The notes beneath the pieces are model-generated. The model searched no databases. It had not been told where the DNA came from and worked only from the letters and a program-made list of their open reading frames with translations. A stretch of DNA of 38,718 bases from assembly GCA_947453715.1 (NCBI GenBank), contig CANGHX010000005.1:1-38718 (forward strand). Reading direction: 5' to 3'. The DNA is from Flavobacteriales bacterium (lineage in GTDB: Bacteria > Bacteroidota > Bacteroidia > Flavobacteriales_D > Crocinitomicaceae). The translations under genes and the position numbers were made by a program. Positions 1-38,718 of the stretch are shown here, one piece after another (the stretch's first letter is position 1; every line of letters starts with the position of its first letter).

Positions 1-590
1 CACGGTGGAACTGTACCGTAAGGCCATTGCGGTCCATATTTTACTGCTTCTAATGGAATTCCTTGATCAGTATACAATGCAAACCAACCTCCAGTTCCAG
101 ATTCACTTGGTAACATGAAATCTTCACCAGGATTTTGACTACAAATATTATTTCCATTAGTAATTAATATATCCACAACTCCTGGAGGAGGAACAGCACC
201 TTTGTTCCCTCTTATGATTGCGAAGCCTCTTGGGGGAATAACAGTTCCAATTGGAATTAAAAATGAAAGAGGATTATTGTTATTTGTTGTACCAATTATG
301 TAATTTGAAATATCACTAGAAGAACACGGACTTGGGTTATAAAGTTCAATCCATTCTCCTTCACATTTGTCAGCAGGAATTGGAAGAGGAGTGTAACCAT
401 AATACCAAGTACCATAAATACTCCCATTTCCATAAGTTGGTTGAGCACAAAATTGATTTATTACAACTTTGTTACCAGTATAATTGCATCCACAACTTGT
501 ATTGTTTACAATATCAGTTGTAAAATTTAAATTTTGACCAAATAGAAATCCATTGATAATAAAAATGGATAAATAAATAAATGCTTTCAT
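1..590 (-). CDS. Secreted lamin-tail-domain-like protein, N-terminal part (runs off window)
   Basis: An open frame of 196 codons starts at the ATG at 590 and runs off the left edge without a stop, so only the N-terminus is visible. It opens with a signal peptide (MKAFIYLSIFIINGFLFGQ). The next ~170 residues closely match the N-terminus of the gene at 705-3131: both have an NNTSC motif, GSIYG, GEWIELYNPSPCSS, ISNYI and PP[RK]GFAI. The EWIELYNPS...DISNYIIG core resembles the lamin tail domain (LTD, PF00932), an Ig-like fold used by extracellular bacterial proteins. By analogy with its paralogue it is probably a T9SS-exported surface protein, but the C-terminus that would show this is outside the window. 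A predicted LytTR-type operator lies 56-91 bp upstream. Function unknown; I infer adhesion or matrix structure. Confidence 0.8.
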   Translation of the reverse strand, partial: MKAFIYLSIFIINGFLFGQNLNFTTDIVNNTSCGCNYTGNKVVINQFCAQPTYGNGSIYGTWYYGYTPLPIPADKCEGEWIELYNPSPCSSSDISNYIIGTTNNNNPLSFLIPIGTVIPPRGFAIIRGNKGAVPPPGVVDILITNGNNICSQNPGEDFMLPSESGTGGWFALYTDQGIPLEAVKYGPQWPYGTVPP

Positions 591-645
591 AACTAATAGT
601 ATTATTTTATTAGTAAAATAAAAGCATAATAAGGTTCATGTTTTG

Positions 646-681
646 TAAAATATACCAAATAGAAAAATTAGTATATGAAAC
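646..681 (-). promoter_or_regulatory. Predicted LytTR-type operator, site A
   Basis: On the minus strand two half-sites, GTTTCATATACT and ATTTGGTATATTTT, have TATA cores (672-675 and 651-654) exactly 21 bp apart. The same geometry and near-identical sequence recur at 4153-4188, 4284-4319 and 9533-9568. Direct repeats about two helical turns apart are the known footprint of dimeric LytTR regulators, and a LytTR regulator is encoded at 7501-8241. The site is 60 bp from the ATG at 590. A weak -7-like element (TATTTTAC) starts 34 bp downstream of the second core. Confidence 0.6.
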
Positions 682-704
682 TACATTTTATTTGATATTT
701 TTAT

Positions 705-3131
705 TTACTTAATCAGATTTACGTGACCATTGTAATGGTATTTATTATCATTATAAGCATCTTTAAAATTTAAATTCCAAGTATATGTTCCATCTTGTGA
801 AATTTGGTTATTAATAGTTCCATCCCATCCAATATGATAATCTTTTGTTTCAAAAATAATTTCTCCCCATCTATTGAATATCGTCAATTCATAACTTTTT
901 TCGTCAAATCCTGAGGTGAAAATTGGCTTGAAGATTTGATTAAATTGATCTCCATCAGGTGTAAAAGTATTAGGAATAAAAAATATCAATGGATTTAATA
1001 TTTCTACAGATAAATTAAATGTATCTGGACAATTAAATTGATTGTTTGCAATTAAAATAATTTCATGAAAACCAGCTTCGGGTTTATATGTATGGCTTGG
1101 ATTTAATAAATTAGAATGTGTGTTATCACCAAAACTCCAATCATAAGAAGTTGCATCTAAAGATTCATTTATAATTTGAAATGAAGGTGCGTCAATTGTA
1201 GCATTTAGTTGAGTGGTATGAAATAATGCTTTGGCCTTAGGATGAGCTAAAATATAATTGCTTTTAACCAATGTATCTATACAACCATTATTTTCTCCAA
1301 TTAATTGAATAGAATAACTTCCTTCATTCATATAAATATGATCAATTGATGTATTTTCATTCGACTCATTACCATCACCAAAATTCCATTTTATTGAAGC
1401 TGTATTTGGTGTGGAATTATTTGTGAATGTAATATTTAATGGTTGACATCCTTCTTCTAAGTTTGATGTGAAATTTAATATTGGTAAGGGTTTTAATAAG
1501 ATTGAGATCGTATCATAACTGATGCAATTATTACTATTGACTGTTAGCACATAATTTCCACTATTTGCATTTGTAGAGTTTTGAATTGTAGGGTTTTGAA
1601 GATTTGATGAGAAATTGTTTGGTCCAGACCAATTGTAACTGATATTTGGTAAATTCGATGATTGTGCTGTAAGTGATAAATTATCGCCAACGCAAATTTC
1701 ACTTGTTGAATTTGCTGATGCTAATGGATATATTGGACTAATTGTATGTATTGAATCACTAACTGTACAACCGTTATTGTCAGTAACAGTCAATAAATAG
1801 TTTTGATTTGCGCCAGTTATTATTGAGTCATTTATACTTCCGTCATTCCAAATAAAAGTAAAAGGTGAATTCCCATTTGAGATAGTAGCTACAATTAATC
1901 CTGTGTTAGTCGAACAATTTACAGGTGTCTCTTGAATTTGTAAATTGATTCCATCTGAAGGTAAAATTTCAATTATAGTATCCTTTTCACAACCATCTTT
2001 TGTAATTGATAGGTGATAATTTCCAGCAGCTAAATTATTAGCAGAATTATTCGAAGATACATTAGGTGTCCAGCTAAATGTGTAATTTCCAAGAGGGGAA
2101 GGTGAAAGTTGAATTTCTCCATTTGGTTGATCACATGAAGTATGACTAATAATAGGATTTAAATTAAAAAGATCTTCATTAATTGTTATTTGAACTGCTT
2201 GGGATGTATTTGTTGCATCAGTTACAATACAAGTATATTGTCCTGCACACAAATTCGAAGTCGTAGATGAATTATTTGTTGGAAATTCATTCCAATGAAA
2301 GCTATAAGGGGCAATTCCTGAATTCATTATAATCGTTACACTACCATTACAACTTGAGGAAGGAGGTGCACAATTCGCAGGGGAATTACACGATCCATAA
2401 CTTAAATCAGTGCTTCCTTCAATTAAATAGTTAGATGTGTTCCAGGTACCACCATCAATAGTTCTATAAAAGGTTTTACCAGTCAACGGATAAGGAACGC
2501 TTAATCCAAAAACAGGGGTTGATGCATTAACTTGATTGAATGAATTTAAAGTACTATTTGGATTTAAACTATTTCCAGGTGGGTTACATGGATTTGTTGA
2601 GCTATAGCCAAAAGCCCATTTAATTGCATCAACAGGTGTTCCCGTGGCATTGTATAAACATAGCCAACTTCCTGAATCTACTAAATAAAATCGCCCATTT
2701 GAAATACAAACTTGATTCAAATTCGAAATAATAATATCTATTGCTGTAGAAGGAGGGATAGGTGCGTTGATACCGCGAACGATTGCAAATCCTTTTGGAG
2801 GTATTATTGTGCCAGTTGGAATTATTATTGAAGCGGGACCTTCAGAGTCAGTGCCTAAAATATAGTTTGAAATATCTATAGAAGAACATGGGCTAGGATT
2901 ATATAATTCAATCCATTCTCCTCCACCAGGATTTGTAGTTGAGTAAAATCCATAAATACTTCCATTATAATTTGTTGGTGAAACATTTATTTGATTAATA
3001 AATACTTTTGGTCCAGAATAATCACAACAACTTGTATTATTTGTAATTTGAAGTGAATAGCTTAAGTTTTGACTATTTAAATTTATTATGAAACATAGGC
3101 AAAGTAAAAATACAATATTGTTTGTTTTCAT
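705..3131 (-). CDS. Secreted multidomain surface protein: LTD-like, SprB-type repeats, PKD, T9SS type B signal
   Basis: 808 residues. A signal peptide (1-20) is followed by a lamin-tail-like domain (about 40-175; GEWIELYNPSPCSS), three or four SprB-type beta repeats (about 255-455; motifs such as PYSFHW, YTFSW, FTFIWNDGS and Y.LTVTD), an Ig-like segment (475-545), and two PKD domains (555-630 with KWNFGDG, 640-710 with YDWSFGD). It ends in a gliding-motility-associated C-terminal domain (715-808; FIPNTFTPDGD, IFNRWGE, GWDGT, DGTYTW), the type B T9SS sorting signal. Such proteins are exported by T9SS and displayed or released at the cell surface as adhesins. The N-terminus is paralogous to the gene at 1-590. 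No operator repeat lies directly upstream. It follows the gene at 3234-4103 after a hairpin, so it may depend on readthrough. Ligand unknown. Confidence 0.9.
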   Translation of the reverse strand: MKTNNIVFLLCLCFIINLNSQNLSYSLQITNNTSCCDYSGPKVFINQINVSPTNYNGSIYGFYSTTNPGGGEWIELYNPSPCSSIDISNYILGTDSEGPASIIIPTGTIIPPKGFAIVRGINAPIPPSTAIDIIISNLNQVCISNGRFYLVDSGSWLCLYNATGTPVDAIKWAFGYSSTNPCNPPGNSLNPNSTLNSFNQVNASTPVFGLSVPYPLTGKTFYRTIDGGTWNTSNYLIEGSTDLSYGSCNSPANCAPPSSSCNGSVTIIMNSGIAPYSFHWNEFPTNNSSTTSNLCAGQYTCIVTDATNTSQAVQITINEDLFNLNPIISHTSCDQPNGEIQLSPSPLGNYTFSWTPNVSSNNSANNLAAGNYHLSITKDGCEKDTIIEILPSDGINLQIQETPVNCSTNTGLIVATISNGNSPFTFIWNDGSINDSIITGANQNYLLTVTDNNGCTVSDSIHTISPIYPLASANSTSEICVGDNLSLTAQSSNLPNISYNWSGPNNFSSNLQNPTIQNSTNANSGNYVLTVNSNNCISYDTISILLKPLPILNFTSNLEEGCQPLNITFTNNSTPNTASIKWNFGDGNESNENTSIDHIYMNEGSYSIQLIGENNGCIDTLVKSNYILAHPKAKALFHTTQLNATIDAPSFQIINESLDATSYDWSFGDNTHSNLLNPSHTYKPEAGFHEIILIANNQFNCPDTFNLSVEILNPLIFFIPNTFTPDGDQFNQIFKPIFTSGFDEKSYELTIFNRWGEIIFETKDYHIGWDGTINNQISQDGTYTWNLNFKDAYNDNKYHYNGHVNLIK

Positions 3132-3180
3132 AATATAGATATTAATTTTTTTTGAGATAAATTGTTTACTTTATTGTTTA

Positions 3181-3217
3181 TTCAGAAAAGAATTAAGGAT
3201 GATAATTCTTTTCTGAA
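3181..3217 (-). terminator. Perfect 15-bp hairpin between two surface-protein genes
   Basis: TTCAGAAAAGAATTA (3181-3195) and its exact reverse complement (3203-3217) flank a 7-nt loop. The hairpin sits just after the stop of the gene at 3234-4103 and 49 bp before the ATG at 3131. It probably terminates, at least partly, the upstream transcript. With so little room for a separate promoter, it may set the ratio of the two proteins. Confidence 0.65.
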
Positions 3218-3233
3218 TATGATTTAGGCTGTT

Positions 3234-4103
3234 TTATTTTTTAATAATTTTTTTGAAAATTAATTTTCCATTCAACATAAATTCAAGGTGATAGATTCCA
3301 GAACTTAAACCGTCTAGATTTCCTTCATTATTTGTTAAAGGAATTGAAATTTTCTTGCCATCTGATGATATTAAAGTTATAGAACTTAAAATCTCTTCAC
3401 TATTTATTTTGAAATAATTCTCGATTGGATTCGGAAATATTTGGATAAACGAATTTGAATTTTCCGTTAATGATGCATTTGAGGAATTAGAGTTATTTGT
3501 TAATGTGAAGTCATCGATCCAAAGAGTCGATCCAATATTTTGCGAAAATTCAGTTGAGGATTGAGCATAAATGAAAATCGAATTTGCATTACCTGGTTGA
3601 ATAGGAGTCATACTAATCACAGTGTTAGTCCAATTTGTTGCAGTTGGAGGAATAAGTACAGAACCGTAAAAAATTAATTTATCATCCTGATAACCTGTGT
3701 TTAATGTGTCTAAAATAGAAACATCAATATAAGCAGAATCTGAACCAATAGAAGTGTATTTATACCAAACAGATAATTCTACATTTTCTGGATGAGTTAC
3801 GGATCCAATAATTTCTTGATGAATATTACCAGCTATTATACTGTTTGGGAAAATAGTTGGATATGCAGTGTGAACAGCCATATCTGTTTTTGTTTCTAAT
3901 TTTACAGATTGATTGCCTCCATGTACAACTTGGTTGTCAGGTGAGTTTTCAAATCCATCCCATCCTAAAGTGAAGTAATTCCCCGGAAATTGACTTGAAT
4001 TATACTCATACATATTTTCTTCAAAATTGCTATTTAATAAAGTTTGGCTAAAGCTAGATTTTGAAGCAATTATTACTGTTGCTGCTAAGATAATTTTTTT
4101 CAT
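3234..4103 (-). CDS. Secreted protein with carbohydrate-binding-like domain and T9SS type A signal
   Basis: 289 residues with a signal peptide (1-19, ending SSFSQ). Residues about 20-200 form a predicted beta-sandwich (FEENMYEYNS, GWDGFEN, GGNQSVKLET, VELSVWYKYT, LWIDDFTLTN). This resembles the jelly-roll carbohydrate-binding modules common in Bacteroidota secreted proteins; the family is inferred from pattern only. Residues 218-289 are a type A T9SS sorting domain (IFPNPIENYFKIN, SSDGKKI, LSSGIYHLEF, terminal KKIIKK). There is no catalytic signature, so it is more likely a binding or structural protein than an enzyme. It diverges from the beta-helix gene at 4370, and each gene has its own predicted LytTR-type operator in the shared 266-bp spacer. 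Confidence 0.85.
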   Translation of the reverse strand: MKKIILAATVIIASKSSFSQTLLNSNFEENMYEYNSSQFPGNYFTLGWDGFENSPDNQVVHGGNQSVKLETKTDMAVHTAYPTIFPNSIIAGNIHQEIIGSVTHPENVELSVWYKYTSIGSDSAYIDVSILDTLNTGYQDDKLIFYGSVLIPPTATNWTNTVISMTPIQPGNANSIFIYAQSSTEFSQNIGSTLWIDDFTLTNNSNSSNASLTENSNSFIQIFPNPIENYFKINSEEILSSITLISSDGKKISIPLTNNEGNLDGLSSGIYHLEFMLNGKLIFKKIIKK

Positions 4104-4152
4104 ACGTTTAAATTTTTTAGTAAAGAAATAATGAAATGAAATAGAATTAAAA

Positions 4153-4188
4153 TAAAATATACCAACATAGAATAATGGTATACAAACT
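4153..4188 (-). promoter_or_regulatory. Predicted LytTR-type operator, site B
   Basis: Minus-strand half-sites CAGTTTGTATACC and TGTTGGTATATTTT have TATA cores at 4179-4182 and 4158-4161, exactly 21 bp apart. The second half-site shares 12 contiguous bases (TTGGTATATTTT) with sites A and C. The core ends 54 bp before the ATG at 4103, and a weak -7-like element starts about 31 bp downstream of it. Confidence 0.6.
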
Positions 4189-4283
4189 GTTAAAAAGAGT
4201 AAGAGAACACTTTAATTGTATTTTAGTGAAAAAATATTCCAGTAAACATTAATTTATTATTATGTAATATTTCTAAAATCGGT

Positions 4284-4319
4284 GTTTCGTATATTCTAAA
4301 TTTACTTTTGTATACTATT
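4284..4319 (+). promoter_or_regulatory. Predicted LytTR-type operator, site D, with downstream -7 element
   Basis: On the plus strand GTTTCGTATATTC and TTTTGTATACTATTC have TATA cores at 4290-4293 and 4311-4314, again 21 bp apart. The first half-site matches site A (GTTTC[AG]TATA). A 7-of-8 match to the -7 box, AATATTTG, is at 4344-4351, 33 bp after the second core. That would put transcription start near 4356, about 14 nt before the ATG at 4370. Repeats at about -45 and -66 suit an activator. Confidence 0.6.
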
Positions 4320-4369
4320 CAAAAATCGAAGTGTTGAAAAATTAATATTTGATTAAAAACTAATTAAAT

Positions 4370-7300
4370 ATGAAATCTCGAAACTTACTATTTACATTTC
4401 TATGCTTATTAAATTTGTCATTTGCTCAAATTTATACTGTTGGCACTGGTCAGACTTTTCCTACTTTATATTCTGCAATAAGTGCTGTCAATAATGGTGT
4501 TATTACTGGTAATATTGAATTGCAGATTGCAGCTGACTGTATAGAGACTAATGCAATTTCGTTGAACCAAACGGGAGTTGCATCAGCAAATTATTCTTCA
4601 CTGATAATTTATCCAACGGGTTCTAATAGGATTATCTCTTGTAATTCAAATTTGTTGTATACGCTCATGAATTTTAATGGAGCTGATAATGTGTTAATTG
4701 ATGGTCGAATTAATAAAACTGGTACTACTATTGGTTTGAGTTTTGAATTGACAACTGTTGGAAATACTACAACAATATTATTTTCAAACGACGCTACAAA
4801 TAACATTGTAAAATATTGTGAAGTAAAAGGGGCTACAAATAGTTTTTCAGGAGTGATTGAATTTGGTGCAGGTTCTACTATTGGAAATGACAATAATATA
4901 ATCGATCATTGCAAAATAACAAAATCAGGAGTGAATATCCCTACATGGTTAGTAATGTCTGATGGTACGGCAGCAAAAACAAATGACAACAATTCAATTA
5001 CATATTGTGAATTATTTGAATTTAAAAGGGATGCAGTATTTTTAAGGTCTAATTCTGGACCATTTTTATTTTCGAACAATCATTTCTATCAACTGACTAC
5101 CTTTACCCCAACAGTATCATTAACAACAGCATTTATAAATATAAATACTGTTGGTAGTCACACAATAATTAATAATTATTTTGGAGGAACTTCTAAATTT
5201 TGTAATGGTAGTCCATTTATAATAAATACAACTTCAAATTCATTTTATGCTGTCAATTTTTCAATACTAGTTTCATCTGGAAATCAAACTATTTCAGGAA
5301 ATTTTTATCAAAATTTAAATGTTACCACCTCTTATTCTGGATCAAAACCACCATTAGGTTTTGTATACTGCGAAAACACGACTGGTACAATAAGTTTTAC
5401 ATTAGGTGGTCTTGGTTTAGGGAATATAATAGGATCTGAAACAGGGGTGAACAATATTTTATTGACTGATAATGGCACGAGTATTTATGGATTTGTTGCA
5501 TTTCAAAAAGCAGGAGGCAGTGGAGCAGTGGATTTTAGTTATAATAAAATCGGTGGTTTAACTTATGATGGAAGTAATGTTAATGGCATTTTAGATTTCG
5601 TTTTTGTAACGGGCTCAGGAAATGTTACTGTTAATAATAATATAATTGGAAACGCAACTTCTAATAATATTCAAGATATTGGCAATAGAACAAACTCAGA
5701 TAATGCATTACTTTTAAAGTCTAGATCAACAGGTGTAGTTACTGTGTCAAATAATTTAATAAATAATTTCACTTTTACATCGACGAGTGCAAGTTTAACT
5801 CAATATTGTTATGGTGTATATATTGTTAATTCATCGAATGTTATTCTTAATAATAATGAAATAACTAAAATTAATTACTGTCGAAGTAATGTTTTTACTG
5901 GTTTTTACATAAGTTCTAATGGTGTAATTACAACTAATAATAATTCAATTTCAACTATTTATTTACCTAATTCGGGTGTTGTTTTTACAGGAATTAATTT
6001 AATTTCATCGAGTAATGATGTTGTTTGTAGTCAAAATTCAGTTGGAAATTCGATGGCTTCAAATATTAATGTTGGAGGAAATGGATATCACAAAGGGATT
6101 TCTGTATCAATTCCAGTTAATAAAACTGCAACATTGAATTTGAATTCGGTGAGAAATATTTTGTTTTCAAATTCTGGGTCAAGTAATCAGTCTGTTGGGA
6201 TATTTGTGAGTGGCAATGGAAATTCAAATGTATCTAATTCTTTAGTTGAAAATTTATCAAGTAATTCAACTTTAACTGGAAATTATTCTATATCAGGTAT
6301 TAGAATAGCAGTAATTGGAACAAATAGTTATGTTCAAAACAATATTATTGATGAGATTTCCAACTATAATTCATTGGGAAATTCTACTTTTGTGACTGGA
6401 ATCTGTAATAATTCTGGAAGCGGCTCAGTTGCTACGAATGGTTATATTAATGCCAACAAAATTTCAAGTTTATCTAATTCAGCAGGAATTTCAGCATCGA
6501 TTTATGGAATTGTAAATAGTTCATTTAGTAGTAATTTACAAGTGTATAATAATATTATTTTAATTGAAAATTCATCGAATACTAATCCTTGCTCGATATA
6601 TGGGATCTATGATTTAACAAATGCATCTACAAAAGTATATCATAATACTATTGTAATTGGAGGGAAATCAATGGCAGGTTCATTAAATAGTAGTGCCTAT
6701 ATGAATCAATTTTCTAATTCTAATCGGATGATTTATAATAATATTTTTCAAAATAAAAGAATTGGTGGTGCTGGTAATCATAGGGCAATTGAAATTGTTA
6801 CGATTACCAATGTGCAAGAAGATTACAACTATCTAGAATCAACAAATTCAGTCGTGAGCTGGGGTGGTATTAGTAAAAGTTTTAATACTTGGGTTTCTAC
6901 AGCCAATCATACAAATGATAATACAGGAAGTATTGTTGTTGATACAAATGGATTTGTACAAACTGGTGAAAATAATACGGTTAAAGATACAGGTTTTGAC
7001 TTTTTTAGCCCTGGAATAGTAATACTTGATTATTTGGGTAATACAAGAGATGATATGCCGTGGAGAGGAGCAATAGAACCTGTAATTCCAATAGTTTTGA
7101 ATAATGAAGAAGTGATTTTTGAAGTTGATAAATTGGAACAACAGAATGAAATCTCTTTTAAAATTGCAAGTGAAACAATGTACAATAAAGCTGATGTTTT
7201 TAGAAGTTTTGATGGAAAAGATTTTGAAAATATAGTTAAGATAAATTCCCCAATTAATAACCAAAAATATCAATTTGTAGATGATCAATTTGAAGATATA

Positions 7301-7498
7301 ACCTATTATAAATTGATTTTGACAAATAATAATGGAGAAGAAGAATTTACAAAAATCTTATCAATTTCAAATATGAATTCTGATTCAAAACTTTTAAAAA
7401 TAATAAATCTTATGGGAGAAGAAGTAAATGAAGATTACCGAGGTGTAGTAATCAAAGTTTATGAAAACGGTAAAACAAATAAAGAGTATAGATTTTAA
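4370..7498 (+). CDS. Large secreted right-handed beta-helix protein
   Basis: 1042 residues with a signal peptide (1-19, ending LSFAQ). Residues about 20-890 are a long array of Asn/Ser/Thr-rich beta-helix coils, recognisable from recurring patterns such as NNNIIGN, NNNEITK, NNSIS, VQNNIID, VYNNIIL and VYHNTIVIGG. It opens with YTVGTGQTFPTLYSAISA, typical of parallel beta-helix surface proteins. No polysaccharide-lyase catalytic signature is visible. The last ~130 residues form a beta-rich C-terminal region ending INLMGEEVNEDYRGVVIKVY..., like the end of a T9SS type A domain but without the usual FPNP...G.Y pattern, so a variant sorting signal is likely. Expression is probably driven from site D. 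The gene converges on the response regulator gene with a 2-bp gap and no terminator. Confidence 0.85.
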   Translation: MKSRNLLFTFLCLLNLSFAQIYTVGTGQTFPTLYSAISAVNNGVITGNIELQIAADCIETNAISLNQTGVASANYSSLIIYPTGSNRIISCNSNLLYTLMNFNGADNVLIDGRINKTGTTIGLSFELTTVGNTTTILFSNDATNNIVKYCEVKGATNSFSGVIEFGAGSTIGNDNNIIDHCKITKSGVNIPTWLVMSDGTAAKTNDNNSITYCELFEFKRDAVFLRSNSGPFLFSNNHFYQLTTFTPTVSLTTAFININTVGSHTIINNYFGGTSKFCNGSPFIINTTSNSFYAVNFSILVSSGNQTISGNFYQNLNVTTSYSGSKPPLGFVYCENTTGTISFTLGGLGLGNIIGSETGVNNILLTDNGTSIYGFVAFQKAGGSGAVDFSYNKIGGLTYDGSNVNGILDFVFVTGSGNVTVNNNIIGNATSNNIQDIGNRTNSDNALLLKSRSTGVVTVSNNLINNFTFTSTSASLTQYCYGVYIVNSSNVILNNNEITKINYCRSNVFTGFYISSNGVITTNNNSISTIYLPNSGVVFTGINLISSSNDVVCSQNSVGNSMASNINVGGNGYHKGISVSIPVNKTATLNLNSVRNILFSNSGSSNQSVGIFVSGNGNSNVSNSLVENLSSNSTLTGNYSISGIRIAVIGTNSYVQNNIIDEISNYNSLGNSTFVTGICNNSGSGSVATNGYINANKISSLSNSAGISASIYGIVNSSFSSNLQVYNNIILIENSSNTNPCSIYGIYDLTNASTKVYHNTIVIGGKSMAGSLNSSAYMNQFSNSNRMIYNNIFQNKRIGGAGNHRAIEIVTITNVQEDYNYLESTNSVVSWGGISKSFNTWVSTANHTNDNTGSIVVDTNGFVQTGENNTVKDTGFDFFSPGIVILDYLGNTRDDMPWRGAIEPVIPIVLNNEEVIFEVDKLEQQNEISFKIASETMYNKADVFRSFDGKDFENIVKINSPINNQKYQFVDDQFEDITYYKLILTNNNGEEEFTKILSISNMNSDSKLLKIINLMGEEVNEDYRGVVIKVYENGKTNKEYRF

Positions 7499-7500
7499 TT

Positions 7501-8241
7501 TTAATCTTCACTATCTTCTTTGAAATATCTTTTTATGATATTTTTTTCAATAAAATTGGTATAAAATTCATCTTTATAAATTCCACTTAGTATTAGTTCT
7601 TCGTTACCAATTTGTATCATTTCTTGACTAACGGAGTCAACAAAGTTGACATTGATGATATATGATTTATTAATTCTAATAAAATTAATTTTAGGAAGTT
7701 GTAAATGGATAGTTTTTAGGTTTACAGCTGTCATAATGTGTTCATTCACAGTGTAAATGATAACGTAGTCTTTTAAACCTTTAATATATTTTACTTCATC
7801 ATATTTAATTTTTATATTTCTCCAATTTGAACGAACATAAAAATAATTATTTGCTTTTTCAACCATTTGATAAGAACATTTTTGTTCTAAATCAAAAATT
7901 TCCTTTGCTCGATTTACAGCTGACAGAAAGCGAGTAAATACAATTGGTTTAACAATGTAATCGATTACACCTAATTCAAAACCTTCAAGCGCATATTGAG
8001 GATAAGCTGTTGCTAAAATTGTTAATGGTTTTTTCTTTAAAGTAGCAAGATATTCTAATCCTGTAATATCGGGCATTTCAATATCAATGAACAACAAGTC
8101 AATTTCATTTGTGTTTAAGAAATTGTTAGCATCGATTACATTACTGAAACTTCCTACTAATTCTAAAAAATCAATCTTTTCAATATTAATTTTCATTCCC
8201 TCTCTTGCAAAAGGCTCATCATCAATAACTATACACCTCAT
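7501..8241 (-). CDS. LytTR-family response regulator
   Basis: 246 residues. A CheY-like receiver domain (1-120) has the acidic cluster D7-D8-E9, phosphoacceptor D53 (FIDIEMPDITG), T78 and K98 (DYIVKP). A LytTR DNA-binding domain (PF04397) occupies about 138-235 (YFYVRSNWRNIKI, VKYIKGLKDYVIIYT, FIRINKSYIIN). Phosphorylation by the kinase encoded 57 bp upstream should promote dimer binding to DNA. Family members bind two short direct repeats about two helical turns apart, which fits the four 21-bp-period repeats in 646-9568. It is the second gene of a kinase-regulator operon, and its 3' end lies 2 bp from the convergent beta-helix gene. Confidence 0.95.
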   Translation of the reverse strand: MRCIVIDDEPFAREGMKINIEKIDFLELVGSFSNVIDANNFLNTNEIDLLFIDIEMPDITGLEYLATLKKKPLTILATAYPQYALEGFELGVIDYIVKPIVFTRFLSAVNRAKEIFDLEQKCSYQMVEKANNYFYVRSNWRNIKIKYDEVKYIKGLKDYVIIYTVNEHIMTAVNLKTIHLQLPKINFIRINKSYIINVNFVDSVSQEMIQIGNEELILSGIYKDEFYTNFIEKNIIKRYFKEDSED

Positions 8242-8298
8242 TTGGAATTTTTATTAATTTGAAGTGAAAAATAGATTAAAAAATGGATAAATAAAATT

Positions 8299-9342
8299 TT
8301 AATTCGTGTTTATTTTCAAAATAGTTGAATATTCAGTACTTTGATCAATAATATCAAGAGAGAAATTGTTTTTATAAACTAATTCTAATCTTTTACGAAC
8401 ATTTTGATTTCCAATTCCTCCAACTTCATTTTTTTGATTGATTTCACGTTTAGAGTTTTTAATTTCAAATAAGATAGAATCATGATTAATAGTTAAATAG
8501 ATATTGATATAATATTCATTGTCCACTTTTCTTGCATGTTTAAATGAATTTTCAATGAATGTTCCTAAAATCAAAGGTTCGATATGTATTGAATTTGATG
8601 AACTATTTTCAATAATTTCAAATGTTAAGCATAAGTCTTGTTTTCTGATTTTTTCAAGATTAATGTAATCATGAATATATTCAATTTCCTTTTTTAAGCT
8701 TACTTTTTCATTGGAACAATCATATAATTGATACTTGAGCATGTTAGATAAGCGGAGAATACTATTTTCAGTTTCTTCATGTTTAATTTGATGCATAATC
8801 ATTATGTTATTCAATGAATTAAATAAAAAATGAGGGTTAATTTGATTTTTTAGAAATTGTAATTCTGTTTGAAACTTTTCAATTAATATTTCTTTAAGTC
8901 GTTCTTTGTTTTTATACCATAATTTAAACAATTTTAATCCTACTGCAGAACCTAGAATAATGCAGTTTTGCACTATAAACATTATAAAATATTTCCAAAA
9001 TCCTTCAGTTTGAAAGTAATCATAATCTTTTTGAAAAATATACCATGTATAAATTGTATAGATGGTTTCTTGTATAAAACAAATTATAAAAAAGATACCA
9101 TATTTATTTTTCAGAAAGTATTTAGGTAAAATAAATTTGATATTTATTGCCGTTAAAAGTATATGAAATGCTATGCAAGAAAATAATTTGACAACGTAAT
9201 AATCTTCTTTGTAATACCCATTCATGAAGGTATTGACGATTTCAGTGAAGTAAATTATGCACCAAAAAACTATGTGTCGTACTAGGGATAGTTTTTTATC
9301 AAAAAAAAATCTATAATTTAAGGTTTCGCGTTTACTACTCAT
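8299..9342 (-). CDS. LytS-type membrane sensor histidine kinase
   Basis: 347 residues. Four membrane segments (about 22-40, 52-70, 82-102, 116-136) leave only short extracellular loops. A cytoplasmic His_kinase domain (PF06580) follows, with phosphoacceptor H171 in QINPHFLFNSLNNI. The HATPase domain has its N box at N265 (LILGTFIENSFKHA) and a glycine-rich lid, GGIGNQN, at 308-314. All key residues are present. There is no dedicated sensor domain, so the signal is probably perceived in the membrane. It pairs with the LytTR regulator downstream. Upstream lie a 30-bp hairpin (9392-9421) and operator site C, which suggests autoregulation. Confidence 0.93.
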   Translation of the reverse strand: MSSKRETLNYRFFFDKKLSLVRHIVFWCIIYFTEIVNTFMNGYYKEDYYVVKLFSCIAFHILLTAINIKFILPKYFLKNKYGIFFIICFIQETIYTIYTWYIFQKDYDYFQTEGFWKYFIMFIVQNCIILGSAVGLKLFKLWYKNKERLKEILIEKFQTELQFLKNQINPHFLFNSLNNIMIMHQIKHEETENSILRLSNMLKYQLYDCSNEKVSLKKEIEYIHDYINLEKIRKQDLCLTFEIIENSSSNSIHIEPLILGTFIENSFKHARKVDNEYYINIYLTINHDSILFEIKNSKREINQKNEVGGIGNQNVRKRLELVYKNNFSLDIIDQSTEYSTILKINTN

Positions 9343-9391
9343 GCTTCATAATTTATTTCATCAATATAAAAAAAATACCTTCAATTAAAAC

Positions 9392-9421
9392 AAAAGAGAG
9401 AAACATTAATTTCTCTCTTTT
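9392..9421 (-). terminator. Perfect 12-bp terminator-like hairpin upstream of the kinase gene
   Basis: AAAAGAGAGAAA (9392-9403) and TTTCTCTCTTTT (9410-9421) pair perfectly around a 6-nt loop. On the minus strand the hairpin is followed by TTTTGTTTTAATT. It lies between operator site C and the kinase ATG at 9342. It could end the transcript of the gene at 9572-10138, end a short RNA started at site C, or act as an attenuator of the kinase-regulator operon. Confidence 0.65.
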
Positions 9422-9496
9422 CTTACCTAAACTACTACTACTAATACTACAATTTATTTATGATTATATTATCATATAACATAAACTATAAACTAC
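9392..9496 (-). ncRNA. Candidate ~100-nt small RNA or attenuated leader from site C
   Basis: Site C has a 7-of-8 -7 element (TAATTTTA, 9508 to 9501 on the minus strand) at the spacing seen at site D, predicting a start near 9496. The strong hairpin at 9392-9421 would end a transcript of about 100 nt. It contains a small TATGAT/ATCATA stem-loop, a run of TAG repeats, and one 11-codon frame (MLYDNIIINKL) that may not be meaningful. No sequence family is recognised; this is inferred from layout only. Confidence 0.25.
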
Positions 9497-9532
9497 AGAA
9501 TAAAATTAGGTTTAAGACATTGTTCCAAAAAT

Positions 9533-9568
9533 GAAAATATACCAAATGGACTATTAAGTATACAACAA
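9533..9568 (-). promoter_or_regulatory. Predicted LytTR-type operator, site C
   Basis: Minus-strand half-sites CTTGTTGTATACTT and ATTTGGTATATTTT have TATA cores at 9559-9562 and 9538-9541, 21 bp apart. The second half-site shares 14 contiguous bases with site A. It begins 4 bp after the stop codon of the gene at 9572-10138 and is 195 bp upstream of the kinase ATG, so it probably drives autoregulation of the sensor operon and/or a short RNA. Confidence 0.55.
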
Positions 9569-9571
9569 GTG

Positions 9572-10138
9572 TTAATTTAATCTTTTTTCAACCAAACCAT
9601 TAACTTTTTTATAGAATTGAAAAGGTGAATAAGTTCTCCATTCAATTTCTTCTAATTCTCCACCGCAAATAAAATAATTATCAATGTTTATTGTTTGAAA
9701 TTCTCTTAAAACATGCTCGTGGAAATTAATCAATGCAATCCAACCATCTTCAACTTCATCAAACCATTCTTCATAATAGCAGTCGTCTGAATAATGAAAG
9801 TTTAATACGTTTTCACCAATTATGATAAATTTATTTATTCCTGATTCAATCATCGGTTCAATGATGTTTCTTTTTAACGTCATCACATCATTTTCAATGG
9901 CATCATTCCATTCGCCTATAAACTCTAATATAGCATATCCTTCATCATAATCGACATATAATGCTTTCATAAATAAAGTTGGAGAACCTATTGAATCCCA
10001 TTGCGGATGTATGTAAAAGTTGTAAACGGTGTTTTCAAAATTGAATTCACTGTATTGATTCTCAAAGAATGGAGAATTTGAATCTTCTGATGCAATGTAA
10101 TAATTGCGCCAATCATAAAATGGTTCCACATGATGCAT
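9572..10138 (-). CDS. Conserved protein of unknown function
   Basis: 188 residues with no signal peptide or membrane segment, so probably cytoplasmic. It is very acidic and aromatic-rich (EPFYDWRNYYIASEDS, SDDCYYEEWFDEVEDGW, FICGGELEEIEWRTYSP). Similar proteins opening with EPFY.WR.YYIASED occur as uncharacterised conserved genes in many Bacteroidota, as I recall them; I know of no assigned function. The pattern IEPMIESGINKFIIIGENVLNF suggests an alpha/beta core. The ATG at 10138 sits 4 nt downstream of a promoter -7 box, so the mRNA may be leaderless. It stands alone, diverging from the DUF4836 gene. Confidence 0.8.
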   Translation of the reverse strand: MHHVEPFYDWRNYYIASEDSNSPFFENQYSEFNFENTVYNFYIHPQWDSIGSPTLFMKALYVDYDEGYAILEFIGEWNDAIENDVMTLKRNIIEPMIESGINKFIIIGENVLNFHYSDDCYYEEWFDEVEDGWIALINFHEHVLREFQTINIDNYFICGGELEEIEWRTYSPFQFYKKVNGLVEKRLN

Positions 10139-10142
10139 AGGA

Positions 10143-10172
10143 TAAATATAAAGTTTATTCTAAAAAGCACAA
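10143..10172 (-). promoter_or_regulatory. Promoter, TTG-N19-TATATTTA, abutting the start codon
   Basis: On the minus strand TTG (10172-10170), a 19-bp spacer and TATATTTA (10150-10143; 7 of 8 to TAnnTTTG) match the Bacteroidota -33/-7 consensus. The box ends 4 nt before the ATG at 10138, so transcription should start at or within the start codon. Confidence 0.55.
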
Positions 10173-10269
10173 TAGTTTATATAAATTTCAATTAAATTCA
10201 GTATGCTTTGCTTTGTTAAACATTGAAATTTAGCATAATAAAAAAATGAATTTTAATACAATATTTCAT

Positions 10270-10277
10270 TATTTTTG
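10270..10277 (+). promoter_or_regulatory. Promoter -7 box TATTTTTG
   Basis: Exact match to TAnnTTTG, 47 nt before the ATG at 10325. No clear -33 TTG at the expected distance. Confidence 0.45.
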
Positions 10278-10324
10278 TGGTTCTAAATAACGATGAATAT
10301 TATTTAGTTCTAACTTAAGTTGAG

Positions 10325-11764
10325 ATGAAAAAAATTATTGTATTTACAGCTCTTGTAGCATTTTTATTTTCTTGTGGATCTTCGGGTGATCGACAAACTT
10401 CAGAATATGTTTCTGCATTTTTAAATGGAAATAACAAAGTTTTGCTTTTTGGGAAGGCAGATGTCAAAACTGTTTTAGATAAAGCTGATTATAAAAATGT
10501 TCCAAAATTTGGTGCATTAATTGAAGATCAAATCAAAACAATTGAAAAAGGATTAGATATTAAAACGCCAATTTATTTTGCAATCGAAATAAGTTCATAT
10601 ACTGGAGAAGAAAAGCCAAATATTTATGCGTTTATTGATGTGAATAATCAAGATTCTACGCTTGCTGAGTTGACTAAAATGGGTCAAGATATTCAAAAAA
10701 CGGGTGATTTAAGTTATTTTCAAGATGGAGACGTGACGGTTGGTATTGAAGAAAATTTAGCAATATTATTAGTTCAGCCAGATTTAAAAGATCCTAAAAA
10801 AGCAATTGAGGAAGCATTCGAAAAAGCAAATGGTGATATTTCTGATGGTAAAGTAAATGACATCTTAAATAAAGAAGGCGATATCGTTTTTGGTTTTAAG
10901 ATTGAATCGGCAATGAATGCTGAAAATCCTGCAATTGCTGGTTTAGCAAAAGAAAAGCAAGAAAAACTTCAGGCATTGGTAAAGGATTGTTATTCTGAAT
11001 CTGTATTTAAATTTGAAGAAGGTGCAGTTGTAATTGAATCTAAAAATTATATGTCAGATGAATTGAAAAATAAAATGTTCTTTAAATCTGATGCGAGTGG
11101 ATCTATCCTTAAGAAATTAGGTCACGGAACTCCAAAAATGGGATTTGCGATCAATATTGACATGGTGAAATTACAAGCCTTAATGGAAGAGTTTTCGCCA
11201 GGAATAATTAAGTCTTTAGGAGAATCATTAGGTGGTCCAGCTCAAATGGCTTTGATGATGGGAGGAGATAATGCATTATCGTCATTGTTAAGTGGAGAAC
11301 TTGGTTTTGTATTAATTGGAGAACCGAAAAGAGATTTATCTATGGTTCCTGATTTTAATTATTACGTAGGTTTTGGATCAAAAGGTAAATCATTAGCTGA
11401 TTTGGCTTCTGCCTTCTTAGCAAAAGGAACAATGAAAGTAGATATTTCAAACAAAGGAATCATGGGAGCTACGAACCCTGAATTTGCTGGAGTTGGTGTG
11501 TTATCTGTTCCTCAAGGGTGTGAATCTTTTGGTAAAAAAGGTGTGACTGGTTTTATTAATTTAGAAGGAATGGATGTAAATTCATTTGAGCTTGAAGGGG
11601 CTGCTAAAATAATTAACATCGTTAAATACATTTCATTCGAAAGTGATAATGAAACGGGAAGAATTGTTATCAAAGCAAAAGATGGAAAAGGAAATATTTT
11701 AAAGCAATCGGTTCAGTTTTTATTGAAAGAATTAGAATCTTCAATAGCTGGATTGAATATGTAA
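10325..11764 (+). CDS. DUF4836-family lipoprotein
   Basis: 479 residues. The N-terminus is a lipoprotein signal peptide with lipobox LFSC, lipidated at C17, followed by GSSGD. The body matches the DUF4836 pattern (PF16120): an opening about a stress or state value (AFLNGNNKVLLFGKADVKTVLDK), then long alternating beta/helix segments with IYFAIEI, DGDVTVGIEENLAILL and GHGTPKMGFAINIDMVKL. The family is widespread and uncharacterised in Bacteroidota. The protein is probably anchored to the inner or outer membrane facing the periplasm; no surface-export motif is evident after the cysteine. A strong hairpin follows the stop. Family assignment is from memory of its sequence style and is likely but not certain. 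Confidence 0.8.
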   Translation: MKKIIVFTALVAFLFSCGSSGDRQTSEYVSAFLNGNNKVLLFGKADVKTVLDKADYKNVPKFGALIEDQIKTIEKGLDIKTPIYFAIEISSYTGEEKPNIYAFIDVNNQDSTLAELTKMGQDIQKTGDLSYFQDGDVTVGIEENLAILLVQPDLKDPKKAIEEAFEKANGDISDGKVNDILNKEGDIVFGFKIESAMNAENPAIAGLAKEKQEKLQALVKDCYSESVFKFEEGAVVIESKNYMSDELKNKMFFKSDASGSILKKLGHGTPKMGFAINIDMVKLQALMEEFSPGIIKSLGESLGGPAQMALMMGGDNALSSLLSGELGFVLIGEPKRDLSMVPDFNYYVGFGSKGKSLADLASAFLAKGTMKVDISNKGIMGATNPEFAGVGVLSVPQGCESFGKKGVTGFINLEGMDVNSFELEGAAKIINIVKYISFESDNETGRIVIKAKDGKGNILKQSVQFLLKELESSIAGLNM

Positions 11765-11783
11765 TTTAAATCAATTAATTCTT

Positions 11784-11811
11784 AAAAGGTATTGAATTTT
11801 CAATACCTTTT
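11784..11811 (+). terminator. Rho-independent terminator
   Basis: AAAAGGTATTGAA (11784-11796) pairs with TTCAATACCTTTT (11799-11811), followed by more T residues to 11816. It terminates the DUF4836 gene. Its 3' arm contains TACCTTTT (7 of 8 to the -7 box), 16 nt before the msrB ATG, so terminator and msrB promoter may overlap. Confidence 0.8.
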
Positions 11812-11827
11812 TTTTATCTGAATTTAT

Positions 11828-12202
11828 ATGTTAGAAAAGGAAAACTGGAATAAATTAACTGAAGAAGAACAAAGAGTAATTTTAAGAAAAGGAACAGAGA
11901 TGCCTTTTACTGGAGAATATAATTCTGTTAAAGAATCAGGAATATTCGTTTGTCGTCAATGTGAAAGTCCATTATATTCAACATCTGATAAGTTTGATTC
12001 GGGTTGTGGATGGCCTTCATTTGATGATGAAATTAAAGGTTCTGTGAGAAGGGTTTTAGATGCTGATGGAAGAAGGGTTGAGATTGTTTGTGCGAACTGT
12101 AATGGTCATTTAGGTCATGTTTTTGAAGGTGAACAATTCACTTCAAAAAACACACGACACTGTGTGAATTCAATTTCACTAAAATTCAAAAAGGGAAATT
12201 AA
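11828..12202 (+). CDS. msrB: Peptide methionine (R)-S-oxide reductase MsrB
   Basis: 124 residues, the normal length for a single-domain MsrB. It reduces the R epimer of methionine sulfoxide in proteins, using thioredoxin. Two CXXC pairs bind zinc (C42/C45 in FVCRQC, C88/C91 in CANC). The catalytic cysteine is C112 in RHCVNS, and C60 in SGCGWPSF is the expected resolving cysteine. There is no signal peptide, so it acts in the cytoplasm. The start codon lies only 16 nt after the upstream terminator stem. The stop overlaps the convergent transglycosylase gene by 4 bp in a shared TTAA. Confidence 0.97.
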   Translation: MLEKENWNKLTEEEQRVILRKGTEMPFTGEYNSVKESGIFVCRQCESPLYSTSDKFDSGCGWPSFDDEIKGSVRRVLDADGRRVEIVCANCNGHLGHVFEGEQFTSKNTRHCVNSISLKFKKGN

Positions 12203-13176
12203 TTTTCTAGAAGTGCTTTTATTATTGATGAATTACTAGATAGACAATCAAAAATAGAAGCTCCACTTTGGTAAACCAATTCATTTAATATTATTTGAGA
12301 TGCTAAAGCTAGTTGTGTGTAATTCTGTGAGTTATTCCCGAAACTAGCAGCTGATGTTTGCCACATAGCTTTGATTAAATCTTGGCTTCCAGTCGTAGGA
12401 TTTATCTTGTTTACGACGGCTCTTACGTTGATTGCTCCGGCATGATAGACATGAAGTACAAATAACCTAAACCATAAATCATTTTCATTAAATTGAATAT
12501 TATGACTCACAAGTATTTTTTTTGCTTCAGGAATGCAAACTCTCTTTATTAATCTGGCAGAGCCCATAGCGGATTTTTCAAAATCTTTTCGTTCGTCTAT
12601 TGTATTGTTAACTATTAATCCCATCGCTCTGGCAACTCCAGGCATTAATTGAAACGCTCCATAAGCTCCAACACTTGATTTTTTTAACTGACCTGGACTC
12701 TCAATTAATAAAATTGCTTGTGCATACCAAGGATCAACGCCTTGCTGCTCGAATACTTCAACTCCTTTTGATATTGTTGGGTAAACATCATTAAAACGAT
12801 AAAAATCATTTTTACCAGTTGTAACAAAAATACGTTCTGTAGAATCTAAATTAAAAGTTGCTCTTAAACTGTCTCGAACAATTTCTTTTCGAATTTCTGT
12901 TTGAGAATTCCAGTCTTTGTTTGACATTTTTGCTAAAACAATTCTAGTAGAAGCAACGTTGACAAGACAAGAATCAGGAGCTAATTTCATGATTTGTCTC
13001 CAAAATTGAGGTTGAGGTAATTCAGCCCATTTATCGGCATAAATTCTTTCGGCATCCATGATGACATGACTTCCATTAATGTGAATTACTTCAATTTTTT
13101 CATGATCCCAATTATTTTCATTTTGAGAAAAAAGAATACAAGGCATCAAAAATGATAGCAAAAACAATTTGTACAT
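12199..13176 (-). CDS. Secreted lytic transglycosylase-like protein (SLT fold)
   Basis: 325 residues from the ATG at 13176, which gives a signal peptide (MYKLFLLSFLMPCILFSQ). The in-frame TTG further upstream lies inside a -7 promoter box. Residues about 140-260 carry the SLT lysozyme-like signature: catalytic E159 in LLIESPG, then SVGAYGAFQLMPGVA (168-182) and the later VYHAGAINVRAVV. It should cleave peptidoglycan glycan strands in the periplasm with formation of 1,6-anhydro-muramic ends. No LysM domain is present, unlike MltD. The N-terminal ~130 residues match nothing I recognise. The ESPG in place of the usual ESG/ESN motif is a small divergence. Confidence 0.85.
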   Translation of the reverse strand: MYKLFLLSFLMPCILFSQNENNWDHEKIEVIHINGSHVIMDAERIYADKWAELPQPQFWRQIMKLAPDSCLVNVASTRIVLAKMSNKDWNSQTEIRKEIVRDSLRATFNLDSTERIFVTTGKNDFYRFNDVYPTISKGVEVFEQQGVDPWYAQAILLIESPGQLKKSSVGAYGAFQLMPGVARAMGLIVNNTIDERKDFEKSAMGSARLIKRVCIPEAKKILVSHNIQFNENDLWFRLFVLHVYHAGAINVRAVVNKINPTTGSQDLIKAMWQTSAASFGNNSQNYTQLALASQIILNELVYQSGASIFDCLSSNSSIIKALLEN

Positions 13177-13200
13177 AATGGATTTATTTTGTCGTTTAAC

Positions 13201-13208
13201 CAAATATA
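13201..13208 (-). promoter_or_regulatory. Promoter -7 box TATATTTG
   Basis: Exact TAnnTTTG match on the minus strand, 24 nt before the ATG at 13176. It overlaps an in-frame TTG, which argues that the TTG is not the start codon. Confidence 0.6.
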
Positions 13209-13290
13209 GCGAAAATAAAGGTTAAATCCTATATTTTACAAGGATTTATACACGTTGAAATGTTGATTTAAATAAAATCACTTTTTTCGT

Positions 13291-13318
13291 TTGTGAAGTT
13301 CTAAAAATCGTAAATTTG
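13291..13318 (+). promoter_or_regulatory. Promoter, TTG-N17-TAAATTTG, abutting yidD
   Basis: TTG at 13291-13293, a 17-bp spacer and an exact -7 box TAAATTTG at 13311-13318. The yidD ATG at 13322 begins 3 nt after the box, so the yidD mRNA is predicted to be leaderless or nearly so. Confidence 0.65.
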
Positions 13319-13321
13319 AAT

Positions 13322-13564
13322 ATGAAGGTCTTTAAGCGAATAATTTCTTTTCCAATATTCATAATTGTAAAAATCTATCAATGGATTATTAGTCCGATAT
13401 TTCCAGCAAATTGTCGTTATAATCCGACTTGCTCAAATTATATGATAGAAGCTTTAGATGAATGGGGGCCAATAAAGGGAACATATTTAGGTTTAAAAAG
13501 AATAGGAAGTTGTCATCCTTGGGGGAAATTTGGAGATGATCCTGTACCGAAAAGAAAAAAATAA
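13322..13564 (+). CDS. yidD: Membrane protein insertion efficiency factor YidD
   Basis: 80 residues from the ATG at 13322. An in-frame TTG two codons upstream is part of the -7 box. The YidD signature is complete: an amphipathic N-terminal helix (FKRIISFPIFIIVKIYQWII), SPIFPANCRYNPTCSNYMIEAL with conserved cysteines, GLKRI, CHPWGKFGDDPVP and a basic tail. YidD assists YidC-dependent insertion of inner-membrane proteins. It is usually found beside rnpA/yidC. Here it heads an operon: the next gene starts 4 bp after its stop and encodes a secreted glycoside hydrolase. Confidence 0.96.
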   Translation: MKVFKRIISFPIFIIVKIYQWIISPIFPANCRYNPTCSNYMIEALDEWGPIKGTYLGLKRIGSCHPWGKFGDDPVPKRKK

Positions 13565-13568
13565 TTAT

Positions 13569-15839
13569 ATGAAAATTGTTCTATCATTTACTTTATTCTT
13601 TCTGTCGTATATCACAATAGCTCAATATGTTGTGCCGATTCCGAAGTTAATTCAACTTGATAATTTAACAAAAGCAAATGGAGGATTGAAAACTGCTTGG
13701 TTTTTTCCTCAGAACGAAATGCAAGTTGTTGGTCAATTTCAAAAAGCAGAAGTTGGTTTTTCTTTACCATTAAATTATTATCGAAAAATAATTAATTTTT
13801 TTCAAGGTATAGGCGCTAATTCGGATCGAATCAATCCCTATAATCGACACGATATAGATATTACAGTCGAAATATTTAAAGATTCTATTTTGAAAAAATC
13901 AGTAGATGCTTTTTATTTTGAAGAATTTCAGGTTGATTCAGTTTATAACATTTGGCAAAAAGATACAACCTCCTATAATTTCAGAGCCCGATTTTCATTA
14001 GCTGAAATAGGTGAATATTCGGCTGTTGTTAAAATATCTTCCAAGTTTATGGATACGCTATTTTCTTCATTCAGTTTTAAAGTGCTTTCCTCAAATTCAC
14101 AAGGTTATCTTGAAAAAGCTAGTGATAATAAACATTTTAGGCTGTCTGCTACAAAGGAAAGTTTTATGGGGGTGGGGCAAGTGATTCCTTGGGCTGAAGC
14201 ATATCAAGGCCAGCTTGATCAAGTGACACGGCCAAGTGAATATAAATCATTTTATAAGGCTTTAAATTCGATGTATTTTGCAGGAGGTAATTTCACTCGT
14301 TTTGTTGCAAGTCCTTGGTTTATGGAGCTAGAGTGGGAGGCTTTGGGGAATTATTCATCTAAATTAGGTCAAGCATGGGAATTTGATCGAATAGACGAAC
14401 TTTGTGTGGATTTAGATTTATATTATATTTTTTGTTTACGATTACATACGCAATTAGAAAATCATAAAGATCGAAACGGAGGTTTAAGATGGGAAGATAA
14501 TTGTTATAATGATAATGATGAAAGTCCTTCGAATATTGCGCATGAACCAGCAATTGGTATTAAGAAAGTGATTGATTTTTACTCGAATGAAACGGCAAAA
14601 GATCACAACAAAAATTATTTTCGATACATGATCTCAAGATGGGGGTATTCATCTTCTTTAGCTGCTTGGCAAGTGATGAGCGAAATTGATAATACTGCCG
14701 ATTACAGAGATGAAAAAAAGGGGGATTCAATAATTTCTCGTATCCAAAATCGAGTAGCTGCTAGAGAATGGACACATGAAATGATTAAATACATTGATGG
14801 AGATTTAAAAGATGCTCATCTGTTAAGCGTTGCTGTAGCTACTGGTAAAGATTATTCTTCAACTTTAAATGATCCAGAACTATTAAATATTCCAGAAATT
14901 GATTTTATTGGTTTACATGATTATATTTATGAAGTTCAACCACCAACAGGTAAAGTTAGAAATAGAAATTTATCCATCAGATATAAATCAGTAAACGATT
15001 TAAGTATTGGATTTCAAAATGGTTCCATTTCATATCCCGATTTTCAAAAGAAATTATTTATTTACGATGAATTTGGTCAAATGAATGCTGTTCCGAAGGA
15101 TTGGCCATTAAAAGATTTAACTGATCCAACAGTTGATTATAATAATTGTCTGGGTTTTATGGTGAAACAGGATTTATGGTTTACAGCTGTTGCAGGTTGT
15201 GGAGTGGCCGGTTTAGATTGGTGGAATTATTCTCAAGAAAAACGAGTCGAAGATTGGAGATTGTATTATCCAGGAATTAAATTATTTTTTGAAGGGATTG
15301 ATTTTGAAAATGTAAACTATTCAAAAGTTCGAGAATTTACAAGTGATTATATTATTGCTCAGCGATGGCCTTATTTAGAAAAAGAAATTAATGCTTCTAG
15401 TAAAAGAAGGTATACTAAAAGTGATTTAATTGAAGCTTACACTCAAGTTGACGAAAAAGGAGAGCAGGCATTTGGATGGTTGAGTAACCGATCTTTTCAT
15501 TGGTCTAATTTGATCAAGGATTTACCATGTGTAGAAAACATGTATAAAGGAATTTCTCCTTATGCTAAAAAATATTTATTTCTTCCTTCTGATGATGATA
15601 AAGTTGATTTTGTTCAAGATGTTGAGGAGGAATCTTATTTTTTTAAAGTGAATTTTTTGAAAAAGAAAACGGTTTATGTCATTGAATATTTTAATACATT
15701 AACAAATGAACGTTATGCTATTCAAGAAGTGAAAACGTCAAATAAAGGTGTGTTGAAAATCTATGTTCCAAAAATGGATTATTCAATTACAACTGATTTA
15801 GCTTATAAAATTGTAATTAAAGGAAATAGTTTTAAATGA
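13569..15839 (+). CDS. Secreted clan GH-A-type glycoside hydrolase
   Basis: 756 residues from the ATG at 13569, which gives a signal peptide (ends ITIAQ). A TTG/ATG start inside yidD would hide it. Residues about 40-175 form an N-terminal Ig-like domain like DUF5060 of GH-A enzymes. A TIM-barrel domain (about 185-600) includes GGNFTRFVASPWF, AAWQVMSEIDN with E372 as likely acid/base, GLHDYIYEVQ, and LFIYDEFGQ with E501 as likely nucleophile, as expected on strands 4 and 7 of clan GH-A. A C-terminal beta domain follows (600-756). No T9SS sorting domain is seen. The substrate is unknown. The start lies 4 bp after yidD, and the stop overlaps the next start (ATGA). Confidence 0.8.
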   Translation: MKIVLSFTLFFLSYITIAQYVVPIPKLIQLDNLTKANGGLKTAWFFPQNEMQVVGQFQKAEVGFSLPLNYYRKIINFFQGIGANSDRINPYNRHDIDITVEIFKDSILKKSVDAFYFEEFQVDSVYNIWQKDTTSYNFRARFSLAEIGEYSAVVKISSKFMDTLFSSFSFKVLSSNSQGYLEKASDNKHFRLSATKESFMGVGQVIPWAEAYQGQLDQVTRPSEYKSFYKALNSMYFAGGNFTRFVASPWFMELEWEALGNYSSKLGQAWEFDRIDELCVDLDLYYIFCLRLHTQLENHKDRNGGLRWEDNCYNDNDESPSNIAHEPAIGIKKVIDFYSNETAKDHNKNYFRYMISRWGYSSSLAAWQVMSEIDNTADYRDEKKGDSIISRIQNRVAAREWTHEMIKYIDGDLKDAHLLSVAVATGKDYSSTLNDPELLNIPEIDFIGLHDYIYEVQPPTGKVRNRNLSIRYKSVNDLSIGFQNGSISYPDFQKKLFIYDEFGQMNAVPKDWPLKDLTDPTVDYNNCLGFMVKQDLWFTAVAGCGVAGLDWWNYSQEKRVEDWRLYYPGIKLFFEGIDFENVNYSKVREFTSDYIIAQRWPYLEKEINASSKRRYTKSDLIEAYTQVDEKGEQAFGWLSNRSFHWSNLIKDLPCVENMYKGISPYAKKYLFLPSDDDKVDFVQDVEEESYFFKVNFLKKKTVYVIEYFNTLTNERYAIQEVKTSNKGVLKIYVPKMDYSITTDLAYKIVIKGNSFK

Positions 15840-16795
15840 AAAGTTTGATAGTAGTTTTATTGAGTATTTATTTTGGGTTTCTGGGGTTTGCTCAAGATGT
15901 TGATTATTCAGATACAAATAATTGGGCTGTTCTTCCACAAAAACATTTTCAACGAACGGAATATTTTACTAATTCCATGAATGATTCAATTGATGTTTTC
16001 TATGTTTATCCAACGTTGAATACAAGTAATAAAGATAAAAGATGGAATGTTGAAATTGATGATAAAGAGCAACAAAAAAAAGTGTCTTCAGCAATAAAAT
16101 ATCAAGCTTCTGCTTGGAGTGCTTCAGGAAATATGTATGTTCCATATTATAGACAAGCGCATTTACGTTCTTATTTTAAATTAGAAGATGGAGGTCGGGA
16201 AGCGCTCTTATTTGCTTATGAAGATGTTAAAAAAGCATTTGAATATTATTTGAAAAATTTCAATAAAGGAAAAGGTATTATTTTGGCTGGTCATAGTCAA
16301 GGTTCTACTCATTTGTCAATGTTATTAAGAGATTTTTTTGATGGAAAAGAACTTCAAAAACAATTAGTTGCTGCTTATATTCCGGGTATTGGATTTGCAG
16401 TAAATGAATTTAAAACGATTCCATTTATGACAAGTCCTAATCAAATTGGTGGATTTGTTTCATGGAATACACATAAAAGAAATATAGATAAAGTTTCTTA
16501 TAAATGGCATAAAGGTAAAGCTTGTATTAATCCGATTACTTGGGATTTAACGCCAAATTCAGGCAGAGAATCACATAAAGGGTTCTTATTTTCAAATGAT
16601 CGATTGTATGTGAAAAGTTTTAATACTCATTTAATTGATGGAGCAATTTGGGTTACTAAACCACATTTTCCCTATCGTTATCTATCATTTATGATGCGGA
16701 ATTATCATATTGGAGATGTCAACTTTTTCTGGGAGGATATTAAAGAAAATTCTTTAGAAAGAGCAAGGATTTATTTAAAACAAAGGTTTCATTAA
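15836..16795 (+). CDS. Secreted DUF3089-family alpha/beta hydrolase
   Basis: 319 residues with a signal peptide (ends GFLGFAQ). It matches DUF3089 (PF11288): VFYVYPTLNT, YQASAWSASGNMYVPYYRQA, FAYEDVKKAFEYYL, and the nucleophile elbow GHSQGS with S154. D and H residues for a triad are present in the C-terminal half (for example NTHLIDG). The family is a serine alpha/beta hydrolase group of unknown substrate. It overlaps the glycoside hydrolase gene by 4 bp, so the two are translationally coupled and may act together on an acylated polysaccharide; that role is inferred. Confidence 0.88.
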   Translation: MKSLIVVLLSIYFGFLGFAQDVDYSDTNNWAVLPQKHFQRTEYFTNSMNDSIDVFYVYPTLNTSNKDKRWNVEIDDKEQQKKVSSAIKYQASAWSASGNMYVPYYRQAHLRSYFKLEDGGREALLFAYEDVKKAFEYYLKNFNKGKGIILAGHSQGSTHLSMLLRDFFDGKELQKQLVAAYIPGIGFAVNEFKTIPFMTSPNQIGGFVSWNTHKRNIDKVSYKWHKGKACINPITWDLTPNSGRESHKGFLFSNDRLYVKSFNTHLIDGAIWVTKPHFPYRYLSFMMRNYHIGDVNFFWEDIKENSLERARIYLKQRFH

Positions 16796-16812
16796 ACTAC
16801 ATTACTTTAAAC

Positions 16813-16846
16813 AACTAAAAAGGAGAATAATTTCTCCTTTTTAGTT
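16813..16846. terminator. Bidirectional terminator hairpin
   Basis: A perfect 15-bp stem, AACTAAAAAGGAGAA (16813-16827) with its complement (16832-16846), and a 4-nt loop. A-rich and T-rich flanks let it serve both the plus-strand operon ending at 16795 and the minus-strand gene ending at 16865. Confidence 0.85.
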
Positions 16847-16864
16847 CTTATAATGATTGTAATC

Positions 16865-18745
16865 TTATTTATTAGATTCTCTTATTTCAGCAATTGTATA
16901 GAAAAATACAGCGCCGTATCCAACAGCTAACATTAAATGGAAAGGAACCATTCCTAAATCGCCATATATTGCTCTATTGATAGCAGTGAAACCAAATACA
17001 CACATTAATAATCCTTCACCAATATTAATTATAGAAAGACTTTTCTTGTCGTACTTGTTTTTAGTAGATTCTCCCTTTTTCAATACGTTGAATTTTGGTG
17101 TGCGTACAAATGAACTTTTAATTCCTAAATAACCTTCAATTACTGCTACAGTGTTACTTAAAGATAATCCCATAGAGATGATTAAGAATTGAAAGAAGCG
17201 TCCAATAAAGCGAATTAAATCACTAAATGTTTTACCAGATTTATCTCTGTATGAAAGCCAATAGAAATACATTAAGAAAATAGTACTTGAGATAAAAATA
17301 GATCCAAATTGTATAAAATAATTTAAATCAGAGAAACTATCTTTAATATGTAAGATCGGTAAACTCAACATTGATAATGTTAAAATAAACATAAATAATG
17401 AAGAGTTAAATAAATGAGATAAACCATGAACTCTATCCATGAATTTCACATTTTTAGCAGTCAACAAACGTTTCCACATTTTAATGAAACATTCTGCGCC
17501 ACCTTTCATCCAACGATGTTGTTGGTTTTTTAAAGCTGACATTGTAATTGGTAATTCAGCTGGAGCAATAACATCTTCACAATATTTAAATTTCCATCCA
17601 AATATTTGTGCTCTATAACTTAAATCTAAATCTTCAGTCAAAGTATCGTGTTCCCATCCACCTGCATCTGCAATACATTGTTTTCTCCAAATACCACCAG
17701 TTCCGTTGAAGTTGATGAAGTGACCAGAAGCTGTTCTACCACCTTGTTCAATTGCAAAGTGACCATTTAATCCAAAAGCTTGAAGCTCTGTTAGAATTGA
17801 ATAATCTTTATTGATATGTCCCCAACGAGTTTGAACAACTCCAATTGTTGGATCTTGGAAATAAGGCATTGTTTTTTGAAGGAAGTCTTTTTCAGGCATG
17901 AAATCAGAATCGAAAATCCCGATGAATTCACCTTCAACTTTATCCATTGCAGCATCGAGTGCTCCTGCTTTATAACCTGTTCTGTCAACTCTGTGAACAT
18001 GTTGAATATTAATTCCTCTAGCAGCAACTTCTGCAACTTTAGCAGCAATTAAGTCTTTCGTTTCATCAGTTGAATCATCTAAAACTTGAATCTGGAATTT
18101 ATCTAAAGGATATTCAAACTCAGAAATTTGTTGAATAATACGTTCAGCAACATACATTTCATTGTACATTGGTAATTGAATTGTAACTTTTGGAGTAGTT
18201 TCTGGATTGAAAACAGGTTTAATTTCTAACGCTTTTTTCTTTCTGTTTCTTGCGTATGCAATAGAAAGTGAAAGTTGCAATACACTATAAAAGAAAATCA
18301 TGAAAAGACAAATTCCATAAAGTGTTAAAAGGATTTTAGCCGCTAAATGTGACCAATAATGCTCTTTTCCTTTATAATCTCCCCAATTAAACATCCATGT
18401 TACTTTCAGTGAAACAGTAAATGGTTCATTTACATTGAATGTGTAATTATCGTGATGTTCTTCTGTTAGTGTAAATGTATTTAAGATTTTATTTTGATAA
18501 TCTTTATCGGTCATTTTCAAATAATATGTTCCATAAGGAATATTTTTGAATTCGAAATTTCCTTCGTCAATTGATTCAACAGTATATGATTTTTTTGTTT
18601 GTACATTTTGCAATGTAATATCTGCTTCTTCTACAGGACGTTCTGTTTTTTGGTCGACTAAACGTCCACGAACAAACTTAGTTGTTTGAGCATAAAAAAG
18701 AGTTGAGGTAAAAAGTACAAACAGTAATAGACTAATTTTTGGCAT
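16865..18745 (-). CDS. Cellulose-synthase-like (CslA/BcsA-type) GT2 with N-terminal extracytoplasmic domain
   Basis: 626 residues from the ATG at 18745. Residues 1-20 are a signal peptide (MPKISLLLFVLFTSTLFYAQ). About 24-110 is a carboxypeptidase-regulatory-like beta domain (VRGRLVDQKTERPVEEADI, GTYYLKM) outside the membrane. After a transmembrane helix (136-162), the cytoplasmic GT2 domain has D,D,D,QxxRW: LDDSTDE (D223/D224), FDSD (279-281), TEDLDL (370-372) and QQHRW (408-412). Four or five further helices follow (about 448-620). Such processive GT2 enzymes polymerise and extrude beta-glycans (mannan/glucan type); the polymer here is unknown. No bcsB or PilZ partner is adjacent. The added extracytoplasmic domain could handle the emerging chain. 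Confidence 0.88.
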   Translation of the reverse strand: MPKISLLLFVLFTSTLFYAQTTKFVRGRLVDQKTERPVEEADITLQNVQTKKSYTVESIDEGNFEFKNIPYGTYYLKMTDKDYQNKILNTFTLTEEHHDNYTFNVNEPFTVSLKVTWMFNWGDYKGKEHYWSHLAAKILLTLYGICLFMIFFYSVLQLSLSIAYARNRKKKALEIKPVFNPETTPKVTIQLPMYNEMYVAERIIQQISEFEYPLDKFQIQVLDDSTDETKDLIAAKVAEVAARGINIQHVHRVDRTGYKAGALDAAMDKVEGEFIGIFDSDFMPEKDFLQKTMPYFQDPTIGVVQTRWGHINKDYSILTELQAFGLNGHFAIEQGGRTASGHFINFNGTGGIWRKQCIADAGGWEHDTLTEDLDLSYRAQIFGWKFKYCEDVIAPAELPITMSALKNQQHRWMKGGAECFIKMWKRLLTAKNVKFMDRVHGLSHLFNSSLFMFILTLSMLSLPILHIKDSFSDLNYFIQFGSIFISSTIFLMYFYWLSYRDKSGKTFSDLIRFIGRFFQFLIISMGLSLSNTVAVIEGYLGIKSSFVRTPKFNVLKKGESTKNKYDKKSLSIINIGEGLLMCVFGFTAINRAIYGDLGMVPFHLMLAVGYGAVFFYTIAEIRESNK

Positions 18746-18805
18746 AAAAATTGTATGTTTTATTTCTTTAAACGTTGTTTTCAATAAAGTTAAATTGAAA
18801 AACCG

Positions 18806-18813
18806 CAAAGATA
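18806..18813 (-). promoter_or_regulatory. Promoter -7 box TATCTTTG
   Basis: Exact TAnnTTTG on the minus strand, 60 nt before the ATG of the GT2 gene. It overlaps an in-frame TTG that would otherwise look like an earlier start. Confidence 0.55.
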
Positions 18814-18946
18814 GTTTTTATTCCACCAATTACATAGTGTTTTTATAACTATGTGTGAATATTTTTTGCCGTATTTTATCTTTTGTTTTTAAAGTGTTTA
18901 TTGCTAGAGGTTTGTCTTTATTTTTTGAGAGTATTTTCCAAATAAA

Positions 18947-18971
18947 AAAGGACCAGAAAATCTGATCCTTT
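18947..18971 (-). terminator. Terminator of accA
   Basis: AAAGGACCAGA (18947-18957) and TCTGATCCTTT (18961-18971) pair with one mismatch around a 3-nt loop, followed on the minus strand by TTTTATTTGG. It lies 25 bp after the accA stop. Confidence 0.7.
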
Positions 18972-18996
18972 AAGTGTATTTTTTATTAAATATAAA

Positions 18997-19950
18997 TTAT
19001 TGCCAAACACCCATTGTACAAAATTTCTCAATACGGTCATTGATACGTTTTTCTGGTGCTATTGCTTCTAATTCTTTTAAATATTCTTGAATTGAATTTT
19101 TCACAGTTAAGAACATTTCTTGTTGTTCTCTGTGAGCTCCACTTGCTGGCTCTTTGATTACATCATCTACCAACTTCAATTGTTTCATATCTGTTGAAGT
19201 TAATTTTAATGCTTCTGCTGCTTTCTCTTTGTAATCCCAAGATCTCCATAAGATTGAAGAACAAGATTCTGGAGAAATTACTGAATACCAAGTGTTTTCT
19301 AACATTACCACTTTGTCTCCAACACCAATTCCTAATGCACCACCAGAAGCACCTTCACCAATAATAATGCAGATTACAGGAACTTTCAAACGCATCATTT
19401 CATAAATGTTACGAGCAATTGCTTCACCTTGACCTCTTTCTTCAGCTTCTAAACCTGGAAATGCTCCTGGAGTATCAATTAAAGTAACGATTGGTTTGTT
19501 AAATTTCTCAGCCAATTTCATTAAGCGTAATGCTTTTCTGTAACCTTCTGGGTTAGGCATTCCAAAATTACGGTATTGACGCATTTTAGTGTTGATTCCT
19601 TTTTGCTGTCCGATAAACATTACTGTTTTACCATCTAATAAACCGAAACCACCAACCATTGCTTTATCATCTTTCACACTTCTGTCTCCATGTAATTCTT
19701 GGAAAGTTCCATTTGAAATTGCATCGATGTAAGCTAATGTATATGGTCTATCTGGATGTCTTGACATTTGAACTCGCTGCCATGGAGTTAAATTCGCGAA
19801 AATGCTTTTTGTCGTTTCAGTTAACTTGTTTTCAAGTTCTTTCACCTTGTCAGTCATGTCGATATTCGTGCTAATACCAATCTCTTTTGTTTGATCGATT
19901 TGCTCTTCTAATGCCTTAATTGGTTCCTCGAAGTCTAAATATGTTGCCAT
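18997..19950 (-). CDS. accA: Acetyl-CoA carboxylase carboxyltransferase subunit alpha
   Basis: 317 residues from the ATG at 19950, giving [18 protein letters not shown], the usual AccA N-terminus. A TTG three codons upstream is less likely. AccA with AccD forms the carboxyltransferase that moves CO2 from carboxybiotin to acetyl-CoA to give malonyl-CoA for fatty acid synthesis. Clear family motifs include ARHP-like [75 protein letters not shown] and [13 protein letters not shown]. Length is normal. It diverges from ispE over a 59-bp spacer containing both promoters. Confidence 0.97.
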
Positions 19951-19969
19951 TTTATTCAATTTGAAGCCC

Positions 19970-19977
19970 GAAAGATA
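19970..19977 (-). promoter_or_regulatory. Probable -7 box for accA (TATCTTTC)
   Basis: 7 of 8 match to TAnnTTTG on the minus strand, 19 nt before the accA ATG, within the divergent spacer. Confidence 0.4.
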
Positions 19978-19997
19978 CGAAAATAGTTTACTTCTTT

Positions 19998-20005
19998 TAC
20001 CTTTG
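19998..20005 (+). promoter_or_regulatory. -7 box TACCTTTG abutting ispE
   Basis: Exact TAnnTTTG. The ispE ATG at 20010 begins 4 nt later, predicting a leaderless or near-leaderless mRNA. No clear -33 TTG at 17-23 bp upstream. Confidence 0.5.
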
Positions 20006-20009
20006 TAGT

Positions 20010-20819
20010 ATGATAAATTTTCCTTCTGCTAAAATAAATTTAGGCTTAAACGTTCTGTTTAAGCGAGATGACGGGTATCATGAGCTTGAAACTTTAATGA
20101 TTCAATTGCCTTTTCATGATATTCTAGAAATACTTTCTGCAGAAAAATTTGAATTTAAACAATCAGGAATTAACGTTGAAGGTGATATCGAATCGAATTT
20201 GTGTGTAAAGGCATTTCGTTTAATTCAAAAATATCATTCCATTCCAAATGTTTATATGCATTTGAAAAAGATTATTCCAATGGGAGCAGGATTGGGAGGT
20301 GGTTCAGCTGATGCAACATTTGTATTGAAAGAGTTGAATCAATTGTTTGAATTGAATTTATCAGCGGAAAAACTTCAAAATTACGCTGCTCAATTAGGAA
20401 GCGATTGCCCTTTTTTCATTCTTGATAAACCTCAAATTGCAAAGGGAAGAGGAGAGGTTTTAACGACTGTTGATTTTAGTTTAAAAGGATTATATTTAAA
20501 ATTGATCAATATGGGGATTCATGTTAGTACGAAAGAGGCATTTTCAGCGATCGAATTTTCAAAGAATGAAAAGAGTATTGAAGAAATAATTCATCAGCCA
20601 ATTCTAACTTGGAAAAGTGAATTGAAAAATGATTTTGAGACGACTGTTTTTAAAATTTATCCGGAATTAGCTAAAATAAAGGAAGATCTATATTCAGAAG
20701 GTGCCGTTTACGCTTCTATGTCAGGAAGTGGTTCGACAATGTATGGGATTTTTGAAAAAGAACCACTAAAAACTTATCAAGAAAATCCGACCGTATTAGA
20801 GAAAATAATGAGATTTTAG
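20010..20819 (+). CDS. ispE: 4-diphosphocytidyl-2-C-methyl-D-erythritol kinase (IspE)
   Basis: 269 residues. It phosphorylates CDP-methylerythritol with ATP in the MEP pathway of isoprenoid synthesis. It is a GHMP kinase: K8 in [21 protein letters not shown] (21-30), ATP loop [14 protein letters not shown] (90-103), and D132 in LGSDCPFF as catalytic aspartate. The C-terminal glycine motif [13 protein letters not shown] is also present. All key residues are intact. The start is fixed by [11 protein letters not shown] at 20010, only 4 nt after a -7 box. It converges with the next gene with a 14-bp gap. Confidence 0.97.
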
Positions 20820-20833
20820 TTAGCTGACTTTAA

Positions 20834-23101
20834 CTAATTAGCAATAATTATTTTCTTTATTCCGATAGAAACATTGTTTGAATCTAATAGTTGAACGAAA
20901 TAATAACCTTGTTTTAGTTGAGTGAGTTCAAACTGAATTTCTTTTTTATTTGTCGTTATTTTTGATAATTCATTACTTAAAACATCATAAATTTTAATCG
21001 TTACTTCGTTTGTGAAAGAATGGTGAATTTTAAAATACCCATTGTTTGGGTTTGGATATAGAGTAAATTGAAATTCAAGGTTATTATCAATAATTGAAGC
21101 TGAACTATTAGGATCAACTTCTAAATGATAAAGTCCACCTAAATCTTGACCAACAAATAAATCTAGTTTTCCGTTGTGATTAATGTCATTCACAAAAAAT
21201 GAACTGTAAGCTTCTGTAGGTATATTTAAAAAGTCATTAGAAACCAAATGAAACGAATTTCCAGTTTGAAGATTGATTTCGATGCTATCGTAAAAATACA
21301 ATTGTCCGTTTATCGCACCTGTAAATAAATAGGTTGTGTCATTGTAATTGAAAAAATGTGGAGTAGGGTAGTCGCTTGAACTATTCGGGTCAATATCGAT
21401 CATGCCTAAATTAGAATTGATAAGTTGAAATGAAGGATTGTTTGTTGTGCCAATGTTTTGATAATAAACAATTTCTCCTGAATTTTTCCCAAGAATTAAA
21501 TCGAGCAATCCATCTTTATTTAAATCGAATAATTGTGGGAAATTAAAAGATCCGGTATTGATAATTGCTCCAAGGTTGTCTGTGTAATTCAAAATTGGAG
21601 CAGCAAACGTTAGAGTAGCACTATTTAAGTTTTGGTAAAAGGCTATTTTGCCATCTTCTAGTCCTAGAAATAAATCTTTATCACCATCATTATCAATGTC
21701 GCCAAAGGTTGGAACAAATCTTAAGTTGTAATTAGCTTGAGTTAAGTTTAAAAAATCATCGTTCACAAAAGTGAATTTTGGTGCAGTTAAAGTTCCTGTA
21801 TTTCTGTAATAAGCGATCGAACCTTCTTTTTGTAATACGGATTTATAACGATAAAAATTTGTAATAAATAAATCTTCTAATCCATCTTGATCATAATCAA
21901 AAAATACAGGAATACTTCCAGAACCAACATCAATCATTTCATGTTGAAGAAAATCATCCATTTGATAATTGAAAATTGGATTTTGATTCGTTCCATTGTT
22001 TTTATAAAACCAAACACTTTTCTGATTATTAGCAGAATTACGAGCATTTCCACTCACAATCAAGTCTTTTTTAGTGTCAAAATCGACATCTTCCCAAAAA
22101 GCAGCTGGAAAAATTTGTATGTCAACAGGTGTTGAGTTACTAGGGAATTGAGTGTCCAAACTTGACATAGCAGAATTTGTATTTGGAGTCGTTCCACTGT
22201 TAATTAAAAGATTTAAATTGGGAGTTGAAACATCTCCAATGATTAAATCTAGTACTCCAGAATGATCAATATCCATAGCCAAAATAGTTGAACCTGAATG
22301 TCGAACAGCTCCTGTAGTATCTTGTTCGCTAGATTTCAATGGATTGGTAACACTGCTATTTATGCATGGATAATTTGGGTCATTTAAAACGATTGAACTT
22401 GAAAAAGCGTCTTCCATAAATTTCCCCCAACATTCATTTTTTAATTCAAAATCAAGTGAGTCTGGTATTCCATATTTCTCAATACTTTGATTTTGATGAT
22501 ATTCTACATGCTGGCCTCCAATAGAATAGGTTAATATATCAATGTCACCATCAAAATCTACATCAACAATCGCAGGGACGTCACTTGAACTAACATAAAG
22601 GTTTGTTAAATTACCTGTATAGTTTGAATAGACTAAAGATTTAAAAATTGTCCACTGCAAACCATTAATTATATCTCCATCATTTCTGTAAACTTTGACT
22701 CCACCTATACCATATGTGAAAATATCTTTTTTACCATCCTGATTAAAATCTACCAAGGCAACTCGATAATTTAAATCTGGTGGAAAATAATTTTTACCGT
22801 TGTAAATAAATTTATAGCTTGAAGTACCATTTGTTATTTCGTGAGCAAAAAGGCGAATGTTATTACTACTTCTGTCAAACACAAATAAATCGTCGTCACC
22901 ATCAAAATCATAATCTAAAGCGGAGAATTGGACGTTATTAAATCCTCCAGACCAAGCGGAATTTAACGTGTCGACTCCAATAGTAACAGGGATATTGTTT
23001 GAAAATTCGAAGGTGAATTGAGAAAAAGAAAAGTTGTAATGAAAACAAAATGAAAGTAATATACTTATTTTATAGAAATATAATCGAGAAATATTTTTCA
23101 T
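20834..23101 (-). CDS. Secreted FG-GAP/VCBS-repeat protein with T9SS type A signal
   Basis: 755 residues with a signal peptide (1-28, ending FSFSQ). Residues about 40-670 hold many FG-GAP-like beta-propeller repeats with calcium-binding DxDxDGxxDL loops, for example YDFDGDDDLFVF, DFNQDGKKDIFTY, DVDFDGDIDILTY, DYDQDGLEDLFI, DIDNDGDKDLFLG, DLNKDGLLDLILG and DINHNGKLDLFVG. The last ~75 residues are a type A T9SS sorting domain (LYPNPNNGYFKIH, IKIYDVLSNEL, LKQGYYFVQL). It is a calcium-stabilised, probably integrin-like surface protein; its ligand is unknown. It is transcribed alone, divergently from the SGNH hydrolase gene. Confidence 0.9.
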   Translation of the reverse strand: MKNISRLYFYKISILLSFCFHYNFSFSQFTFEFSNNIPVTIGVDTLNSAWSGGFNNVQFSALDYDFDGDDDLFVFDRSSNNIRLFAHEITNGTSSYKFIYNGKNYFPPDLNYRVALVDFNQDGKKDIFTYGIGGVKVYRNDGDIINGLQWTIFKSLVYSNYTGNLTNLYVSSSDVPAIVDVDFDGDIDILTYSIGGQHVEYHQNQSIEKYGIPDSLDFELKNECWGKFMEDAFSSSIVLNDPNYPCINSSVTNPLKSSEQDTTGAVRHSGSTILAMDIDHSGVLDLIIGDVSTPNLNLLINSGTTPNTNSAMSSLDTQFPSNSTPVDIQIFPAAFWEDVDFDTKKDLIVSGNARNSANNQKSVWFYKNNGTNQNPIFNYQMDDFLQHEMIDVGSGSIPVFFDYDQDGLEDLFITNFYRYKSVLQKEGSIAYYRNTGTLTAPKFTFVNDDFLNLTQANYNLRFVPTFGDIDNDGDKDLFLGLEDGKIAFYQNLNSATLTFAAPILNYTDNLGAIINTGSFNFPQLFDLNKDGLLDLILGKNSGEIVYYQNIGTTNNPSFQLINSNLGMIDIDPNSSSDYPTPHFFNYNDTTYLFTGAINGQLYFYDSIEINLQTGNSFHLVSNDFLNIPTEAYSSFFVNDINHNGKLDLFVGQDLGGLYHLEVDPNSSASIIDNNLEFQFTLYPNPNNGYFKIHHSFTNEVTIKIYDVLSNELSKITTNKKEIQFELTQLKQGYYFVQLLDSNNVSIGIKKIIIAN

Positions 23102-23225
23102 TTATTTGATCGTTTTGTTAATCTTAGAAGTGCAATAATTGGCGCTAGTTAAAAAATAATTCATCAAAAATTAAAGCAACTTCGAATCACTAATTTAGTC
23201 AATTAGTTAAACAAATTAAATACAT

Positions 23226-24485
23226 ATGAAAAATCTATTGGTTTTATTAAGTCTTATTTTATCTAATTTATTATTTTGCCAAGATAGTTTGTCCGTTTTA
23301 TTTATTGGGAATAGTTACACTTATGTTAATGATTTACCAGGAACTTTAAACAGTTTAACATTATCGCTTGGAGATAAAATCACCTATGATTCTCAAACTG
23401 CCGGGGGAGCAACTTTTCAAGTTCAAACAAATACTCCAGCAGTATTTACAAAAATTAAAAGCAAACAATGGGATTTTGTAGTGCTTCAAGCTCAAAGTCA
23501 AGAACCATCTTTTCCTACGAGTCAAGTAAATACAGGAACGATACCTTATGCCATTCAATTAGCGGATAGTATTTATGTTAATAAATTCTGTTCTCAAATT
23601 ATGATGTACATGACATGGGGAAGACAAAATGGTGATCCACAATGGGATTCGATTTCTACATTTAATGGAATGAATGGGAGATTAAGAGATGCTTATTTAC
23701 GTATCATGGATTCTGTTCAAGGTTCAATGTCACCAGTTGGTTCAGCTTGGAGATATGTCAGAGATAATTATCCTTCGATAAACTTGTATTCGTCTGACGG
23801 ATCTCATCCGAGTACTGAAGGAACTTATTTGGCAGCTTGTACTTTTTATGCTTCATTGTTTCGAAAATCTCCTGTCGGCGCAAGTTTCAATAGTACAATT
23901 GGGCAAACAAATGCTAGTATATTGCAAAATGTTGCTGCATTAACTGTTTTAGATAGTTTAGGACTTTGGAATTTACATGATTTAAGCGAATTAACAATTT
24001 CGGATTTCGTAGTGAATCAAAATAATGAATCGGTAGCATTATTGAATCAAAGTTTGAAAGCGGATCAATTTTCTTGGAATTTTGGAGATGGAACTAGTGA
24101 ATCTATTGAAGAAAATCCAACTCACACTTTTACTTCGAATGGGACTTATACAATTACATTAATAGCCTCAAGTTCTTGTGATTCAGATATGTTTTCAATA
24201 GATGTGAATGTCAATAATTTATCAGATAATGCTTTGGTTTCAACTTTAGGATCAATAAATTATAAAATATTGTGTTTGTTAGATAATCAATATCAAATTC
24301 AATTTTTTTCGTCTGAAAATATTCATATTCAATTGTATGATGTCAATTCTAAATTACAAATGAGTAAAAGTTTATTAACGAATGAATTTAACATAGACCT
24401 TTCTAATTTGGAAAATGGAATTTATATTCTAAACATTGAAACTGATAAATTTAAAAAGACTGAAAGATTATTAAAAAGCAAATAA
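23226..24485 (+). CDS. Secreted SGNH hydrolase with PKD domain and T9SS type A signal
   Basis: 419 residues with a signal peptide (1-19). Residues 20-245 are an SGNH/GDSL-type hydrolase: block I LFIGNSYTYVND with nucleophile S30, a GG-containing block II (TAGGATFQ), block III-like VVLQAQSQEP and block V SSDGSHPS with D191 and H194. It resembles the DUF4886-type SGNH group, probably an esterase on acylated glycans. A PKD domain follows (about 255-330; FSWNFGDGTSES, NPTHTFTSNGTYTITL). The C-terminus (about 340-419; IQLYDVNSKLQ, LENGIYILNIET) is a type A sorting domain. So the enzyme is exported by T9SS. Substrate not identifiable from sequence. Confidence 0.88.
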   Translation: MKNLLVLLSLILSNLLFCQDSLSVLFIGNSYTYVNDLPGTLNSLTLSLGDKITYDSQTAGGATFQVQTNTPAVFTKIKSKQWDFVVLQAQSQEPSFPTSQVNTGTIPYAIQLADSIYVNKFCSQIMMYMTWGRQNGDPQWDSISTFNGMNGRLRDAYLRIMDSVQGSMSPVGSAWRYVRDNYPSINLYSSDGSHPSTEGTYLAACTFYASLFRKSPVGASFNSTIGQTNASILQNVAALTVLDSLGLWNLHDLSELTISDFVVNQNNESVALLNQSLKADQFSWNFGDGTSESIEENPTHTFTSNGTYTITLIASSSCDSDMFSIDVNVNNLSDNALVSTLGSINYKILCLLDNQYQIQFFSSENIHIQLYDVNSKLQMSKSLLTNEFNIDLSNLENGIYILNIETDKFKKTERLLKSK

Positions 24486-24519
24486 AATTGTATCGTGAGA
24501 TTAGATTAAAATAAATAAT

Positions 24520-24527
24520 TAAATTTG
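24520..24527 (+). promoter_or_regulatory. Promoter -7 box TAAATTTG upstream of the YfhO-like gene
   Basis: Exact TAnnTTTG, 54 nt before the ATG at 24582. No clear -33 element. Confidence 0.45.
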
Positions 24528-24547
24528 AATTTATTATTCGAAAAAAA

Positions 24548-24561
24548 GGATTGTTTAATCC
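24548..24561 (+). terminator. Small hairpin, weak terminator or leader structure
   Basis: GGATT-GTTT-AATCC flanked by an A-tract (24541-24547) and GATTTT. It could end the SGNH hydrolase transcript, or lie in the 5' leader of the next gene if the -7 box at 24520 is used. Confidence 0.3.
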
Positions 24562-24581
24562 GATTTTAAATTAAATTACTT

Positions 24582-27314
24582 ATGAAAATAAATTTCAAAT
24601 CTTTACTTCCACACATTGTTTCTATTTTAGTTTTTGTTATTGTTTCAAGTATCTATTTTTCTCCAGTGTTTGAGGGATATTCATTGAAGCAGAATGATAT
24701 ACGTCAACATAAAGGTATGTCTAAAGAAATTGATGATTTTCGTATTACTCATGGAAAAGAACCGCTTTGGACAAATTCAATGTTTGGTGGGATGCCTGCT
24801 TATCAAATTTCAACGAAATATGAAAATAATTTGTTGGCTAAAGTCAATTTAATGTTTCAATTAGGTTTACCTCATCCAGTTGGGTTACTGTTTTTGGCTA
24901 TGCTAGGTTTTTATATTTTTGGTTTATGTTTGAAAGTAAATCCTTGGTTATCAATGTTAGGTGGTTTGGCATTTGGTTTGTCAACGATTAATTTATTGTA
25001 CATTGGTGCTGGTCATAATTCAAAAGTGAATGCAATTGCCTATATGGCTCCAGCTTTGGGAGGTTTTATTTTAGCTTTTAGAGGAAGATTAATGCTCGGA
25101 GCCGCTATTTTTGGTTTGTTTTTTGGCTTAAATATCACATGTAACCACTTTCAAATGACCTATTATTTAGTGTTTTTATTGGGTGCAGTAGGAATTGTGG
25201 AAGTTATTCGCTTGTCTTTACAAAAATCTTTTGTTGAGTTAGGTAAAGCTGTCGGAGTATTGTTAATAGCTGGAGGGATAGGTGTTTTACCAGGTATTGG
25301 AAATATTACTTCTACTTTAGAATATAGTAAGTATACTACAAGAGGCGCAACGGATTTAACAATAACACCGAAAGGGGAGAACAATGAACAACGTGTAGCT
25401 GAAGGTTTAAATACTAATTATATCTTAGAATATAATTATGGAAAAGGAGAAATCCTTTCAATAATAGCGCCGAATGCAAAGGGTGCAAAAGATGATTTAA
25501 TAGCGAATGATGAGAAAGCAATGGAAAATGTTGACCCTCAATTTTCTGGTCAAATTAGCCAAATGAATCATTATTGGGGAGGTCAAAGGATGTCTGGAGG
25601 TGCGTTTTATTTTGGAGTTGTAATGTTTGCTTTCTTTTTATTTGGAATGGTTTATTACAAAGATCCAATAAAATGGGCTTTTTTAGCGATTGTATTATTA
25701 GCAATGGCTTTAGCTTCTAAAGATCCAGGTGGATTGAATAATATCTTTATCAACAAAGTTCCAATGTATAATAAATTCAGGGATTCTAAAATGATTTTGG
25801 TTTTAATTCAAGTCATTTTTCCAGCCTTAGGGATATTGTTTTTGAATTATTTATTGGAAAGAAAAGAAGAAATCGTAAATAAGAAAAAATTGTTGATTAC
25901 AACAGGAAGTATTTTATTATTTGGGATAGTATTGTATATGTTTCCATCAGTTTCAGGTTCGTTTATGCGTTCTGAAGAAATCGGTCAATTTGACGAGGCA
26001 ATGAAGTCAGTGAAAGATCCTACACAATTGACAATGTTTACCCAAATGAAACAAGCTTTAATTGAAACGCGAATTTCTATATATAAATCTGAAATTGGCA
26101 GAACATTGTTATTACTAGCTGTGGGGTCTGGTATCGTATTATTGTTCTTCTTAACAAGGATTAATCGAATGATTTTAACGGTTGTTTCTATCGTTTTTGT
26201 ATTTGGGGATAATTTGTCAGTGAGTAAAAGATATTTAAATAATGACGGCGATGGCATGCATTATAATTCTTATGAAGAAGAAACGGTTGCATCTTTACCT
26301 TATGTCCCACAAGCGTCTGATATTTCAATATTGAATAGAGAAAAAGTAAATATTTCAGGTTTTGAAGCCAAAAAGGGTTCATTGTTAAGTCAAATGAAAT
26401 TATCATCTTCTTACGAAACAATGGAGAATCAAGGTTCTTTAGAGACGATTGCTGATTTTGGAACTTTGAATATGAATACAGATTACAGAGTGTTAACTTT
26501 TGCTAATCCTTTCAATGAAACAGGAACAAGTTATTTTCATAAAAGTATTGGCGGATATCATGGTGCTAAATTGAAAAGATATCAAGAAATGATTGATTTT
26601 TATATTTCTGATGAAATGATGAAATTGAATCAAATTGTTAGTGCGGAGAAAAATAGAAAATTAAGAGAGTATTCTGCTGTGATGGAAATTACGCAAGATA
26701 AAGCACAAGCAGTGTTTGATACGATTTCTGTAAGTGACATTACATTGCCAGATTCGATGCCGGTCTTGAATATGTTAAATGTAAAATATTTAATTGTAAA
26801 TCCAGCTCAATCTGCATTAATGAATCATGGTGCAAATGGTAATGCTTGGTTTGTAAAAGATGTGTTGAAAGCGAACTCGACTAATGAAGAGATGTCAAAA
26901 TTAAAATCGATCAATTCTAAAAATCAAGCGGTGATTAATAAAGAGTTTGCAGCAGCTGTTTCAGCACCTTCTTTAGATTCAACATCAACTATAAAATTAT
27001 TGAAGTATGATGTGAATACTATTAATTATCTGTCGTCATCAAATGTAAAAGCAACAGCTGTTTTTAGTGAAATTTGGTATCCAGAAGGTTGGAATTGCTA
27101 CGTTGATGGAAAGAAGATTGAAAGTTTAAGAGCAAATTATGTGTTAAGAGCAGCTGTAATTCCAGCAGGGAAACATACAGTTTCATGGAAGTTTGAACCA
27201 AAAGCATATTATCAATCAGAAACGTTAGCGTTAATTGGTTCTTTTGGTCTAATTGGAGGTTGTATATTTATTTTCGGATTTTCTTTGAAGAAAAATGAAG
27301 AAGATGCGATATAA
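24582..27314 (+). CDS. YfhO-family polytopic membrane protein
   Basis: 910 residues. The N-terminal helix and first loop (FSPVFEGYSLKQNDIRQHKGM, GKEPLWTNSMFGGMPAYQIS) are typical of Bacteroidota YfhO proteins (PF09586). About a dozen hydrophobic segments lie between residues 10 and 560. A soluble region follows (about 560-870) with FSEIWYPEGWNCYVDGK, and a last helix near 880-900. The layout is that of GT-C-type glycosyltransferases, which use lipid-linked sugars outside the membrane. In Firmicutes, YfhO has been linked to glycosylation of teichoic acids; the role in Bacteroidota is unknown. Its position before a surface-glycan locus is consistent with a glycan role, but this is inference. 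Confidence 0.85.
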   Translation: MKINFKSLLPHIVSILVFVIVSSIYFSPVFEGYSLKQNDIRQHKGMSKEIDDFRITHGKEPLWTNSMFGGMPAYQISTKYENNLLAKVNLMFQLGLPHPVGLLFLAMLGFYIFGLCLKVNPWLSMLGGLAFGLSTINLLYIGAGHNSKVNAIAYMAPALGGFILAFRGRLMLGAAIFGLFFGLNITCNHFQMTYYLVFLLGAVGIVEVIRLSLQKSFVELGKAVGVLLIAGGIGVLPGIGNITSTLEYSKYTTRGATDLTITPKGENNEQRVAEGLNTNYILEYNYGKGEILSIIAPNAKGAKDDLIANDEKAMENVDPQFSGQISQMNHYWGGQRMSGGAFYFGVVMFAFFLFGMVYYKDPIKWAFLAIVLLAMALASKDPGGLNNIFINKVPMYNKFRDSKMILVLIQVIFPALGILFLNYLLERKEEIVNKKKLLITTGSILLFGIVLYMFPSVSGSFMRSEEIGQFDEAMKSVKDPTQLTMFTQMKQALIETRISIYKSEIGRTLLLLAVGSGIVLLFFLTRINRMILTVVSIVFVFGDNLSVSKRYLNNDGDGMHYNSYEEETVASLPYVPQASDISILNREKVNISGFEAKKGSLLSQMKLSSSYETMENQGSLETIADFGTLNMNTDYRVLTFANPFNETGTSYFHKSIGGYHGAKLKRYQEMIDFYISDEMMKLNQIVSAEKNRKLREYSAVMEITQDKAQAVFDTISVSDITLPDSMPVLNMLNVKYLIVNPAQSALMNHGANGNAWFVKDVLKANSTNEEMSKLKSINSKNQAVINKEFAAAVSAPSLDSTSTIKLLKYDVNTINYLSSSNVKATAVFSEIWYPEGWNCYVDGKKIESLRANYVLRAAVIPAGKHTVSWKFEPKAYYQSETLALIGSFGLIGGCIFIFGFSLKKNEEDAI

Positions 27315-27377
27315 TTTTTTTACTTTTTCATATAATGAAGCTCACAAAATTAGTGATTTTTAATAATATTTCTTGAG

Positions 27378-27399
27378 GAACAAATTTACCTTTTTGTTC
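27378..27399 (+). terminator. Possible weak terminator hairpin
   Basis: GAACAAA (27378-27384) pairs with TTTGTTC (27393-27399) around an 8-nt loop. An alternative stem, AGGAAC (27376-27381) with GTTCCT (27407-27412), excludes it. It lies between the YfhO-like gene and the flippase gene. Confidence 0.3.
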
Positions 27400-27456
27400 G
27401 ATTTAGGTTCCTATTTGGTTGTACAAAAGTGAATAAAATATAATTTTATAAAAATT

Positions 27457-28926
27457 ATGTCAGGCATAAAAAAACAAGGTGTAACCAATACTTTTCTGAG
27501 TTATATAGGAGCTTTTTTGGGGTATCTGATAGTTTATTTCCAGCCTTATTTTATTCATGCAGAAGACATAGGTCTTGTTAGAATTTTATATTCTTTTGCA
27601 TTTGTATCTTCAACTTTAATGTCGCTTGGATTTTCAAATTTTATTTTAAGATATTTTCCAAAAATAAAAAGTGAATCTACCAAAAATCACGGTTTATTTG
27701 GATTAATAATTTGGATAAATATTGTTGGATTTTTATTAGTTTTTTCAATTCTTTTAGCTCTTAAATCGCACGTTTTTAGTTATTACAATTATTCAGATGG
27801 ACTAACAACTTATTATTTCCATGCAATTTTAACCGGACTTGTAATTTCGATTAGTTTAATTTTATCAATTTATTGTAATTGTTTATTTAGAACAACTTAC
27901 ATGGTTTTTTTAAATGAAGTATTTACTAGGATTCTTCAATTTGTAGTTCTTTTTGCATTCTATTTTGGTTGGATTAATCATGAATCATTCATTATTGGGA
28001 ACTTATTAGTGTATTTTTTACAGTTGTTATTGATTGCAATTTATTTCATTCGTTTGAAGCTGTTTACATTTAAAGTTGATTGGTCATTTTTTAAAAATTT
28101 AAATACAAAAGATTTAATATTTTCATCAGTATTAATGACCTTAACTTCATTCATTTCTTTATCAGCACGTTTTGTTGATCAGTTGCAAATCGCCCATTTT
28201 TTAAATCAAGCTCAAGTCGGAATCTACTCGACTTGTATTATTATACCAATGTTGTTAGAAATTCCATTAAGAAATATTGAGCGAATTGCACAACCTAAAC
28301 TGGCTCATTATTGGGAAAACAAACAATTATATGACATCAATTCCTTGTACAAGAAGAGTAGTAAATATTTATTTTTTGTTGGGTCACTATTATTTTTAGG
28401 ACTAATTTCTGGAGTTGATATATTGTTTTCTTTTTTACCTAAAGAATATCTAATTGGGAAATTGCCTATGATTATAATTGCAATCTCCATTTTATTCAAT
28501 CTATTGTCAGGCATCAATTCAGCTATTGTGGTTGTTTCACATAAATATTATATTCTTACAATAGGTTTGGTATTGCAACTAGCGCTACAGTTATTATTAA
28601 ATAATATTATGGTACCAATTTATGGAATAAATGGTGCTGCATTTTCTACATTAATTGGTTTTGTTTTTTTTAATTGTATGATGTTGTTGTATAATTATAT
28701 TCGATTTAATATTCATCCATTTTCCAAGTCTATTGGAGTGATTTTTTTAGGTTTAACATTATTACTTTCTATTCATTATACAATCCTAATTAATTTATAT
28801 TCTCTAATTAGAATTTCTATAGAAATGTTGTTGATTCTCATTTTATTTTCTTTTCTTAGTTATCGATTTAAAATTATTGAAGAAGTAAATGTTTTTCTTA
28901 ATAAATATATATTGAAGTCTAAATGA
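27457..28926 (+). CDS. Polysaccharide flippase-like protein (Wzx/MOP superfamily)
   Basis: 489 residues with 12-14 hydrophobic helices spread across its length and short loops. The start (GVTNTFLSYIGAFLGYLIVYFQPYFIHAEDIGLVRILYSF) is typical of Wzx/PST-type exporters of the MOP superfamily, which flip undecaprenyl-linked oligosaccharides across the inner membrane. It opens a tightly overlapping operon: its stop overlaps the next start by 4 bp (ATGA). The context of sugar-modifying enzymes downstream supports a surface-glycan role. Base composition looks even more AT-rich than the housekeeping genes nearby, as is common for such loci. Confidence 0.85.
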   Translation: MSGIKKQGVTNTFLSYIGAFLGYLIVYFQPYFIHAEDIGLVRILYSFAFVSSTLMSLGFSNFILRYFPKIKSESTKNHGLFGLIIWINIVGFLLVFSILLALKSHVFSYYNYSDGLTTYYFHAILTGLVISISLILSIYCNCLFRTTYMVFLNEVFTRILQFVVLFAFYFGWINHESFIIGNLLVYFLQLLLIAIYFIRLKLFTFKVDWSFFKNLNTKDLIFSSVLMTLTSFISLSARFVDQLQIAHFLNQAQVGIYSTCIIIPMLLEIPLRNIERIAQPKLAHYWENKQLYDINSLYKKSSKYLFFVGSLLFLGLISGVDILFSFLPKEYLIGKLPMIIIAISILFNLLSGINSAIVVVSHKYYILTIGLVLQLALQLLLNNIMVPIYGINGAAFSTLIGFVFFNCMMLLYNYIRFNIHPFSKSIGVIFLGLTLLLSIHYTILINLYSLIRISIEMLLILILFSFLSYRFKIIEEVNVFLNKYILKSK

Positions 28927-29972
28927 GAAAATATTCACTAATTATTCAAGGACCAATAATATCAAATGGAATTACGGGAGCTTCCTATTTGGAATATGAT
29001 TTAAACAAGAAAAAAATACCCAAAACTGTAGAATATAATTGTATTCCGAATATTAATAGAATTTTATCTGAATTTAGTTATTTATTTGAACACGTTATTT
29101 TATCAACTTGGGAATCAGAATCAATTGAAATTAATCAAATTCAGACGAGTAATAATTTTCAGATCTTAAAATCTAAAGATACTACACAATCATATATTAA
29201 TCAAGCTCATCCAAATGGACAAATAGGTCTTTTGAAACAATTTTTATCAATTCAAAAAGGTGCTGAATTTTTAAATGGTTTAGCAGATGATTCTTATATT
29301 ATAAAAATTAGAACAGATCAATTTGTAAATCTTAAACTATTAATTGAAGAACATCAAAATCAAGGTGAATTTGATCGCGAAAATAAAATTTCTATTTCTT
29401 ATTTTGCAAAAAATTCTTTGGCAGATTTCTATTTTGTAGCTACACCTTCGAAAATGTTAGATTTTTGTTCAAGTATATTACAAATTCCTCAGTATAAAGA
29501 AATCAATTTAGCATATACTTCTGTACATTTAGCCATTCCATGTGCATATTATTTTTATCATGAAAAAATTGATGAAAAAGTGGTTTATAAATATATCTTT
29601 CTTAAAAGATTAATGCCCACTTTTCAGAAATATAATTTAACTTTTGCTAACTGTAAATCAGCTTATGAATTAGTTGAATTTATTGATCAACATTTTATTT
29701 CTTTTTCTAAAAATATTATATTCGATACTGAATGGAGAGGTGAAAAAATCATTGAAAATTCAGTTTTTGATGATCAATTAGTGAAATTTAATGAAATTGA
29801 ACCCGTAACCTTCACTCCATCTAATTTGTTTTTATTTCTTTCTTCAAAATTATATTTTAAGCAAAATAGAAGTAAATTATTTTCAAAATTTTTAAGTTTG
29901 CTTCAATTGTTATTAATTGATAGATTTTCTTTTTATAGAAAGCTGTTTATTCAACCTATTCAAAGTAAATGA
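28923..29972 (+). CDS. WavE-like lipopolysaccharide/capsule synthesis protein
   Basis: 349 residues, soluble. The N-terminus (YSLIIQGPIISNG) and the segments HVILSTWESE, NGQIGLLKQFLSIQKG and DDSYIIKIRTDQFV fit the WavE family (PF07507), named from the Vibrio cholerae core-LPS cluster and thought to be glycosyltransferase-like. The biochemical reaction is not established. It sits between the flippase and the nucleotidyltransferase/kinase fusion with 4-bp ATGA overlaps on both sides, so it is almost certainly co-translated with them. Confidence 0.8.
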   Translation: MRKYSLIIQGPIISNGITGASYLEYDLNKKKIPKTVEYNCIPNINRILSEFSYLFEHVILSTWESESIEINQIQTSNNFQILKSKDTTQSYINQAHPNGQIGLLKQFLSIQKGAEFLNGLADDSYIIKIRTDQFVNLKLLIEEHQNQGEFDRENKISISYFAKNSLADFYFVATPSKMLDFCSSILQIPQYKEINLAYTSVHLAIPCAYYFYHEKIDEKVVYKYIFLKRLMPTFQKYNLTFANCKSAYELVEFIDQHFISFSKNIIFDTEWRGEKIIENSVFDDQLVKFNEIEPVTFTPSNLFLFLSSKLYFKQNRSKLFSKFLSLLQLLLIDRFSFYRKLFIQPIQSK

Positions 29973-31579
29973 GAAGTAATTTAGTCATATTTAGTGCAGA
30001 ATTAATAAGTCCTGAGTTGCAAGTGTTTTTTGGAGCTCTTCCTTCAGCACTTGTACCTTTTGAAGGGAAAACAGCCTTAGACTTTATTTATTTTGAAAAT
30101 AAAAATCACTATAAAACCATTTACATTGTTGCTTACCGTAATGTTGAATTGATTCAGCAATACATTGAGAATAAGCAATATGATATACAACTAATTACTT
30201 TAGATAGGGTCCAAGATTTAGCTTATACACTTAGCTACTGTTTATCGAAATTGAAAAATTTAAGTGAAACGACATTTATTTTTGGTGATACCTATTTACC
30301 TTACATGTCGAGTTTTTTAGATCAACAAAATGTGGTTTTTTATGCTCATGCGAAAGATTGCGCACGATGGACCGTTTTATCATTTGATCTAGAACAAATT
30401 CATTTTATAGATAAAAAGATTTTAGAAGCCAAAACAGAATATGAGGTAGTTGTAGGTGCATTTCATATCGTTTCACCAGAAAATTTGCTTCAAATTATTC
30501 ATGAAAATCCAAATCGATCTTTTTATCAATACTTAGAAGATTATTTCAATCAATTTGGATTTGAAGCAGTATATTCTAAAGAATGGATTGATTTTGGACA
30601 TTCAGATATGTACTTTGAGCATAAATTCAATGTTGAATCTAGAGAATTTAATGAGATAAAAATTGACACTTTAAATAAAGTATTAACCAAAACAAGTAAG
30701 AATACAGATAAGTTCATTAATGAATGTTCTTGGTTCCTTCATTTACCTGAATCTCTAAAAAAATATATTCCAAAAATATATTCTGTTTCATTAGATAAAA
30801 ATGCCCCCTCTATCCAAATGGAGTATTTAAATTATCTTACTTTACATGAATTGTATATTTTTGGGAATCATAAACTGGATGTTTGGAAAAAAATTATTCA
30901 GCAACTTAAAGCATTAAATAGTGAGTTTGTAGCAGTAAAAAGTTCAGATTTAGCTACTTTATCAGCTCTAAATAGTATTTATATTGAAAAAACCTTAGCT
31001 CGTCTTAAAGATTTTGAAAAACAAGAGCTGATTGATTTTCACAATGAAATTACTATAAATGGGATTAACTACCCAGCCATCGATACGTATATTAAATCTT
31101 TCGCAAGGGTATTAAATCACTATCAACTACTAGAACCAAGACCTTTTAATATTATTCATGGAGATTTTTTCCTCGCAAATATATTGTTTGATATTAAATT
31201 AAATCAACTCAAACTTGTAGATCCAAGAGGTGAGTTTGGTTCTTCATCTATTTTTGGAGATAATTTATACGAATGGGCAAAATTAGCACATAGTTTTGAT
31301 GGAAAATACGATGTTATTGTAAGTGATAAATTCGATTTATTCGTGTCTTCTAATGGAAGTCAACTCCTATATAACCTTCATGAAAGCGAACTTTACGCTC
31401 CAATTTGTGACTATTTTTATTCAACTTGTGTTGAAGAAAAAGACATAGCCAAAGTTAAAATTATTCAAGCTTTATTGTTTTTCAGTATGTTGCCGTTACA
31501 TAAAGATAAGCCAAAGCGTCAATTGATGATGTTATGTAAAGCGGTAGAATTATTTCATCCTTATTTTATTTATTCATGA
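29969..31579 (+). CDS. Nucleotidyltransferase-like / APH-type kinase fusion
   Basis: 536 residues. Residues about 1-230 look like a sugar-phosphate nucleotidyltransferase fold (PSALVPFEGKTALDFIYFEN; FIFGDTYLP at 103-111). However, the canonical GxGxR nucleotide loop is absent and the usual PK is PS, so this half may be inactive or changed in specificity. Residues about 235-530 form an aminoglycoside-phosphotransferase/choline-kinase-like domain: IQMEYLN hinge, NIIHGDFFLANILF with catalytic D399 and N404, and KLVDPRGEFG with D418 for metal. It likely phosphorylates a small molecule or sugar for the adjacent HAD and nucleotidyltransferase enzymes. It overlaps both neighbours by 4 bp. Exact substrate unknown. 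Confidence 0.75.
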   Translation: MRSNLVIFSAELISPELQVFFGALPSALVPFEGKTALDFIYFENKNHYKTIYIVAYRNVELIQQYIENKQYDIQLITLDRVQDLAYTLSYCLSKLKNLSETTFIFGDTYLPYMSSFLDQQNVVFYAHAKDCARWTVLSFDLEQIHFIDKKILEAKTEYEVVVGAFHIVSPENLLQIIHENPNRSFYQYLEDYFNQFGFEAVYSKEWIDFGHSDMYFEHKFNVESREFNEIKIDTLNKVLTKTSKNTDKFINECSWFLHLPESLKKYIPKIYSVSLDKNAPSIQMEYLNYLTLHELYIFGNHKLDVWKKIIQQLKALNSEFVAVKSSDLATLSALNSIYIEKTLARLKDFEKQELIDFHNEITINGINYPAIDTYIKSFARVLNHYQLLEPRPFNIIHGDFFLANILFDIKLNQLKLVDPRGEFGSSSIFGDNLYEWAKLAHSFDGKYDVIVSDKFDLFVSSNGSQLLYNLHESELYAPICDYFYSTCVEEKDIAKVKIIQALLFFSMLPLHKDKPKRQLMMLCKAVELFHPYFIYS

Positions 31580-31959
31580 TTCAAGAAGAAAAAGTTATTG
31601 TGATGGACATTGATGGTTCATTATGTGAAATAAAATCAAGTGAACAGTCTTATTCAGAAGTACAACCTAAATATGAAGTGCTAAAACAATTGGTTGAATA
31701 TCAGAAAAATGGATTTTACATCATACTTTTTACCTCTCGCCAAATGAGAACTTATAAAGGGAATTTAGGCAAAATTAATGCTAATACAGCAAAAGTATTG
31801 ATTGAATGGTTAGATCACTATCAAGTTCCTTATGATGAACTTTTATTTGGTAAGCCTTGGTGTGGAAAAGGTGGTTTCTATGTAGATGATAAAGCAATTA
31901 GACCAGATGAATTTGCTAACTTAAATTATGATGAAATCTTAAATCTCATTTCAAAATAA
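31576..31959 (+). CDS. HAD-superfamily phosphatase of capsule/LPS cassettes
   Basis: 127 residues. HAD motif I VMDIDGSLC (nucleophile D11, D13), motif II LFTSRQMRT, and motif IV YVDDKAIRPDEF are all visible. The segments YKGNLGKIN, WLDHYQVPYDELLFGKPWCGKGGFYVDD match the short 'capsular biosynthesis' HAD proteins found in Campylobacter and other capsule loci. The reaction is presumably dephosphorylation of a small phosphorylated intermediate. It starts within the stop of the fusion gene (4-bp overlap), and the next gene begins 7 bp after its stop. Confidence 0.88.
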   Translation: MIQEEKVIVMDIDGSLCEIKSSEQSYSEVQPKYEVLKQLVEYQKNGFYIILFTSRQMRTYKGNLGKINANTAKVLIEWLDHYQVPYDELLFGKPWCGKGGFYVDDKAIRPDEFANLNYDEILNLISK

Positions 31960-31966
31960 TAATACT

Positions 31967-32704
31967 ATGAAAGTAATTATTACGATGGCTGGTATGGGGA
32001 GTCGTTTTACCAAAATTGGTATTCAGAAACCCAAACATGAAATAATAGCTAAAAGTCATACTTTATTTTATTGGTCGATGAGGTCGTTAATTGACTTTTT
32101 CGATGAGACTTTCATTTTTATCTGTAGAAAAGGTGCTTATAATGAAACATTTATCAAATTGGAATGTGAGCAACTAGGAATTCATCATTTTGAAATAATT
32201 GCTTTAGACGAGTTGACTGATGGTCAAGCTACTACCACATTATTTGCTGATAAATTTATTCAAAAAAATGATGCTGTTCTCATTTATAATATTGATACCT
32301 ATATCGAAGAAGATCAACTAAAAAAAAATGATATACCTGTAGACGGAGCAGGTTACCTACCAGCATTTGATGCAGTAGGTGATAAGTGGAGTTTTGTTCA
32401 ATTGAAATCAGAAGATAGTTTGGAGGTAAAAGCTGTTTCAGAGAAAGTTAGGATATCAAATTTAGGAACAATCGGCTTGTACTATTTTAATCATTGGGCC
32501 ATATTTAAATCGATTTTAGATAAAAATAAACAGGATATTATTAGGGATTATAAAGAAAGTTACATCGCACCAATGTATAAATATTTAATCGATCAAGGTA
32601 ACAAAGTATATACTTCTATAATCCCAACTTCCAAAATTCACGTTTTAGGTACACCAGAAGATGTTATTGCATTTGATCCAGAATATATAAATTCGAATTC
32701 ATAA
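31967..32704 (+). CDS. Nucleotidyltransferase for an activated glycan substituent
   Basis: 245 residues with an intact NTP-transferase fold: ITMAGMGSRFTKIGIQKPKHEI carries the GxGxR loop and the following PK; DELTDGQATTTLFA and LIYNIDTYIEE supply the usual base-binding and metal Asp motifs. It probably makes an NDP-activated sugar or alcohol-phosphate. With the HAD phosphatase and kinase-like fusion it forms a compact cassette like those that activate small substituents for capsules. The substrate cannot be read from sequence. It is the last gene of the overlapping operon; ~300 bp follow before the next gene. Confidence 0.82.
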   Translation: MKVIITMAGMGSRFTKIGIQKPKHEIIAKSHTLFYWSMRSLIDFFDETFIFICRKGAYNETFIKLECEQLGIHHFEIIALDELTDGQATTTLFADKFIQKNDAVLIYNIDTYIEEDQLKKNDIPVDGAGYLPAFDAVGDKWSFVQLKSEDSLEVKAVSEKVRISNLGTIGLYYFNHWAIFKSILDKNKQDIIRDYKESYIAPMYKYLIDQGNKVYTSIIPTSKIHVLGTPEDVIAFDPEYINSNS

Positions 32705-32872
32705 AATATCGAAAAAAAATTGTCAACCAGATGTCTGTTTGGTAATTTGTGAAAATTGATTTGAAAGTTATCACATCTATTTAATCGAACAATTAATAAA
32801 ACGTGATTAATCAGATTTAACTGTTCTCTTTTTCTTGACTAACAGATAATTCAAAGTAAAAAAGAAAATAAT

Positions 32873-32880
32873 TAAATTTG
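32873..32880 (+). promoter_or_regulatory. Candidate -7 box TAAATTTG
   Basis: Exact TAnnTTTG, 123 nt before the methyltransferase ATG. One of two candidate promoters in this spacer. Confidence 0.35.
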
Positions 32881-32957
32881 TTCGGTATTAAATATTAGAA
32901 AAATGACTTTATTGATATAACCTAATTGAATTCAACACCTTTATTTTTAAATTTTGT

Positions 32958-32965
32958 TATTTTTG
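32958..32965 (+). promoter_or_regulatory. Candidate -7 box TATTTTTG for the methyltransferase gene
   Basis: Exact TAnnTTTG, 38 nt before the ATG at 33004. It lies downstream of an in-frame TTG at 32926, which makes that TTG an unlikely start. Confidence 0.45.
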
Positions 32966-33003
32966 TATCATCTATTTTAAACAAAAGTAACGATCATATA
33001 TTT

Positions 33004-33720
33004 ATGAAAACACACACATCTTCAGAAGTTTCAGAATTTTACAATAATTATTCGGTTCAGCAAAAAAATCTTGGAGTTTCTGTGAGACATAGAATCATTT
33101 ACAATAATTTATTAGATCTTGGTTTGAATTCTTCATCTAAAGTATTAGAGATTGGTTGTGGAATTGGTACTGTAAGTAGTTTGATCATTAAAAAAGTGAA
33201 AGAACAAGGTGTTTTTGTTGGTTGTGATATTTCGGATGAAAGCATCAATATTGCTAACAAAAATTATGGAAGTAAAAATGTTTCTTTTGTTTGTACTAAT
33301 ATGTCTGATTTTACGCATAACGAGAAATTCGATTTTATAATTTTTCCTGATGTATTAGAACATATTCCTGTTGAACAACACAAGAATTTATTTGAAAAAG
33401 TGGCTAATGTATGTCATAAAGGAACAAAAGTATTAATCAATATTCCTCATCCAGATTTCTTAAATTGGATACGAAAAAACGAACCACATTTACTGCAAAT
33501 TATTGATCAATCGTTATCTATGCAGGATTTGTTGAATAATACCTATCCAAATGGTTTTCAATTGTATTCGATAGAACCTTATGCGATTCATACAAAAGAA
33601 AATAATTACTTTAAAGTAATATTAGTTCGTGATAATGAGGTAAAATCAAAGTCTATTAAAAGTAAGTTAATTAATTTTATTTTCAACTTTAAATACAAGC
33701 TTTTAACCTTTATTCGATGA
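33004..33720 (+). CDS. Class I SAM-dependent methyltransferase
   Basis: 238 residues from the ATG at 33004. The preceding in-frame codons from a TTG are not conserved-looking and lie over a promoter box. Motif I VLEIGCGIGT (47-56) binds S-adenosylmethionine; FVGCDIS is motif II; IIFPDVLEHIP is motif IV/V of the UbiE/Coq5-like fold. It probably methylates a sugar or lipid carrier in the glycan pathway. It overlaps the next glycosyltransferase gene by 4 bp (ATGA). Confidence 0.88.
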   Translation: MKTHTSSEVSEFYNNYSVQQKNLGVSVRHRIIYNNLLDLGLNSSSKVLEIGCGIGTVSSLIIKKVKEQGVFVGCDISDESINIANKNYGSKNVSFVCTNMSDFTHNEKFDFIIFPDVLEHIPVEQHKNLFEKVANVCHKGTKVLINIPHPDFLNWIRKNEPHLLQIIDQSLSMQDLLNNTYPNGFQLYSIEPYAIHTKENNYFKVILVRDNEVKSKSIKSKLINFIFNFKYKLLTFIR

Positions 33721-34778
33721 GAAATAAGCTTTTGTATTTTCATCCTGGTCTTTCTTCTTTTGTTAAGAAAGACATTGAAATATTACAAAGTGAATATGAT
33801 GTTAAAGTCAATTATTTCAAACTAACGAGTAAAATTTTATTGTTTAAAGAATTTTTGAAGCAAATTTTTTTCATTCTTTCGAATAGTAAACAGGTAGAAT
33901 TTTTCATTATTCAATTTGGAGGTTATCATTCTTTGATACCGGTTTTATTTGCTCGGTTATTAAGTAAAAAAAGCATTATAGTTTTGGGAGGAACGGATTG
34001 TGTTTCTTTTCCTTCAATTAATTATGGAGGTTTTAATAATTATTTGATGCGACCTTTTCTAAAATTAAGTTATAAATATGCTTACAAACTTGTGCCCGTA
34101 GACGAAAGCTTGATTTTATGTAATTATACCTATCAACCCAATGATTTTTCGAAACAAGGAGTTCAATTTCATTATCCTAATTGTAAAACCAACTTTCAAA
34201 CAATTTACAATGGATATGATTCTGAGTTATGGTATAATTCGGTTGATTCGAAAGAAGAAAATTCATTTGTAACAGTAGGAGCTAATTTGTTTTCTCGATT
34301 TGGAGTTCAGTTAAAAGGAATTGATTTACTTTTGGAAGTAGCACCTCATTTTCCAAATTGTAAATTTTATATCGTAGGAGGGAAAGGATTGGATCAAAAT
34401 TATCAGGTGTCTGAAAATCTTATTTTGGTTGATGCGATACCAAATGAGCAATTGAGCGAATTTATTTCGAGTAAACAATTTTATCTTCAACTTTCATTAA
34501 ACGAAGGGTTTCCGAATGGATTATGCGAAGCAATGTTATGTGAATGTATACCAATTGTTTCAAATGTAGGAGCTATGCCAATGATTACTAATGACATTGG
34601 TTTAATATTGAAACAAAAAGATGCTGTAAAATTGATTGAAATTATCTCTAAAGCTTTATCAATTGAAAATAAAAAAGAGCTTGGTTTGAAATCCAGAGAT
34701 ATCATTCAAAATAATTTCCCTTTTGAAAGAAGAAAGAAAGAATTACTGACCTTGCTAAAAGCAGAATCGAGGGATTAA
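33717..34778 (+). CDS. GT4-family glycosyltransferase
   Basis: 353 residues of GT-B fold. The C-terminal half has the retaining GT4 signature: VGANLFSRFGVQLKGIDLLLEVA, FYIVGGKG, and EGFPNGLCEAMLCECIPIVS with the E-x7-E motif that binds the nucleotide-sugar donor. The N-terminal acceptor half includes FFIIQFGGYHSLIPVLFARLL. It should transfer a sugar in surface-glycan assembly on the cytoplasmic side. Translationally coupled to the methyltransferase. Its stop shares TTAA with the stop of the convergent GT4 gene. Confidence 0.9.
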   Translation: MRNKLLYFHPGLSSFVKKDIEILQSEYDVKVNYFKLTSKILLFKEFLKQIFFILSNSKQVEFFIIQFGGYHSLIPVLFARLLSKKSIIVLGGTDCVSFPSINYGGFNNYLMRPFLKLSYKYAYKLVPVDESLILCNYTYQPNDFSKQGVQFHYPNCKTNFQTIYNGYDSELWYNSVDSKEENSFVTVGANLFSRFGVQLKGIDLLLEVAPHFPNCKFYIVGGKGLDQNYQVSENLILVDAIPNEQLSEFISSKQFYLQLSLNEGFPNGLCEAMLCECIPIVSNVGAMPMITNDIGLILKQKDAVKLIEIISKALSIENKKELGLKSRDIIQNNFPFERRKKELLTLLKAESRD

Positions 34779-36046
34779 AATAATTTTGTAAAGTCTTGAA
34801 ATAAAAAGTTAGAAGTATACTTTTCTGTATTAATTGCTTGAATAGTTAATGTTTTGTTTTTAAATGACTCAAAGGTAGCCAACAATGTTTCAATACATTT
34901 TTCTTTTTCATCATAATCAATAAAATAACCAGATTGAGTTTTATTGATTACTGCTTCTAAATTACTTTCTTTCTGACCAATACAGAAAATAGGTCTTTTA
35001 GCTCCTAGATATTCGAAGACTTTACCTGTTAATATTCCTTTTACATTTCCACTATTATTCCCGATTAACAAAAGGAGTTGAGATTTTCGTTGAATTTCAA
35101 TACTTTCATTATGCGGAACACTGGTTATAAATTCTACATACTTCTCTAGTCCAAAAGATTTTATTTCATCAACAATTTTTATATCAATTGATCCTACCAG
35201 TTTAATCTTTAAAAACGAGGTAAATTCTTCATTAGATTTGGTTATTGCACTTAAGGTCTCCCACAATACTCTCGGATTTCTAGAGTAGGGCATAGAACCT
35301 AAATGTGCAATTGAAAATTCGCTATCTAATTCTATTTTATTTTGATCGAATTCAGGAAAATCATAACCATTTGTAATGACATGTATTTTTCGATTGACCA
35401 ATTCTTGTAAACCGTCAGCACAAGCGTCACTAATTGTTACTACTTCATCGGCATTCGTTAGAACTTGGTTTTCCAATTTTTTATGTCTAGCATCAGCCCA
35501 TTTTCCAGGTAACAATTCTTGATAGAAATCAATTTGAGTCCAAGGATCTCTAAAATCTGCAATCCACTTCAATTTTGGAAATTGCTTTTTTAACTTTAGA
35601 CCGATAACATGCATCGATTGTGGTGGACCTGTTGAAATGATTGTTGTAATTTCAGGATGTTCCTTCAAGTATTTTTTCAAAAATCGAACGCTAGGTTTAA
35701 TCCAAAACACACGTGCATCTGGAATGAATAAATTCCCTCTAATCCAAATGATTAAACTTTGTAAAAAAGATTTATTTTTTCGAGCTAACCCTGCATGACC
35801 AGCAGGGTTTAGATTCTTACTTAAATATTTTTGAGGTTCAAATATCTTATTTCGAATAACCGTAACATCATTTGGAATTTGTTTTACTAATTCTTCATCA
35901 ATGGTCGTCCAAGCTGCATTTTCTGGAGTGTAAACCGTTAAATGACAATTGTTTTCCTTAAAATATTTAGAAAATCGTAACCATCGATGAACACCAGAAC
36001 CACCACAGGGAGGCCAATAATAATTAATTAATAAAACATGTTTCAT
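34775..36046 (-). CDS. GT4-like glycosyltransferase
   Basis: 423 residues of GT-B fold. The opening LLINYYWPPCGGSGVHRWLRF is the glycine-rich acceptor-side loop of GT4-type enzymes. Later motifs are ISTGPPQSMHVIGLKLKK, WIADFRDPWTQIDFY, VVTISDACADGLQEL, ITNGYDFPEFD, IAHLGSMPYSRNP and LTGKVFEYLGAKRPIFC, with the donor-side glutamate in KVFEYLGAKRPI. It belongs to the same surface-glycan theme but is on the other strand, starting 3 bp after the alaS stop, so it is co-transcribed with alaS. Confidence 0.88.
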   Translation of the reverse strand: MKHVLLINYYWPPCGGSGVHRWLRFSKYFKENNCHLTVYTPENAAWTTIDEELVKQIPNDVTVIRNKIFEPQKYLSKNLNPAGHAGLARKNKSFLQSLIIWIRGNLFIPDARVFWIKPSVRFLKKYLKEHPEITTIISTGPPQSMHVIGLKLKKQFPKLKWIADFRDPWTQIDFYQELLPGKWADARHKKLENQVLTNADEVVTISDACADGLQELVNRKIHVITNGYDFPEFDQNKIELDSEFSIAHLGSMPYSRNPRVLWETLSAITKSNEEFTSFLKIKLVGSIDIKIVDEIKSFGLEKYVEFITSVPHNESIEIQRKSQLLLLIGNNSGNVKGILTGKVFEYLGAKRPIFCIGQKESNLEAVINKTQSGYFIDYDEKEKCIETLLATFESFKNKTLTIQAINTEKYTSNFLFQDFTKLF

Positions 36047-36049
36047 GAA

Positions 36050-38662
36050 TTAGATCTTCGCTTTTACATCGCCAATTGCTGCTTCTAATCCCTGTGAGTT
36101 CTTTCCACCTGCAGTAGCGAAGAAAGCTTGTCCACCACCACCACCTTGGATGTGTTTAGAAACTTCACGAATGATTTTTCCAGCATCTATATTTTTAGAA
36201 GAAATGATTTCGTCTGAAGCGATGATGCTTAAAGTACATTTGTCTTCTTCTTTTCCACCTATTACACCAAAGAAATTTGAAACTTCACCTTTTAGTTGGA
36301 ATAAAATATCTTTGATTGATCCACCGTCTAATTCAACGATTTCTCCCAAGAAATTCACATCGCCAATAGAATTGATTTTACCTTTTAATTCAGATTTTAC
36401 CAATTTAGCTCTGTCTTTTTGGAATTGCTCAAGTTGTTTGGTTAATGTATTGTTTTTAGAAATCAAATCTTCAATTGCTTTTTGTAAATCTTTTGGATTT
36501 TTCAATGTTTCAGCAATTGAATCTAATTTTGTAGCTTTTTCTTTGTAATAGTTTTCAGCTGTTTCTCCTGTAATCGCTTCAATTCTTCTAATACCAGCCG
36601 CAACTGCTCCTTCAGAAATGATTTTGAAAATTCCAATTTGATTCGTGTTCGAAACGTGTGTTCCTCCACATAATTCAACTGATTCTCCAAATTTAATTAC
36701 ACGAACAGAATCCCCATATTTTTCACCAAACAAAGCCATTGCACCTAATTCAAGTGCTGTTTCCATTGGTGTGTCTCTTCTTTCGTCTAATGCATAACCC
36801 GCTTTAATTGCTTCAGTAACTAATTTTTCAATTTGAGCAATCTCTTCATCTGTCACTTTTGAGAAATGAGAAAAGTCAAAACGTAAATTATTAGCATTTA
36901 CCAACGAACCTTTTTGTTCAACATGTGTTCCCAAAACTGTTCTTAAAGCATGGTGTAATAAGTGAGTCGCTGAGTGATTATTTGCTGAATCCAAACGTTT
37001 TTTAACGTTGATTTTAGCTGTGAATTTAGCAGCAGGATTACTAGGTAATTTGTCTGCTAAATGGATAATCAAATTGTTTTCTTTCTTCGTATCGTTGATC
37101 GAAACTTTTTCGCCATTAAATTCAATGTAACCAGTATCTCCAACTTGACCTCCACCTTCTGGATAGAAAGGTGTTTGGTTGAATACTAATTGATAGAATT
37201 CTTTTTGTTTTTGGTTAACCTTGCGGTATTTAATGATTTCAATCTCAGATTCTGTATTGTCGTAACCGATAAATTCAACGTTTGTATCGTCTTTTAATTG
37301 AACCCAATCATCTGTCTCGATTGTAGAAGCAGCTCTTGAACGATCTTTTTGTTTTTGAAGTTCTGCTTTGAATCCTTCTTCGTCAATACTTAAGTTATTT
37401 TCTCTTGCAATTAAAGAAGTTAAATCGTCAGGGAAACCATATGTATCATATAATTCAAAAACTTCTGTTCCTGAAATGATTGAACTACCATTTTTACGAG
37501 TAGCTTCCATTACATTGTCCATTCGCTTAATTCCTAATTCCAAAGTTCTAAAGAAACTTGCTTCTTCTTCACGAATCACTTTTTGAATTAAGTCTTTTTG
37601 AGCGATTAATTCTTGGAATGGATTCCCCATGATTTCTCCTAATACAACAGATAAATCACACAAGAATGGTTCTTTCAAACCTAATGTTTGGTAACCGTAA
37701 CGAACCGCTCTTCTTAAAATACGACGAATAACATAACCTGCACCTGTATTAGAAGGCAATTGTCCATCAGCTATTGAGAACGCGATTGCACGAATATGAT
37801 CTGCGATTACACGCAAAGCGATATCTGTTTCTTCTTTTTGTCCGTAAGCAATACCAGAAACTTTTACCATGTGTTGAATCAACGTTTGGAATAAGTCCGT
37901 ATCGTAGTTGGATTGTTTTCCTTGCAATGCCATTGCTAAACGTTCTAATCCCATTCCAGTATCTACATGAGTAGCAGGAAGTGGCTCAAGCGAACCATTC
38001 GCTTTACGGTTAAATTGCATGAAAACATTGTTCCAAATCTCAATAACTTGAGGATGGTCATTATTTACTAAATCTTTACCAGCAATTTTTAATTTATCTT
38101 CTTCAGAACGTAAATCAACGTGAATTTCAGTACAAGGACCGCATGGACCTGTATCACCCATTTCCCAGAAGTTATCTTTTTTAGAAGCTAAAATGATTCG
38201 GTCTTCTTCAATGAAGCGTTTCCAAATAGCGAAACTTTCTTCATCTTTTGGAACATTGTCAGAAGCATCTCCTTCGAATACAGTTACGTATAATCTATCT
38301 TTTGGAATTTTATAAACTTCCGTTAATAATTCCCAAGCCCAAGAAATAGCTTCTTCTTTGAAATAATCGCCAAATGACCAGTTTCCTAACATCTCAAACA
38401 TCGTATGGTGATAAGTGTCTACACCTACTTCCTCTAAATCGTTATGTTTACCAGAAACACGTAAACATTTTTGTGTATTGGCCACACGTTTATCTTTAGC
38501 AACACTATTTCCTAAGAAATAATCCTTGAATTGATTCATACCGGCATTTGTAAACATCAGCGTAGGGTCGTTTTTAACAACCATTGGCGCAGATGGAACA
38601 ATTGCATGTCCTTTAGATTCAAAAAAGCGAAAGAATTGTTCGCGGATTTCTTGTATTTTCAT
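36050..38662 (-). CDS. alaS: Alanyl-tRNA synthetase
   Basis: 870 residues from the ATG at 38662 ([14 protein letters not shown], the normal AlaRS start). An in-frame TTG at 38695 lies in a -7 box. It charges tRNA-Ala. The class II catalytic core spans about 1-240 ([49 protein letters not shown]). The editing domain has HSATH (563-567) and CGGTH (C665, H669) for zinc and mischarged Ser/Gly removal. The C-Ala domain ends with [14 protein letters not shown]. The gene is complete. Downstream it runs into the GT4-like gene with a 3-bp gap. Confidence 0.98.
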
Positions 38663-38692
38663 GATAAACGATGTTATTCTATTTATGGAGTG

Positions 38693-38700
38693 CAAATTTA
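38693..38700 (-). promoter_or_regulatory. Promoter -7 box TAAATTTG of alaS
   Basis: Exact TAnnTTTG on the minus strand, 30 nt before the alaS ATG. The -33 region lies at the window edge. Confidence 0.6.
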
Positions 38701-38718
38701 GTGGAAATAGTTTAAAAA

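Follow-up and report, generated by a model that had tools for sequence, protein, structure and literature searches.

The window, by which we mean the whole 38,718-nt stretch of DNA analysed, carries a secreted-protein cluster and a two-component pair in its first 10 kb, and four direct repeats with a 21-bp period lie among these genes. This raised the question of whether the repeats are the binding sites of the neighbouring response regulator and, if so, what they control. Because their geometry, their position relative to a -7 box and their conservation in one close relative agree, the four repeats are probably operators of the adjacent LytTR response regulator, and the circuit they form would be local, of the activator type and positively autoregulated.

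The source genome assembly comprises 3.3 Mb in 310 contigs, and the features of the locus are given in the table below. The expectation that the targets are secreted was supported, and at least two of them are of type IX, as a type IX sorting domain above cut-off was found on two proteins of the target cluster (705-3131 and 3234-4103). The LTD match of the truncated protein at the contig end reached 32 bits, just under the cut-off of 34.3. The 705..3131 gene has no operator of its own while its counterpart in the relative L069 has one, and it is probably the second gene of an operon read from operator B. The 1042-aa protein had no Pfam or NCBIfam match, and no T9SS sorting domain was found in it by domain search; by eye, its C-terminus looks like a T9SS sorting tail.

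Both the REC and the LytTR domain of the regulator exceeded curated cut-offs, and its best NCBIfam model match was BtsR, far under the cut-off (111.6 vs 246 bits). LytTR regulators seem numerous in this group, as the regulator query had 25 matches in the source genome, some of which may share only the receiver domain. The first-pass annotation had called the two genes a LytS/LytTR pair. The two genes do encode a REC-LytTR regulator and a PF06580 histidine kinase, but the LytS label needs correcting: His_kinase was the sole Pfam family in the kinase at E<=0.001, with no match to 5TMR_LYT, which is the sensor domain of LytS-type kinases. Three distinct hydrophobic segments of the kinase were over threshold (four listed, two of them overlapping), and another was seen by eye.

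Features in the window's first 10 kb, with proposed operators and predicted promoter elements
Feature	Position	Strand	Details
Proposed target gene, LTD (lamin-tail-domain)-like protein	3..590	-	signal-peptide-like N-terminus; cut by contig end
Proposed operator A	648..680	-	direct repeat of two half-sites, 21-bp period; LTD-like gene downstream
Predicted -7 box, promoter A	614..621	-	TTATTTTA; predicted start ~609; 19 nt to ATG
LTD/PKD/SprB protein	705..3131	-	type B T9SS sorting domain, above cut-off
Proposed target gene, secreted protein	3234..4103	-	type A T9SS sorting domain (Por_Secre_tail), above cut-off
Predicted -7 box, promoter B	4121..4128	-	TTTCTTTA; predicted start ~4116; 13 nt to ATG
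Proposed operator B	4155..4187	-	motif and matrix; counterpart L069:7370-7403
Proposed operator C	4285..4317	+	motif and matrix; upstream of 1042-aa protein gene
Predicted -7 box, promoter C	4344..4351	+	AATATTTG; predicted start ~4356; 14 nt to ATG
Proposed target gene, 1042-aa protein	4370..7498	+	signal-peptide-like N-terminus (hydrophobic-segment listing)
Response regulator, REC + LytTR	7501..8241	-	PF00072, 4.9e-17; PF04397, 1.2e-12
Sensor histidine kinase, PF06580	8299..9342	-	E 3.8e-23; NPHFLFNSLNN motif; N-terminal half hydrophobic
Small-RNA-like element	9388..9455	-	TTAGTAGTAGTAGTTTAGGTAA core and terminator-like hairpin; folding, covariance model, family search
Predicted -7 box, promoter D	9501..9508	-	TAATTTTA; start predicted near 9496
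Proposed operator D	9535..9567	-	upstream of small-RNA-like element and kinase-regulator pair; candidate counterpart L069:4113-4146

The four 21-bp-period direct repeats are real. The sites picked out by the first-pass annotation were confirmed in place, are non-coding and have cores exactly 21 bp apart. The half-site is about TTTGTATACT, 10 nt long, with an 11-bp spacer, and against TTNGTATAYT-N11-TTKGTATAYT the sites had 1, 1, 0 and 1 mismatches. The half-site form TTkGTATAyT proposed earlier was met without mismatch at one site but not at the others, the first half of the site at 646 reading CATATAC. A 14-base identity had been assigned to sites A and C; the shared sequence, ATTTGGTATATTTT, instead joins the first and the fourth site (646 and 9533). 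Scanning the window at up to three mismatches returned exactly four matches, compared with a mean of 0.53 in dinucleotide shuffles, and four were reached in 0/100 shuffles. In the non-coding sequence of the first 10 kb, with spacings of 7-40, GTATA at 21 bp was the unique combination of 5-mer and spacing seen three times; the remaining combinations reached at most two, and all those at two consisted of A and T only.

Across the whole 3.3-Mb genome, the four sites were the sole matches with 0-1 mismatch, all within 9 kb. At up to three mismatches there were 43 matches (1 with two and 38 with three), no enrichment over the 61 of a backwards control pattern. GTATA-N16-GTATA was likewise not enriched genome-wide, at 11 listed places vs 17 for its control; three of the 11 were in the 9 kb, and two were one palindrome read on both strands. 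As the loose motif is at background, the near-perfect form alone stands out, as a local feature. A genome-wide scan had been proposed, with a test for enrichment upstream of type IX cargo genes. The scan showed the near-perfect sites to be unique to the 9 kb but the loose motif to be at background frequency; outside the 9 kb the best match had two mismatches, and no genome-wide set of sites was found. The regulon is local, and the genome-wide T9SS regulon was rejected. At up to two mismatches, 11/12 genus genomes had matches; the 11 genomes other than the source had 0 to 6 each, and three of their matches had a single mismatch.

The shuffle and genome counts are partly circular because the pattern was read off these same sites, and a relative therefore served as the independent test. 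Only 2/240 family genomes, the source and one other, had a regulator match at E<=1e-60, and the sample of genomes with a close regulator behind the operator reading is thus two. The relative is an uncultured Flavobacteriales bin in which contig L069 encodes a regulator 70% identical over 241 residues and, side by side, a kinase, the regulator, a Por_Secre_tail protein and an LTD/PKD/SprB/CHU_C protein. A weight matrix built from the window's eight half-sites alone was applied unchanged to L069 (11.4 kb). The promoter of the Por_Secre_tail gene ranked first (23.7, 22-bp spacing) and that of the LTD/PKD/CHU_C gene second (17.8, 21-bp spacing), with the next score, 12.3, at an unrelated place. 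The kinase promoter was weak on the matrix (11.5, 22 bp), coming fifth or sixth in two scans. Among 1000 simulated non-coding sequences of equal length, 23.7 was reached in none, 17.8 in 0.1% and 11.5 in 5.2%. With patterns written for L069, chosen after its sites were seen, the three sites were its best matches. An inverted-repeat reading of the L069 kinase promoter, made by eye, was dropped; the matrix had given a 22-bp direct repeat before the -7 analysis.

A search for the motif around other LytTR genes gave a maximum matrix score of 14.1 over 19 loci (268 kb), and the best scores over 79 other loci (1.33 Mb) were 17.9, 16.8 and 15.7. The 17.9 match is slightly above the 17.8 of the LTD/PKD/CHU_C promoter in L069 and falls on the stretch where its locus has the regulator gene. 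A motif common to other LytTR loci was rejected. Among the best 80 of 165 genome-contig candidates there was one near relative, L089, identical to L069, and the next was 41% identical; a scan of viral contigs for further relatives of the system returned none.

The position of the sites relative to a promoter element was the same throughout. Seven sites, four from the window and three from L069, were chosen by the operator motif and not by the triplet TTT, and in 7/7 the TTT of a -7-like box fell at 39-41 when the G of the second core is numbered 1 (38-40 bp after the core start). A T at position 35 was present in 6/7 sites across the two genomes. When the downstream sequences were randomly rotated, a triplet in 7 of 7 occurred in 0/20,000 trials, and 6 of 7 was reached once. 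The -7-like elements had earlier been described at a constant distance of 31-34 bp; the constancy held in 4/4 window sites, but the distance is a little greater, 39-41. According to an excerpt of PMC9723704, the Bacteroidota sigma-A -7 box is TAnnTTTG at -12 to -5. The full box was present in 0/7 sites, the closest being TAATTTTA (D) and TATTTTTC (L069 Por), and by eye a -33 TTG was not evident in 6/7. Predicted starts, which assume that position 42 is -5, place the operator cores at about -46 and -67 and the repeat centre at about -55. Given the fixed TTT distance in 7/7, the sites have the look of promoters that need an activator, with LytTR placed at about -46/-67, as the suggestion of activator-type promoters had it. 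Elsewhere the triplet was absent from 39-41: in the genus genomes, at the 1-mismatch matches G005:C8, G006 and G011 and at the 2-mismatch match G000:C193, with the G006 match having its TTT one base later and lying inside a reading frame. One extra 1-mismatch site found in the L069 genome with the window pattern, near a phage-integrase-family gene, was also without TTT at the expected place.

We infer that the regulator binds these sites, acts on them when phosphorylated, activates instead of repressing and controls its own operon; the circuit would then work as follows. The kinase would phosphorylate the regulator, two molecules of which would bind the two same-facing half-sites, two helical turns apart, with cores at about -67/-46. 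The bound regulator would then bring in RNA polymerase at a -7 box of sigma-A type, where a good -33 element is missing. By this route operators A, B and C would each turn on one of three transcription units encoding secreted surface proteins, and operator D would switch on the leader of the regulator's own operon, giving positive feedback.

Site D is the least simple of these. It does lie upstream of the kinase-regulator pair, as was originally noted, but about 190 bp from the kinase ATG (about 250 bp for the candidate counterpart in L069) and with a terminator-like hairpin between. The predicted starts at 9496 and, in L069, at about 4185 just precede a conserved TTAGTnGTAGTAG, a strong terminator-like hairpin and then the kinase in both genomes, and both elements have a core of the TAGTAGTAG type. 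Folding of the hairpin stretches was far ahead of that of their shuffles, at z -4.2 and -3.9 (as good in 0/200 and 2/200 shuffles). A covariance model found the element in 76/120 family genomes at E<=0.001, and compensatory change was seen at 11/13 hairpin pairs in a 17-sequence alignment, although members were gathered with a model already holding the hairpin, so that the pair counts lean towards it. The core of this family is nearly invariant, of UAGUAGU type, and the element is often copied in tandem, with arrays in several genomes. Strongly scoring copies (80-87 bits) were present in 9/12 genus genomes and share an invariant TTTTCATAAGTAGTAGT; at 8/9 of these loci the start of a lepA-like GTPase gene is no more than about 0.3 kb from the element, and at the ninth, G006, a lepA-like start was absent from the stretch examined. 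Seven of the eight lepA-adjacent copies point towards lepA and one (G005) away, an either-way orientation that speaks more for an RNA gene in its own right than for a leader. By eye, the nine genus copies have a sigma-A-like region upstream. Copies in other genera of the family follow sigma-54-like promoters; such promoters before small RNAs recall the Qrr RNAs. Rfam 15 gave 0 matches at gathering score over the window and L069, and at E<=2 over five loci the overlaps with the element were two miRNA models on the L214 hairpin, at 24.5/24.6 bits against gathering scores of 86/95. Rfp18 of Flavobacterium (PMC9723704) was considered as a possible identity of the element.

These observations suggest that operator D may control a small RNA, the kinase operon being transcribed by read-through. 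That D mainly controls a putative RNA of ~105 nt ending at the hairpin near 9390, with the kinase and regulator reached by read-through or another promoter, comes close to an even chance. The start just before a conserved element and hairpin in both genomes, the folding, the compensatory pairs and the spread of the family beside lepA and in tandem speak for it; on the other side, the 9388-9455 element may attenuate the kinase operon from within its leader and give no RNA of its own, and the pair counts carry the lean just described. Duplex prediction with the cargo mRNAs is also uneven: among 26 genes the LTD mRNA came first, that of Por ninth and that of the 1042-aa protein 16th, and in L069 PKD ranked 2/8 and Por 8/8. 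The fuller version, in which the LytTR pair governs both surface proteins and a regulatory RNA, D being the promoter of a member of an undescribed-looking, widespread small-RNA family in an agr-RNAIII-like arrangement, is held more tentatively, at somewhat under even. If true, one member of the RNA family would be placed under two-component control, in a circuit working like agr-RNAIII.

Two further explanations bear on all four sites. Chance resemblance in AT-rich intergenic DNA draws on the relaxed counts (11 vs 17 for GTATA-N16-GTATA, 43 vs 61 for the full motif) and on the 2-mismatch matches in 11/12 genus genomes, yet four near-perfect sites cluster in 9 kb, are kept in the relative and hold a fixed -7 distance in 7/7, which leaves chance very improbable. 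Less remote, but still unlikely, is that some other regulator, with its gene elsewhere, binds the repeats and that the LytTR adjacency is incidental. Each core, GTATAC, is a palindrome and as such might be occupied by a dimer from some other regulator family; overall, however, the half-sites are asymmetric, with best reverse-complement scores of -0.7 to 4.7 (shifts -5 to +5) against 10.8 to 13.9 forward, on a matrix that had been built on forward forms. Moreover, sites and regulator co-occur in both genomes that have the gene, and near-perfect sites are confined to the neighbourhood of the LytTR regulator. The claim that the repeats have LytTR binding geometry and are operators of the neighbouring regulator was supported by that geometry, by the -7 position and by conservation in L069.

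If the operator reading holds, surface proteins of the type IX system are displayed under the control of a two-component pair that senses a signal. A search of the open-access literature brought up no LytTR operator from Bacteroidota, so the locus offers a site, a spacing rule and a promoter geometry that can be put to the test. The neighbouring RNA element leads on to a group of small RNAs found across the family, for which the LytTR protein is the natural regulator to examine.

According to an excerpt of PMC4847170, a LytTR site is a pair of 9-11-nt repeats, direct or inverse, separated by a spacer of 11-13 nt. The proposed operators fit this layout, with 10 nt and a spacer of 11 (window) or 11-12 (L069), upstream of a predicted promoter. 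YpdA/YpdB of E. coli (sister of BtsS/BtsR) is, like the present pair, a histidine kinase with a REC-LytTR regulator. Targets of the E. coli YpdA/YpdB type are transporters, whereas those proposed here are secreted surface proteins. YpdA/YpdB has a single known target, and the YpdB site is two direct 10-nt repeats with an 11-nt spacer (PMC4847170, same excerpt). The half-site sequence here differs, and the LytS sensor domain was not recognised in the kinase. The LytTR Regulatory Systems pair a LytTR protein with a membrane inhibitor. Those of S. mutans (HdrRM and BrsRM) have direct repeats with 11-12 bp spacers just upstream of their own operon's promoter and positive feedback (PMC6193735, in excerpt). 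In contrast, the regulator here has a receiver domain, and the domain search found a histidine kinase as its partner, placing the pair outside that group. The agr system of S. aureus has RNAIII as its RNA output, to which the RNA element here is unrelated; this locus also differs in its Bacteroidota-type promoter and in having no peptide-signal genes among the listed open frames. At P2/P3, AgrA binds direct repeats centred near -60 at promoters of suboptimal spacing (PMC4227749, in excerpt). The likeness lies in the repeat centre, about -55 here, and in autoregulation with an RNA output, as possibly here. The geometry, domain content and proposed local autoregulation of this locus match those of characterised LytTR systems.

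Within the two LTD-type genes, the stretches at 289-364 and 2851-2926 of the window were 80% identical, which suggests that an LTD module was duplicated. The 1042-aa protein encoded at 4370-7498 had no match in Pfam or NCBIfam; by eye it was repetitive and rich in asparagine, and, judged in the same way, it is perhaps a beta-helix surface protein. In the related uncultured Flavobacteriales bin, the Por_Secre_tail gene (L069:6401-7284) showed an apparent frame change close to its start, with the signal peptide in another frame; either the assembly is wrong here or the gene has decayed.

An operator-like site with one mismatch was found at G005:C8:16563-16593 (locus L256), near a phage-integrase-family gene (Pfam); it lacked TTT where the -7 box would lie, and no obvious target was seen on the same strand. 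Elsewhere in the window's genome, G000:C4:4328-4358 held a near-perfect palindromic repeat, GTATACTAT...ATAGTATAC.

The small-RNA-like element was present in 76 of 120 Crocinitomicaceae genomes, with a covarying terminator hairpin across its family and frequent tandem copies, such as five within 1.9 kb on contig G041:C3. It had no Rfam match at the gathering level, and the family is apparently undescribed.

Location of the small-RNA-like element and loci with further copies
Feature	Window position	Strand	Composition	Further copies
Small-RNA-like element	9388-9455	-	CATAAGTAGTAGT-type core and terminator hairpin	L203-L216, L245-L255

Among 29 copies checked, TTGG[CT][AG]C-N5-TTG began 38-49 nt 5' of the core in 13, all from loci L245-L255 (15 copies there); in a fourfold longer upstream stretch it occurred for 2/29, both from tandem array L245. 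This motif resembles the -24/-12 pair of a sigma-54 promoter.
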